From contig JAUIIG010000018.1 in assembly GCA_030431875.1 (NCBI GenBank), forward strand, positions 1 to 54,113: a stretch of 54,113 nt of DNA, given 5' to 3'. The stretch comes from Alphaproteobacteria bacterium (GTDB lineage: Bacteria; Pseudomonadota; Alphaproteobacteria; Sphingomonadales; Sphingomonadaceae). Each line of letters starts with the position of its first letter. Within the stretch, counting starts at the first letter, position 1. Of this stretch, positions 1-54,113 are shown piece after piece. Position numbers and translations under genes: made by a program. The notes under the pieces are model-generated. The model saw nothing but the letters and a program-made list of their open reading frames with translations, did not search any database and was not told the DNA's origin.

Positions 1-180
1 CCCGTTGCAAACCAAGGATAGCGCAGGGGCCTCAAGGTATTCACGCAGCGCTTCCTCGAACTGCTCGTGGAACGGACCCCGATTGGTCAGCACGCGCGTT
101 TCCCAGATCGTCTCGAGCATGGGCATCAGCCGCTCGAGCTCGGGCAGGTCCGGCCGGGTAACGTAGATATCCTTGCTCAA
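1..180 (-). CDS. DegT/DnrJ/EryC1/StrS sugar aminotransferase, N-terminal fragment
   Basis: The gene runs off the left edge; only the first 60 codons are present. The fragment opens SKDIYVTRPDLPELERL and continues TNRGPFHEQFEEALREYL, the N-terminal signature of PLP-dependent nucleotide-sugar aminotransferases of the DegT/DnrJ/EryC1/StrS family, which aminate keto-sugars for surface glycans. The catalytic lysine lies outside the window. The start is probably the TTG at 180-178, preceded by GAAGGG on the reverse strand; the frame stays open further upstream but without family-like sequence. It is divergent from the glycan cluster at 314-2496, which fits a polysaccharide role. The family call is firm; the substrate is unknown. 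Confidence 0.8.
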   Translation of the reverse strand, partial: MSKDIYVTRPDLPELERLMPMLETIWETRVLTNRGPFHEQFEEALREYLEAPALSLVCNG

Positions 181-313
181 GCCGTGCGCCCTTCGCTTGC
201 TGCCAGAGGTACAGAATGCCGCGACAGTGGGGAAAACCGCGTTAACAAGCGCGCATTGGCTGACCAATGGTGCCACAACGGATATCAACCGTGGCGATGG
301 CACAGGGTAAGGC

Positions 314-1219
314 ATGACTGCGGCAAGGCGCCCCAACTACCTGGTCTACGCGGCCGACTGGAACCCCGACAGCGGCGGGGTGATCTTCACCCACATGCTG
401 GTCCACGTGCTGCGCCAACTGGGCGAGGATGCCAAGCTGTGGCCGCGCCACCGTGATCCGCAGCCGGGCCTCGGCACCGCGATCAGGAGTGTCTTGCGCA
501 AGCCAAGCCTGCTGCTCGGCTATGCCCGGCGCTTCACCAATCCCGCACTGGATACGCCGGTCGCCACATTCGATGACCTGCGCGACGATACCGTGGTGGT
601 CTATCCGGAAATCGTGCTGGGCAACCCGCTGGGCGCGCGCAATGTGGCACGCTGGCTGCTCTACAAGCCCGGCGTGCAGCATCCCTACCGGTTCGGCGAG
701 GACGAGATGTTCTTCCGCGTCGAGGCCATGTTCGACCTGCCCGAAGTCACCGGCGGCGCGCAGGACCTGGTGCTGTGGAGCCGCAACCCCGCCTACGTGC
801 CGCCCGCACCCGACGCGCCGCGCGAAGGGGCCTGCTACATGGTGCGCAAGGGCAGCGAGACGCCCCGCATTGCCGAAACCGCAAATGCCGAACTGCTCGA
901 CGGCAAGTCGCACGAGGAAGTCGCCGCCGCCTTCACGCGCTACCGCACCTTCTACTGCTATGACGAGGCGACCATGTATTCGCTCTACGCCGCGCTGTGC
1001 GGGTGCGAGAGCGTGGTGGTTCCCACAACCTTTGCCAGTCGCGAGGAATGGGCGGGGAAACACAAGCTGTTCCGCTATGGCGTTGCCTATGGCACCGAAG
1101 ACCTGCCCCACGCCCGCGAAACCATGCACATGGTCGACGGGCTGCTGGCCGGGAAGGAAGCCGAGGGCATCGAGAGCGTGAAGGCCTTTGTTGCCGCTAC
1201 GCAGGAGCGGTTTGGATGA
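314..1219 (+). CDS. Glycosyltransferase-like protein of a polysaccharide cluster
   Basis: A 301-residue protein without signal peptide or membrane segment. The N-terminus (YLVYAADWNPDSGGVIFTHM) resembles the donor-independent first strand and loop of GT-B glycosyltransferases. The C-terminal part, FYCYDEATMYSLYAALCGCE followed by SVVVP, looks like the acidic nucleotide-sugar side of a GT-B fold. No catalytic residue can be assigned with certainty. Its stop overlaps the start of the flippase at 1216 in an ATGA, so the two are translationally coupled. The start has an AGGG-type ribosome site just upstream. Placement in the glycosyltransferase superfamily is inference from the fold-like pattern and the neighbours. 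Confidence 0.6.
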   Translation: MTAARRPNYLVYAADWNPDSGGVIFTHMLVHVLRQLGEDAKLWPRHRDPQPGLGTAIRSVLRKPSLLLGYARRFTNPALDTPVATFDDLRDDTVVVYPEIVLGNPLGARNVARWLLYKPGVQHPYRFGEDEMFFRVEAMFDLPEVTGGAQDLVLWSRNPAYVPPAPDAPREGACYMVRKGSETPRIAETANAELLDGKSHEEVAAAFTRYRTFYCYDEATMYSLYAALCGCESVVVPTTFASREEWAGKHKLFRYGVAYGTEDLPHARETMHMVDGLLAGKEAEGIESVKAFVAATQERFG

Positions 1220-2496
1220 AGCCCGAGGCAAGAATCGGCGCAGGGCTCAAGGCGATCACCGTCAACGGTATGGGCGCAACGGGCATGACCATGGCGGAAA
1301 CGCTGGTCCGCCTCGTCTATTTCATTGCCATCACCCGGTTGGTCGGGCCGGAAGGATACGGGCTCTATTCGTGGGCGCTGGCCTTCTACGGCGTGATCCT
1401 GAGCGGCGCGCTGCTGGGGTTCGAAACGCTGGTCCCCTACGCCTATGGCAAGGGGAACGCCGAAGGTGACCGGCAGGCGAGCGTGGCGCTGGCCTTGCGC
1501 ATTGGCGTCACCATGCTGGTGGGCCTGGGACTGACGATCTACGCCCAACTGGCAGAGCGCGCTCCGACCGAAATGCTGGCCCTGCTGGCCGTTGCTCCTG
1601 CCATGTTGTTGCGCGGCACGGCCATGCTCAACCGTTCCATCCATGTCGGGCGGCAGGAGGTGGCGCGCAACGTGCCGCACGTCCTCACCGGGCGGCTGGT
1701 CGAGCTTTCGGGCGGTGTGGCACTGATCCTGCTCGGCGCACCCATCGCGGCGCTGCTGGTGCTGCACTGGGTGGCATGGGGTCTGGAGGCCGCACTGTCG
1801 TGGCGGCGGCTGCACAAGTGTTCCGATGTCCGCCTTGCCGTGCCCCGGCGCGACCAAGCCCTGCCAGTCCTGCGCAAGGGTGTGCCGCTGGGCATTTACG
1901 ACCTCTCCAGCAGCTTCCTCACACTCGCCCCCATCGTACTTTACAAGCCGCTGGCAAGCGATCTCGCCGAACTGGGACAGGTCAGCGTGGCGGTGCAGTT
2001 GCAGGCGTTGCTGCTGGCGGCGGGCTTTGCCTTCCTCGCCAGCGCGGTGCCGGTACTGTCGCGCACCCGCGAAGCCGGGGACGTGCGCATTGGTCGCTAC
2101 GGCTGGATGGTGGCACTTATCGCGCTGGTGGTGACGGCGGTGCTGGTGCTGGGCTGGCAGATGGTGTCAGGACCGGTCTTCGCCTTCGTCTTCGGCCACC
2201 ATTATGACCTTGCCCGTGAGCTGACCAGCTGGGCCATCCTCGTCGCTGGCGCCATCTTCCTGCCGCACGGGTTCCAGCAGATCCTTATCCTCGAAGACAA
2301 AATGCGCGCGCCGCTAGTGGCGAACCTTGCTGGCTGCACCGTTGCCTTGGGCGGTTTCGCCTACCTCGGCGCGACCATCGGTCCCTTCGAAGCCATGCAG
2401 ATCGTGCTGGCGGCGTGGCTGCTGCGCGCTGTCCTGTTGGTCGCGAGCGGTATGGTCGAAACCCGGCGGATGCTCGGCAGGATGAAAGCTAGCTGA
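1216..2496 (+). CDS. Wzx-like oligosaccharide flippase (MOP superfamily)
   Basis: A 426-residue, strongly hydrophobic protein with about twelve predicted membrane spans, typical of polysaccharide translocases that flip undecaprenyl-linked repeat units across the inner membrane. The segment FIAITRLVGPEGYGLYSWAL matches the first helix pair of this family, where a GPxxYG motif is common. The frame extends far upstream, but the ATG at 1216 overlaps the preceding stop in an ATGA and gives the usual N-terminus. The last 8 bp overlap the end of the converging GT2 gene. Together with the flanking transferases it suggests a Wzy-type capsule, exopolysaccharide or O-antigen locus. Confidence 0.85.
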   Translation: MKPEARIGAGLKAITVNGMGATGMTMAETLVRLVYFIAITRLVGPEGYGLYSWALAFYGVILSGALLGFETLVPYAYGKGNAEGDRQASVALALRIGVTMLVGLGLTIYAQLAERAPTEMLALLAVAPAMLLRGTAMLNRSIHVGRQEVARNVPHVLTGRLVELSGGVALILLGAPIAALLVLHWVAWGLEAALSWRRLHKCSDVRLAVPRRDQALPVLRKGVPLGIYDLSSSFLTLAPIVLYKPLASDLAELGQVSVAVQLQALLLAAGFAFLASAVPVLSRTREAGDVRIGRYGWMVALIALVVTAVLVLGWQMVSGPVFAFVFGHHYDLARELTSWAILVAGAIFLPHGFQQILILEDKMRAPLVANLAGCTVALGGFAYLGATIGPFEAMQIVLAAWLLRAVLLVASGMVETRRMLGRMKAS

Positions 2497-3439
2497 CAGC
2501 CAACAGCGCCAGCCGGAACAGCGGGCTGCCCGCGCCAACCCGGTGACGCAGCATGAAGGCCTTGCGCGCCAGGAAGCCCTTGCTTGCAATCGCCCCGTAG
2601 TCCGCAACCAGCGAGCGTTCCTCCGCGGATAGCCTGTCACCAAACCGCTCGACAAAGGCGCGCGCCTGCCGCTGGCTGTTGTCCCGTGCCGCCCTGGCCT
2701 TGTCGAGGTAGAAGCGCGGGCGCGAAAAAGCCTGCCCGACCAGCGCCAGCGAGCGTGAATCCGTTGCCCCCACGACATTGCCGCCATGCTGGCGATAGCG
2801 GATGGTTGGCTGCTGGACGGGCACCAGGCTGCCGAAGGCGCTCGCCACCATGGCCAGCCACCAGTCATGCATCCGCGCACCTGCGGGAATGGGAAGCCCT
2901 GCCTCCCGCAGCGTTCCGTTACCCATCGAAGCACAGCCGGTAACGCAATTGCGTGCCATCAGGCGGCCAAGTTCCGTGTCACCGGCAGCAGGGTCGATGC
3001 GGCTGAGTTCCCAGAACGACGGCGCGACCTGGGTAAGCGTGTCGTCTACCACCAGCAGGTCGCTAAAGGCCAGCACCGGGGTGCCGTCTCCGGCACGCGC
3101 TTCCCCGGCCTGCACGGCCCGCAGCATGACCTCGAGCTTCTCCGGAAGCCAGGCATCGTCCTGGTCGCAGAAGGCGAAATAGGGTGCGTCGGACTTTTCT
3201 AGCAGCGCCGAGAAGTTGAGCGAGGCCCCCAGCCCATTCTGCCCGTCGTCGACGATTTCGACCGGCTGTGAAACCGTTTCAGACCAGGCTCTGACCACTT
3301 CCAGCGTATCATCGCTCGACCCGTCGTCGCGCACCAGCAGACGCCAGTCGGCATGTGTCTGCTTCGCCAGCGACGCGAGCTGCTCGGGCAGGTATTTCGC
3401 GCCGTTGTAGGTTGCCAGCAACAGGTCGATCCGGCTCAT
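2489..3439 (-). CDS. Family 2 glycosyltransferase
   Basis: A 316-residue GT-A enzyme. It begins with LLATYNGAKYLPEQL, has VRDDGSSDDTLE (UDP/dTDP-sugar binding acidic loop) near residues 35-50 and FCDQDDAWLPEKLE near residue 90, which carries the metal-binding acidic motif. These are textbook rhamnosyl/glycosyl GT2 features. The C-terminal third (about 220-316) is a helical extension. The start overlaps the end of the GT4-like gene by 4 bp (ATGA), giving an operon of two transferases that converges on the flippase gene with an 8-bp overlap. Confidence 0.9.
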   Translation of the reverse strand: MSRIDLLLATYNGAKYLPEQLASLAKQTHADWRLLVRDDGSSDDTLEVVRAWSETVSQPVEIVDDGQNGLGASLNFSALLEKSDAPYFAFCDQDDAWLPEKLEVMLRAVQAGEARAGDGTPVLAFSDLLVVDDTLTQVAPSFWELSRIDPAAGDTELGRLMARNCVTGCASMGNGTLREAGLPIPAGARMHDWWLAMVASAFGSLVPVQQPTIRYRQHGGNVVGATDSRSLALVGQAFSRPRFYLDKARAARDNSQRQARAFVERFGDRLSAEERSLVADYGAIASKGFLARKAFMLRHRVGAGSPLFRLALLAVS

Positions 3440-4563
3440 CGCGCCACCGCCTTCTCAAGCACATCGCGCCATTGCCGGGTCAGGGCCTCCAGCGAGAAGT
3501 CGGCGCACAGGTGACGGTGCAGCACCGCAGGCAGGTCCGCCTGTTCCCGGGCAAAGCGATCAATCGCGTCGAGCAAGGCTTGCGGATCGTCCGGCGGGAC
3601 GAGGTAGAGGCCTTCGCTGTCCTGCTCCACCAGTTCGCGAATTGCCGGGGAATCGCGCGTTATCAGCGGCTTGCCGCATAGAAGCGTCTGGTAGACCTTG
3701 TTCGGGATGACGCTCGCCGCCTTGTCGCTGGTGCCAAAGATGCCGAGGCAGACATGCGCCGCGGCCATCAGGTCAGCCAGCCCGGCATAGTCGACCCAAT
3801 CTTGCCGCAGGACATGCGCGCTATCGGCGTCCTGCAAGCGGGTATCGATGCGCGTTGCCTCCTGCCCGGTGCCGACGATGGTCCATGAATGGGCCCGGCC
3901 GCGCGGGTGCAGCGCGGCATCGATGATCGTATCGATCCCGTGCAAGGGGATGAACTGCCCGTAGAACAGGATCGAGACCCCTTCGCCAGCGCCGGCAGGC
4001 TGCGACCTGGCGGCAGGGGCAAAGGCCCCCTCCTCTGCCCCGACCAGAACGGCATCCAGCTTGCCTTGCGGCACATCATGCAGCTCTTGCAGCAGCGCCG
4101 CGTGGGCCTTGGTGTCCATCACCAGGCGGTCCGCCAAACGGCAGGCACGCCGTTCCATCCAGCGTAGCAGGCGCGCCTTCCGGCTGCCCTCCCGCCCCAT
4201 GCCGCGATCGCGCGCCCAGGTATCGTAGACTGACAAGAACACGTCCCAAACCACGGGTTTCCCACGCAATTTTGCCAGTGGAGCCAGCAGCAACATGTCG
4301 AACAGGCCCATGTAGCCGATCACCACCACGTCATGCCGGCCGCAGAAAAGATAGCGCAATGCCAGGCACGGATAGCCCAGCAGCATCTTCAGGCCGATCA
4401 CAAGCCGCGCGGCGACCCCGCGCATCACGGACTTGTCCTCCACCCCGCGCCAGACGTCGACGTGAAGCTCCTTCAGGCCGGGATCAATGGCCAGCAAACT
4501 CTGCCTGAGAAGCCGCGTGCGCGGCTTGCCAAGGTCATAGGTGCCGAGCAGGACGACATGCAT
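3436..4563 (-). CDS. Family 4-like (GT-B) glycosyltransferase
   Basis: A 375-residue GT-B protein. The N-terminal domain begins MHVVLLGTYDLGKPRTRLL; the C-terminal domain contains SILFYGQFIPLHGIDTIIDA (start of the donor-binding domain, near residue 200) and GIFGTSDKAASVIPNKVYQT with LLCGKPLITRDSPAIRELV, the usual nucleotide-sugar pocket of GT4 enzymes. I chose the ATG at 4563, which has GGAGA seven bases upstream; an in-frame ATG 24 bp earlier would add eight unlikely residues. It is first in a two-gene operon with the GT2 gene and is divergent from cpaF. Confidence 0.85.
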   Translation of the reverse strand: MHVVLLGTYDLGKPRTRLLRQSLLAIDPGLKELHVDVWRGVEDKSVMRGVAARLVIGLKMLLGYPCLALRYLFCGRHDVVVIGYMGLFDMLLLAPLAKLRGKPVVWDVFLSVYDTWARDRGMGREGSRKARLLRWMERRACRLADRLVMDTKAHAALLQELHDVPQGKLDAVLVGAEEGAFAPAARSQPAGAGEGVSILFYGQFIPLHGIDTIIDAALHPRGRAHSWTIVGTGQEATRIDTRLQDADSAHVLRQDWVDYAGLADLMAAAHVCLGIFGTSDKAASVIPNKVYQTLLCGKPLITRDSPAIRELVEQDSEGLYLVPPDDPQALLDAIDRFAREQADLPAVLHRHLCADFSLEALTRQWRDVLEKAVAR

Positions 4564-4739
4564 CGCAGATTCTCCGCCCGTCGCCACTGGTCCGTTTACC
4601 CTTGTTTCGTGTGTCCATTTAACGGCTACACGTACAAACTTAACCAGTTCTTCACCTAAATTCGCAAGAAGCCTTGCAAAGGAAATCCGCCGAATTCTTC
4701 GGAATGAGGTGATGCAGCGACTTTAGGGGGTTTGCGAGA
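4564..4739. promoter_or_regulatory. Divergent promoter region between glycosyltransferase and cpaF
   Basis: The 176-bp spacer has lower GC than its surroundings and must hold promoters for both directions. Visible elements are TTTAACGG near 4616 and CTTAACCAG near 4636, which resemble CtrA half-sites (TTAACC) but are not at the canonical 7-bp spacing, and a short dyad CCGAA-TTC-TTCGG at 4690-4702. A GGGGG run about nine bases before the cpaF ATG is the likely ribosome site. No CtrA control can be claimed from this alone. Confidence 0.4.
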
Positions 4740-6266
4740 ATGAGCGCATTCGGACGCAAGAACGGCGCAGGGGGGATGTCCAAGGGGGCACGTCCGAGCT
4801 TCGGCGTTGCCAAGCCCATGCGCGGTGGCGGCGGGGCTCCCGCGCCATCCTCCGACGATGGCGCCGCTGGTGGTGACCAGTTCCCGCCGGTGCCTGCCGA
4901 AGGCGCACCGGTCGACGCTCCGGCAAACAAGCAATCCGATGCCATGAGCCGCCTCGCGGACCGTTCCAACGCGGTCCACGACCATTCCAGCGAGCTTGGC
5001 GGCTTCGAAGCCAGCGTCCACAAGATCAAGGAACAGGTGCTGCCGCGCCTGCTCGAACGCGTCGATCCCGAGGCAGCCGCCACGCTGACCAAGGAAGAGC
5101 TGTCGGAAGAATTCCGCCCGATCATCATGGAAGTGCTGGCCGAGCTGAAGGTCACCCTCAACCGCCGCGAACAGTTCGCGCTGGAAAAGGTGCTGATCGA
5201 CGAATTGCTCGGCTTCGGTCCGCTCGAAGAGCTGCTGAACGACCCCGACGTGTCGGACATCATGGTGAACGGTCCGGACCAGACCTACATCGAAAAGGGC
5301 GGCAAGCTCGTCATCGCGCCGATCAAGTTCCGCGATGAAAGCCACTTGTTCCAGATCGCCCAGCGTATCGTGAACCAGGTCGGCCGCCGCGTCGACCAGA
5401 CCACGCCGCTGGCTGACGCCCGTCTCAAGGACGGCAGCCGTGTGAACGTCATCGTGCCGCCGCTGTCACTGCGCGGCACCGCCATCTCGATTCGTAAGTT
5501 CTCCGAGAAGCCCATCACGCTGGACAACCTGCGCGACTGGGGCTCGATGAGCGACAAGATGTGTACCGCGCTGAAAATCGCCGGTGCCTGCCGCATGAAC
5601 ATCGTCATCTCGGGCGGTACCGGCTCGGGCAAGACGACCATGCTCAACTCGCTGTCGAAGATGATCGACCCGGGTGAGCGCGTGCTGACCATCGAAGACG
5701 CCGCCGAACTTCGCCTGCAGCAGCCGCACTGGCTGCCGCTGGAAACGCGTCCGCCGAACCTTGAAGGCCAGGGTGCCATTACCATCGGCGACCTCGTGAA
5801 GAACGCCCTGCGCATGCGTCCTGACCGCATCATCCTGGGCGAAATTCGTGGCGCGGAGTGTTTCGACCTCCTCGCCGCCATGAACACCGGCCACGACGGC
5901 TCCATGTGTACGCTCCACGCCAACTCGCCGCGTGAGTGCCTCGGCCGTATGGAAAACATGATCCTGATGGGCGACATCAAGATCCCGAAGGAAGCCATTT
6001 CGCGCCAGATCGCCGAATCGGTTGACCTGATCGTACAGGTGAAGCGCCTGCGCGATGGTTCGCGCCGCACCACCAACGTCACCGAGGTGATCGGCATGGA
6101 AGGCGACGTGATCGTGACGCAGGAGCTGTTCAGCTTCGAGTATCTCGACGAAGGCGACGACGGCAAGATCATCGGCGAACACCGCTCGTCGGGACTGCGT
6201 CCCTACACGCTCGAAAAAGCCCGCCAGTTCGGCTTCGACCAGGCCTATCTTGAGGCTTGCCTGTAA
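4740..6266 (+). CDS. cpaF: CpaF/TadA type secretion ATPase
   Basis: A 508-residue cytoplasmic ATPase of the VirB11/TadA group that powers assembly of Flp/Tad pili. Residues 1-100 are a low-complexity Gly/Pro-rich lead-in. The N-terminal domain contains GFGPLEELLNDPDVSDIMVN near residue 160, the Walker A GGTGSGKTT near residue 290, an Asp box around LTIEDAAEL, the Walker B-like RIILGEIRGAE and the His box GHDGSMCTLHANSP. All are intact and length is normal. It is not accompanied by cpaB, cpaC, cpaE or tadB/C here, so it is a solitary copy or displaced from a tad locus elsewhere. Downstream is a hairpin-rich spacer. Confidence 0.92.
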   Translation: MSAFGRKNGAGGMSKGARPSFGVAKPMRGGGGAPAPSSDDGAAGGDQFPPVPAEGAPVDAPANKQSDAMSRLADRSNAVHDHSSELGGFEASVHKIKEQVLPRLLERVDPEAAATLTKEELSEEFRPIIMEVLAELKVTLNRREQFALEKVLIDELLGFGPLEELLNDPDVSDIMVNGPDQTYIEKGGKLVIAPIKFRDESHLFQIAQRIVNQVGRRVDQTTPLADARLKDGSRVNVIVPPLSLRGTAISIRKFSEKPITLDNLRDWGSMSDKMCTALKIAGACRMNIVISGGTGSGKTTMLNSLSKMIDPGERVLTIEDAAELRLQQPHWLPLETRPPNLEGQGAITIGDLVKNALRMRPDRIILGEIRGAECFDLLAAMNTGHDGSMCTLHANSPRECLGRMENMILMGDIKIPKEAISRQIAESVDLIVQVKRLRDGSRRTTNVTEVIGMEGDVIVTQELFSFEYLDEGDDGKIIGEHRSSGLRPYTLEKARQFGFDQAYLEACL

Positions 6267-6267
6267 C

Positions 6268-6390
6268 TTGCCTTTCGCTCCGACCTCCGTCGGAGCGTCC
6301 TCGGTGCTGTTCGCTCCGCTTCGCTGCGCGGCACCTGCGGTCGCGCAGTCGCGCTCTGTCGTGCGCTAATCGCGCCCGAGGTCAGCACCA
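6268..6390. repeat. Hairpin element D, first structured element after cpaF
   Basis: Starts 11 bp after the cpaF stop with an 8-bp perfect stem GCTCCGAC/GTCGGAGC (6277-6284, 6289-6296) closed by loop CTCC, followed directly by GTCCTCG (6297-6303). Element A, 100 bp further on and inverted, carries the mirror arrangement: CGAGGAC then an unrelated 8-bp stem with loop GGAG. Within D, GGTGCTG (6303-6309) can pair with CAGCACC near 6383-6389, enclosing smaller hairpins such as CTGCG-GTCG-CGCAG. I see no open reading frame. It could be a terminator for cpaF, though no T-run follows. Confidence 0.55.
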
Positions 6391-6408
6391 CCTAGCAATC
6401 TTGCACTG

Positions 6409-6507
6409 GAAACGGTCACGCCAGTGACCGCAAGGCCGACTGGCCGCCCGCAGCGGGCGCAGCTCTGCTGCGCGTCTAGCGAGGACGAAGCCGCGGAGGC
6501 GGCTTCG
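6409..6507. repeat. Structured dispersed repeat, copy A (99 bp)
   Basis: About 90% identical to copy B at 30532-30630. It holds five hairpins in a row: GGTCAC-GCCA-GTGACC (6414-6429), GGCC-GACT-GGCC (6434-6445), GCCCGC-A-GCGGGC (6446-6458), CGCAG-CTCTG-CTGCG (6458-6472), then CGAGGAC and GAAGCCGC-GGAG-GCGGCTTC (6487-6506). All ten differences from copy B are in loops or form one compensated pair. It ends 13 bp before the stop of the converging gene at 6521. Seen directly; function unknown. Confidence 0.85.
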
Positions 6508-6520
6508 CAAGGAAACGATC

Positions 6521-6751
6521 CTATCCCCTGATCCAGCCGACAGCGGCGAAACTCATGAGCGCCAAGCCAATAAATGTGCTCAGCGCGGCGATATCGCGCC
6601 AAGGCACGATCCCCACGGCGTCCACGTCCTTGCGCTTGGCGCGGCGACGGTCGCCCCATACTGACAGGGCAGAAAGCAGCAGGAAGGCCCCGCCCCACAG
6701 GCCGAACAATGTCGCATCGCTGGCGAATTCAATCCAGTTGGGCAGCTTCAT
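6521..6751 (-). CDS. Small two-helix membrane protein, unknown function
   Basis: A 76-residue protein with two hydrophobic segments (about 13-31 and 52-72) separated by a basic, polar loop rich in R/K (GDRRRAKRKD). It has no signal peptidase motif and no recognisable domain. The reading frame is flanked by the structured repeat at its 3' end and is divergent from the EamA transporter at 6803, leaving about 50 bp for two promoters. Composition matches the neighbouring genes, so it is probably a real conserved small inner-membrane protein, but I do not recognise a family. Confidence 0.6.
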   Translation of the reverse strand: MKLPNWIEFASDATLFGLWGGAFLLLSALSVWGDRRRAKRKDVDAVGIVPWRDIAALSTFIGLALMSFAAVGWIRG

Positions 6752-6802
6752 CTCGCGCCGGGATATGGGCAGTATCCCGCCGCGTCACAATCCCCGGCCT
6801 CA

Positions 6803-7756
6803 ATGCTTGATCGAAGCGCGGCTTGGCCTATGGCGATTGTCGTGGAAGACGCCTCTACCGACCGGCCGTTGCTGGCCCTGCTCATCCGTCTTGGCGGCAT
6901 GGCGGGCATCGCCACCATGGCCGCCCTTATCAAGCTGGCGTCCGAGGCTGGCGTCCACATTGCCGAGATCATCTTCTGGCGGCAGTTTACCTCGATCCCC
7001 CTACTGCTCGCTTTCGTGCTGGCGACCGGCGGAATCGGCATGCTCAAGACCCAGCGGCCGGGTGCCCATTTCGTGCGCGCCGGATACGGCTTTATCGGCA
7101 TGCTGCTCAACTTCGGCGGAGTGATCCTGCTGCCACTGGCCGAAGCCACCACCATGAGCTTTACCGCGCCGATCTGGGCCGTGATCCTGTCCACCATGAT
7201 GCTGGGCGAAAAGGTCGGCTGGTGGCGCTGGTCGGCCGTCGTAGCGGGCTTTGTCGGTATCATCATCATCGCCCAGCCGGGCGGACATGCGATCCCCCTC
7301 GGCGGCGCGGCAGCGGCCCTGGGCGGTGCCTTCATGGTGGCGCTGATCTCGATCCAGATTCGCGACCTCAGCCGCACCGACAAGGCCATCTCCATCGTCT
7401 TCTGGTTCGCCACCTTCAGCACCCTGTGCGTGCTGCCATTCCTGCCCTTCACCATGGCGGAGCAGACCTGGGAGACCTACGCGATCCTCGCCGGGATCGG
7501 CCTTTCGGGCACCGTGGGCCAGCTGCTGATCACCCTCGCCCTGCGCTACGGCAAGGTCTCCAGCGTGGTGGTGATGGACTATTCCAGCCTGATCTGGGCG
7601 ACGCTGTACGGCTGGCTGTTTTTCTCTGTCCTGCCGGGCACCAGCACATGGCTCGGCGCGCCGCTGGTTGTCGTGGCGGGGATTATCATCGCCTGGCGCG
7701 AGCGCGTCGTGAGCAGGAAACGCTTTGTCGACCAGCGACAATCCATCGGAACCTGA
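6803..7756 (+). CDS. EamA/DMT family transporter
   Basis: A 317-residue inner-membrane protein with ten predicted helices in two five-helix halves, the layout of the drug/metabolite transporter superfamily. The first half has IIFWRQFTSIPLLLAFVL and FIGMLLNFGGVILLPLAEAT; the second repeats the pattern after about residue 165 (ISIVFWFATFSTLCVLPFL). The start is uncertain: ATG at 6803 or the in-frame ATG at 6830; neither has a strong ribosome site. Substrate cannot be inferred; relatives export amino acids or metabolites. It stands alone between divergent and downstream genes. Confidence 0.85.
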   Translation: MLDRSAAWPMAIVVEDASTDRPLLALLIRLGGMAGIATMAALIKLASEAGVHIAEIIFWRQFTSIPLLLAFVLATGGIGMLKTQRPGAHFVRAGYGFIGMLLNFGGVILLPLAEATTMSFTAPIWAVILSTMMLGEKVGWWRWSAVVAGFVGIIIIAQPGGHAIPLGGAAAALGGAFMVALISIQIRDLSRTDKAISIVFWFATFSTLCVLPFLPFTMAEQTWETYAILAGIGLSGTVGQLLITLALRYGKVSSVVVMDYSSLIWATLYGWLFFSVLPGTSTWLGAPLVVVAGIIIAWRERVVSRKRFVDQRQSIGT

Positions 7757-7820
7757 TCTTCGATTAGGTGTTTATCAAGGCAAGCCCGCGATGATCGGGC
7801 AACTGACAAAGGAACAAGAC

Positions 7821-7949
7821 ATGGCGCGCAAGATCGTGATCGCCCTTACCGCCGGACTGCTGACCCTCAGCGTCGCAGCCTGCAACACCGTTCGCGGTGT
7901 GGGGCAGGACCTCGAATCGCTTGCTGACGACGCTGCCGAAGCGATCTAG
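7821..7949 (+). CDS. Entericidin A/B family lipopeptide
   Basis: A 42-residue precursor: MARKIVIALTAGLLTLSVAAC then a short mature peptide NTVRGVGQDLESLADDAAEAI. The lipobox LSVAAC predicts lipidation at Cys21, and the NTVRGVGQDL pattern is that of entericidins, tiny membrane lipoproteins described in enterobacteria as a stress-linked toxin/antidote pair. An upstream in-frame ATG at 7725 overlaps the transporter gene and would destroy the signal peptide; ATG 7821 has AAAGGAAC at proper distance. Only one gene is present, so an antidote pair is not evident here. A strong terminator follows. Confidence 0.88.
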   Translation: MARKIVIALTAGLLTLSVAACNTVRGVGQDLESLADDAAEAI

Positions 7950-7991
7950 GCAGGTTCATCAACGGGAGGCCCTTTTTAAGGGTCGCAAGGT

Positions 7992-8022
7992 GCCCGCTGG
8001 AGCGATCCGGCGGGCGCTTTTT
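7992..8022 (+). terminator. Intrinsic terminator after the entericidin gene
   Basis: Stem GCCCGCTGGA / TCCGGCGGGC (one T-G pair) with a GCGA tetraloop, then GCTTTTTATTT. The T-run reaches the 3' end of the converging methyltransferase gene at 8021. The GCGA loop closed by A-T is shared with the terminator at 26379. Confidence 0.85.
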
Positions 8023-8617
8023 ATTTGCGGCGATAGACCAGAGTCAGGTTGTTGGCAGGCATGGCATGGCGCGCCGTGCGTTCCAGCCCGTTGGCCGCCG
8101 CCAGCTCGTCCAGCCATGCCACGTCGCGCAGGCCCCATGACGGATCGCGCGATTTGAGGCTGGCGTCGAAGTCGAGGTTCGAGGCGGTCGTTTCCACCTC
8201 GGCTTCGACGAATGGTCCATAAATCACCAGCGGTCCGCCTGACGGCAGGAGACGACCGGCAGCAGCGAACAGCCCTTCCGTTGCGGCAGGCGGGCTGATG
8301 TGGGTCATGTTGACGCACAGCATCGCGTCGGCGGCGTCCACGGGCCATGCATCAGCTGAAGCATCGAGTTCGAGCGGCGGCAGCAGGTTTTCAGCGCCCT
8401 CCTCTTCCCGCCAGGCCGCGATGGATTCCAACGCCTCTTCCTGCGGATCTGTCGGCTGCCACTGCCAGTCGGGAAACCGTTTCGAGAAATAGACCGCGTG
8501 CTCGCCGCTACCGGCAGCGACTTCCACCAGCAACCCCGACGCAGGCAATTCCTGCTGCAGCACGGCGAGGATCGGCTCGCGATTGCGCTCGGTCGACGGG
8601 TAATAGAGCTTGGTCAT
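8021..8617 (-). CDS. DUF938 SAM-dependent methyltransferase-like protein
   Basis: A 198-residue class I methyltransferase-fold protein. It starts MTKLYYPSTERNREPILAVL, which is the DUF938 signature, followed by the SAM-binding strand LLVEVAAGSGEHAVYFSKRF near residues 30-50 and CVNMTHISP near residue 110. Substrate is not known for this family. The ATG at 8617 overlaps the stop of the ABA4-like gene (8614) in an ATGA, so the pair is translationally coupled. Length is normal for the family. Confidence 0.88.
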   Translation of the reverse strand: MTKLYYPSTERNREPILAVLQQELPASGLLVEVAAGSGEHAVYFSKRFPDWQWQPTDPQEEALESIAAWREEEGAENLLPPLELDASADAWPVDAADAMLCVNMTHISPPAATEGLFAAAGRLLPSGGPLVIYGPFVEAEVETTASNLDFDASLKSRDPSWGLRDVAWLDELAAANGLERTARHAMPANNLTLVYRRK

Positions 8618-9072
8618 GCGCCCTTCCGCGCCCCCTTGCGTGCGCGCTTCTCGCGGATGGCCATCCACACCAGCAGGCCTGCGGGGCCGGCCACGAAGGT
8701 GAGCAGGAGCACCGGGGCCTGCACCAGCCGCGAGAACTGCTTCTGGTCCGCATCGCGCGCGATCCACAGGCCGACGAACAGGTCGAAGGCGAGGTAGTGG
8801 ATCCAGCCCACGGTAACGCCGCCGTCCGACATGAAGATGCCGCGCACGCCTTCGATGCTGGTGAAGCCGGAGGCCGCTCCGTCGCCCGTCGCGCCCGGAT
8901 CGACCACGCCGCCCAGCAGCAGCCCCAGCAGCAGCGCGTAGGCCAGGCACAGCAGCCCGACACCGGCGTAGAACACCGCGCTCAATGCCAGCGGCTTGCG
9001 CGGCAGGAGGACCAGTACTGCCCAGAATAGCATGGCCCACAGGTTGGCGATCCCGAACAGGCTAGCCCACAT
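8614..9072 (-). CDS. ABA4-like (DUF4281) membrane protein
   Basis: A 152-residue protein with four hydrophobic helices. The motif GWIHYLAFDLFVGLWIARDA near residues 88-107 is diagnostic for the ABA DEFICIENT 4-like family, whose plant member is needed for neoxanthin formation. Bacterial members are often found in carotenoid-making species, but no carotenoid gene is in this window, so a pigment role is inference. It sits between the DUF938 gene (4-bp overlap) and the BASS transporter (11-bp overlap), suggesting one transcript. Confidence 0.82.
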   Translation of the reverse strand: MWASLFGIANLWAMLFWAVLVLLPRKPLALSAVFYAGVGLLCLAYALLLGLLLGGVVDPGATGDGAASGFTSIEGVRGIFMSDGGVTVGWIHYLAFDLFVGLWIARDADQKQFSRLVQAPVLLLTFVAGPAGLLVWMAIREKRARKGARKGA

Positions 9073-10048
9073 TGTCAGTCTCCCTGGTTTGACGCGCCCA
9101 GATGCCCGCGAGGATGGAGCCGATCACCACGTGATAGACCGACGAGATGGCGCTCGGCACCGGCGCTAGGGCCGCCTGCATAGGGTTGGCGAACTGGTTT
9201 GCAAAGCTGGGCGCGCTGGCAAGGCTCGCGCCGAGGCCGGAGTTCTGCATGCCCACCTCGATGGAGATGGTGCGCTGCTCCGGCGCGGCAAAGCCCATCA
9301 GGCGCGGGATCACGAAACCCAGGGTGAAGCCGATGGCATGCAGCGCGAAGACCGCCAGCAGCAGCACGCCAAAGTGTGCCTCGATCAGATCCTTCGAGGC
9401 GCCGACAATCGCGCCGACAATCAATACCACCACGATCACCGACACCAGCGGCGAAAAAGTGGCGATCTTGCGGGTGGTTTCGGGCAGCAGGCGGCCCATG
9501 GCAACGCCTGCCACCACTGGCACCAGCACGATGGCGACCATCTGCTGGAACAGCGCCCAGCGGTCGATCTCGATGAACACCCCGCCCAGCCAGCCGGTCA
9601 ACAACGGGGTGAGCACGATCGCGACCAGGGTGGAGACCATGGTCATGGTCACCGACAGGGCAAGGTTGGCGCGCGCGAGGTAGGCGACGACATTGCTGGC
9701 CGTGCCGCCGGGGCAGCAGGACACGAGGATCAGGCCCACGGCGAGGCCGGTCTCCAGCCCGCTCAACATGGCAATGGAGACCCCGGCTGCCGGCATGACG
9801 GTAAATTGCAACGCAACCCCCGCTGCCACGCCGCGCGGCATGGTCAGCACGCGGGCAAGGTCCTCCACCCGCAAGGTCAGGCCCATCCCCAGCATGATGA
9901 CGCCCAGCAGCACGCTGATCAGCGACTGCCCGAACACACTGCCGCTGGTCACCCAGGCGAAATGCGCGGGAAACAGCCATGCCCAGCCCACGCCGAGCAC
10001 GGTCCATACAGCGAACAGCGCGGTCGCCTTGTCGATCAAGCCTCGCAT
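9062..10048 (-). CDS. Bile acid:sodium symporter (BASS) family transporter
   Basis: A 328-residue inner-membrane protein with about ten helices. VLLGVIMLGMGLTLRVEDL near residue 47 and the sodium-site segment SCCPGGTASNVVAYLARAN near residue 109 are characteristic of the bacterial BASS/SLC10 family, as is the second crossover motif near EVGMQNSGLGASLA (about residue 267). Family members move organic acids with sodium; the substrate here is unknown. It is the first gene upstream of the ABA4-like/DUF938 pair and overlaps it by 11 bp. Confidence 0.9.
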   Translation of the reverse strand: MRGLIDKATALFAVWTVLGVGWAWLFPAHFAWVTSGSVFGQSLISVLLGVIMLGMGLTLRVEDLARVLTMPRGVAAGVALQFTVMPAAGVSIAMLSGLETGLAVGLILVSCCPGGTASNVVAYLARANLALSVTMTMVSTLVAIVLTPLLTGWLGGVFIEIDRWALFQQMVAIVLVPVVAGVAMGRLLPETTRKIATFSPLVSVIVVVLIVGAIVGASKDLIEAHFGVLLLAVFALHAIGFTLGFVIPRLMGFAAPEQRTISIEVGMQNSGLGASLASAPSFANQFANPMQAALAPVPSAISSVYHVVIGSILAGIWARQTRETDNVG

Positions 10049-10069
10049 GTCCCCTCCCCCTCGCCCGAC

Positions 10070-10777
10070 CTAGCCGGGTCCGGCCAGCGCTGCCTGCGCC
10101 CGGTCGAACTCGCGCGCGAGGCGCATCAGCGATTCGTGCTCATGGACGAACTGCCCGCCCGCCTTGGTGATCGCCGCCTGCAAGGCCGCGGCGGCGACGT
10201 CTGTGGCGCGGATCGAGCGGTATTTCTCCTTCGATCCGTGCAGGAACAGGTCGCCAATCGGCGCAGTGATCTGGCCGATCCTTTCAAGCGGGCGCACGTC
10301 ATTCTGTCGCTTCCCACGCAGCAGGCTGGGCCGCAGGATGTCGAGCCGGTGCAGCTTCAGCGCCTTCAGGTCGCGCTCGGTCTCGCCCTTCACCCGCATG
10401 TACGAATTCTTGGAATAGGGATCAGCCCCGACCGAGGATACCTGCACAAAGTTCTTCACCCCCGCCGCCTTGGCCGCCTTGCCCACTTCCAGCACCAGGT
10501 CATGATCGACCGCGCGGAAGGCATCGCTGCTGCCCGCCTTCTTGTGCGTGGTGCCGAGTGCGCTGATCACGGCATCGGGCACCAGCTGGGTGATGATCCC
10601 CGGCCATTCGTCGCTGCCGGCCAGCACCAGTTCCATCCGCGTTCCCGGGGCAAAGGGGATTTCCCGCCGCGCGAGGCCTTGCAGGGCAATCCCCTGCAAT
10701 TGCGGGGAACGGGCAATGATCGTCCGTCCGATCAGGCCGGTCGCGCCGACCAGCAGGACACGCAGCGGCTCAGACAT
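10070..10777 (-). CDS. NAD(P)-binding Rossmann protein, HTATIP2/atypical SDR-like
   Basis: A 235-residue atypical short-chain dehydrogenase. The N-terminus VLLVGATGLIGRTII contains the GxxGxxG dinucleotide motif; SALGTTHKKAGSSDAFRAVD near residue 95 and FVQVSSVGADPYSKNSYMRV near residue 130 match the oxidoreductase HTATIP2/YbjT-like group, with SS(x)ADP...Y..K replacing the classical catalytic pattern. The start overlaps the dgt stop by 8 bp. No substrate can be given. Confidence 0.8.
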   Translation of the reverse strand: MSEPLRVLLVGATGLIGRTIIARSPQLQGIALQGLARREIPFAPGTRMELVLAGSDEWPGIITQLVPDAVISALGTTHKKAGSSDAFRAVDHDLVLEVGKAAKAAGVKNFVQVSSVGADPYSKNSYMRVKGETERDLKALKLHRLDILRPSLLRGKRQNDVRPLERIGQITAPIGDLFLHGSKEKYRSIRATDVAAAALQAAITKAGGQFVHEHESLMRLAREFDRAQAALAGPG

Positions 10778-11930
10778 TGGACAACCCGTCTGGGCGGCTG
10801 CCGAAGATGTCGGCGTACTGGCTCATGGCATACTGGTCGGTCATGCCGGCGATGAAATCGGCAATGTGCCGCGCGCGCGCGGGCTCGTCCGGCGGCAGGC
10901 GTTCGGCCCAGCCCGAATTCATCAGCGAAGGGTCCTGGTCGTAGGCGGCATAGAGCTTGGAGATCACGCTGCGCGCCCGTTCCGCCGTGCGCAGCTGCGC
11001 CTCGTGGTGGTAGAGGTTGGCGTACATGAACCGCTTCAGCGTCCGTTCCATGGCAGTCATGTCAGGCGAAAAGCTCGCCAAGGCAACTCCCGCGCCGCGC
11101 ACTTCGTCTGCACTGCCGACACCCTTGAGGTTCTGCCGCGTGGTTTCGAGCAGGTCGTTCACCATGACCCCGATCTGGGTGCGCACCAATTCGCGCAGCT
11201 GCGCCTCGCGGCGGGCATTGGGATACTGGCGTTCGATTTGGCGCCACAGGTCAGCCAGGAAATCGAGCTCCAGCAGCTGGTCGAGTTCGAGGAACCCTGC
11301 CCGCAAGCCATCGTCGATGTCGTGGTTGTCGTAAGCAATATCGTCCGCCAGCGCGGCCACCTGTGCTTCCAGCGAGGGCCAGCGATCAAGGTCCAGCGGG
11401 AAAGCCGCGTTCAGTTCGCCCAAGGCCCAGCCTGGCTGCGCCACAGGGCCGTTGTGCTTGGCGATGCCTTCCAGCGTTTCCCAGCTCAGGTTGAGGCCGT
11501 GATTGTCGCAATAGGGGCTGTCGATCCGCATCACCACGCGCAGGGCATGCTCGTTGTGATCGAAGCCCCCGCGCGGCGCCAACGAAGCGTTGAGCGCTTC
11601 CTCTCCCGGATGGCCAAACGGCGGGTGGCCGAGGTCGTGCGCAAGGCACAGCGCTTCGGTCAGGTCCTCGTCCAGCTGCAACTGGCGCGCCAGAACGCGG
11701 CCGATCTGCGCCACTTCCAGGCTGTGTGTCAGGCGGACGCGATAATGATCGCCGTCAGGCGCGACGAAGACCTGCGTCTTGCCCGCCAGTCGCCGGAAGG
11801 CAATCGAGTGGATGATGCGGTCCCGGTCGCGCTGGAAAGTGCTTCGCGGACCGCGCGCGCCAAAGCCCGGCTGCTCGAACTCGCGCCCGCGGGTTTTCGC
11901 GGGATCGGCTGCATAGGGCGCACGGGACAT
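10770..11930 (-). CDS. dgt: Deoxyguanosinetriphosphate triphosphohydrolase-like protein
   Basis: A 386-residue HD-domain enzyme that hydrolyses dNTPs to nucleoside plus triphosphate. RDRDRIIHSIAFRRLAGKTQ near residue 35, HSLEVAQIGRVLARQL, the metal-binding HDLGHPPFGHPGE near residue 118 and ALADDIAYDNHDIDDG near residue 190 (second His/Asp pair) are all present. Length is that of the short alphaproteobacterial dGTPase type. It heads a two-gene unit with the Rossmann protein at 10070. A role in nucleotide pool control is the family function; specificity for dGTP is not certain. Confidence 0.92.
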   Translation of the reverse strand: MSRAPYAADPAKTRGREFEQPGFGARGPRSTFQRDRDRIIHSIAFRRLAGKTQVFVAPDGDHYRVRLTHSLEVAQIGRVLARQLQLDEDLTEALCLAHDLGHPPFGHPGEEALNASLAPRGGFDHNEHALRVVMRIDSPYCDNHGLNLSWETLEGIAKHNGPVAQPGWALGELNAAFPLDLDRWPSLEAQVAALADDIAYDNHDIDDGLRAGFLELDQLLELDFLADLWRQIERQYPNARREAQLRELVRTQIGVMVNDLLETTRQNLKGVGSADEVRGAGVALASFSPDMTAMERTLKRFMYANLYHHEAQLRTAERARSVISKLYAAYDQDPSLMNSGWAERLPPDEPARARHIADFIAGMTDQYAMSQYADIFGSRPDGLSNV

Positions 11931-12012
11931 GCGTGGTCGCTAAATTGCGGCCAGCCGCATGACAACGGGAACAGCCCGCGAACGCCGCGAAAAAGCGGCA
12001 GGTCGCCGACGA

Positions 12013-12705
12013 TTATCCGCCGATAATCCATTCCGCGGCCGCTTGCGCGTGAATCCCGGTGCAATCGTATATCGGCAGGACGTTGGCATCGACGTCCACC
12101 ACCTGCTCCAGCTCGGTGTTGGCGAGGATCACGGCTTCTGCCCCCACCTTCTGGAAATTGGTGAACATGGTGCGCAGCGCGCGCTCGGCATTGCGGCTGG
12201 CCTTGCCCTGCATCAGCTCGTTGTAAATGATCTGGTCCAGCTCCTCGACATTGGCCATGTCCGGCGGAAGCAGGTCGACCCCGTGCGCCACCAGCCGGCG
12301 GCGATAGAAGCTCTCCGTCATCACATTGCGCGTCCCGATCAGCGCCGCGCGGCTGACGCCGTCCTCGGCCATCTTCGCGCCGACACATTCGGCGATATGC
12401 AGGATCGGCACCTCAACCTGCGCGGCCACGTCGCGGTAGATCTTGTGCATTGAGTTGGCGCCGATGATCAGCATTTCCGCCCCCGCCGCTTCCAGCCGCT
12501 TCGCGCTGGCTGCCAGCACATCGGTGGCATGCTGCCATTCCTCAGTCGTGTGTGCGCGGTAGACCTGCGAGAAGTCGAGGCTTTCGATCAGCATCGGGGC
12601 CGATGCCGTCTTGTCGACGTTGCGCTGCACGTAGCGATTGATGCGCTCGTAATAGCTGCGGGTAGAGACCCAGCTCATCCCGCCAATCAGCCCAAGTTTA
12701 CGCAA
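12013..12705 (-). CDS. Aspartate/glutamate racemase-fold protein with altered active site
   Basis: Most of the 230 residues follow the Asp/Glu racemase superfamily: LRKLGLIGGMSWVSTRSYYE at the N-terminus, and two half-domains. The racemases use two thiols (or Thr/Cys in YgeA). The first motif here is GANSMHK with Ala at residue 83, and the second, normally LGCTE, reads LANTE with Asn at 196. Both acid/base residues are therefore missing, so normal racemase activity is doubtful. The TTG at 12705, with GGGGG upstream, gives the family's length; the frame stays open another 96 bp upstream. Confidence 0.75.
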   Translation of the reverse strand: MRKLGLIGGMSWVSTRSYYERINRYVQRNVDKTASAPMLIESLDFSQVYRAHTTEEWQHATDVLAASAKRLEAAGAEMLIIGANSMHKIYRDVAAQVEVPILHIAECVGAKMAEDGVSRAALIGTRNVMTESFYRRRLVAHGVDLLPPDMANVEELDQIIYNELMQGKASRNAERALRTMFTNFQKVGAEAVILANTELEQVVDVDANVLPIYDCTGIHAQAAAEWIIGG

Positions 12706-12812
12706 GTCGCGAGACCCCCATGTTGCGTGGCACAAAATCCGTATCGCGTGCCTTCCCCGCCTAACGGGCAATGGCGACGACAGGTTCCTCGTTTCGGACA
12801 AATTGTCAGGGG

Positions 12813-12840
12813 GATGACGTCACGACGGCGCGACGTCATC
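12813..12840 (-). terminator. Hairpin downstream of pntB
   Basis: A 9-bp perfect stem GATGACGTC/GACGTCATC separated by 10 bases lies 12 bp after the pntB stop. On the minus strand it is followed by CCCCC rather than a T-run, so it may protect or end the pnt message without being a classical intrinsic terminator. Confidence 0.5.
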
Positions 12841-12851
12841 GCCACCGGCCA

Positions 12852-14348
<1,497 letters not shown>

Positions 14349-14630
14349 CTACTTGTCCTTCTTCTTGTACATGGCGAGCATGCGTTCGGTGACGGCAAAG
14401 CCGCCGAAGATGTTGATGCTGGCGAGCACGATGGCCCCCAGCCCCAGCCACTTGGCAATCTCGCTCTCGGCCTCCGCCGCTGCGATCAGACCGCCGACGA
14501 TGATGACCGAGGAAATGGCGTTGGTCACTGCCATCAGCGGCGTGTGCAACGCCGGAGTGACCGACCACACGACGTAGTAGCCGACGAAACAGGCCAGCAC
14601 GAAGATCGAGAGGATTGATATGAAGTCCAT
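14349..14630 (-). CDS. pntAB: NAD(P) transhydrogenase subunit alpha, membrane part
   Basis: A 93-residue protein with three membrane helices and a basic tail (MYKKKDK). It corresponds to the membrane portion that in enterobacteria is fused to the C-terminus of PntA; alphaproteobacteria encode it separately. TPALHTPLMAVTNAISSVII is the family's conserved helix start. The start ATG at 14630 lies 5 bp after pntAA, and its stop abuts pntB, so all three genes are one operon. Confidence 0.94.
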   Translation of the reverse strand: MDFISILSIFVLACFVGYYVVWSVTPALHTPLMAVTNAISSVIIVGGLIAAAEAESEIAKWLGLGAIVLASINIFGGFAVTERMLAMYKKKDK

Positions 14631-14635
14631 GCGGC

Positions 14636-15748
14636 TTACCCCTTGAGCCTCGCGTTCACCACTTCGCCGCCCTTGGTCAGGCGGATGGCGTCGCCGATTT
14701 CCTCGTCGAGGACCGGCTTGTTCGCTTCCTTGTCCCAGAAAGCGCTCAGGAAATTGAACAGGTTACGGCTGAACAAGGCGCTGGCGTCAGCTGCGAGGTG
14801 TGCGGGCGTGTTGGAGAAGCCCATGATGTGCACGCCGTGCTTTTCGACCACCTGGTCTGCCACCGAGCCTTCGACATTGCCGCCCTGCGCCACCGCGAGA
14901 TCGAAGATCACGCTACCGTGCTTCATCGTCGCGATCTGCGCGTCCGACACCAGTCGGGGAGCAGCGCGGCCGGGGATCAGCGCGGTGGTGATGACGATAT
15001 CCTGCTTGGCGATGTGGGCGGAAACCATTTCCGCCTGCGCGGCCTTCTGCTCTTCCGTCAGTTCGGCGGCGTAACCGCCCTCGCCCGACGCCTCCAGGCC
15101 TTCGGCGAACACCGGCTTGCCGCCAAGGCTCTTGATCTGTTCGGCGGTTTCGGGCCGCACGTCGGTGGCCGAAACCTGCGCACCGAGGCGCTTGGCCGTG
15201 GCAATGGCCTGCAGGCCGGCAACGCCCACGCCCATGACGAAGACCTTGGCCGCCGAAATCGTGCCTGCCGCGGTCATCATCATCGGGAAGGCGCGACCGT
15301 ACTGGTCTGCCGCCGCGATGACCGCCTTGTAGCCCGCGAGGTTGGACTGGCTGGAGAGCACGTCCATCGATTGCGCACGGGTGATGCGCGGCATGAATTC
15401 CATCGCCAGCGCTTCGAGGCCAGCCTTGGCATAGGCGTCGACACGCTCACGTTGTCCGAAGGGATCGAAAGTGGCCGCCACCCAGGCACCGGGCTTGGCG
15501 CCGGCCAGCGCGGCCACATCGGGCGCCTGCACGCCCATCACCAGGTCCGCGTCCTTCACCACCACAGTGGCAGGACCGACCTCGGCACCGGCCTCGACAT
15601 AGTCGGCGTCGGAAATCGAGGAAGCCGCACCTGCGCTTGTTTCCACCGCGAGGCTCGCCCCCAGCGAGGCCAGCTTCTTGACCGTTTCAGGCGTGGCCGC
15701 CACGCGGGTTTCCCCGGCGGCGGTCTCTTTCAGTACGGCAATCTTCAT
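14636..15748 (-). CDS. pntAA: NAD(P) transhydrogenase subunit alpha part 1
   Basis: A 370-residue soluble NAD(H)-binding subunit related to alanine dehydrogenase. It starts MKIAVLKETAAGETRVAATP (the ETxxGExRVA motif), has the Rossmann segment VFVMGVGVAGLQAIATAKRL near residue 170 and the RQD-type loop region DVLSSQSNLAGYKAV near 130. It docks on the membrane subunits and transfers hydride between NADH and NADP+. The C-terminus ends without membrane helices, confirming the split form. Confidence 0.95.
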   Translation of the reverse strand: MKIAVLKETAAGETRVAATPETVKKLASLGASLAVETSAGAASSISDADYVEAGAEVGPATVVVKDADLVMGVQAPDVAALAGAKPGAWVAATFDPFGQRERVDAYAKAGLEALAMEFMPRITRAQSMDVLSSQSNLAGYKAVIAAADQYGRAFPMMMTAAGTISAAKVFVMGVGVAGLQAIATAKRLGAQVSATDVRPETAEQIKSLGGKPVFAEGLEASGEGGYAAELTEEQKAAQAEMVSAHIAKQDIVITTALIPGRAAPRLVSDAQIATMKHGSVIFDLAVAQGGNVEGSVADQVVEKHGVHIMGFSNTPAHLAADASALFSRNLFNFLSAFWDKEANKPVLDEEIGDAIRLTKGGEVVNARLKG

Positions 15749-15764
15749 CCCCCCTCGCCCTGCG

Positions 15765-15887
15765 TCAGGCGATCAGGGCGACGACGATGGCGGCAATCAC
15801 GGCAATCAGGGGCACTGCCCATTTCAACATGCCGATGAAGCTGGCGTAGGTGCCCTCGTGGGCCTTCAGTTCCTGCGGATCGCTCAT
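15765..15887 (-). CDS. aa3-type cytochrome c oxidase subunit IV
   Basis: A 40-residue protein: short polar head (MSDPQELKAHEGTYASFIG) then one membrane helix to the C-terminus. This is the bacterial aa3 oxidase subunit IV (PF07835-like) pattern, a single-helix subunit of the terminal oxidase. It lies 16 bp upstream of pntAA, an arrangement I associate with sphingomonads; the main oxidase genes are not in the window. The start is ATG 15887. Its promoter shares the spacer with the response-regulator gene at 16072. Confidence 0.85.
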   Translation of the reverse strand: MSDPQELKAHEGTYASFIGMLKWAVPLIAVIAAIVVALIA

Positions 15888-16071
15888 GGTAATCTCAAGC
15901 CTTCCCTGGCTGGTTCGTGTTCTGCGAAACGTCCTATCGCCGCTTCGCATCCGCCTCAAGTCCCACGAGAGGACGAACCACCGATTGCCAGCCTTAATGG
16001 CCTCTTTACCCAGTGCTGGTACGCCCCTTGTTCGACATCCGGCAGAGACCGGCACCAGGGGTAGTTTTCGC

Positions 16072-17493
16072 ATGGTAGAGCCCGAACAGCGGCTGTTGAT
16101 GCTGATCGACAAGGACCCAGCGCAGGGGCGCCTGGTTGGCGCGCTTGCGGGCCGCGAAGGCTGGCGCATGCTTGCCGTCGAGGACAGCGAGACGGCGATC
16201 GCCACGCTGGGCACGCGCCAGGGCATGCAGCTTTCGGCCATTATCCTCGACCAGGGCGTTCCGGGCGACCGCGCCTGCGAGCTGATCGCCGAACTCAAGT
16301 CGCGCCGCCCCGCGCTGCCGATCCTGATGGTGACCACCAGCACCAGCCCGCAGCTGGCCGTGGAAGCCATGCGCGCCGGTGCCAGCGACTACCTGGTCAA
16401 GCCGGTCTCGCCTGACCGGCTGATGCAGGCGCTGCGTAATGCCACCACGCGCGAAGCCCCGCAGGACGAGTTGCTGCCGCTGAGCGAGAAGATGCCGGCG
16501 AACCTCGATTTCGATGCCATGGTCGGCACCGCCCCGCCGTTCCGCGATGCCCTGGCCAAGGCAGCCAAGGCGGCGCGCGGTCACGGCCACGTGCTGATCG
16601 AAGGCGAAAGCGGCACGGGCAAGGAAATGCTGGTGCGCGCCATGCATGCTGCCAGCCCGCGCGCCAAGACCGCATTCCGCATGATCAACATTGCCAGCGT
16701 GCCGGCCAGCAGCCTCGAATCGGTGCTGTTCGGTCACGAGAAAGGCGCCTTCGCCGGCGCTTTCGACCAGCAGCTCGGCGCCTTCCAGCATTGCGACGGC
16801 GGCACTCTGGTGCTCGACGAGATCGATCGCCTGCCCATGGATGTGCAGGACCGCCTGATCGACGTGCTCGGTTCCGGCAGCGTGAAGCCGCTGGGTGCGC
16901 AGTACGGCTTCAAGGTCGACGTGCGCGTGATCTGCGCCAGCAACTTGCCGCTGGCCGACCTCGTTGCGACCGGCCATTTCCGCCAGGAACTGCTGGACCT
17001 GATTTCGCGCACCGCCATCGAATTGCCTCCGCTGCGCAAGCGCGACCGCGATATCGGCGCGCTGACCCGTTATTTCCTCCACCAGATCGGCCAGCAGCCG
17101 GGCCTGCGCCCGCTGGGCGTGACCTCCGACGCCATGCGCCTGCTGGGTGCCTTTGAATGGCCGGGCAACGTCCGCCAGTTGCAGGCCGTGCTATTCCGCG
17201 CTGCCGTCTTCTGCGAAGGCGACGCGCTGACCGCGGACGACTTCCCGCAGCTGCGCGAACTCGTCGGCGAGAGCCAACCGACCAAGGGTGGCCCCATGCG
17301 CGATAGCGCCGGCGTCATGCTCTACACCTCCGACGGTAACCTGCGCCCGCTGGAAGAGATCGAGGCCGACGTGATCCGTCTCGCCATCGGGCATTACCGC
17401 GGCCGCATGACTGAAGTAGCACGTCGTCTGGGGATCGGCCGCTCGACGCTCTACCGCAAGCTTAGCGACCTCGGCATCGACAACGCGGCCTGA
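16072..17493 (+). CDS. Sigma-54-type response regulator (NtrC family)
   Basis: A 473-residue protein in three parts. Receiver: residues 1-125, with Asp60 in ILDQGVPGD as phospho-acceptor, Thr in MVTTSTS and Lys in YLVKPVS. AAA+ domain: 145-385, Walker A GESGTGKE near 178, Walker B TLVLDEID near 250, arginine fingers near LPPLRKRDRDIG. C-terminal Fis-like helix-turn-helix: MTEVARRLGIGRSTLYRKLS. The sigma-54 contact loop reads GAFAGA (about 225-230) instead of GAFTGA. The ATG at 16072 begins the receiver; longer frames upstream are non-homologous. No partner kinase is adjacent. Confidence 0.9.
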   Translation: MVEPEQRLLMLIDKDPAQGRLVGALAGREGWRMLAVEDSETAIATLGTRQGMQLSAIILDQGVPGDRACELIAELKSRRPALPILMVTTSTSPQLAVEAMRAGASDYLVKPVSPDRLMQALRNATTREAPQDELLPLSEKMPANLDFDAMVGTAPPFRDALAKAAKAARGHGHVLIEGESGTGKEMLVRAMHAASPRAKTAFRMINIASVPASSLESVLFGHEKGAFAGAFDQQLGAFQHCDGGTLVLDEIDRLPMDVQDRLIDVLGSGSVKPLGAQYGFKVDVRVICASNLPLADLVATGHFRQELLDLISRTAIELPPLRKRDRDIGALTRYFLHQIGQQPGLRPLGVTSDAMRLLGAFEWPGNVRQLQAVLFRAAVFCEGDALTADDFPQLRELVGESQPTKGGPMRDSAGVMLYTSDGNLRPLEEIEADVIRLAIGHYRGRMTEVARRLGIGRSTLYRKLSDLGIDNAA

Positions 17494-17511
17494 CTTGAGG
17501 CCCTCCAGCGC

Positions 17512-17590
17512 CGGGCGCGCACGTCCGTGTGCTTGGCTCCTCGCAAAAGCTCGGACGGCCCGTCGGCCTTGCGGACCCTTTGGGTCCGAT
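17512..17590. repeat. Structured repeat, divergent copy C (inverted)
   Basis: Lies between the converging response-regulator and folP genes. On the plus strand: GCGCAC-GTCC-GTGTGC (17517-17532), then TCCTCGC (17538-17544), GGCC-CGTC-GGCC (17557-17568), CTTGCGG-like linker, and GGACCC-TTT-GGGTCC (17573-17587). This is the same order as copies A and B read on the opposite strand, with the same linkers (GCAAGG, GCGAGGA) but different stem sequences. Copy C lacks the middle GCCCGC/GCGGGC hairpin. It may also end transcription from both sides. Confidence 0.6.
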
Positions 17591-17597
17591 AGATTCG

Positions 17598-18725
17598 CTA
17601 GTCGGCCAGTCCCGCAAAGTCCGTCAGCGCCGCATCGCGCAGGCCGCGCCACACGTTGCGGGCCTGAACGGTCTCGGCGACGTCGTGGACGCGCAGGATG
17701 TGCATCCCGGCATCCATCCCGAGCTGCGCAATCGCGAGCGAGCCGCCCAGCCGCTGGTGCGCGGGGGCCTCGTTCGACAGCGCGCCGATCATGCGCTTGC
17801 GGCTGGCCCCCAGCAGGATGGGCTGGCCGAGCGCATGGAACAGTGGCAGCGCGTTGAGCAAGGCGAGGTTATCGGCCAGCGACTTGCCGAAGCCGATGCC
17901 GGGGTCGAGCACCACCTTCTCGCGGGCGATCCCCGCACCCACAGCACGGTCACGCGCGTCCTTGAGGAAGTCGAACACGGCGAACACGACGCTGGTGTAG
18001 TCCGGATCGGCGTGCAGGTCCTCGCCCGTACCCGGCGCGTGCATCAACACAACCGGCGCGCCGCTTGTGGCAGCGAATTGCAGGCTGCGCGGGTCGTAGC
18101 GCAGGGCGGAAACGTCGTTGATCACATGGGCGCCAGCGGCAAGTGCCGCCTCCATCACGGCGGGACGGCGCGTGTCCACGCTGACCGCAGCGCCCATGCC
18201 GACGCAATATTCGATGGCTGGCTCGACCCGCTTGATCTCTTCGCCTTCCCAGACGTCTTTCGCACCGGGCCGCGTGCTTTCGCCGCCAATGTCGATGATC
18301 GCCGCGCCCGCCTCGTGCATCTTGGCCGCCTGTTCGCGCATGGCCTCGGCATCGTCCATGAACTGGCCGCCGTCGCTGAAGCTGTCCGGCGTTACGTTGA
18401 GGATGCCCATCACCTGCGGCTGGTCGAGCCGCACCGTGCGCGCACCCAGCTCCAGCGGGGCGTGGACCTTGCGCAGGTCTTCCCACTGCTTCGCGCCCTC
18501 GCCGCGCACCTCTTCCGGCAGGAAACCGAGCACGTCATCAATCGTGTCGACCGTCGCCAGCAGGCGTTCGGCAACCTTGCCATCCCGGCGCACGATCACC
18601 GCGAATTCGCGGGCATAGACCATGGAGCCGCCCAGCCGCACGGCCTTGCCGTCCACCGCCTGCGGGCCGGAAACGGTGGTGAGCGGCTGGATGTAGATGC
18701 GATCAGTCAATTCATCACCCGTCAT
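17598..18725 (-). CDS. folP: Dihydropteroate synthase with N-terminal extension
   Basis: Catalyses condensation of p-aminobenzoate with hydroxymethyl-dihydropterin diphosphate in folate synthesis. The DHPS signatures are present: VMGILNVTPDSFSDGG near residue 105, IIDIGGESTRPGA near 143, SVDTRRPAVMEAALAAGA, HVINDVSAL, and GASRKRMIGAL near 305. At 375 residues it carries about 100 extra N-terminal residues compared with the common 280-residue enzyme; that extension contains no motif I recognise. The ATG at 18725 lies inside a palindromic repeat; a TTG at 18710 with GGGTGA upstream is a credible alternative start. Confidence 0.92.
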   Translation of the reverse strand: MTGDELTDRIYIQPLTTVSGPQAVDGKAVRLGGSMVYAREFAVIVRRDGKVAERLLATVDTIDDVLGFLPEEVRGEGAKQWEDLRKVHAPLELGARTVRLDQPQVMGILNVTPDSFSDGGQFMDDAEAMREQAAKMHEAGAAIIDIGGESTRPGAKDVWEGEEIKRVEPAIEYCVGMGAAVSVDTRRPAVMEAALAAGAHVINDVSALRYDPRSLQFAATSGAPVVLMHAPGTGEDLHADPDYTSVVFAVFDFLKDARDRAVGAGIAREKVVLDPGIGFGKSLADNLALLNALPLFHALGQPILLGASRKRMIGALSNEAPAHQRLGGSLAIAQLGMDAGMHILRVHDVAETVQARNVWRGLRDAALTDFAGLAD

Positions 18726-18812
18726 GCCGAACTCGTTTCAGCATCCATTTCACCAATGGAGCCGTCCAATCAGATTGCAGAATGGACCCTGAAACAAGTT
18801 CAGGGTGACGAT
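18721..18812. repeat. REP-like imperfect palindrome of the sphingomonad type
   Basis: Left arm GTCATGCCGAACTCGTTTCA (18721 on) and right arm near 18787-18809 (CCTGAAACAAGTTCAGGGTG) are an imperfect inverted repeat separated by about 40 bp. One frame reads HAELVSAS, a peptide that commonly appears in spurious gene calls because this repeat is dispersed in alphaproteobacterial genomes. It occupies nearly the whole ccrM-folP spacer, and its left arm contains the folP ATG. Only one copy is in this window. Confidence 0.8.
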
Positions 18813-18819
18813 CAAGCGA

Positions 18820-19980
<1,161 letters not shown>

Positions 19981-20139
19981 TTATCCACAGGAGGTCTGAG
20001 TCCTCGGAGTCCGCGGGTCAAGCGGCAATTCCGCCACGCCGGGATTTTGTTGAGGGAGAACGAAAAGAGTCCGGCACAAGATATTGAGTCCCGGTGGATT
20101 CCACAGACTCGATATCGTGGGGTGTGGCGCGAAGGACTC
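19981..20139. promoter_or_regulatory. ccrM promoter region: DnaA box and seven GANTC sites
   Basis: A perfect DnaA box TTATCCACA sits at 19981-19989, 16 bp before the ccrM start codon. Seven GANTC sites follow at 19998, 20007, 20067, 20086, 20097, 20106 and 20135. By base composition one would expect fewer than one in 142 bp. The spacer also serves the sulfotransferase gene starting at 20193. Feedback by methylation state is inference from Caulobacter, where the ccrM leader contains GANTC sites. Confidence 0.7.
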
Positions 20140-20192
20140 ACTCGTGGCAGAAGGCACCAAACGGGGCGTAAAGCGACCAAGAAGGGGCTCAG

Positions 20193-20888
20193 ATGGCATT
20201 GAAAGTGATCGCGGCGGGACTGGGGCGCAACGCCACCTTCTCGATGAAGTTTGCACTGGAGGAGCTCGGCTTCGGCCCGTGCCACCACATGTCCGAGGTG
20301 TTTGCCGACGCGCGCAACCAGATACCGTTGTGGATCGCCGCCTCGCAGGGCCAGCCGGACTGGGACACGATTTTCGACGGCTTTGCCGCGTCCAGCGACT
20401 ACCCTTCCGCCTCCTACTGGCGCGAGCTGTCGGACTACTATCCCGATGCCAAGGTGGTGCTGACTACGCGCGATCCGGATAGCTGGTTCGAAAGCGTCAG
20501 CGAGACGATATTCTCGCCGCGCATGCTGGATTCGCTCAAGGGATCGCCGGTCGAGGTGATGATGAACGGCGTCATCTTCGATCACTTCGATGGCGACATC
20601 ACCGACCGCGCATTCATGACCGACTGGTACGCGAAACGGAACCAAGAGGTGGTAGAAAGCCTGCCTGCCGAGCGCCTGCTGCAGTTCCACCCGAAGATGG
20701 GCTGGAAGCCGCTGTGCGACTTCCTTGGTGTGGACGTTCCGGACCTGCCTTTCCCGCGCGTCAACAGCCGCGACGAGTTGGGTGCGGCCTCGGACGAACA
20801 AGGCGGCATCCCTGCTGACCCGGCCGAAGCCGAGAAGTTCGCCAAGGCCTATATCGCGCAGCTCAAGGCCGGAGCTTTCACCGGCTAG
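20193..20888 (+). CDS. Sulfotransferase family protein (Sulfotransfer_4 type)
   Basis: A 231-residue cytoplasmic protein. The N-terminal AGLGRNATFSMKFALEELGF is the modified PAPS phosphate-binding loop of the Sulfotransfer_4 group, followed by CHHMSEVF, and VVLTTRDPDSWFESVSETIF near residue 90 is the 3'-phosphate binding strand/helix. Members are widespread but have no assigned substrate. An AAGAAGGGG ribosome site precedes the ATG. It is divergent from ccrM and converges on rnhB with an 8-bp gap. Confidence 0.85.
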   Translation: MALKVIAAGLGRNATFSMKFALEELGFGPCHHMSEVFADARNQIPLWIAASQGQPDWDTIFDGFAASSDYPSASYWRELSDYYPDAKVVLTTRDPDSWFESVSETIFSPRMLDSLKGSPVEVMMNGVIFDHFDGDITDRAFMTDWYAKRNQEVVESLPAERLLQFHPKMGWKPLCDFLGVDVPDLPFPRVNSRDELGAASDEQGGIPADPAEAEKFAKAYIAQLKAGAFTG

Positions 20889-20896
20889 GCCTGGCG

Positions 20897-21535
20897 CTAG
20901 AGCTCCATTTCCATCTGCGCCACCGGCGCGAAGCTGCGGCGGTGCAGCGGTGTCGGGCCGTGCTCACGCAGGGCGGCCATGTGCTCCTTCGAGCCATAGC
21001 CCTTGTTGCGCTCCCAACCGTAGTGCGGGTGGCGCTGCGCCGCCTCTATCATCAGCCGGTCGCGGTATTCCTTGGCGAGGATAGAGGCCGCGCCGATGGC
21101 CGGTTCGATCCCGTCGCCGCCGACAATGGGTGTCGCGTCCCAGCGCCACCGATCGCAGCGGCCGGCGGGCGTCAGGTTGCCGTCGATCAGCGTCCGCAGG
21201 TCTTCACGCCCAAGCGCCTCGCACAGCTTTTCCATGGCGATGCTCATGGCCAGCATGGTCGCCTGGAAGATGTTGATGCGGTCGATTTCCGCGACGTCCA
21301 CCACGCCGATCCCGAAGGCGCAATCGCGGCGGATCAGTACTTCTGCCTTGGCTCGCGCCGTGGCCGAAAGCTTCTTCGAATCCGCTACCCCCTTTGGTAC
21401 CGGCTTGCACAGCAGCACAGCAGCCGCCACTACAGGACCAGCAAGCGGGCCGCGCCCGGCCTCGTCGACCCCGGCGACCAGCGGCGCAGGCCCCAGCGAG
21501 GATGCAAATTCGGCAGAAGGTGAAGCAGACAACAT
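20897..21535 (-). CDS. rnhB: Ribonuclease HII
   Basis: A 212-residue endonuclease that removes ribonucleotides and RNA primers from RNA:DNA hybrids. LVAGVDEAGRGPLAG (residues 19-33) supplies the first Asp-Glu pair, VADSKKLSATARAKAEVL follows, TLIDGNLTP contains the next Asp, and AASILAKEYRDRLM near 150 the last. The ATG at 21535 gives an 18-residue lead before the first motif. It shares two bases with the start codon of the divergent gene at 21534, so each gene's ribosome site lies inside the other's reading frame. Confidence 0.94.
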   Translation of the reverse strand: MLSASPSAEFASSLGPAPLVAGVDEAGRGPLAGPVVAAAVLLCKPVPKGVADSKKLSATARAKAEVLIRRDCAFGIGVVDVAEIDRINIFQATMLAMSIAMEKLCEALGREDLRTLIDGNLTPAGRCDRWRWDATPIVGGDGIEPAIGAASILAKEYRDRLMIEAAQRHPHYGWERNKGYGSKEHMAALREHGPTPLHRRSFAPVAQMEMEL

Positions 21536-22688
21536 GCGCAAGACAATCCTGACTACCGCCCTTTTCGCAAGCGCGCTGGGCTTCGCAAGTTGCAGCCATG
21601 CGCAATCTGGGGATGGCGACACGGTGGAGCTGGGCGAAGAAGCGCCTTTCACCGCCACCAGCTTCGGCACATTTGCGGCCCCGTGGGCGATTGCTTTCGA
21701 GCCCGGCACGGGCCGCATTTTCCTCACCGAGAAGGCCGGGACGATCAAGTTCGTCGATCCTTCCACCGGTACCGTGGGCTCGGTCGACGGTGCGCCCGAA
21801 GTGCTCAACCGCGGCCAGGGCGGCCTAGGCGATATCGCTTTCGCGCCTGACTACGAAGAGAGCGGCACGGTCTACCTGACCTGGGCACAGCCCGAAGGCG
21901 AAGGCGCCCTCGCTGCCATGGGTCGCGGCACCCTCGCCTGCGACAGCGACACCCATTGCAGCCTCGAAGGGTTCAGCGAAATCTGGCGGCAGAGCCACGT
22001 GGGTGAGCGTTTCGGCCACTATTCGCACAAGATCGCCTTCTCGCCGGACGGCGAATACCTCTTCCTTGCCAGCGGGGAGCGCCAGGAAGGCGATCCGGCG
22101 CAGGACCTGTCGGACAATCGCGGCGCGGTGCTGCGGCTGAACCTCGACGGGACACCTGCCGAAGGCAATCCCTTTGCCGACATGGGCAGCCCGGCGGACG
22201 AAATCTGGTCTTACGGCCAGCGCAACCTGCTCGGCTTCGAATTCGCTCCGGATGGCAACCTGTGGGAACTCGAGCACGGCCCGGCCGGCGGCGACGAGCT
22301 CAATCTCGTCGTGCGCGGGGCCAACTACGGCTGGCCGGTGCGCTCGAACGGCGACAACTATGACGGCAGCGACATTCCCGATCACACCGCGGATGACGGC
22401 TTCACCAAGCCCGCCATCTACTGGAATCCGGTGATCGCCCCGTCGGACATGATTTTCTACACCGGGGACATGTTCGCGGACTGGCAGGGCCAGCTGCTGG
22501 TAACGACGCTGCGCACGACCGCCATCGCCCGCATCACCGTCGATGCCGAAGGCAATACCGCCAGCGAGGAAGCACGCTACGCCATGCCCGCCCGCCTGCG
22601 GACGATCGCCCAGGCGCCTGACGGTGCCATCTGGGTGGCCGAGGACGGCGGTGAAGGCCGGTTGCTGCGCCTGACTCCGGCAAATTAG
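21534..22688 (+). CDS. PQQ-dependent soluble sugar dehydrogenase family (GSDH) protein
   Basis: A 384-residue exported beta-propeller. A signal peptide (MRKTILTTALFASALGFASC) leads to either lipidation at Cys20 or cleavage after SHA. The mature protein has APWAIAFEPGTGRIFLTEKA, GGLGDIAFAPDYEESGTVYL, HYSHKIAFSPDGEYLFLASG, QRNLLGFEFAPDGNLWELEH and GGDELNLVVRGANYGWPV, the conserved blade motifs of the glucose/sorbosone dehydrogenase family. It would oxidise aldose sugars in the periplasm with PQQ; substrate is unproven. No PQQ synthesis gene is nearby. Confidence 0.9.
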   Translation: MRKTILTTALFASALGFASCSHAQSGDGDTVELGEEAPFTATSFGTFAAPWAIAFEPGTGRIFLTEKAGTIKFVDPSTGTVGSVDGAPEVLNRGQGGLGDIAFAPDYEESGTVYLTWAQPEGEGALAAMGRGTLACDSDTHCSLEGFSEIWRQSHVGERFGHYSHKIAFSPDGEYLFLASGERQEGDPAQDLSDNRGAVLRLNLDGTPAEGNPFADMGSPADEIWSYGQRNLLGFEFAPDGNLWELEHGPAGGDELNLVVRGANYGWPVRSNGDNYDGSDIPDHTADDGFTKPAIYWNPVIAPSDMIFYTGDMFADWQGQLLVTTLRTTAIARITVDAEGNTASEEARYAMPARLRTIAQAPDGAIWVAEDGGEGRLLRLTPAN

Positions 22689-22749
22689 AACTACGGTTTC
22701 GCCGGAAACAGTTGCGCGTCCAGCCACGCGGGCCTAACGGCGCGCGCCC

Positions 22750-23262
22750 ATGGACGCTGCAACCATCATCCCGCTCGCCGAGGTCGATCCAGCCCTGGTC
22801 GAAGCCCTGCTAGACCGCGCATTCGGCACCGACCGCAAGGACCGTACGGCCTACCGGGTGCGCGAGGGCACCGACTGGCTGCCCGCGCTCAGCTTTGCCG
22901 TGGTGGACGAGGCAGAAATGCTGGTCGGCACGATCCAGGTCTGGCCGGTGGCGCTCACCGATCCGCAGGGCCGGCGCCATCCGCTGCTGATGGTTGGCCC
23001 GGTGGCCGTGCTGCCCGAACAACAGAAGCAGGGCTATGGCCTCGCCCTGATGGCGGCCATGGCCGATGCGCTCGACCCGGCGGCCCTGCTGCCGCAGGTG
23101 CTGATCGGCGATCCGGAATATTACGGCCGCTTCGGCTTTGTCGCCTCGCCGACGCAGAAGTGGCAGCTGCCCGGCGAGTTCGAACGGCACCGCCTGCTGG
23201 TTCGTGCAGAAAATCCGGGCGTTCTGCCGGAAGAAGGCACGCTCGGCCCTTGGATTGGCTGA
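22750..23262 (+). CDS. GNAT family N-acetyltransferase
   Basis: A 170-residue GNAT-fold protein. LMVGPVAVLPEQQKQGYGLA (residues 78-97) is strand beta-4 and the acetyl-CoA pyrophosphate loop (Q-x-x-G-x-G/A), and VLIGDPEYYGRFGFVAS near residue 117 is the following YYGRFGF motif common in YhbS-like members. It is the first of four same-strand genes with short spacing (26 bp to the DUF1285 gene). Acceptor unknown. Confidence 0.88.
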   Translation: MDAATIIPLAEVDPALVEALLDRAFGTDRKDRTAYRVREGTDWLPALSFAVVDEAEMLVGTIQVWPVALTDPQGRRHPLLMVGPVAVLPEQQKQGYGLALMAAMADALDPAALLPQVLIGDPEYYGRFGFVASPTQKWQLPGEFERHRLLVRAENPGVLPEEGTLGPWIG

Positions 23263-23288
23263 ACCAAGGTGCCATCTGAAGGCCATCC

Positions 23289-23843
23289 ATGGCCTATGAC
23301 ATCCCGCCCGACCTTGCTTCGCTGAACCTGCTCGAAGTCGCTGACCTGGTGGCTGCACGCAAGCTGCCGCCGGTCGAGCGCTGGAAGCCGGAACACACCA
23401 GCGACAGCGAGATGCGGATCGCGGCGGACGGCACCTGGTTCCACCAGGGCAGCCCGATCACCCGCCCCGCCATGGTGCGCGCCTTTGCCAGCCTGCTGTG
23501 GCGCGATCCGGCGGACGGCCAGCATTACCTCGTCACCCCGCAGTACCGGCAGACCATCGCAGTCGAGGACGCTGCCTTCCTCGCCGTGGACATGCGCGCC
23601 GATGGCGATTCCCTCGCCTTCCGCCTCAACACCGACGAGTTCGTCATTGCCGGGCCGGAACACCCGCTTCGCGCGGCAGGCGATCCGGAAAGCCCGGCCA
23701 TCTACCTCGCCGTGCGCCACGGGTGCGAGGCGCGACTGGACCGGTCAACCTGGCTGCAACTTGCCGAACACGCCTTGGGCGAGGATGGCTCGCTATCCGT
23801 CACCAGCAATGACGCGTCCTTCGACTTGGTGCCCGCCGCATGA
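23289..23843 (+). CDS. DUF1285 family protein
   Basis: A 184-residue protein with the DUF1285 layout: PPVERWKPEHTSDSEMRIAA, DGTWFHQGSPITRPAMVRAF and LLWRDPADGQHYLVTPQYRQ in the first 85 residues, then a second small beta domain. Its function is not established. The stop overlaps the NUDIX start in an ATGA, and NUDIX overlaps the CCA gene, so the three are co-translated. This gene order (DUF1285, CoA pyrophosphatase, CCA transferase) is one I know from alphaproteobacteria. Confidence 0.88.
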   Translation: MAYDIPPDLASLNLLEVADLVAARKLPPVERWKPEHTSDSEMRIAADGTWFHQGSPITRPAMVRAFASLLWRDPADGQHYLVTPQYRQTIAVEDAAFLAVDMRADGDSLAFRLNTDEFVIAGPEHPLRAAGDPESPAIYLAVRHGCEARLDRSTWLQLAEHALGEDGSLSVTSNDASFDLVPAA

Positions 23844-24442
23844 GCGCGCTGTTCGACCGCCTGTCCGAACATTTCGCCCGCACCACCCACGTGGGCTTCG
23901 AGGGCCTGCGCGATGACAGCGAGTTCGCGCGCCAGCCCCTGCGCGATGCAGCCGTGCTCGTGCCCATCACCGAGCGCGCCGAACCGGGCGTCCTGCTGAC
24001 CCACAGGCCGGACACCATGGCCAACCACCCCGGACAGGTCGCCTTTCCCGGCGGCAAGTTCGAACCCGGCGAGGATGCCGTCGCCGCCGCCTTGCGCGAG
24101 GCGGAAGAAGAACTGTCCATCGACCCCGCGCAGGTGCGCGTCGTCGGGCAGGCGACCAGCTTCATCACTGGCACGGGTTTTCGCCTGACGCCGGTGCTGG
24201 GCCTCGTTCCCGGTGATATTGCCATCCGGCCGGACCCGCGCGAGGTCGCCGACTGGTTCGAGGCGCCGCTCCGCCACGTGCTCGACCGGGAGAACCACAA
24301 GGCCAAGATCGGGATATTCCTCGGCAACGAGCGCCCCTATTACGAGATCGACTGGCAGGGCCACCGCATCTGGGGCATTACCGCCGGGATTATCGCCCAC
24401 CTCTCGCACCGGCTGGACTGGAAAGAACTGATCGATGGCTAA
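23840..24442 (+). CDS. NUDIX CoA pyrophosphatase-like hydrolase
   Basis: A 200-residue NUDIX hydrolase. The NUDIX box is GKFEPGEDAVAAALREAEEE followed by LSI (about residues 73-95), matching Gx5Ex7REUXEEXGU except for the last Gly. The preceding LLTHRPDTMANHPGQVAFPG is the extra UPF0035 motif of CoA pyrophosphatases (NudL), which cleave CoA to 3',5'-ADP and phosphopantetheine. It overlaps both neighbours. Confidence 0.9.
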   Translation: MSALFDRLSEHFARTTHVGFEGLRDDSEFARQPLRDAAVLVPITERAEPGVLLTHRPDTMANHPGQVAFPGGKFEPGEDAVAAALREAEEELSIDPAQVRVVGQATSFITGTGFRLTPVLGLVPGDIAIRPDPREVADWFEAPLRHVLDRENHKAKIGIFLGNERPYYEIDWQGHRIWGITAGIIAHLSHRLDWKELIDG

Positions 24443-25604
24443 CCTGCCAGCAGCTGACTGGACCAAGCGCGAAGATCTCGCGGCGCTGGTTGCCACGCTG
24501 GGCATCGACAACGTCCGCTGGGTCGGCGGCGCGGTGCGCGACACGCTGCTGGGTATGCCGGTGAAGGACATCGACGCCGCCACCACGCTGCTGCCGGAGG
24601 TGGTGATCGAACGGCTCAACGCGGCCGGCATCCGCACCGTGCCCACGGGCATCGACCATGGCACGATCACTGCGCTGCTCGATCATGGACCGGTGGAGGT
24701 CACCACCCTGCGCAAGGACGTTTCGACTGATGGGCGCCGCGCAACGGTGGCCTTTGCCAGCGACTGGCGCGAGGACGCGGCACGGCGCGATTTCACCATC
24801 AACGCGCTCTACGCTCACCCCAAGACGCTGGAGATCACCGACTACTTCGACGGACTGGCTGACCTCGAGGCGCGGCGCGTCCGCTTTATCGGCGATGCAC
24901 GCGAACGTATCCGCGAGGATCACCTGCGGATCCTGCGCTACTACCGCTTCCAGGCCCGCTTCGGCTCGCTGCTCGACGGCGAAGGCGAGGAAGCCTGCGC
25001 GGAGCTTGCCTCCACACTCAAGGGCCTGAGCCGTGAACGCGTGGCGTCGGAACTGCTGCTATTGCTCGGCCTGCCGGAACCGGTCGAAACTATTGAGCGC
25101 ATGCACGCACGCGGCGTGCTGCCCGTGGTCCTGCCCGAAGTGACCAGCGATGGCCTTGCCGCCCTGGCCAGTCTTATCGACAGCGAAAAGCAGTTCGATG
25201 TCGAACCCTCCGCCCTGCGCCGGTTCGCGGCCGTGCTGCCCACCGAATCCAGGACGGCGGAGACCGTAGCGGCGCGATTGCGCCTCTCGACCAACCAGCG
25301 CAAGCATCTCGTCCGCCTTGCCCGGCGCGGCGCTGCACCGGACAATCCGTACGCCCTGACCTACCGTGAAGGGCTGGATGTGGCGCGCGACCTGCTGCTG
25401 CTGGCGGGCCAACCGGTTGCCGAGATCGAAGCTTGGGAGATCCCGGTCTTCCCCCTGAAAGGTGGGCAAATAGTCGAACGCGGGGTGGCCGCCGGCCCCG
25501 AGGTCGCCCGCGTGCTGCAGGCCGTCGAAGCGCGCTGGATTGCCGAAGGCTTTCCGGACGCAGGCTGCGTCGCTGCGCTGCTCGACGAAGAACTCGCTTC
25601 GTAG
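24435..25604 (+). CDS. cca: CCA-adding tRNA nucleotidyltransferase / poly(A) polymerase family
   Basis: A 389-residue class II nucleotidyltransferase. VRWVGGAVRDTLLGMPVKDI (residues 24-43) carries the GG-x-VRD and D-x-D/A elements, ARRDFTINALYAHP near 117 the RRD motif, and RVRFIGDARERIREDHLRIL near 150 the head-domain end; a helical RNA-binding tail follows. The family restores tRNA 3' CCA or adds poly(A). Start overlaps NUDIX by 8 bp. An AT-rich inverted repeat begins 3 bp after the stop. Confidence 0.9.
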   Translation: MANLPAADWTKREDLAALVATLGIDNVRWVGGAVRDTLLGMPVKDIDAATTLLPEVVIERLNAAGIRTVPTGIDHGTITALLDHGPVEVTTLRKDVSTDGRRATVAFASDWREDAARRDFTINALYAHPKTLEITDYFDGLADLEARRVRFIGDARERIREDHLRILRYYRFQARFGSLLDGEGEEACAELASTLKGLSRERVASELLLLLGLPEPVETIERMHARGVLPVVLPEVTSDGLAALASLIDSEKQFDVEPSALRRFAAVLPTESRTAETVAARLRLSTNQRKHLVRLARRGAAPDNPYALTYREGLDVARDLLLLAGQPVAEIEAWEIPVFPLKGGQIVERGVAAGPEVARVLQAVEARWIAEGFPDAGCVAALLDEELAS

Positions 25605-25607
25605 CCT

Positions 25608-25699
25608 TTTTGTAAGCATAACTTACAAAATGGGTTGAAATCCCCCTGCGCCCTAGTGCAGGTAAGGTTCAGAAGCTGTCTGCTAGACGGTTTTGTAAC
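25608..25699. promoter_or_regulatory. Operator-like TTTTGTAA half-sites before the secreted protein gene
   Basis: Perfect inverted repeat TTTTGTAAG (25608-25616) and CTTACAAAA (25622-25630) with a 5-bp spacer, plus a third half-site TTTTGTAAC at 25691-25699. The sequence is strikingly AT-rich for this genome. It could be a weak terminator for cca, but the third half-site argues for protein binding in the 244-bp leader of the gene at 25849. That leader also holds a GGCCCG/CGGGCC hairpin near 25805-25827. Confidence 0.5.
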
Positions 25700-25848
25700 G
25701 GGGTCGATGCCCTTTGCGTCGTCTGTGTCTGCCTGTTGGCTTGCCACCCGTTTGCCATTTCCGGCTACCACTTCGTGGATTTGCTGTCGGACGATTTTAA
25801 CCCTGGCCCGGCTCATGCTGCGGGCCGGATGGAAGAGGATTTTATTGC

Positions 25849-26352
25849 ATGAAGCGTTTCGCTCTTACCGCCGCAGCGGCCCTCGCCGCGTTCACCGCCA
25901 CCCCTGCCATGGCGCAGGCCGTCGGTGACACCGTGCTCGGCAACGACGATGCCGCCATCGGCACCATCGAGATGATCGACGCCAATGCCGTGGTGCTGGC
26001 TGTCGGTGAATACCAGATCGCCCTGCCCGCCAACCTGCTGGGCACCAGCGACGCTGGCCCCACCCTCAACATCACCCGCGCCCAGCTGGTGCAGATGCAT
26101 GAAGCCGCCCTGGCTGAAGCGGCTGCCGCCCTGGAAGCTGCGCTGGTCGAAGGCGCTGCCGTTGTCACTGCTGACCCGGCTCCGCTCGGCACAGTGGACT
26201 CGATCGACGGCGAGAACGTCGTGATCGCCCGCGAAGACGAGTCGCTGGTCACCCTGCCGCGCGAAATGTTCGCGGTTGACCCGTCGGGCGCCCTGATGGC
26301 CCGCATCATGATGTCGGACCTCGAAGCAGCCCTGGCCGCGCAGGCCGGCTAA
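25849..26352 (+). CDS. Secreted protein with two PRC-like repeats
   Basis: A 167-residue precursor with a Sec signal peptide ending AMAQ (cleavage near residue 22). The mature part contains two similar units, GTIEMIDANAVVLAVGEYQI then ALPANLL, and GTVDSIDGENVVIAREDESL then VTLPREMF, each a small beta unit resembling PRC-barrel/YajC-like repeats, joined by an alanine-rich helix. I do not know a function. A long leader with operator-like repeats and a strong terminator make it a single-gene, likely regulated unit. Confidence 0.75.
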   Translation: MKRFALTAAAALAAFTATPAMAQAVGDTVLGNDDAAIGTIEMIDANAVVLAVGEYQIALPANLLGTSDAGPTLNITRAQLVQMHEAALAEAAAALEAALVEGAAVVTADPAPLGTVDSIDGENVVIAREDESLVTLPREMFAVDPSGALMARIMMSDLEAALAAQAG

Positions 26353-26378
26353 GCTCGGGACCTTACCCAATCACCAAG

Positions 26379-26410
26379 AACCCGGCAGGAGCGATCCTGC
26401 CGGGTTTTTT
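26379..26410 (+). terminator. Intrinsic terminator between secreted protein gene and parC
   Basis: Perfect 12-bp stem AACCCGGCAGGA / TCCTGCCGGGTT with GCGA loop, followed by TTTT. It lies between converging genes; the mirrored A-run is short, so it acts mainly on the plus strand. Confidence 0.9.
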
Positions 26411-26415
26411 GTTGC

Positions 26416-28713
26416 CTAGAACTTGTTGTCCTTGGGGAAGCCTTGCGGCGGCAGGCGTCCGGCGGCACCGCGCGCCACCTTCCACATGCCAATCTCGGTC
26501 TCGGTCCGCGTGCGCCCGCTGTCGCCGCCCATGGCCCAGCTGAGGCCGTCCTCCAGCTTGAAGGTGGTCGCATCGGAGAGGCCACCGTCGCGATAGCGTT
26601 GCAGGGTCACGCCCTGCCCGCGCGTCATCACCGGCATTTCTTCCAGCGCAAAGACCACCAGCTTGCGGTTCTCGCCGACCACGGCGACGTGGTCGTGCTC
26701 GGGCGCGACTTCGCGCACCACGGTCAGCTTGGCATCGCCCTTCAGGTTGACGACCTGCCGCCCCTTGCGCGTCTCGGCCAGCAGCTCGTCGGTGATGGCG
26801 ACGAAGCCCTTGCCAACCGTCGAGCCGAGCAGGACCTGCTTGTCCTTCTCGTGCACGATCAGGGCGACGATCTGTGCCGAGGCGTCGATATCGAGCGTGT
26901 TGCGGACCGGTTCGCCAAAGCCGCGCGCGCCGGGCAGCTTGTCTGCGCCGAGCGTGAACATGCGGCCGTCGTCGGCAGCCAGCAGCACCTTGTCGGTCGT
27001 CTGGCAATGCACCGCGAAGGCCGGCCCGTCGCCTTCCTTGTACTTGAAGTCGCCGCAGCCATCCGCGCCCAGGTCGACGTGGCCCTTGGCGCCACGCACC
27101 CAGCCTTTCTGGCTGAGGACCACGGTGACCGGTTCCTTCTCGATCATCGCGTCGGGGTTGAACTCCACCGTCGGCGAAGCCTCGGCAATCGTCGTGCGGC
27201 GGGCACCCAGCGGGGTATCCTCGGCATATTCCTTGCGCAGCGCGATTATGTCGCGCTTCAGGCGCGTGCGCTGGCGGGCCGGGCTGTCGAGGAGCTTGGT
27301 CAGCTCGTCCTGTTCGGCCAGAAGGTCGTCCTTCTCCTGCCGCAGCTGCATCTCTTCCAGCTTACGCAAGCTGCGCAGGCGCATGTTGAGGATGGCCTCG
27401 GTCTGCCGGTCGGTCAGGCCGAATTCCGCCATCATTACCGGCTTGGGCTCGTCCTCGGTGCGGATGATCTCGATCACCCGGTCGAGGTTGAGGAAGGCGA
27501 TGATGTAGCCTTCGACCAGTTCCAGCCGCGCGGCGATCTGGTCCAGCCGGTGCCGGGTGCGGCGCTGGAGGATGTCGATCTGGTGGACGATCCAGTTGGC
27601 CAGCAGCTCCTTCAGGCCCATCACCATCGGCGTGCGCGTGGAATCGAGCACGTTGAGGTTGAGGCTGAAGCGCGTCTCCAGGTCGGTAAGCTTGTAGACG
27701 CTTTCCTTGAGCAGCTCCGGATCGACGTTGCGACTGCGCGGCACCAAGACGAGGCGGATGTTCTCGTCGCTCTCGTCGCGCACGTCTTCCAGGATTGGCA
27801 GCTTCTTGTCCGAGATGGCTGTGGCGATCTGCTCGATCAGCTTGCCCTTGGGCACCTGGTAAGGGATCTCGGAGATCACCAACTGGTAACCGCCGCCCTT
27901 GAGCCGCTCGATACCCGCCTCGCGGTCGGCCTCATTGTCTACCTCGGCGGCATGGAACCGCCCGCGAACGCGGAAGGAGCCGCGCCCGGTCTCGTAGGCA
28001 TGGGAGATGCTCTCGGCGCTGTCGACCACGAGGCCGCCGGTGGCGAAGTCCGGTCCCTTGAACACGGTCATCAGCTCTTCGTGGGTGACGTCCTTGTTGA
28101 ACAGCACCATCTCTGCCGCGTCGAGCACTTCGGCGACGTTGTGGCTGGGGATCGAGGTCGCCATGCCCACGGCGATGCCACTGGCCCCGTTGGCCAGCAG
28201 GTTGGGGAACAGGCCGGGGAAGACGACCGGTTCTTCTTCCTCGTTGTTGTAGGTGGGAACGAAGTCGACCGTGCCTTCGTCAAGGCCATCCATCAGCTGA
28301 ATGGCGGTGCGCGTCAGGCGGCATTCGGTATAGCGCGCGGCGGCGGCATTATCGCCATCGATATTGCCGAAGTTGCCCTGCCCTTCGACCAGTGGATAGC
28401 GCAGCGCGAACGGCTGGGCGAGGCGCACCATGGCATCGTAAAGCGCCGCATCGCCGTGCGGGTGGAACTTGCCCATGACGTCGCCGACCACGCGGCTCGA
28501 CTTCTTGAACGCCGAATCCGGCCCCAGCCGCAGCGCGCGCATGCCCCACAGGATGCGGCGGTGAACCGGCTTCAGCCCGTCGCGCAGGTCCGGCAGCGAA
28601 CGCGCGGTGATCGTCGAAAGGGCATAGACAAGGTAGCGCTCGGACAGCGCGCTCTCGAAAGGTTCGCGGACAATCCCCGCGCCGGAATCACTTGGTTCTT
28701 CGACTGTGGCCAT
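26416..28713 (-). CDS. parC: DNA topoisomerase IV subunit A
   Basis: A 765-residue type IIA topoisomerase subunit. RYLVYALSTITARSLPDLRD and GLKPVHRRILWGM open the DNA-binding region; the catalytic tyrosine lies in AAARYTECRLTRTA near residue 125; the coiled-coil tower follows (RTRHRLDQIAARLELVEG), and the C-terminal blades occupy about 510-765. The C-terminal domain has the shorter ParC-like form rather than the six GyrA-box blades. ATG 28713 starts MATVEEPSDSG; longer upstream frames are not homologous. Confidence 0.93.
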   Translation of the reverse strand: MATVEEPSDSGAGIVREPFESALSERYLVYALSTITARSLPDLRDGLKPVHRRILWGMRALRLGPDSAFKKSSRVVGDVMGKFHPHGDAALYDAMVRLAQPFALRYPLVEGQGNFGNIDGDNAAAARYTECRLTRTAIQLMDGLDEGTVDFVPTYNNEEEEPVVFPGLFPNLLANGASGIAVGMATSIPSHNVAEVLDAAEMVLFNKDVTHEELMTVFKGPDFATGGLVVDSAESISHAYETGRGSFRVRGRFHAAEVDNEADREAGIERLKGGGYQLVISEIPYQVPKGKLIEQIATAISDKKLPILEDVRDESDENIRLVLVPRSRNVDPELLKESVYKLTDLETRFSLNLNVLDSTRTPMVMGLKELLANWIVHQIDILQRRTRHRLDQIAARLELVEGYIIAFLNLDRVIEIIRTEDEPKPVMMAEFGLTDRQTEAILNMRLRSLRKLEEMQLRQEKDDLLAEQDELTKLLDSPARQRTRLKRDIIALRKEYAEDTPLGARRTTIAEASPTVEFNPDAMIEKEPVTVVLSQKGWVRGAKGHVDLGADGCGDFKYKEGDGPAFAVHCQTTDKVLLAADDGRMFTLGADKLPGARGFGEPVRNTLDIDASAQIVALIVHEKDKQVLLGSTVGKGFVAITDELLAETRKGRQVVNLKGDAKLTVVREVAPEHDHVAVVGENRKLVVFALEEMPVMTRGQGVTLQRYRDGGLSDATTFKLEDGLSWAMGGDSGRTRTETEIGMWKVARGAAGRLPPQGFPKDNKF

Positions 28714-28816
28714 GTGGCTCGCCCTAACACCGCCACGGCTCGTCTTACAGCCCGGAACGACGGCGTTTCCCCACCCGTTAGTAGGGCGAATGCCAATTAG
28801 CGAAAGGAGCAAGCAA

Positions 28817-29368
28817 ATGGCTCAACGCATCATGATTCTCGCGACTGACGGTTTCGAACAGTCCGAACTGGAAAAGCCTAAGGCCAACCTCGACGACGCG
28901 GGTTACGAAACTGTCGTCGTCAGCCCCGATGACGGCGAAATCCGCGGCTTCTCGAACAAGGAATGGGGCGAGCCCGTGGCGGTCGACCTGACCGTGGAGG
29001 AAGCTTCCGCAGACGACTTCGACGCGCTGGTCCTGCCCGGCGGCCAGATCAATCCCGATATCCTGCGAATGAACGACAAGGCGGTGCAGCTGGTCCGCGA
29101 TTTCTGCACGCAGGACAAGCCCGTCGCCGCCATCTGTCACGCGCCATGGATGCTGGTGGAAGCCGGCGTGGTCAGCGGCAAGACCGTGACCAGCTGGCCC
29201 AGTGTGCGGACCGATCTCGCCAATGCTGGCGGCAATGTCGCCGACGAGGAGGTGGCCGTGGATGGCAACCTGATCACCAGTCGCAATCCGGCGGACATTC
29301 CGTCCTTTTCCAAGGCGCTGATCAAATCGCTGGAAGAGCAGCTCGCCAAACAGCGCGAAGCCGCCTGA
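28817..29368 (+). CDS. DJ-1/PfpI family protein (YhbO/protease I-like)
   Basis: A 183-residue class I glutamine amidotransferase-like protein. It has the family's DGFEQSELEKP near residue 11 (conserved Glu), DALVLPGGQINPDIL near 72, and the nucleophile elbow AAICHAPWMLVEAGVVSG with Cys near 106 followed by His. Relatives act as stress-linked glyoxalase/deglycase-like proteins or proteases; activity is not proven. ATG 28817 has AAAGGAGC upstream. It is divergent from parC. Confidence 0.9.
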   Translation: MAQRIMILATDGFEQSELEKPKANLDDAGYETVVVSPDDGEIRGFSNKEWGEPVAVDLTVEEASADDFDALVLPGGQINPDILRMNDKAVQLVRDFCTQDKPVAAICHAPWMLVEAGVVSGKTVTSWPSVRTDLANAGGNVADEEVAVDGNLITSRNPADIPSFSKALIKSLEEQLAKQREAA

Positions 29369-29409
29369 CCGCCATCGGATATCTATCTTATATTAAAATC
29401 AAATAGATA

Positions 29410-29441
29410 GACCCCGTCACTCCGAGTGGCGGGGTCTTTTT
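29410..29441 (+). terminator. Intrinsic terminator after the DJ-1 family gene
   Basis: Stem GACCCCG / CGGGGTC extended by CACT/AGTG with a CCG loop, then TTTTT. It follows an AT-rich stretch 29380-29409 that contains the small dyad TATCTAT...ATAGATA. Confidence 0.88.
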
Positions 29442-29571
29442 CATGCCCGGCCACCGGTCTCCTTCGCAGCTTTCACTTGCCATTCATCTCGCTTGCCGCA
29501 ATTGTGGCGAAAATAAGGCGCAAAAAAGGCGCTGGGCCGCACCTGACACCGTTGGAGAAGGAGTGAATCGC

Positions 29572-30528
29572 ATGAAGAAGCACCTTTTGGCCGGACTTGC
29601 CGGTGCCGCCCTGCTGGCCGGATGCGGCGGCAGTTCGGAACCTGCCGACATGTACACCGAAGCCGAAGCCCCGACACAGGACTTCGGCTTCATGGAGGCA
29701 GAAGAGCGCGGTATCCTCGACGTGTTCGAAGGCGACGAAGAGGCAGCGGTCGAGCAGGTCACAACAGTTGATATCGAGGAACCCGCAGGAGCAGCTTCCA
29801 GCGAGAACGAAATCCCCGTCTCCATCCCGCAGATCGCCTACACCTACGAATACGGTTTCCGCATTTCGGGGAGTGAGATTCCCGCCTTGCAGGCGCGTCA
29901 CGTGGCCATGTGCGAGGACCTGGGGCCGCAAGGTTGCCGGGTCATCCAGATGCGCAGCTCGGGCGGCGAAGGCGACTATGCCAGCGGCTACCTGCAACTG
30001 GCCGTCGCGGCAGAGCAAGCGCGGGCATTTGGCAACCAGTTGGCCGAGAGCACCGAAGGTGAAGGCGGCGAGCAGACCTCTGCTTCGATCACTGGCGAGG
30101 ACCTGTCCAAGCAGATCGTCGATACCGAGGCCCGCCTGCGCGCCCGCATCCTGCTGCGCGACCGGCTGATGGAAGTGCTCCGCACCCGCACCGGATCGGT
30201 CGCCGAACTGGTCGAGGCAGAGCGCGGCGTGGCGCAGGTGAACGAGGAAATCGACCAGGCGCAAAGCTGGCTGGCAGAAATGCGCGGACGGGTGAATTTC
30301 AGCCGCATCGACGTACAGTACCAGAGTGGTGCTCCGGCAGGCGGCGGGTTCATGGAACCGGTCCGCAATGCCCTCGGCTCGCTGAGCGAAGTGCTGGGCT
30401 ACGTGGTCGCGACGATCATCATGCTGCTGGCCGTGGTCGGCCCCTTCGCCTTGCTGATCTGGGGCGGTCTGGCCCTTCGCCGACGGATGAAGAAGCCCGC
30501 AGCTACCGAACCAACAGGAGAGGACTGA
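29572..30528 (+). CDS. DUF4349 lipoprotein
   Basis: A 318-residue membrane lipoprotein. The signal MKKHLLAGLAGAALLAGCGG has lipobox LLAGC. Residues 85-125 form the beta part (AYTYEYGFRISGSEIPALQA), 180-245 a coiled coil (LSKQIVDTEARLRARILLRD, VEAERGVAQVNEEIDQAQSW), and 270-305 a membrane helix before a basic tail RRRMKKP. This beta/coiled-coil/helix order is DUF4349. AGAAGGAG precedes ATG 29572. The stop is 3 bp before structured repeat copy B. Confidence 0.88.
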   Translation: MKKHLLAGLAGAALLAGCGGSSEPADMYTEAEAPTQDFGFMEAEERGILDVFEGDEEAAVEQVTTVDIEEPAGAASSENEIPVSIPQIAYTYEYGFRISGSEIPALQARHVAMCEDLGPQGCRVIQMRSSGGEGDYASGYLQLAVAAEQARAFGNQLAESTEGEGGEQTSASITGEDLSKQIVDTEARLRARILLRDRLMEVLRTRTGSVAELVEAERGVAQVNEEIDQAQSWLAEMRGRVNFSRIDVQYQSGAPAGGGFMEPVRNALGSLSEVLGYVVATIIMLLAVVGPFALLIWGGLALRRRMKKPAATEPTGED

Positions 30529-30531
30529 CCC

Positions 30532-30630
30532 GAAACGGTCACGGTAGTGACCGCAAGGGCAAGCGCCCGCCCGCAGCGGGCGCAGCTTGCCTGCGCGTCT
30601 AGCGAGGACGAAGCCGCGGAGGCGGCTTCG
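30532..30630. repeat. Structured dispersed repeat, copy B (99 bp)
   Basis: Close copy of 6409-6507, in the same orientation, also between converging genes. Hairpins: GGTCAC-GGTA-GTGACC, GGGC-AAGC-GCCC, GCCCGC-A-GCGGGC, CGCAG-CTTGC-CTGCG, CGAGGAC, GAAGCCGC-GGAG-GCGGCTTC. Compared with copy A, the second hairpin changes C-G to G-C as a pair; all other differences are in loops. It starts 3 bp after the DUF4349 stop and ends 11 bp before the ferredoxin stop. Confidence 0.85.
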
Positions 30631-30641
30631 AAAAACAAACC

Positions 30642-30971
30642 TCAAAACCCCTGCGCGTCGTTGCTGTCGGCGGGGATGCGGACTTCGAGGCCGTCCATCT
30701 CCTCCGTCAGCACGATCTGACAGGAGAGACGGCTGGTGGCGTGGACGTCAGCGGCGAGGTCGAGCATGTCCTCTTCCTCTTCGCTGGCTTCGGGCAGCTT
30801 TTCAAACCATTCGCGGGCGACGATCACGTGGCAGGTGGAACAGGCCATCTGCCCTTCGCAGGTTCCTTCCAGCGGCATGCCCGCCGTCTGGCCGACTTCG
30901 AGCAGGCCGTCACCCGGCTTGGCTTCCGCCTCAACCCGTTCGCCGTTGCGCGTGATGAAAGTGACCTTGAT
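30642..30971 (-). CDS. 2Fe-2S ferredoxin, apparent ATC start
   Basis: The frame encodes an adrenodoxin-type ferredoxin: IKVTFITRNGERVEAEAKPG, then MPLEGTCEGQMACSTCHVIV with the first three cluster cysteines (C-x5-C-x2-C), and RLSCQIVLTEEMDGLEVRIP with the fourth. The full fold needs the segment from 30971, but no ATG, GTG or TTG lies in frame there; the codon at 30971-30969 is ATC, five bases after GGAAGAG. The first ATG (30878) would delete about 31 residues. From ATC the length is 109, normal for the family. It follows a cysteine desulfurase by 23 bp, fitting iron-sulfur assembly or electron supply. Confidence 0.85.
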   Translation of the reverse strand: MKVTFITRNGERVEAEAKPGDGLLEVGQTAGMPLEGTCEGQMACSTCHVIVAREWFEKLPEASEEEEDMLDLAADVHATSRLSCQIVLTEEMDGLEVRIPADSNDAQGF

Positions 30972-30994
30972 GGCGGCTCTTCCTGTTGTCTGGC

Positions 30995-32065
30995 TTATTG
31001 TTGCAGTGCAGCAAGATTAAGCGTTTCCGCGGCCGATTCAAGCTCCTCCATCGTGGTATATCGACCCCAGCCGAGCCGGACCGAGGTCTTGGCCTGTTCG
31101 GGGGAAAGGCCAATGGCGGTCAGCACGTGGCTCGGCTTGCCCGAGCCGCTGGCGCAGGCCGACCCGGCAGAGAACATGACGTCGCGGCAGTCCGACATTA
31201 GCCGCGCAACATCCAGCCCTTCGCGGCGGATGCTGAGGTTGGCGAAATTGCGTTGCGTGGTGCTGCCGTTCACGGTCCAGCCGTCGAACAGATCCAGCGC
31301 GCGGTCCCACAACGCCTTGGCGTGGGCAGCATCCTCTTCCATCCGCTCGTTCGCCAATTTGGCTGCCGCGCCGAAACCCGCGCAGAGCGCCGGGTTGAGC
31401 GTGCCCGAACGCAGGCCTTCCTGCAGTCCGCCGGTGATCTGGGGAGTGAGTTCCACGCCATCGCGTACCCACAAGGCACCGATACCCTTGGGGCCGTAGA
31501 TCTTGTGTGCCGAAATCGCGATCATGTCCGCGCCTGCGGGGGCTGAGAACTTGCCCGCACCCTGCACCGCGTCGCACAGCACAAGCGCGCCGATCTCGCG
31601 GGCCTGCGCGGCGATTTCCGCCACCGGTTGCAGGGTGCCGATCTCGTTGTTGACCTGCATCACGCCGACCAGTTTCGTGTCGGGCGGCAGGTTGCTGCGG
31701 GTATCGGCAATGCCCTCGCCATCGACCGGGATCACATGCGGCTGGCCCAGCGCGCGCGCCGTGTCGATCACGGCCGCGTGCTCGATGGCCGAAACCGCGA
31801 TCTTGCCGCCCGTTTCAGCCCCACGAATGGCAAGGTTGATCGCCTCGCAGGCGCTGCCGGTGAAAACGACGCGTCCGCCATCGGGGAACAGTCCCGCCAC
31901 CTGCTCGCGCGCGATGTCCACGGCAGCGGCAGCTTGCCGCCCCATACGGTGCGGGCTGTGCGGGTTGCCGAACAGGTTCGTGTCCGGCCCGCCAAGGTAG
32001 GGCAGCATGGCATCGCGCGCTTCGGGTGCCAGCGGAGTCGTGGCCTGGTTGTCGAGGTAGATCAT
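30995..32065 (-). CDS. Cysteine desulfurase, NifS/IscS family (first copy)
   Basis: A 356-residue PLP enzyme that removes sulfur from cysteine. MIYLDNQATTPLAPEARDAM opens the fold, NNEIGTLQPVAEIA and ISAHKIYGPKGIGALWVRDG hold the PLP lysine (near residue 190), and FSAGSACASGSGKPSHVL the catalytic cysteine (near residue 310). It lies downstream of a second desulfurase (53-bp gap) and upstream of the ferredoxin, forming a small iron-sulfur gene group. Scaffold genes (iscU, sufBCD) are not in the window. Confidence 0.93.
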   Translation of the reverse strand: MIYLDNQATTPLAPEARDAMLPYLGGPDTNLFGNPHSPHRMGRQAAAAVDIAREQVAGLFPDGGRVVFTGSACEAINLAIRGAETGGKIAVSAIEHAAVIDTARALGQPHVIPVDGEGIADTRSNLPPDTKLVGVMQVNNEIGTLQPVAEIAAQAREIGALVLCDAVQGAGKFSAPAGADMIAISAHKIYGPKGIGALWVRDGVELTPQITGGLQEGLRSGTLNPALCAGFGAAAKLANERMEEDAAHAKALWDRALDLFDGWTVNGSTTQRNFANLSIRREGLDVARLMSDCRDVMFSAGSACASGSGKPSHVLTAIGLSPEQAKTSVRLGWGRYTTMEELESAAETLNLAALQQ

Positions 32066-32117
32066 GCGGCAGCTATAGACTGATTACAGATGAAACCAAG
32101 TCCGATGTTACAGGATA

Positions 32118-33176
32118 TCACAGGTTCTTCCAGGCCTCCGCAAAAGCGTCCAGCTCTTCCGGCGTGGTGCTCCAGCCCATGGAGACCCGGATCGTCCGGC
32201 TGGCGACATCGTCAGGCACTCCGAAGGCATCGAGCACGCGGCTTTTCTTGAGCGTTCCGGACGAACAGGCACTGCCCGCCGAGACAGCAAAACCCATGGC
32301 GTCGAGCCGGATCAGCAAGGCCTGTGCGCTCATGGTGGGGTGCGTTAGCGCAGCGATGTAATCCACCTGGTCGATGAATTTCATGCGCGCCTCGCCAAAC
32401 CCGGCAAGGAAGGCCTCGCGCTGGGCTGGCGTGGTTTGCCACTCGCCCGCCTCCAGCGCGGCGGCGAAGCCAAGGGCTGCGGGCATGTTTTCCGTACCGC
32501 GTCGATAGCCGCGCTCATGACCGCCGCTCGGCTCCAGCAAGGCAAAGTCGCGCACCAGCAGCGCGCCGATGCCGATTGGCCCACCCAGCTTGTGCGCGGA
32601 GACGACTGCCATATCGACGCCTTCCGGCAATTCGATCTTGCCCGCACTCTGCGAGCAGTCGCAGATCATCCGCGCCTCGGCGAAGTTTGACAGCACCCGG
32701 CGTATGCCATCAGCCCTGAACAGCGCGCCGGTCTCCGAATTGACGTGTTGCAGGCACATCAGGCTCGGCGGACGAATGTCATCAGACTTGGTGCCGATCA
32801 CTCCGAGCGCTTCATAAACGTCGCCACGACCGATGTAGCCCATGTCACCCACAGGCAGGATCGCATCGTAATAGCCCTGTCCGGCAAAGAATACCGCATC
32901 GTGTTCCACCGCGCTGGCGATCCGCCGCTCTACCTTGGCGCGGCCAATGCCGAGGGCCAGAGCCTCGCTCGCCCCGCTGGTGAATATCAGCTCCCCGTCC
33001 CAGCCCAGCGCAGCCTTGCACCGCTCCCGCGCATCTTCCAGCGCTGCCCTGGCCTTGCGTCCTTCCGCATGGGGGGACGACGGATTGGCCCAGATATCGA
33101 AGCCATGTTCCATCGCCGCGCGCGCTTCGGGGCGCAGCGGAGAAGTGGCGGCATGGTCGAGGTAAATGCGGGCCAT
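32118..33176 (-). CDS. Cysteine desulfurase, NifS family (second copy)
   Basis: A 352-residue relative of the neighbouring enzyme, clearly diverged: MARIYLDHAATSPLRPEARA, VNSETGALFRADGI in place of NNEIG, PLP lysine in SAHKLGGPIGIGALLVRD, and catalytic cysteine in SAGSACSSGTLKKSRVL. All key residues are intact. Tandem desulfurases here probably serve different acceptors, but which one feeds the SUF scaffold is unknown. It is divergent from the alpha/beta hydrolase gene at 33280. Confidence 0.92.
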   Translation of the reverse strand: MARIYLDHAATSPLRPEARAAMEHGFDIWANPSSPHAEGRKARAALEDARERCKAALGWDGELIFTSGASEALALGIGRAKVERRIASAVEHDAVFFAGQGYYDAILPVGDMGYIGRGDVYEALGVIGTKSDDIRPPSLMCLQHVNSETGALFRADGIRRVLSNFAEARMICDCSQSAGKIELPEGVDMAVVSAHKLGGPIGIGALLVRDFALLEPSGGHERGYRRGTENMPAALGFAAALEAGEWQTTPAQREAFLAGFGEARMKFIDQVDYIAALTHPTMSAQALLIRLDAMGFAVSAGSACSSGTLKKSRVLDAFGVPDDVASRTIRVSMGWSTTPEELDAFAEAWKNL

Positions 33177-33279
33177 TTACGGAACAATTGCGAAAAGCAG
33201 CATAATACCTATATAGCCGCCCACTTCCGCCGCGCTACCCGCGCTGGCGTCAACCCATTCAGCAAGGCCATACCCGCCC

Positions 33280-33936
33280 ATGCCGCACGTCATATTTCCC
33301 GGCCCCGAAGGCCGTCTCGAAGGCCGTTTCTCGCCCGGACCGCGTCCGCGCGCGCCTGTCGCCATGATCCTGCACCCGCATTCGCAGGGCGGCGGCACCA
33401 TGAACGACCGCATTGTCCAGCAGCTGTACAAGACCTTCACCAATCGCGGTTTCGCGACACTGCGCTTCAACTTCCGCGGCGTCGGAAAGAGCCAGGGCAG
33501 CTTCGACAACGGCATCGGCGAATTGTCGGATGCGGCGTCGGCGCTCGACTGGGTGCAGTCGATCCACCCCGAAGCGCAGACCACCTGGGTGGCCGGCGTT
33601 TCCTTCGGTGCGCTGATCGGCATGCAACTGCTGATGCGCCGCCCGGAAATCCGCGGCTTCATCTCGATCGCCCCGCCAGCGAACATGTACGACTTCTCGT
33701 TCCTCGCTCCCTGCCCCGCTTCGGGCATCTTCATCCAGGGCACGGCGGATACCGTGGTGCAGCCGGTGGCGGTGCAGAAGCTGGTCGACAAGCTGCGCAC
33801 GCAGAAGCACATCACCATCCACCACGACGAGATTCCGCGCGCCAACCACTTCTTCGAGAACGAGCAGGCGGAACTGATGGCTTCGGTCGACAAATATCTC
33901 GATTTCCGTCTCGATCCGAGCTGCCCGATCACCTGA
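33280..33936 (+). CDS. Alpha/beta hydrolase
   Basis: A 218-residue serine-hydrolase fold. ILHPHSQGGGTMNDRIV is the oxyanion-hole region, TLRFNFRGVGKSQGSFDNG follows, the nucleophile elbow is GVSFGA near residue 107, the Asp lies in FIQGTADTVVQP and the His in PRANHFFEN near residue 190. The HPHxxxGGxMN pattern defines a conserved bacterial subgroup without known substrate that I often see beside SUF/cysteine desulfurase genes. Only about 100 bp separate it from the divergent desulfurase. Confidence 0.88.
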   Translation: MPHVIFPGPEGRLEGRFSPGPRPRAPVAMILHPHSQGGGTMNDRIVQQLYKTFTNRGFATLRFNFRGVGKSQGSFDNGIGELSDAASALDWVQSIHPEAQTTWVAGVSFGALIGMQLLMRRPEIRGFISIAPPANMYDFSFLAPCPASGIFIQGTADTVVQPVAVQKLVDKLRTQKHITIHHDEIPRANHFFENEQAELMASVDKYLDFRLDPSCPIT

Positions 33937-34020
33937 TCGCTGCCCTCTAAATCAACGACTTCAGCGCGCGTCGGAGCCCCGGTTCCGGCGCGCGCTTGCA
34001 TTTCGCTGTGCGTTCCGTTA

Positions 34021-34037
34021 ATGTTATAGTATAACAT
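34021..34037. promoter_or_regulatory. Perfect 17-bp palindrome upstream of the TonB-like gene
   Basis: ATGTTATA-G-TATAACAT, a perfect dyad with a single central base, 41 bp before the start at 34079. It is AT-rich in a GC-rich genome and overlaps plausible -10 sequence (TATAGT). It does not match a consensus Fur box, so the regulator is unknown. Confidence 0.6.
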
Positions 34038-34078
34038 GACTCGCCATGGTGTGAGCAGACGGAGAAGGAGCCAAGGCC

Positions 34079-34759
34079 ATGTCTTATGTGAATGCCACTG
34101 TCAGTCCTGCCGCAAGGGCCCGCTCGATTGCGGGCGTTGTCGGTATCCATGCCCTGCTGGGCGCGGGTGTCGTGATCGGCCTGACTATCACTGATCTGGT
34201 TGTCGAGGAGGATAACGAACTGATTTCATTCTTCGTTGATGACGAAGTTGAATTGCCGCCCTCGCCGCCAGTCGAAACGCCCGAACCCACACCGGTCGAA
34301 AGCGTGATTACCGCGCCCGAGCCGCCGATCCGTATCCCGGTCGACCGAGCGCCGCCGGCAGAGCCGACCCGACCCGACCTGACCGGACCTGTCGTACTTG
34401 ACCCGACACCGCCGGTGCTCGACATCCCCGCTCCGCCCGCGCCCCCGGCCACGCCGCTGTTCGATCCGGTCGGCCCCTTGCCCACCAACGGTCCGGCGGG
34501 CTGGATCACCAACAACGACTATCCGCGCCAGGCGCTGGTGCGTGGTTGGGAAGGCACCTCGGGTTATCGCCTGGTGGTGGGCAGCAATGGCCGCGTCAGC
34601 GAATGCGAGATCACCCGCAGCAGCGGCCATTCGGTACTCGACCGCGAAGCCTGCCAACAGCTCGAGCGCCGCGCGCGCTTCGACCCGGCGAAGAACAACC
34701 GCGGTGACGTGGTGGTCGGCACCTATACCGGTCAGGTGACCTGGCAAATTCCTGATTGA
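34079..34759 (+). CDS. TonB-like energy transducer
   Basis: A 226-residue protein with one N-terminal membrane anchor (about 16-40), an acidic then proline-rich periplasmic spacer (about 58-145, many Pro-Glu/Pro-Pro-Ala units), and a TonB C-terminal domain of about 80 residues: YPRQALVRGWEGTSGYRLVV, then GRVSECEITRSSGHSVLD and LERRARFDPA. It would couple the proton motive force to outer-membrane receptors. exbB/exbD are not adjacent. A perfect palindrome sits in its promoter. Confidence 0.88.
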   Translation: MSYVNATVSPAARARSIAGVVGIHALLGAGVVIGLTITDLVVEEDNELISFFVDDEVELPPSPPVETPEPTPVESVITAPEPPIRIPVDRAPPAEPTRPDLTGPVVLDPTPPVLDIPAPPAPPATPLFDPVGPLPTNGPAGWITNNDYPRQALVRGWEGTSGYRLVVGSNGRVSECEITRSSGHSVLDREACQQLERRARFDPAKNNRGDVVVGTYTGQVTWQIPD

Positions 34760-34805
34760 GGCAGATCCCCGGTCAGGAAATCCCAGGCTGACCGGATGAC
34801 CTGTA

Positions 34806-34832
34806 GAGGCCGGGCAGCTACTGTCCGGCCTC
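34806..34832. terminator. Strong hairpin between converging TonB-like and small membrane genes
   Basis: A 12-bp stem GAGGCCGGGCAG / CTGTCCGGCCTC (one G-T pair) with loop CTA. The loop is the stop codon (TAG) of the minus-strand gene. No long T-run follows on either side, so it may act as a bidirectional, factor-assisted terminator. Confidence 0.6.
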
Positions 34833-35024
34833 GTCTACCAGTTCTGCCGGTGTCCGGCCGTCCTCGGTCGGCACCAGCCAGATGGCCACGTTGACCGCCA
34901 TGACCACGGCCAGGATCGCCATAAGCGTCGCCTGCTTGGTCATTCCCTTGCGGAACAGTACCACAGCCCCGATCAGCAACAGGATGGCAGCCAGCACGAT
35001 AATGGACAGGATGATGTCGAACAT
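34818..35024 (-). CDS. Small two-helix membrane protein, unknown function
   Basis: A 68-residue protein with two hydrophobic helices (about 3-24 and 33-51), a short basic turn FRKGMTKQ between them and an acidic C-terminal tail (PTEDGRTPAELVDEAGQ). This topology is typical of small sphingomonad inner-membrane proteins, but I recognise no family. Its stop codon forms the loop of the hairpin at 34806-34832. It is divergent from the DUF885 gene with about 65 bp between. Confidence 0.65.
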   Translation of the reverse strand: MFDIILSIIVLAAILLLIGAVVLFRKGMTKQATLMAILAVVMAVNVAIWLVPTEDGRTPAELVDEAGQ

Positions 35025-35090
35025 GCCTCTCGCCTAGCCGCTCTGTTGCCTGCTTGCCAGTGTCAGGTTGCGCGCGTAACCATTCGCGCC

Positions 35091-36932
35091 ATGACTGACA
35101 TGCCTCGCTTCACCCTGTCCCGCCGCGCCTTCCTCGCCACGGGCACCGCCGCCGCTACTGCCGTCCTCCTCCCCGCCTGCCGCGGCAGCTCGCCTGCCGA
35201 GACGCAGGCCGCTGGCGAGGCCTTGCTGGACGATGTTGCCTGGAACCTGCTGCGCCACGAACCGACTCGCGCCACCTCGCTGGGCGTGGACGTGGGCGAG
35301 CACGCCGCGCTGCGCGGACGATTGGCCAGCGCGACGCAGGAAGGCATCAATGCCTATGCCGACACCCTGCGCGCCGACCTGCAGCGGGTGCAGGAATTCG
35401 ACAAGGAAAGCCTCGACGCCGCCACCCGCACCAGCTTCGAAGTTGTCGAAAGCGCCTATTCCACCGCCATCGAGGGTTTCGACCTGCCTTATGGCGATGT
35501 TCCCGTCGGCTCCTGGCGCACCGCGCCCTATGCCGTGATCCAGAATGTCGGTGCCTATATCGACCTGCCGCGTTTCCTCGACGCCGACCACCCGATTGCG
35601 GACGAGGCCGATGCCGAGGCCTATGTCTCGCGCCTCAGCGAGATTCCCGGCGTGCTGAACGGCGAACTCGAACGCATTATCGAGGCGCGCGAGATGGGTG
35701 TCGTCCCTCCGGACTTCCTGCTCGACAAGGCGATTGACCAGATGCGCGCGCAGATCGCCGATACGCAGGCTGGCGGCGCCATGGTCGAATCCATCGTCCG
35801 CCGGACCGGGGAAGCGGGGATTGCCGGTGACTGGGAAACCCGCGCCAGCGAAATCGTCACCGGGCAGATCACCCCTGCCCTCGAAGCCCAGTTGGCCGAG
35901 CTGGAAACCCAGCGCGCCGCGGCCGAGGGTTTCGCCGGCATGTGGAACCAGCCGCGCGGCGACGAATGGTACGCTTGGTCGCTCAAGTCGAGCACCACCA
36001 CCGACATGTCGCCCGACGAAATCCACGAACTGGGCCTTGAAACGCTGGAAGACATCCACGCCCGCATGGACCCGATCCTGCGCGATATCGGCTATACCGA
36101 CGGCACCGTGGGCGACCGCATGACCGCGCTGGGTGAAGACCCGCGTTTCATGTTTGCCGAAGGCGATCCGGGCCGTGCCGAGATCATGGAATTCATCCAG
36201 GACCGTATCGACTGGATCAAGGACCAGATGCCGCGCGCCTTCCGCCGCGTGGCCTCGGGCAACCTCGAAGTCCGGCGCTTGCCGCCCGCCGAAGAACCCG
36301 GCGCTCCCACCGCTTACGGCGGCGCGGGCTCGGTCGACGGCACCGTCCCCGGCAAGATGTGGATCAACCTGCGCACCACGGACCTGCACCGCAAGTACGA
36401 CGTGCCCACCCTCGTCCACCACGAGACCATCCCCGGCCACGTGTGGGAAGGCGAATATTCGAACCAGCTGCCGCTGATCCGCTCGATCCTCGCCTTCAAC
36501 GCGTTCTCCGAAGGTTGGGCGCTCTATGCCGAACAGCTGGCCGACGAACTTGGTGCCTACGAGGAAAACCCTGCCTGGGCGCTGGGCTACCTGCAGGCCG
36601 CCGCCTTCCGCGCCTGCCGCCTGGTGGTCGACACCGGCCTGCACCACAAGCGCTGGACCCGCGACGAGGGCGTGCGCTTCTTCATGGAGCGCAACGGCAA
36701 CAAGTACGAAGAGGTGATCAACGAGGTCGACCGCTATTGTTCGTGGCCGGGACAGGCCTGCGGCTACATGATCGGCAAGCTGGAAATCCTGCGCCAGCGC
36801 GACCGCGCGATGACCGAAATGGGTGACGCCTATGACCTGCGCGATTTCGACCAGGCCGTGGTTGATGGCGGCAATGCCCCGCTCGACGTGCTGGCGGGCA
36901 ATGTGACCCGCTATATCCAGAACAGCGGATAA
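35091..36932 (+). CDS. DUF885 family protein, Tat-exported lipoprotein
   Basis: A 613-residue protein. The N-terminus FTLSRRAFLATGTAAATAVL has a twin-arginine SRRAFL motif and a lipobox LLPAC, so it should be exported folded and anchored by lipid. The body is DUF885, a zinc-peptidase-like fold; HHETIPGH near residue 444 is the HExxH-like metal site (His-Glu-x-x-x-His variant) and AFNAFSEGWALYAEQLADEL with a further Glu lies 30 residues on. Start may be ATG 35091 or 35100. The next gene, encoding a CHAT protein, begins 32-56 bp downstream. Confidence 0.88.
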   Translation: MTDMPRFTLSRRAFLATGTAAATAVLLPACRGSSPAETQAAGEALLDDVAWNLLRHEPTRATSLGVDVGEHAALRGRLASATQEGINAYADTLRADLQRVQEFDKESLDAATRTSFEVVESAYSTAIEGFDLPYGDVPVGSWRTAPYAVIQNVGAYIDLPRFLDADHPIADEADAEAYVSRLSEIPGVLNGELERIIEAREMGVVPPDFLLDKAIDQMRAQIADTQAGGAMVESIVRRTGEAGIAGDWETRASEIVTGQITPALEAQLAELETQRAAAEGFAGMWNQPRGDEWYAWSLKSSTTTDMSPDEIHELGLETLEDIHARMDPILRDIGYTDGTVGDRMTALGEDPRFMFAEGDPGRAEIMEFIQDRIDWIKDQMPRAFRRVASGNLEVRRLPPAEEPGAPTAYGGAGSVDGTVPGKMWINLRTTDLHRKYDVPTLVHHETIPGHVWEGEYSNQLPLIRSILAFNAFSEGWALYAEQLADELGAYEENPAWALGYLQAAAFRACRLVVDTGLHHKRWTRDEGVRFFMERNGNKYEEVINEVDRYCSWPGQACGYMIGKLEILRQRDRAMTEMGDAYDLRDFDQAVVDGGNAPLDVLAGNVTRYIQNSG

Positions 36933-36988
36933 GTCGCGCCAGATACTGACTACGGGGGTAAGTCATCCGACAAATCGGCAAGAGATTA

Positions 36989-39685
36989 TTGGAGAGCCTG
37001 CTGGCCATCTTGGTGGCCAGCATGGCGATCACGCCTTCCGCCTGGGCGCAGCGGACACCGCCGCCCGTGGTGCAGGCTGCACTCGATAACGATCCGCAGT
37101 TTGCCGAGCTCTACAATGCCGATACCGATAGCGATAACGCCTATCTCGATCTCGCATTCGCCATCGTCGGCTATGTCGGCGACAATTACCCGCGCGACGA
37201 TGAACTCTACCTCGATGTCCTGACTGACGCGGTGCAGGCTTACAACATCGTCGACTTTGACGGACGCTACGAAGCCGAACTGCGCGAACGCCTGGTCGAA
37301 GCTGTGCCGCTTGCCGAAGCGACCCTCGGCCCGGATCACCGCGACACCGAGTACCTGACTACATGGCGCCGCATCCTGCTGGAACAGGCTGGTTTGGTTG
37401 AAAATGCGGACGGCAATCAGGTCGCTGGCTCCCGGCTGCAGGAAGTCACCGAGAACGAAGATAGCTGGTACGACGACTTCTGGATGTTCGACGAGCCGCT
37501 GCTCGGCCAGATGGTCGCCTTGCGCGAAGCCCGAGAGGGATTGAGCGGCGAAGCCCTGATCGACAACCTGCGCGAAGAGGCCCGTCTTCAGCGAGAAGCC
37601 AGCGGCATTTACTGGCACGGCTACCACATCAGCCGCTTCGCCATCCTCCACGAGCTCTACCAGATCGGCGAGTGGGAGCAGATGGAGGCCGAGGCCGCAG
37701 AAATGCTCGCGCTCTATACCGCCGACGGCGATCTCGGGAACGAGCTGGCCATAACCTCGGGGCAGTACCTGGCACTGGCGCGCGAGCTTCGTGGCGACCT
37801 CGCCGGCGCAGCTGAAGCGCTTGCCCCGCTGGTGACACATCCAAGTGCCAACCGCGGGCCGCCGGAGTCGATCTATCCGAAAGTCGGCGATCCGATGCAG
37901 CCCGATCACCGCGAAGGCCAGGCCCGCTCGCAACTGGCCCGCTTGTTGCTGGAAGGTGACGGCGATGCCGACCTCGCACGGGAGAGCGCCAGCTTCGGAA
38001 CCCGCTACCTGATCGGCCTGCGCACCGGCCGCGCCTTTACGCAGGATGTCGAGGAACACATCAACAGCGAATTCGATGCACCGGACGAACCTTTCGGGCA
38101 AGACGCAGCGCAACAATTCGCCAACCTCGTCGAGGCGACATGGCGCGTGCGTGAAGAGGGTGGCGGGACCGACGTTGGCATGCTCGCCGAAGCCTTCGCC
38201 GCAGCACAGGAAGCCATGCAGGATCGCACGACTCCGGCGATTGCACGCACGGCAGCAATCGCAGTGGCAGAACGTGTGGGGCTGGATGACCTTGCGCGCG
38301 AACGCGAGGACCTGACTGCCGCGATGCAGATGCTTGAAGGGACGGAATATCTCCAGGCTCGGGCACGCCAGCAGGATATTGACCGGGAGCTACTTGAAGC
38401 AGCACCCGAATTCTTTAGCCTCATCCGCCCCTCCGCGCTTTCGCTGGAAGCAGCGCAGGCCTTGCTCGCTCCGGGAGAAGCGATGCTACTGATCCTGCCA
38501 ACGCAGTACGGCACTCACGTGCTGGCGCTGACGCCGGATGCGGCAACCTGGCACAAGTCCGAATGGACCGAGGCGGACTTTCGCTCGCAAGCTCGTGCCC
38601 TGCGCAACGATCTCGACCCCTGGGGTGCGGGTATCGTCAACAATTGGGACGGCGGCTTCGACGCGAACAGTGCGTGGATCCTCTATCGCGAACTGATCGA
38701 ACCACTGATGCCCGCGCTCGAAGGCAGCGATGCGCTGCTTTATGCGACAGGCCCTGCAGTCTCCTCCATCCCGCTGACCGTGCTGCTGATGGAAGAGCCT
38801 GCCAATCCGGAGGAGCGCCAACACGATTATCGGGCGATGGAATGGCTGGGGGACCGTTTTGCCATGGCGCAGCTGCCATCGCTGTCTTCGCTCGCCTTCC
38901 TGCGGCGCGATGGCGCGGCCACTCACGGCTCGCGCACCATGGTGGGCTTTGCCGATCCGGTGCTGGAAGGCGAAGCAGCCACGCGCGGTGGACGCAATGC
39001 TGCGCTGGTCGGCAGCCAGCGCCTCGCCACCGTGGCCGGTCCGGGTTCGAACCAGACGGCGCTGGCTGACCTCACCAGCCTGCGCGCACTCAGCCGCCTT
39101 CCCGGCACCGCACTGGAAGTGCAGATGCTGGCGGAAACCCTCGCGCTCGAAGACGGCTCCGTTTTCATCGGTCCGGCCGCCACCGAAACAGCTGTGAAGT
39201 CGCTCGACCTCTCGGACGTTCGCTACCTTGTCTTCGCCACGCACGGACTAACGGCGGGCGAAGGTGGCATCGCTGCGGAGCCGGGGCTGGTATTCACCCC
39301 GCCGGAGGAGGCGACAGTGGCCGACGATGGCTTGCTGACCGCTTCGGAAATCCTCGCACTGGACCTGTCCGCCGACTGGGTGATGTTGAGCGCCTGTAAC
39401 ACCGCGGCAGCTGACGGCATCGGTGGCGGCGGACTTTCCGGCCTGGCGCGGTCGTTCTTCTATGCCGGGGCACGCAGCCTGCTGGCATCGCACTGGCCGG
39501 TGATCGACGAAATCGCCCCGCTGCTGACCACCACCTCGGTCCGCTTGCTGGAGGACAATCCCGGCATGTCGCGCGCCGCAGCCCTGCAACAGGCCATGGT
39601 GGAAGTACGCAACAATGCCGATATCGAACGCGCGGACCATCCCAGCAGCTGGGCACCCTTCATCACCGTTGGTGACCTGCGTTAG
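36989..39685 (+). CDS. Secreted CHAT-domain protein (caspase-like peptidase fold)
   Basis: About 900 residues. A signal peptide ends SAWAQ. Residues 30-480 are helical and TPR-like (KLARELRGDLAGAAEALAPL style repeats). The C-terminal third is a CHAT domain: LYATGPAVSSIPLTVLL, VRYLVFATHGLTAGEGG with His752, and WVMLSACNTAAADGIGGGGL with Cys803, the caspase-like dyad, then SFFYAGARSLLASHWPVID. The only standard start is TTG 36989, which leaves the signal peptide without basic residues; an ATC at 36965, six bases after GGGGG, would add RQIGKRL and a proper n-region. Target and activation are unknown. Confidence 0.85.
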   Translation: MESLLAILVASMAITPSAWAQRTPPPVVQAALDNDPQFAELYNADTDSDNAYLDLAFAIVGYVGDNYPRDDELYLDVLTDAVQAYNIVDFDGRYEAELRERLVEAVPLAEATLGPDHRDTEYLTTWRRILLEQAGLVENADGNQVAGSRLQEVTENEDSWYDDFWMFDEPLLGQMVALREAREGLSGEALIDNLREEARLQREASGIYWHGYHISRFAILHELYQIGEWEQMEAEAAEMLALYTADGDLGNELAITSGQYLALARELRGDLAGAAEALAPLVTHPSANRGPPESIYPKVGDPMQPDHREGQARSQLARLLLEGDGDADLARESASFGTRYLIGLRTGRAFTQDVEEHINSEFDAPDEPFGQDAAQQFANLVEATWRVREEGGGTDVGMLAEAFAAAQEAMQDRTTPAIARTAAIAVAERVGLDDLAREREDLTAAMQMLEGTEYLQARARQQDIDRELLEAAPEFFSLIRPSALSLEAAQALLAPGEAMLLILPTQYGTHVLALTPDAATWHKSEWTEADFRSQARALRNDLDPWGAGIVNNWDGGFDANSAWILYRELIEPLMPALEGSDALLYATGPAVSSIPLTVLLMEEPANPEERQHDYRAMEWLGDRFAMAQLPSLSSLAFLRRDGAATHGSRTMVGFADPVLEGEAATRGGRNAALVGSQRLATVAGPGSNQTALADLTSLRALSRLPGTALEVQMLAETLALEDGSVFIGPAATETAVKSLDLSDVRYLVFATHGLTAGEGGIAAEPGLVFTPPEEATVADDGLLTASEILALDLSADWVMLSACNTAAADGIGGGGLSGLARSFFYAGARSLLASHWPVIDEIAPLLTTTSVRLLEDNPGMSRAAALQQAMVEVRNNADIERADHPSSWAPFITVGDLR

Positions 39686-39761
39686 CCGCAAAACGGGGAG
39701 TTAACCAGGTCCTGCTATCTGTCCCGCATCCGGCCAGTCGCACTTCGCGGCTTGCCGGCGC

Positions 39762-40856
39762 ATGGAGACAGAAGACAAGCTGGCGATCATGGTTGCGCTC
39801 TACATAACCATCGATACCGAATACGAATTCGGTTTCACCGCGCGGCACGGGGCCGGATCGCGGGCGCAGAACTTTGCGCGCGCGATCAAGGGCGAAACGC
39901 CAGACGGCGACGCGGGCATCTTCCACCAAATGGACGTGTTCGACCGCCACGGCCTGAAAGGCGTCTTCTTCGTCGATCCCATGCCCGCCCTCTTGTGGGG
40001 TCCCGGTGCAATCGCCGACATAGTGGAGCCGATCGTCGCGCGTGGGCACGACGTGCAGTTGCACCTCCACACCGAATGGCTGGAGCTGCTGGGCGACAAG
40101 AACCCGCTGGGTGACCGCACCGGTGCGAACATCAAGGATTTCTCCCGCGACGACCAGCGCGTGCTGCTGGAACTGGGCATGGAGCTGTTGATGGAGGCGG
40201 GCGCGCCTCGCCCTATCGCCTTCCGCGCGGGCAATTACGGAGCCAACGACGATACCCTGCGCGCGCTGGCCGACCTGGGCCTGACGCACGATTCCAGCCA
40301 TCCGCCAGGACTGATGGAAGGCGACTGCGAGATCAGGCTGGGCGAGGAAGACCGCCGCCCGCTGCGCCGCCTCGGCGTGGTCGAGGTGCCCATCGGCTGC
40401 ATCGGCGATGCTTTTGGCGGCCTGCGCCATGCCCAGCTGACCGCCCTGTCTTATCGCGAGATCGTGGCCGCCCTGCGCCATGCGCGGGCCAACGAATTTG
40501 CCTGTTTCACCATGGTCTCGCACTCGTTCGAGCTGCTGTGCCGCCAGCGCACGCGGATCAACCGCATCGTGCACCGACGTTTCGAGAAGGTCTGTGCCCA
40601 TGTAGAAAAGATGCAGGGCGTGGACACGGCGACATATGCGCAGCAGCCGCCGCTGCCCACCAAGCGCAAGGCTGCGGCCCCGGTGCTGGCGGCCGCGCCG
40701 CTGCTGAACGGCACGCGGATGGTTGAACAAGCGGTGGCCAATGCACTCTACGGCCGCAAGACGCAGGCCCATGTCGAGCAACCGGCAGGCGGCGCTAGAC
40801 CCGTTGCAAAAGCAATTCGATATTTGGAGATAGCCAACCAGGCGCGCATCCTGTGA
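39762..40856 (+). CDS. NodB-type polysaccharide deacetylase family protein
   Basis: A 364-residue protein with the deacetylase barrel: YITIDTEYEFGF (catalytic Asp region), LKGVFFVDPMPALLWG, the metal pair in HDVQLHLHTEWLEL near residue 108, and FRAGNYGANDDTLRALADLG near 160. The C-terminal 90 residues are basic and unrelated. Start could be ATG 39762 or 39789; the latter gives a cleaner strand. It has no signal peptide, so it likely acts on a cytoplasmic or lipid-linked glycan. Its last 62 bp overlap the converging methyltransferase gene. Confidence 0.8.
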   Translation: METEDKLAIMVALYITIDTEYEFGFTARHGAGSRAQNFARAIKGETPDGDAGIFHQMDVFDRHGLKGVFFVDPMPALLWGPGAIADIVEPIVARGHDVQLHLHTEWLELLGDKNPLGDRTGANIKDFSRDDQRVLLELGMELLMEAGAPRPIAFRAGNYGANDDTLRALADLGLTHDSSHPPGLMEGDCEIRLGEEDRRPLRRLGVVEVPIGCIGDAFGGLRHAQLTALSYREIVAALRHARANEFACFTMVSHSFELLCRQRTRINRIVHRRFEKVCAHVEKMQGVDTATYAQQPPLPTKRKAAAPVLAAAPLLNGTRMVEQAVANALYGRKTQAHVEQPAGGARPVAKAIRYLEIANQARIL

Positions 40857-41592
40857 TGCGGGCCAGTCGGTTCACAAGGCGGACCGGCACCGTCGGCTTT
40901 CCATGCACGCCGCTGCGCGCGGCAATCCAGCTATCCTTGGCAGTCACCGTGAAACGCCCGTGCAAGCTGCCCGCCAGTTGCCACGGCTTGAGGCCGCGCT
41001 GCCAGTCCTTGCCGGCCATCCGGTCTATGACGCGCGGCAGGTAGTTCACCAGCCAGCGGCGCGAATGGACTTCTCGCGGGGCGAAGCGGCTGGCGGTGCC
41101 GAGAACCAGCATCTGCCCGCCCGGCTTCATGACGCGGTAAATCTCCGCCATGACCTCATCCAGCTGGTCCGGCGCGACATATTCCAGCACGCTGTTGGCG
41201 ATCACCAGGTCAAAGCTACCGTCCTCGAATGGCATGGTGCGCGTATCAGCCACGTGCAGCGCGGTCATGGCCGCGTCGGCGCCGTTCATGGCAATATTGG
41301 CCTTGGCGAGGCGGATATTGTCGGGATCGACATCGACACCCGTCACCTTTGCGCCCAGTCGCGCCAGGACAATGCCCGAAGCGCCGTAGTTGCAGCCGAA
41401 TTCCAGTACCGCCTTGCCAGTCGGGTCCAGGCCATAGGCCGCCAGCACCGGGCGCAGGTGTTCCCATTCGTAATCGACATAGCCGCCCACCCAGCGATCG
41501 TCCGGGTCGAGACCCAGCTCGCGAGCAATGGCGCGAAACTCCTCCCGGCGTGCGGGATCGGCCTCGGCCTTGATGTGGACGTGGGCAGTCAT
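40795..41592 (-). CDS. Class I SAM-dependent methyltransferase
   Basis: A 265-residue methyltransferase. Motif I is VLEFGCNYGASGIVLARLGA (near residues 63-82), the acidic residue after strand 2 is in VTGVDVDPDNIRLAK, and motif IV/post-I is FDLVIANSVLEYVAP near 130. The C-terminal 80 residues are a family-specific cap. It is close to ubiquinone/glycan-type methyltransferases in shape, but no substrate is evident. It overlaps the deacetylase gene end to end by 62 bp. Confidence 0.88.
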   Translation of the reverse strand: MTAHVHIKAEADPARREEFRAIARELGLDPDDRWVGGYVDYEWEHLRPVLAAYGLDPTGKAVLEFGCNYGASGIVLARLGAKVTGVDVDPDNIRLAKANIAMNGADAAMTALHVADTRTMPFEDGSFDLVIANSVLEYVAPDQLDEVMAEIYRVMKPGGQMLVLGTASRFAPREVHSRRWLVNYLPRVIDRMAGKDWQRGLKPWQLAGSLHGRFTVTAKDSWIAARSGVHGKPTVPVRLVNRLARITGCAPGWLSPNIELLLQRV

Positions 41593-41629
41593 GCGCCCGC
41601 CCTAGCGTGCAATGCTTGAAATTGCCTTG

Positions 41630-42457
41630 CTACCTCGCAGCGGCGGTCACGCCCGGACGCTCCACCAGGCGGATTTCGTAGAGGTTGGGCCATAGCTTGC
41701 CGGTGACGAACAGCCGCCCGCTCTCCGGATCGTGTGCGATACCATTGAGCACGGCGTCGTTGCGCCCCTGCCGGTTGGCGGGCACCAGCCCGCGCAGGTC
41801 GACCACTTGCCGTACAACGCCGTCCTCCGGATCGATGCCCAGCAGGAAGCCGGTAAACCAGACGTTGGCGAACACCATGCCGTCGATCATTTCCAGTTCG
41901 TTGATGTCGCGGACCTCGCGTCCATCCAGCGTAACCGTCAGTTCGCGCTGCACCTCCAGCGTGGCCGGGTCGAGGAAGCGCAGGGTGGAAGAGCCATCGG
42001 AGGCAATCAGGCTGGTGCCGTCAAAGGTCAGCCCCCAACCTTCAAACGGGAAATCCTGCGTGCCCCGGTGTTCCAGCGTGGCGACGTCCCAGCGATGCAC
42101 CTCGCCATTCATCCAGGTGAGGCTGACCAGTTCGTCGCCCCACAAGGCAAGGCCTTCGCCGAACTGGTGAACCGGGATCGGCTGGCGCTGCTCGATTTCG
42201 CCAGTCTCCAGTGTAACGCGGCGTACCTCGGACTCGCCCTCCTGCCCGGTGCTCTCGTAAAGCGCCCCGTCGTGCCACAGCAGTCCCTGGGTGAAGGCAT
42301 TGGCGTCGTGCGGATAGGTGGCGATGACTTGCGCGTCGTAGACAGCGGGTCCCGCCGCCTCGACCGACTCTGCCTCCTGCGCCTGCACGACCGGAGCCAG
42401 CGGAAAGGCCGCAAGTGCAGCGATCAACGTCAAGCCGTAGGCGCGCAGTTTCTTCAT
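41630..42457 (-). CDS. Glutaminyl-peptide cyclotransferase
   Basis: A 275-residue exported beta-propeller enzyme that converts N-terminal glutamine to pyroglutamate. After a signal peptide (MKKLRAYGLTLIAALAAFPL, cleavage near VQAQ) come YPHDANAFTQGLLWHDGALY and ESTGQEGESEVRRVTLETG, then QFGEGLALWGDELVSLTW and INELEMIDGMVFANVWFTGF and LNGIAHDPESGRLFVTGKLW, all conserved in the plant/bacterial type I glutamine cyclotransferases. ATG 42457 is chosen because the signal peptide starts there. Confidence 0.9.
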   Translation of the reverse strand: MKKLRAYGLTLIAALAAFPLAPVVQAQEAESVEAAGPAVYDAQVIATYPHDANAFTQGLLWHDGALYESTGQEGESEVRRVTLETGEIEQRQPIPVHQFGEGLALWGDELVSLTWMNGEVHRWDVATLEHRGTQDFPFEGWGLTFDGTSLIASDGSSTLRFLDPATLEVQRELTVTLDGREVRDINELEMIDGMVFANVWFTGFLLGIDPEDGVVRQVVDLRGLVPANRQGRNDAVLNGIAHDPESGRLFVTGKLWPNLYEIRLVERPGVTAAAR

Positions 42458-42640
42458 GCCTTGGCCACTGCCGCAACACAGATGAGCGGGTGATGAAGGC
42501 ATGCAGGGAGACTGGCCACGCAATTAAACAATCGCCTTTTCAATACGAAACCCCTCGCCGCCGGGATTAACCACATTTCGCAAGCCAATTTTAACCAGGC
42601 CGGCAGGAAAATTGCGCCTCCAAAGAACCGGAGTTGGCCA

Positions 42641-42799
42641 ATGGTCACCTATCTCGTCGTAGGCGCAATGGGCTTGATGCTGCTGATGCTGATCCCCGAT
42701 AGCGCAGTCCGCTGGCAGCGGCTCGCCTCGAAAGGCGGCGCTGCGATGCTCATGGGACTGGGCCTGTTCGGCGCTGCCTACTCCATCATGGCCGGCTAA
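42641..42799 (+). CDS. Small 52-residue membrane protein
   Basis: The frame MVTYLVVGAMGLMLLMLIPD, a short polar turn (SAVRWQRLASKGG) and a second helix AAMLMGLGLFGAAYSIMAG gives two membrane spans. GGAG lies eight bases before the ATG. The upstream 180 bp (42458-42640) is AT-richer than average and includes two TTAACC hexamers (near 42565 and 42591), resembling CtrA half-sites at non-canonical spacing. The stop codon overlaps the stop of the converging DUF937 gene by two bases. Function unknown. Confidence 0.6.
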   Translation: MVTYLVVGAMGLMLLMLIPDSAVRWQRLASKGGAAMLMGLGLFGAAYSIMAG

Positions 42800-43350
42800 C
42801 GCCGGGCCATTCCCGACACCACCTGCCCCAGGATCGAGCCAAGCGCACCGCCCAGCGGGCTGTCGTCCGCCGCCTGTCCGCCTGCCGGTGCATCGCGCTT
42901 CATCATGTAGCCCATCACCGCCATGGCGAGGATCGGCAACATGCGCTTCAGCACGTCGGAGCTGATCCCCGTCGAACCGGCGACTTCCTCTGCCACGCCG
43001 CGGCTGACGTCCTTGCTGCCGAAAATCTGGCCGAGGATATCGTTGCCCGCTTGCACCGGCGTGGGATCGCGCTGCAGCACCTGGTCGAGCAGGATGCCGC
43101 CGAGTGCGCCGCCCAAGCCGCCGGCAGAGCTGCTGTCCGACTGGCCGCCCAGCAAGCCACCAAGCGCACCGGCCAGTCCACCCAGCCCCCCTGACGGAGC
43201 AGCTGCCGGAGTAGCCTGCCGCCCCATACCCGCCACGATGGCGGGCAGGAGCGCACCGGCACCCACGCGTGCGGTCTGCTCATCGATATTGAGCTCGCGG
43301 GCCATGCTGTCGATGACGCCGGTCTGCTGCAGCACCTGGCTGAGGTTCAT
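42796..43350 (-). CDS. DUF937 family protein
   Basis: A 184-residue soluble protein. MNLSQVLQQTGVIDSMAREL and AGALLPAIVAGMGRQAT form the DUF937 N-terminal helices, followed by a glycine/serine-rich stretch (about 50-85, repeated GGLGG) and a second helical half (about 95-150) ending in PILAMAVMGYMMKRDAP. Function is unknown; the YidB family is related. It follows the 118-residue gene by 5 bp. Confidence 0.8.
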   Translation of the reverse strand: MNLSQVLQQTGVIDSMARELNIDEQTARVGAGALLPAIVAGMGRQATPAAAPSGGLGGLAGALGGLLGGQSDSSSAGGLGGALGGILLDQVLQRDPTPVQAGNDILGQIFGSKDVSRGVAEEVAGSTGISSDVLKRMLPILAMAVMGYMMKRDAPAGGQAADDSPLGGALGSILGQVVSGMARR

Positions 43351-43355
43351 CGCCG

Positions 43356-43712
43356 TCAGTCCCGCCCGAACAGCTTCCCGGCCATGCCGGAGATATCGTC
43401 CATGATGTCGCCGTCGCCGTCCTGGTCGATCAGGCCCTTGAGGCTTGAGGGATCGTTCTTGATGGCATTGGCGAATTCGGTGAGCGAACCTTCGCCGCCG
43501 ATATGCTGCACGATCTGCGACAGCACGCCAGTGTCGAGGCCGGTGCGCTGCGAGGCGAGTTCCACCGTGTCACCCTGCATCTGGTGCGTCTGGCCCAGCG
43601 TGGCCACGGCGCGTTCGACCATGGAAGGATCGAGCCCGACGCGTTCGGCCAGGTTGGCGATGTCATCCGGCGCACCGCCGATGTTGCGAAGGATTCCGTC
43701 AAGCATGCTCAT
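43356..43712 (-). CDS. DUF937-like helical protein with EF-hand-like loop
   Basis: A 118-residue mostly helical protein, MLDGILRNIGGAPDDIANLA then LGQTHQMQGDTVELASQRTG. The C-terminal end contains DQDGDGDIMDD, which resembles a calcium-binding DxDxDG loop but lacks the acidic twelfth residue of a classical EF-hand. It is first in a two-gene operon with the DUF937 protein and may be a paired partner. ATG 43712 is preceded by AGGAGAAA. Confidence 0.7.
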   Translation of the reverse strand: MSMLDGILRNIGGAPDDIANLAERVGLDPSMVERAVATLGQTHQMQGDTVELASQRTGLDTGVLSQIVQHIGGEGSLTEFANAIKNDPSSLKGLIDQDGDGDIMDDISGMAGKLFGRD

Positions 43713-43770
43713 GGGTCTTTCTCCTCAAGGTGAGTCTGCCCACAAGCCTAGGCCGCTCTGATTACATAAT

Positions 43771-43804
43771 AAAGGCCCCGCTCCAGCTTTCGCCGGGCGG
43801 GGCC
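43771..43804 (-). terminator. Intrinsic terminator of pckA
   Basis: On the minus strand, stem GGCCCCGC / GCGGGGCC with a short internal helix (GGCGAAAGC) is followed by TTTATT. It lies 33 bp after the pckA stop, before the DUF937 pair on the same strand. Confidence 0.85.
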
Positions 43805-43837
43805 CTCCTCTCCAACCGTGATACCGGCGAATTGGTG

Positions 43838-45448
43838 TCAGGCAGCCTGCGGGGCAGCCTGGCGGACACCTTCGTCGACATGCTCGGCGAACTGTTCGAA
43901 GTTATTGATGAACAGCTCCACCAGCTTGCGCGCGGTAGCGTCGTATTCGTCCTTGTCGGCCCAGGTGGCACGCGGATCGAGCAGGGTCTGGTCGATGCCA
44001 GCCTCTTCCAGGGCGGGCACGAAGACCGGCACGTCAAAGCCGAAGTTCGGGTCCTTGCGAAATTCCACCGCGTCCATCTTGCCGTCGAGCACGGCGTTCA
44101 GCAGGCCGCGCGTAGCCTTGATCGGCATGCGGTGGCCGACGCCGTACTTGCCGCCGGTCCAGCCGGTGTTGAACAGCCAGCACTGCGCGCCGCCCTTCGC
44201 GATCCGCTCCTTCAGAAGGTTGCCGTAGACGCTGGGATGGCGCGGCATGAAGGCAGCGCCGAAGCAGGTGCTGAACGTTGCCTCGGGCTCGGTCACGCCG
44301 ATCTCGGTGCCGGCCACCTTGGCGGTATAGCCCGAGAGGAAGTAGTACATGGCCTGGTCCGGCGTCAGTCGCGCGATCGGAGGCAGGACGCCAAAGGCGT
44401 CGGCGGTCAGCATGATGACGTTCGACGGAGCCGGGCCGAGGTTCTTTTCCGACGTGTTCGGGATGAACTCGATCGGGTAGGCACCGCGGGTGTTCTCGGT
44501 CTTGCTGCCGTCGGTGAAGTCCAGCTCGCGCGTCACCTCGTCCATGGTCACGTTCTCGATGATCGTACCGAACATCTTGGTGGTGGCGTAGATCTCCGGC
44601 TCGCCTTCGGCAGACAGGTTGATCATCTTGGCATAGCAGCCGCCTTCGAAGTTGAAGACGTTGTCATCCGACCAGCCGTGCTCGTCGTCACCGATCAGCG
44701 TGCGGCTGGCGTCGGCAGACAGCGTGGTCTTGCCGGTGCCCGACAGGCCGAAGAAGATCGCGCTCTTGCCGTCGGCACCGATGTTGGCCGAACAGTGCAT
44801 GGGCATCACGCCCTGTGCCGGCAGCAGGTAGTTGAGCAGGCCGAACACGCCCTTCTTCATCTCGCCCGAATACTCGGTGTTGCCAATCAGGATCAGCTTT
44901 TCGCTGAAGTTGACCGCGATCACGGTGTCGCTGCGGCAGCCGTGGCGTTCCGGGTCAGCCTTGAAGCTGGGCAGGTTGATGATGGTGTATTCGGGATTGA
45001 AGCCGGCCACTTCTTCTGCCGTGGGTCGCACCAGCAGGGTGCGCACGAACAGGTTGTGCCAGGCCATCTGCGTGATCACGCGTACGTTGACGCGGTATTC
45101 CGGCTGGCTGCCTCCGAACAGGTCGGCAACGTAAAGCTCGTCCTTGTCGGCGACCGCGGCCAGGAAATCGGCCTTCAGGTTGTCCCAGCTCTGCTGGTCC
45201 ATCGGCTGGTTGATCTTGCCCCAGTCGATCGTGTCTTCGGTGATCGCGTCGCGAACGACGAACTTGTCCTTCACGCTGCGGCCGGTGAACTTGCCGGTGT
45301 CGACCAGCAAGGCACCATGCTTCGTCAGCTGGCCCTCACCCTTGGCGATGGCATGTTCGACCAGCGCCGAAGTGCCGAGATTGGTATGAAGGGTGGCGGA
45401 CGTCGCAATGCCCTGATCGGACAGCGACACATTAAGCGGGATCGACAC
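43838..45448 (-). CDS. pckA: Phosphoenolpyruvate carboxykinase (ATP)
   Basis: A 536-residue enzyme converting oxaloacetate and ATP to PEP, the entry to gluconeogenesis. [17 protein letters not shown] near residue 50, [13 protein letters not shown] near 205, the kinase P-loop [15 protein letters not shown] near 237 and [20 protein letters not shown] near 258 are intact. Start is GTG 45448, six bases after GGAG; a much longer open frame upstream is spurious. It is divergent from chvI, the order found across alphaproteobacteria where ChvG-ChvI often controls pckA. Confidence 0.95.
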
Positions 45449-45584
45449 GCAGTGCTCCTCAACACAACTAGAAATCCGTCCGGCGACAGTGGTGTCGCGC
45501 CGGAAACTTGCGGCCCGCATAGAGACCCAACATTGCGGCGTCAATTTGGCATGGACCCAATGCCCCACAGTTGCGTCAAACCGG

Positions 45585-45609
45585 ATGCTGCACCGCTGCA
45601 GTGCAGCAT
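45585..45609. promoter_or_regulatory. Inverted repeat in the pckA-chvI promoter region
   Basis: Perfect 9-bp arms ATGCTGCAC and GTGCAGCAT separated by seven bases, followed by two TTGCAGTG copies (near 45611 and 45645) and a second CCGGATGC. The spacer 45449-45685 is otherwise free of genes. A binding site for ChvI or another regulator is plausible but unproven. Confidence 0.5.
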
Positions 45610-45685
45610 TTTTGCAGTGTCCGGATGCAGCAACATTGTGTCTGTTGCAGTGGCGGGTTAGGTCCGTTTCAGGCAAGGAAGAGCC

Positions 45686-46453
45686 ATGAGTGAAACGAGC
45701 GACAGCGTGACCGGTGAAGCGCCCGTCCCCGACGAGGGCCAGCGCACGATTGCGCTGGTAGACGACGACCGCAACATCCTTACTACGCTGTCCATTGCCC
45801 TGCAGGCCGAAGGCTATGCCACCCGCGTCTATTCGGACGGCGAGGCCGCCCTGGAAGCCCTGCGCAAGAACCCGCCGGACCTTGCCGTGTTCGACATCAA
45901 GATGCCGCGCATGGACGGTATGGAATTGCTGCAGAAACTGCGGGAAACATCTGATATTCCGGTTATTTTCCTCACCAGCAAGGACCAGGAAGAGGACGAG
46001 GAAGCCGGTCTTGCGATGGGGGCGGACGATTACATTGCCAAGCCGTTCAGCCAGCGCCTGCTGGTGGCCCGCATCCGCGCCATCCTGCGCCGCGCCGCGC
46101 CGTTGCCGCAAGACGAGCAGGACGTCGTGCCGATGCCGGACGGCCCGCACGACACCATCACCCGCGGACGGCTGGTGATGGACCCGGCGCGCCACCAGGT
46201 GACCTGGGACGGCAAGCCCGTGAGCCTGACCGTCACCGAATTCCTGATCCTGGAGGCGCTGGCGATCCGCCCCGGCGTTATCAAGAGCCGCAACCAGCTG
46301 ATGGATGCTGCCTACCCCGACGATATTTTCGTCGACGACCGCACGGTCGATTCGCACATCAAGCGGCTGCGGCGGAAGTTCCGCGCGGTCGATTCCGGAT
46401 TCGGCGCGATCGAGACGCTTTACGGCGCGGGCTATTCGTTCTCCGATGGCTGA
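45686..46453 (+). CDS. chvI: Two-component response regulator ChvI
   Basis: A 255-residue OmpR-type regulator. The receiver (about 20-140) has the acidic pair in LVDDDRNIL, phospho-acceptor Asp in [15 protein letters not shown] near 73, Thr in FLTSKDQ and Lys in YIAKPFS. The winged helix (about 155-255) has [18 protein letters not shown] and [13 protein letters not shown]. The RxPG spacing and position next to pckA mark ChvI, the acid/envelope-responsive regulator of alphaproteobacteria. It overlaps chvG by 8 bp. Confidence 0.94.
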
Positions 46454-47972
46454 CCCGGTCAGCGAGGACACGCTGCAGGCAAGCAGGCTGGAACGATTCG
46501 CCATTCCTTTCGGCGGGTCGCTGACCCGGCGCATCCTGACTGTGAACCTGATCCCGCTGCTGGTGCTGGCGGGCAGCCTGTTTTTCCTCGATTCCTATCG
46601 CAGGCAGCTGCTGGACGAACGCTACAAGCTCGCCCGCATCGAAGCGCAGATCACGGCAGAGGCACTGGCCGGCGCCACCATGGAACGGCAGGAAGCCTTG
46701 CTCAGCCAGATCGGGCGCGAACAGTCGATGCGCTTGCGCCTGTACGACGCCAGCGGCACGCTGATCGCTGACAGTTTCGAACTCGACGAGCCCAGCTTCA
46801 CCTTTGACGACCCAGTGGCCGAACCCTTCCTCGAAGACCTGGCGCGCTGGACCGACAATGCCGTCAACGTGGCCGTGGGCGCGCCTTCCCCGCCCGCCTA
46901 TGTCCGCGTGCGGCAACAGGGTCTCAGCCAGATCGAGCTGCGCCGTGCTCCCGACGGCACGCCCGTGATCAATGCAGCTGCGCCAATCGGCCTCAACGGC
47001 GCCAGCCTGCTGACCACCCGCAATGCCGTAGACATTACCGCTGCGGTGCGCTCCGCGCGGTCCAGCCTGATGACCATCATCCTGCTGGCTCTGGCACTGT
47101 CCACGATCCTCTCGCTCTACCTCGCCACCACCATCATCGAGCCCTTGCGCAGACTGGTGCAGGCAGCATCGCGCGTGCGGCTGGGCCGCGACCGCGAGGT
47201 CGAAGTGCCGCGCATGGACGAGCGCGCGGACGAGATCGGCCTGCTGGCGCGCGCAGTTTCGGACATGACCGCCACCCTGCGCCACCGTATCGACGCGGTG
47301 GAAAGTTTTGCCGCTGATGTCGCGCACGAGATCAAGAACCCGCTCGCCTCGCTGCGCAGCGCCACCGAGACCTTACCCAAGGTCGACGATCCCGACCTGC
47401 GCAGCCAGCTGGTGGATGTCGCCGCGCACGACGTGCGGCGGATCGACCGCCTGGTAACCGAGATCTCCGAAGCCAGCCGCATCGACGCCGAACTGAGCCG
47501 CGCCACGTTCAAGAAGGTGGACCTGTGCTCGCTCTTCTCCAATGTCGTGGCGCGCAAGCTGGAACGCGGCGAGACGCGCAGCTGTTCGGTCGAGATCGCT
47601 TGCAACACCGCGCTGGGCGAGGTCATGGGCGTGCCTGTGCGGCTGGAGCGGATTGCCGAGAACCTGCTCGACAATGCAGTGTCCTTCTCTCCCGAAGGCG
47701 GCCGCATCATCGTGACCATCGCCCGCAACGGCACGCGGGTAACCGCCACGGTCTGCGATGAAGGCCCCGGCATTCCCGAGGGCGAACGCGAGAAGGTCTT
47801 CCGCCGCTTCCACTCGCACCGGCCGGAAGGCGAGGAATACGGCAACCACTCCGGCCTCGGCCTCGCCATCGGTCGCACGATCGCCGAAGCGCACTCCGGA
47901 AGCCTGACTGTGGAGGACGACGTCTCGGGGCTTGGCGGCGCCTGCCTTGTGCTGGAATTGCCTGCTGCATGA
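46446..47972 (+). CDS. chvG: Sensor histidine kinase ChvG
   Basis: A 508-residue membrane kinase. Two membrane helices (about 30-50 and 210-232) bracket a periplasmic sensor of about 160 residues; HAMP about 235-285; H-box [20 protein letters not shown] near 300; N-box [12 protein letters not shown]1 [21 protein letters not shown]2 [15 protein letters not shown]. All catalytic boxes are present. ATG 46446 lies inside the chvI end; the longer upstream frame is chvI out of frame. The stop overlaps hprK by 4 bp (ATGA). Confidence 0.94.
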
Positions 47973-48388
47973 GTGATGTCCTTCCCAATGTAAGCTGCGT
48001 CGCCATGCGCGGGCGCGCCATGGTTATCACCGGTGCTCCCGGCACCGGAAAGTCGAGCCTTGCGCTCGCCCTGCTCGACCGTGGCGGCGAATTGATCGGC
48101 GATGACGGGGTGACGCTGTCGCAGGTCGGCGAGCTGGTGATCGCCAGTCCGCCGCCCAATACCGAGGGGCTGATCGAGGTGCGTAACGTCGGGCTGCTGG
48201 AAGTGCCCACCACCCGCGCACCAGTGGCCATTGTCATCAGCCTGACTGACGATGCCGAGCGCCTGCCACTGGGCCATGGCACGGCCATGTTGCTGGGCAA
48301 GCCGGTGCCGCAAGTAGCGCTCTATCCTGACACGCCCTCCCTGCCCCTGCGGGCCGAAGCCGCGTTGGAGATGCACGGGCTGGACTAG
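47969..48388 (+). CDS. hprK: Short HPr kinase/phosphatase
   Basis: A 139-residue protein equal to the C-terminal catalytic domain of HprK only, the form usual in alphaproteobacteria. VITGAPGTGKSSLALALLDR is the P-loop (near residue 20) and ELIGDDGVTLSQVGELVIAS the following acidic segment; the HprK signature around EVRNVGLLEVPTT holds the phosphorylase-site region. It phosphorylates or dephosphorylates HPr at serine. It is translationally coupled to chvG. Confidence 0.92.
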   Translation: MSDVLPNVSCVAMRGRAMVITGAPGTGKSSLALALLDRGGELIGDDGVTLSQVGELVIASPPPNTEGLIEVRNVGLLEVPTTRAPVAIVISLTDDAERLPLGHGTAMLLGKPVPQVALYPDTPSLPLRAEAALEMHGLD

Positions 48389-48424
48389 GTCCTGTCCCAT
48401 CTACCCCCTTCACATTTGCCCGCC

Positions 48425-49369
48425 ATGCGCGCAGATGACGCTGCCATGGCAAGCAAAGCGCCAGAATCGGAGCAATCGTCGCAGCAACGCATCCTGCTGG
48501 TCACCGGCATGCTCGGCGCTGGCAAGACGACCGCATTGCGCGAGCTTGAAGACCTCGGCTGGGAATCGATCGACAACTTCCCGATCCGCCTGCTCGATCG
48601 CATGGTGGGTGGCGGCACGACCGATGGTCACTCGCTGGCACTGGGCTTCGACTGCCGCACGCGCGACTTTGTCCCGGCAGAGATCATCGCCCAGGTGAAG
48701 CACTGGGTCGAAGAGGACGGACTTTCCATATCCACCCTGTTCCTCGACTGCGCCGGGCACGAACTGGAACGCCGATTCAACGAAACCCGTCGCCGCCATT
48801 TTCTCGCAGGCGACCTGCCCGTGCCCTCCGGCATCTCGGCCGAGCGCGAACTGCTCGCGCCCATGCGCCGCTGGGCCGACGTGCTGATCGACACCACGGA
48901 CTTTTCCACCAACGACCTGAAGCAGACGATTCGCGAGCACTTCTCGCAATCTGCACCGCAGCAGATGACGGTAACGGTCTCCAGCTTCGCCTTTGCCCGC
49001 GGCAAACCGCCTACGGCCGACCTGGTGTTCGACATGCGCTACCTCGAGAACCCGCATTGGGCACCGGGCCTGCGCGAACAGACCGGGCTGGATGCCGGGG
49101 TCGGTGAATTCATCGAAGCCAATCCCGTCTTCGTCTCTACCTTCGCCAAGATCAGCTCGCTGCTGCTGGAACTGTTGCCGCGCTATGCCGAGCAGGGAAA
49201 GGCCTATGTCAACATCGCCTTCGGCTGTACCGGCGGGAGACACCGTTCGGTTTACTCAGCCGAGAAGATGGCGCAGGTCTTGCGCGAAGGCGGCTTTTCG
49301 CCCACCGTCCTCCACCGCAATCTGGGATCGCGCGCGGAAGACCTGGTGGAAGGAACCCAACACCCGTGA
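48425..49369 (+). CDS. rapZ: RapZ family RNase adapter / nucleotide-binding protein
   Basis: A 314-residue P-loop protein. LVTGMLGAGKTTALRELEDL carries Walker A, LALGFDCRTRDFV follows, and the C-terminal domain has PTADLVFDMRYLENPHW and the signature YVNIAFGCTGGRHRSVYSAE. In E. coli RapZ guides RNase E to GlmZ; in alphaproteobacteria it lies with hprK and PTS genes and its role is open. Start could be ATG 48425 or 48446; neither has a clear ribosome site. Confidence 0.92.
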   Translation: MRADDAAMASKAPESEQSSQQRILLVTGMLGAGKTTALRELEDLGWESIDNFPIRLLDRMVGGGTTDGHSLALGFDCRTRDFVPAEIIAQVKHWVEEDGLSISTLFLDCAGHELERRFNETRRRHFLAGDLPVPSGISAERELLAPMRRWADVLIDTTDFSTNDLKQTIREHFSQSAPQQMTVTVSSFAFARGKPPTADLVFDMRYLENPHWAPGLREQTGLDAGVGEFIEANPVFVSTFAKISSLLLELLPRYAEQGKAYVNIAFGCTGGRHRSVYSAEKMAQVLREGGFSPTVLHRNLGSRAEDLVEGTQHP

Positions 49370-49424
49370 TAGGCCGCCTTCCCCGAACCGCTGATATCGA
49401 GAGCGCAAGAAGCAACACCCCCCA

Positions 49425-49829
49425 ATGATCGGTATTATTCTCGTCACCCACGGCCACCTGGCCGAGGAATTCGTTTCCGCCATGGAGCACGTGGTCGGAC
49501 ACCAGGATGCGATCGCCACGATCTGCATCGGCCCCAACGACGATATGGAAATGCGGCGCAAGGAAATCGCCACGGCCATCGACAAGGTCGACACCGGCTC
49601 GGGCGCAATCTTGTTGACGGACCTGTTCGGTGGCACCCCGTCGAACCTGGCCATTTCGCTGCTGGAAGCCGGGCGCACCGAAGTGATCGCCGGCATCAAC
49701 CTGCCCATGCTGATCCGGCTGGCAGGGGCCCGCAAGGAACTGCCGCTGCTCAAGGCTGCGCAGGCCGCGCGCGAGGCGGGTCGCAACTACATAACGCTGG
49801 CGTCCGAATTTCTCGGGCAGGACGCCTGA
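49425..49829 (+). CDS. PTS EIIA-Man family protein
   Basis: A 134-residue mannose-type IIA domain. IILVTHGHLAEEFVSAMEHV holds the phospho-accepting His9, and GAILLTDLFGGTPSNLAISL near residue 60 the conserved second motif; ITLASEFLG ends the fold. With HPr next door and no EIIB/EIIC, it belongs to the incomplete, regulatory PTS of alphaproteobacteria rather than a sugar transporter. The ribosome site is weak. Confidence 0.92.
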   Translation: MIGIILVTHGHLAEEFVSAMEHVVGHQDAIATICIGPNDDMEMRRKEIATAIDKVDTGSGAILLTDLFGGTPSNLAISLLEAGRTEVIAGINLPMLIRLAGARKELPLLKAAQAAREAGRNYITLASEFLGQDA

Positions 49830-49842
49830 CCGGGGGGAACGG

Positions 49843-50118
49843 ATGAGCGAAGCCAGTCGGGAAGTAGTCATCCCCAACAAGCGCGGCCTGCATGCGCGCG
49901 CCAGTGCCAAATTCGTCGCCACGGTGGCAGAAATGCCGGGCTGTAACGTGAAGGTCGAAAAGGACGGCCAGTGTGCAGCGGGCGGCTCGATCCTCGGCCT
50001 GATGATGCTCGGCGCGGCCATGGGTGACACGGTGACACTGACTGTCGAAGGCGACGATGCCGAAGCGCGGCTGGGCCAACTGGTCGAGCTGGTCGAAGGC
50101 AAGTTCGGCGAGGACTGA
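49843..50118 (+). CDS. ptsH: HPr phosphocarrier protein
   Basis: A 91-residue HPr. The active His17 lies in NKRGLHARASAKFV, and the regulatory serine (Ser49) in GGSILGLMMLGA, a good HprK target. Phosphate would come from an EI (not in the window) and pass to the EIIA at 49425. The last base overlaps the first of the next gene (TGATG), linking them. Confidence 0.93.
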   Translation: MSEASREVVIPNKRGLHARASAKFVATVAEMPGCNVKVEKDGQCAAGGSILGLMMLGAAMGDTVTLTVEGDDAEARLGQLVELVEGKFGED

Positions 50119-50930
50119 TGTCCAGCTCAGACCGGCGCGAGATTACCGGCTTTTCCAATCCCACGGTCAAATACCTGCGGAGCCTGCGCGAGAAAAAGCA
50201 CCGCAAGCGCGAGGGCGTGTTCCTTGCCGAAGGCCTGCGCCTGCTGACCGACGCACGCGAATGCGGGCATGTGCCGAAGACGCTGGTGATGGCCAAGGGC
50301 CGCGATGCGCACCCGCTGCTCGATGCGCTGGAGGCAGACGTTGCCGCGGCGGGCGGCGATGTGATCGAGACCAGCACCGACATCCTCACCAAGATCACCG
50401 GCAAGGACAACCCGCAGGCCGTGGCCGGCGTGTTTACCGAATTTGACACCTCGCTGGCCGCGCTCGACCGGAGCAAGGCAAATATCTGGCTGGTGGCGCA
50501 GGCCCTGCGCGATCCGGGCAACCTCGGCACCATGCTGCGCACGGGCGATGCCGTGGGCGCTGGTGGGCTGATCCTGATCGACGACTGTGCTGACCCGTTT
50601 TCGGTCGAAGCCGTGCGCGCCAGCATGGGCGCGGTGTTCACCCAGCAGATCGCGCAGGCAAACTGGGATGAGTTCATCACCTGGCTGCGGCAAGGCGAAG
50701 GTCAGTTGGTTGCTGCGAGCCTGCGCGACGCCGTGCCCTATCGCGGCGCGCCCTACGCAGCGCCGTGTTTCGTGCTGGTCGGCAACGAATCGCGCGGACT
50801 GCCAGAGGAATACGAGCTCGCCTGCGACCTGCGCGTAACCATGCCGATGAAAGGCCGCGCCGACAGCCTCAACGCTGCCGTCGCCGCTGCCGTGCTGTCA
50901 TACGAGGTACTCGCCAGCCTGGACAGTTAG
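50118..50930 (+). CDS. TrmH/SpoU family RNA 2'-O-methyltransferase
   Basis: A 270-residue SPOUT enzyme. The N-terminal substrate domain includes PTVKYLRSLREKKHRKREGV and FLAEGLRLLTDA; the SAM knot contains IWLVAQALRDPGNLGTMLRT (near 120), VEAVRASMGAVFTQQIAQ and FVLVGNESRGLPEEYELACD and RVTMPMKGRADSLNAAVA, all SpoU motifs. rRNA or tRNA target is not known. It converges on a lipoprotein gene with a 4-bp overlap. Confidence 0.9.
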   Translation: MSSSDRREITGFSNPTVKYLRSLREKKHRKREGVFLAEGLRLLTDARECGHVPKTLVMAKGRDAHPLLDALEADVAAAGGDVIETSTDILTKITGKDNPQAVAGVFTEFDTSLAALDRSKANIWLVAQALRDPGNLGTMLRTGDAVGAGGLILIDDCADPFSVEAVRASMGAVFTQQIAQANWDEFITWLRQGEGQLVAASLRDAVPYRGAPYAAPCFVLVGNESRGLPEEYELACDLRVTMPMKGRADSLNAAVAAAVLSYEVLASLDS

Positions 50931-51661
50931 TCCCCGGCGATGAAACTGGTCATGTGCCAGCGTCCGTTCCGACGGGCGGCACCGATCCGATAATCGATGA
51001 TCGAACGCAGGTTCTCCATGGCCATGAAGCCTTCCACCCGTTCGCCACTTTCCGGATTGGTTCCGCCGACCGGCAGGAACTCGTCACCCGGTTCGGTCGT
51101 GTAGGCTGTAAGCGTCACGACATCCCACGAAAAGCGCGCCACGAGATCGGATGCCGGATCGGCGGCCGCGTACATTGGCACGTCCTCGCCGGTAACGATC
51201 AGTCCCTCGAAGGGATCGACGGGGATGGTCTGGGCGAAATACCACGGCAGGGTCATGGTCGCGCCGTCCGACGCGCAGCCGAGTGTCAGGACGTCATCCA
51301 GTGCAAGCCAGAGGTAGTCGTCCTCGCCGTTCAGGCGTGCGCGCAGTTCGTCCCGCCCTGCACCACCACCGAAATCGAGGTAAATGTCTTCCGCCGCGAG
51401 TGCGACCACCGCCTCCGTATCGCGCGATGCGGCGGCGGTGCGCAGGGCGGCGAGGAATTCGCCAGCACCCGGCTGGTCGAGACATTCGTCGCGCGGGGCA
51501 TAGGGACCGGTCGGCTGCGGCGGCAGGGACTCGCCGTCGACTTCCGCGACCAGTGCCTCCGCCGCGCTTTCGAGCTGTTCGGACGGCGGGTTGCCGCGGT
51601 CACAGGCGGAAAGCACAGCCACCAAGGGCAGCACGGCCAGCAAGGCACGTCTAACGGTCAT
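50927..51661 (-). CDS. Lipoprotein of unknown function with SH3-like C-terminus
   Basis: A 244-residue lipoprotein. The signal [20 protein letters not shown] has lipobox VLSAC. The mature N-terminal half is acidic and helical; the C-terminal half (EDVPMYAAADPASDLVARFS, WDVVTLTAYTTEPGDEFLPV, GFMAMENLRSIIDYRIG) resembles bacterial SH3 modules as found in sphingomonad envelope proteins. No enzyme motif is visible. It overlaps rmuC by 4 bp (ATGA). Confidence 0.75.
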   Translation of the reverse strand: MTVRRALLAVLPLVAVLSACDRGNPPSEQLESAAEALVAEVDGESLPPQPTGPYAPRDECLDQPGAGEFLAALRTAAASRDTEAVVALAAEDIYLDFGGGAGRDELRARLNGEDDYLWLALDDVLTLGCASDGATMTLPWYFAQTIPVDPFEGLIVTGEDVPMYAAADPASDLVARFSWDVVTLTAYTTEPGDEFLPVGGTNPESGERVEGFMAMENLRSIIDYRIGAARRNGRWHMTSFIAGD

Positions 51662-53025
51662 GTTGCGGCTTTATCCTTCTCGTCCTCGTTGCCTTTAATG
51701 AGCAGGCTTTCCGACGGTTCCGTGACATCTGCCGCCCCGTAGCGCGGCGCGCCTTCCACCAGCGGCACTTCGTCGATATCCTTGCCGATCTCCAGCCCCT
51801 TCTCCGCCATCCGGCGGCCTGAAGTCAGCACGTTGCGCTCGAAACTGCCGACGAACTTGTTGTAGTTGGAGACTGCACTTTCCAGCCCGCTGCCAACCCG
51901 CTTCATATGTTCTGCTGCGACGCGAAGGCGGTCGTAGAGTTCTGCCCCCATGCGCCCGATCTCCGCAGCCTCGGCAGCCATCTTGTCCTGCCGCCATACC
52001 TGCGCCACGGTACGTGCGATGGCGACAAGGTTGGTCGGCGTGGCCAGCAGGACGCCGTTCTTGAAAGCGAAGTCCCAAAGCTCCGGATCGGCCTCCAACG
52101 CGGCGGCGACGAAGTGTTCGCCGGGGACGAACATCACCACGTAGTCGGGCGCTTCCTCGAACTGGCTCTGGTAGCTTTTGGCCCCCAACGTCTGCACGTG
52201 GCCACGCATTGACTTGGCGTGCTGGGACAGGTGCTGACGGCGAACCTCGTCGTCCTCTGCCTCGAAGGCAGCCTGGTAGGCGTTGAGCGAGACCTTGGCG
52301 TCGATCACCAGCTTCTTCTGTCCCGGCACATGGACGATGGCGTCAGGCCGCAAGCGCCCGCTGTCTGTGTCGACCGAATGCTCCAGAGTGAAATCGGTGT
52401 GTTCGGACAGGCCGCACTGCTCGAGCACGTTCTGCAAGGCCCGCTCGCCCCAGCGGCCGCGCGCCTTGGGGGCATTGGTGAGCGAATTGCCAAGCCGCTG
52501 CGCCTCGCGTCGGACCTCTTCCTGTCCACGCTGCATGTTCTCGATCAGGCCGGTCAGCTGGCCGAAGGCATCCACGCGGTTCTTCTCCAACGTGGCGACC
52601 TGCTCTTCGTAGCTCTTCAGGCGACGATCGACCGGATCGAGCAGCGCCTTGAGCTTGGCTTCGCTGGCCTTTTCCGAATGGCCCAGCCGCTCGCTGGCGG
52701 TCTTGAGGAATTCCTCTTGCGCCTTCGACAGAACCTCGGAACCCGTCGCCTTGAACTGCGCCAGCAATTCCTCACGCGCTTCCCTCATCGCCGTGATCTG
52801 CTTGTCGAAGTTCTCCGCATTGGTCTGGAGGGTGGCGATCTCGATGCGCGCCGCGCCAAGCTCTGCCCCTGCCTGCTTGAACTCCGCTTCTGCCGCCTTT
52901 GCGCGCTCTTCCAGTGCCGCCTTTTCGCCCTGCAAGGCCGCAACCGGGCGTCCGCCCAGCCAGTAACCACCAGCAAGCGCGAGGACGACAGCGACGAGGG
53001 CAACAATCAGGACAAGCGGATCCAT
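51658..53025 (-). CDS. rmuC: DNA recombination protein RmuC
   Basis: A 455-residue protein. One N-terminal membrane helix (about 3-25) is followed by a long coiled coil (30-175) and then the RmuC nuclease-like domain: [20 protein letters not shown] (near residue 185), [20 protein letters not shown] with a PD-(D/E)xK-like layout, and [20 protein letters not shown]. RmuC limits recombination at inverted repeats. It is upstream of a lipoprotein gene and divergent from fhs. Confidence 0.93.
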
Positions 53026-53162
53026 GCAAATTCCGGTGCAGCAAGAGGGGAACGAAACACGAACCTACCGACAGAGGACAGACACCGCAATGGCACCGCC
53101 CCAATCTTCCACCAAACTGCCACGATTTGGCTGCAAATTGCGATTGAGACTCGCTTTCAGGG

Positions 53163-53204
53163 ATTGTATGCGATACATACAATTCAGATTTGCGAAATTT
53201 TCGC
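53163..53204. promoter_or_regulatory. Two perfect palindromes in the fhs promoter region
   Basis: ATTGTATG (53163-53170) and CATACAAT (53176-53183) are perfect arms around CGATA, with a nested GTAT-GCG-ATAC; the form resembles GntR-type operators. A second dyad, GCGAAATTTTCGC, lies at 53192-53204. Both are AT-rich and lie 59-100 bp before the fhs start. The GntR assignment is inference. Confidence 0.55.
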
Positions 53205-53262
53205 GATTGTGAAATACAGGCGCCATATAGAGTCGCTCGCGCAGCAAAGAGAGGATCACGCA

Positions 53263-54113
53263 ATGCCCACTGATATCGAGATTGCCCGCCAGGCCACCCT
53301 CATCCCGATCACCGAAGTCGCCAAGAACGCCGGCGTCCCGGACGATGCGCTGATCCCTTACGGCAAGTACAAGGCCAAGGTCGATACGGCCCAGCTGCCC
53401 GAAAATCCCGATGGCAAGCTGATCCTCGTCACCGCCATCAACCCCACTCCGGCTGGCGAAGGCAAGACCACGACCTCGGTCGGCCTGTCGGACGCCCTGC
53501 ACCGCATCGGCAAGAAGACCATGCTGTGCCTGCGCGAACCCTCGCTCGGCCCGTGCTTCGGCATGAAGGGCGGCGGTGCCGGTGGCGGCAAGTCGCAGGT
53601 CATGCCGATGGACGAGATCAACCTGCACTTCACGGGTGACTTCCACGCCATCACCAGCGCGCACAACTTGCTCTCGGCCATGATCGACAACTCGATCTAC
53701 TGGGGTAACCCGAACGACATCGACGTGCGCCGCGTTACCTGGAAGCGCGTGCTCGACATGAACGACCGCGCGCTGCGCCAGATCGTCGGCCCGCTCGGCG
53801 GCGTCTCGAACGGCTTCCCGCGCGAAAGCGGCTTCGACATCACCGTGGCCTCGGAAATCATGGCCATCCTGTGCCTCGCCAGCGACCTGGCCGACCTGCA
53901 GAAGCGCCTCGGCGACATCATCATCGGCTACACCCGCAAGCGTGAGCCGGTCTATTGCCGCGACGTGAAGGCCGACAGCGCCATGACCGTGCTGCTGAAG
54001 GACGCCATCCTGCCCAACCTGGTGCAGACGCTGGAAAACCGCCCGGCCTTCCTACACGGCGGCCCCTTCGCCAACATCGCCCACGGCTGTAACTCGGTGA
54101 TCGCCACCAAGAC
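53263..54113 (+). CDS. fhs: Formate-tetrahydrofolate ligase, N-terminal part
   Basis: The first 283 codons; the gene runs off the right edge (family length about 555). The ATP loop is [18 protein letters not shown] near residue 67, with [20 protein letters not shown] near 88 and [24 protein letters not shown] sequence at 123 (here preceded by EINLHF). It makes 10-formyl-THF from formate, THF and ATP and can feed purine and methyl-group pools. The ATG at 53263 follows GAGAGGA. Its promoter holds two palindromes. Confidence 0.95.

Follow-up and report, generated by a model that had tools for sequence, protein, structure and literature searches.

Anatomy of the repeat element

The window, that is, the whole stretch of 54,113 nucleotides that was analysed, contains two similar 99-base sequences at positions 6409–6507 (copy A) and 30532–30630 (copy B). 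Copy A lies between a cpaF-like gene, whose stop is at 6266, and a convergent gene of 76 amino acids, whose end is at 6521; all gene names (cpaF, rpmH, and others) were assigned by eye. The first-pass annotation had delimited copy A as 6409–6507. This interval is a real repeat but covers only a part of a composite element that extends from about 6267 to 6516. The following features were recognised.

6267–6516, plus strand: copy A in its long form, the whole composite element, as read from the sequence
6273–6358, minus strand: left module, a relative of the right module in inverted orientation (covariance-model match, E = 9.5e-8)
6276–6297, minus strand: left terminal hairpin, inverted, with the sequence CGCTCCGAC-CTCC-GTCGGAGCG, then GTCCTCGG
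6413–6430, plus strand: hairpin 1 of copy A, with the variable stem CGGTCAC/GTGACCG
6434–6445, plus strand: hairpin 2 of copy A, GGCC-GACT-GGCC, which alternates with GGGC/GCCC
6446–6458, plus strand: hairpin 3 of copy A, GCCCG-CAG-CGGGC, near-invariant in the copies of the source genome
6459–6471, plus strand: hairpin 4 of copy A, GCAGC-TCT-GCTGC, with two length classes across copies
6478–6486, plus strand: conserved tag AGCGAGGAC ahead of the terminal hairpin, the final C being the first stem base
6486–6507, plus strand: hairpin 5, right terminal, with a covarying 9-bp stem and a GGAG loop
6508–6516, plus strand: A-rich tail, family consensus NAAAACAAA, ending at or near the neighbouring stop codon
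30529–30641, plus strand: copy B in its short form without left module, filling the entire gap between two convergent stop codons
30536–30553, plus strand: hairpin 1 of copy B
30609–30630, plus strand: hairpin 5 of copy B

The right module follows a fixed order of variable hairpin 1, GCAAG, hairpins 2, 3, and 4, TAGCGAGGAC, hairpin 5, and an A-rich tail of approximately nine bases. Its hairpin 2 is either GGGC/GCCC or GGCC/GGCC. The conserved unpaired sequence ahead of the terminal hairpin is GCGAGGA, as read from an alignment of 26 copies of the source genome (GCA_030431875.1). For wider counts, we used a set of 96 copies from this genome and its relatives, consisting of the 97 best-scoring of 142 covariance-model matches minus one duplicate. 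To judge from their coordinates, most of the 45 lower-scoring matches outside this set are left modules that adjoin a right module. The copies of the relatives come mostly from score-sorted match lists and are thus a non-random sample. The loop of the terminal hairpin is GGAG in 61 and GGAT in 28 of the 96 copies.

The long form of approximately 250 bp joins the right module to an inverted, related left module, so that tagged hairpins face outward at both ends; its inverted ends measure about 40 bases. By pattern, a first type of left module is present in 39 of the 96 copies, with a doubtful call at L252, and is replaced in 13 copies (L009, L174, and L259 among them) by a second type, CCTCAAGCGCCGG...GGCTTC. 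The end modules look exchangeable, and the element is built as a mosaic whose outer ends are tagged hairpins. Some copies (L206, L016, and L047) have other small palindromic repeats nested within them, including units of the CCCCGGACTTGATCCGGGG type and GAGTCGCAGACGGGGCGACGCCCC repeats. At L271, L248, L276, and L019, one more AGGAC-tagged unit lies beyond the terminal hairpin, which is why the minimal unit may be the tagged hairpin of about 40 bases alone.

Position-by-position comparison of copies A and B gave exactly 10 unlike positions among 99, the number that had been counted in the first-pass annotation. Loops account for seven of them; two more belong to a single compensated pair of hairpin 2 (C-G in copy A, G-C in copy B), and one falls into the innermost pair of hairpin 4, which is C-G in copy A and C-C in copy B. 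The accompanying statement that no stem change was left unpaired therefore holds if this innermost pair is counted as loop, but not otherwise. With 60 of the 99 positions paired, three or fewer of the ten changes would fall into stems by random placement with P = 0.042. Since this makes the A/B pair alone weak evidence, the weight must come from further copies.

The view that the element holds no conserved coding frame was borne out. Modules of 80, 81, and 85 bases are all common, and these length classes break the frame in any reading; a coding element was rejected on this ground. The same minus-strand frame is open in both copies (6366–6698 and 30399–30638 of the window), and the residues that it specifies are similar. 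In other copies, the length classes break this shared frame as well.

Copy number and distribution

At E ≤ 1, BLAST with copy A returned 48 matches in the source genome, with many short ones among them. The covariance model, built from the 26 copies of this genome, gave 37 matches at E ≤ 1e-5. As these include left modules, the number of elements is approximately 30 rather than 37. The pattern AGCGAGGACN{4,12}GGAGG occurred 25 times in the same genome, and its reversed control did not occur.

Of 40 genomes of the genus, 39 had covariance-model matches (1 to 37 each) in the search of the relatives that had been proposed together with the structural claim. Within the bacterial family, 25 of 119 genomes had matches, the source genome included. 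In a class-wide draw, 2 of 190 genomes matched, namely the source genome and another member of the same family; the 119-genome and 190-genome searches used stricter filters, by which weak matches may be lost. Among 31 relatives searched at the DNA level, 18 had matches. Every one of these 18 belongs to the same genus, and the 12 genomes from outside it had no match. In a pattern scan of named genomes, 63 of the 80 matches listed carried names of Erythrobacteraceae or Sphingomonadaceae and 17 those of other groups; among the 63, Aurantiacibacter, Erythrobacter, Qipengyuania, and Porphyrobacter were the main genera.

Maintenance of the paired structure

In the alignment of the 26 copies of the source genome, 98.8% of the cells at paired positions were paired, compared to (85.1 ± 1.0)% in shuffled alignments. 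Cells with a double change numbered 58 versus 18.6, and the covariation score was 0.322 versus 0.087. None of 500 shuffles reached the observed value of any of these three measures. The number of pairs with a double change and the number of further pair types did not exceed the shuffles of this alignment, being reached by 317 and 130 of 500, respectively. Hairpin 5 showed changes on both sides at six of its nine pairs in these 26 copies.

An extended alignment of 140 distinct rows had double changes at 17 of 20 pairs, and none of 500 shuffles reached any of the five measures. When the structure was slid along this alignment, pairing dropped to 26–40%. The 140-row alignment was fitted to the structure model and is therefore biased towards the structure, and the shuffles of both alignments kept the column make-up but not the relatedness of the copies.

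Across the 96 copies, hairpin 5 had 35 distinct 5' arms and 44 arm pairs. All nine pairs were intact in 71 copies, which had 20 different stems among them, and the loop had four bases in 95 of the 96. Uncompensated stem changes in additional copies had been named as the observation that would speak against a selected structure. Such changes were rare and did not overturn the claim, with 31 non-Watson–Crick cells among the 864 of the terminal hairpin, located in 25 of the 96 copies. Hairpin 1, defined by at least 5 bp and at most one mismatch, was found in 80 of the 96 copies with 50 distinct arm pairs, as compared to 14.7% of shuffled sequences. Even at sites common to several genomes, the stems of hairpin 5 were unlike at 14 of 16. 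Hairpin 3 showed hardly any variation among the copies of the source genome, and the predicted RNA folds of copies A and B agreed on hairpins 1 and 5 alone. We conclude that the two outer hairpins are well supported as maintained paired structures. Hairpin 5, hairpin 1, and one pair of hairpin 2 have the strongest evidence, and the structure of the middle of the module is less certain.

Position at gene ends

The flanking genes of 27 copies of the source genome were called with a home-made gene finder. Listed as left/right neighbouring gene end, 13 copies were flanked by STOP/STOP, 10 by START/STOP, 4 by STOP/START, and none by START/START. Hence, none of these 27 copies lay between divergent genes; all sat between convergent or tandem ones. 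The right end faced a stop in 23 of the 27, and in 18 of those 23 the distance was −1 to +4 bases. The gene finder misses short genes: at L004, the right-hand neighbour was called at 204 bases, and by eye the end of a short rpmH-like gene lies only a few bases from the element.

Among the stop codons that the same gene finder placed at element ends, TAG accounted for 38 of 79. Elsewhere, it accounted for 26 of 100 (Fisher P = 0.003), and 15 of 50 genes of the window end in it. In addition, CTA directly followed the 9-base tail in 16 of the 96 copies. This enrichment of TAG and CTA hints at a target preference, and it stays a hint because all three stop codons occur beside elements. The location itself is familiar. 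According to passages of PMC3733652, repetitive extragenic palindromes (REPs) of S. wittichii and P. entomophila lie within 20 bases of 3' ends, and a part of PMC12306157 states that E. coli REPs within 15 bases of stop codons stall ribosomes. The position next to stop codons is thus a trait shared with known REPs.

Shared, empty, and inverted sites

Three sites were compared among the genomes G013, G012, and G010. At the site of copy A, G013 carries an element, while G012 and G010 have just 15 and 12 bases, respectively, between the matched flanks. At the second site, the element is again present in G013, and the stop codons overlap, by eye, in G012 and G010. At the third, both G013 and G012 have an element, the two facing opposite ways, and in G010 a gene takes its place. 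This gene (contig C12, about 135732–136683) reads by eye as a PhyH-type dioxygenase. Because some species have no element at such shared sites, it is dispensable there.

Comparison of the flanks of the 96 copies identified 46 same-site pairs across genomes, of which 24 had the same and 22 the opposite orientation; these pairs come from 16 sites and are not independent. Both orientations were present at 11 of the 16 sites. In hand-made pair lists (20 same, 24 opposite, as distinct from the 24 and 22 obtained by rule), shared-site copies were 0.79 identical in the same and 0.80 in the opposite orientation, compared to 0.77 for other copies of the same two genomes. Thus, the place is conserved, the orientation is not, and the sequence is conserved weakly. 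Among the passages and listings of the open-access literature that we searched, no report of orientation flips at shared sites was found.

These data bear on a possible alternative to repeated insertion, namely that the copies are old, vertically inherited occupants of 3' ends that were flipped and homogenised in place. The inverted end modules of one copy would recombine with those of another, by gene conversion in either pairing, and both content and orientation would be swapped. Taking at least 90 matching flank bases on one side as a shared site, 19 of 27 element loci of the source genome matched element loci retrieved from relatives, which is above the chance level of 4 in 23 random pieces of the window (P = 0.0002). 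Conversely, 28 of 80 loci retrieved from seven genomes of the genus matched an element locus of the source genome. Nine genomes of other genera contributed 40 loci, of which 17 matched (G045, 5 of 11; G121, 4 of 9; G032, 4 of 5; G088, 2 of 6; G076, 1 of 5; G107, 1 of 1; G044, G062, and G055, 0 of 1 each). Loop variants particular to some genomes are also in line with this reading: GGAG prevails in the source genome (G000; 25 of 27), and GGAT in G001 (10 of 11) and G007 (6 of 6). The loops are genome-specific in part, and homogenisation is incomplete, as G014, G017, and G002 mix GGAG and GGAT. At the rpmH-like site, moreover, hairpin 1 looks by eye as if it had been inherited in place with compensated changes.

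Against vertical descent stand the sites without element in G012 and G010 and the identity of shared-site copies, which is little above the family average. Simple flipping would also require an inverted left module, which the short forms do not have, and the homology of the ends is short and their stems are variable. Taken together, two observations favour old, vertically inherited copies that were flipped and homogenised where they stood: the strength with which sites are shared across genera, and a hairpin 1 that looks inherited. Repeated insertion is favoured by the element-free sites, the mosaics, and the low identity at shared sites. We consider repeated insertion that is blind to orientation somewhat more likely than in-place flipping of old copies; in either case, the mode of spread is our inference.

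Structure at the level of RNA or DNA

An RNA structure maintained on one strand would be expected to show many more G-U pairs than A-C mismatches on that strand. In the 864 cells of hairpin 5 (96 copies), 10 G-U and 14 A-C were counted, and 6 and 7 remained when the outermost pair was disregarded. The two are about equal, so nothing points to a one-strand RNA. The stem changes are best explained by a need for the hairpin on whichever strand, for example as folded single-stranded DNA. The first-pass annotation had attributed the pattern to selection on RNA or cruciform structure. The kept pairing, well supported for hairpins 1 and 5, agrees with the structural core of that proposal; its RNA half found no support, and a DNA cruciform or single-strand hairpin fits better.

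A structured RNA family, either a small RNA or an RNA element of 3' UTRs, would account for the strong covariation in the 26 copies and in the 140 rows. Copies A and B also fold better than their shuffles on either strand (z = −3.1 to −5.3), and from their place behind stop codons many copies should be transcribed as 3' UTR. However, the G-U and A-C counts have no strand bias, and one and the same site carries both orientations across genomes. Scans of copies A and B for promoter-like sites and for terminators found none. An Rfam search of the window gave no match above the gathering score; the weak match around copy A, S10-Clostridia, scored 15.6 bits, far below the cut-off of 35.1. We therefore regard selection as RNA as unlikely.

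A proposal for the spread of the element

The observations are probably explained jointly by non-coding palindromes of the REP/BIME kind that are read by an enzyme as folded DNA and that recurrently land at, or convert, 3' gene ends. Under either mode of spread, the freedom of the stems, combined with the conserved loop, tag, and tail, points to recognition of a folded strand. Accordingly formulated, the proposal has the following steps. An enzyme acting in trans would read the hairpins while the DNA is single-stranded and folded, for example on the lagging strand. This enzyme would recognise the loop, tag, and tail, not the stem sequence; since it would ignore the latter, the stems could drift in paired steps. 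New copies would land in, or convert, a limited number of tolerated sites at 3' gene ends in either orientation, and copies in place probably give the flanking transcripts a 3' end that is structured and symmetric.

A bolder version is more doubtful: a palindrome orphaned from its transposase that is repeatedly re-inserted at, or flipped within, the same stop-codon sites in different species and genera, blind to both orientation and stem sequence. If true, there would be an enzyme that reads folded single-stranded DNA by its loop, AGGAC tag, and A-rich tail and that is aimed at gene ends. The element would then represent a palindrome family in which place is conserved and orientation and sequence are not.

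The known enzyme for recognition of folded, tagged hairpins is the RAYT transposase. A search for the Y1 transposase domain PF01797 (RAYT) gave no match in the source genome, the assembly of which is 96% complete, and matches in 3 of 40 genomes of the genus. Among the 119 genomes of the family, 25 bear the element, 21 bear PF01797, and 2 bear both. RAYT was rejected as the engine on account of its absence from the source genome and from 37 of the 40 genus genomes. In addition, L221–L224, four of the 25 RAYT matches listed, were without an AGGAC-tagged perfect hairpin of at least 7 bp. A composite transposon was likewise rejected. Three pairs of copies face outward, with hairpin 5 at the outside, at a distance of 2–3 kb (C67, 1325/3883; C45, 49013/51013; C33, 45323/48524); the genes between them read by eye as housekeeping genes, and no transposase was recognised among them.

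It is quite improbable that the element is a miniature inverted-repeat element (MITE) left behind by a conventional DDE transposon. The inverted ends of about 40 bases in the long form, the dispersed copies, and the empty sites would suit such an origin. On the other hand, a transposase that reads sequence would hardly tolerate freely varying end stems, many copies have one end module only, and no target-site duplication was evident by eye in two comparisons of filled and empty sites, the flanks of which are diverged. Portable intrinsic terminators are the least probable reading. In their favour are the location at convergent and tandem 3' ends and one copy, at the rpmH-like site, that has a GC hairpin and a T run at its end when followed in the direction from hairpin 5 to hairpin 1. 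Against them, the terminator scans of copies A and B were negative, and three or more T followed only 16 of 79 hairpin-1 structures.

Comparison with known repeat families

The element has the general properties of REPs in the broad sense, with many dispersed intergenic copies that lie downstream of genes and, among the 27 whose flanks were called, none between divergent genes. Like BIMEs, it contains an inverted pair of palindromic units, as the left module was matched on the opposite strand. The CcrM-linked intergenic repeats form a class with GANTC sites as a feature; such methylation sites are present in 3 of the 96 copies, and we rejected them as the basis of the element. In titles and abstract openings of the open-access literature, no description of this AGGAC-tagged repeat family was found.

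The CGTC REPs of alphaproteobacteria are, as described in passages of PMC3733652, dispersed palindromes with stems of 8–9 bp, loops of 4–5 bases, and no dedicated transposase. They are mostly opposed when paired, and no more than 20 bases separate them from the 3' end of a convergent or upstream gene (PMC3733652). The present element resembles them as a dispersed palindrome near 3' ends without dedicated transposase, and its 9-bp stem and its loop, of four bases in 95 of 96 copies, fall into the same size range. The two differ, however, in the unpaired tag, which is AGGAC here and CGTC there, and in the start of the stem, as the CGTC tag and the AT at stem positions 1–2 were not found in the 26-copy alignment. 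The tail is A-rich in composition rather than CCA, and the hairpin forms the end of a multi-hairpin module of 80–250 bases. The words "Erythrobacter," "Sphingo," and "Novosphingobium" have no occurrence in the text of PMC3733652, in which S. wittichii and an N. species are abbreviated.

With the GTAG REPs and REPINs and their RAYTs, the element shares inverted pairs of tagged hairpins and compensatory hairpin changes, the latter reported for REPIN hairpins in part of PMC3116915, and in both cases the classes differ between relatives (passages of PMC3116915 and PMC3686654). In contrast to these systems, the 26-copy alignment has no unpaired GTAG-type tag beside the hairpin, and the source genome has no RAYT match. 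BIMEs and RIMEs are of a size similar to that of the element. According to excerpts of PMC3733652 and PMC3686654 for the BIMEs of enterobacteria and of PMC2573895 for the RIMEs of rhizobia, all are intergenic mosaics of palindromic modules. The likeness is one of description; the module set analysed here was found by the covariance model in its own bacterial family only. The GC42 clusters of yeast mitochondria, as far as described in passages of PMC4478555, are also short, mobile, GC-rich hairpins under structural constraint. In those clusters, the stem is the conserved part and the loop the variable one; in the present element, the loop is kept and the stems change in pairs.

How tagged palindromes spread without a dedicated transposase is stated as an open question for the CGTC REPs in a passage of PMC3733652. 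The AGGAC-tagged family is small, with at most 37 model matches per genome of the genus. A small repeat that the model searches found in one bacterial family only, with filled, empty, and flipped states of the same site in relatives, makes a tractable natural data set. It is suited to telling insertion from in-place flipping and to testing whether the stem matters as structure alone. Given that the tag, tail, and stem start of the CGTC REPs and the tag and transposase of the GTAG REPs are both missing, the element represents a new variety of the REP/BIME type that belongs to neither of the two tagged superfamilies.
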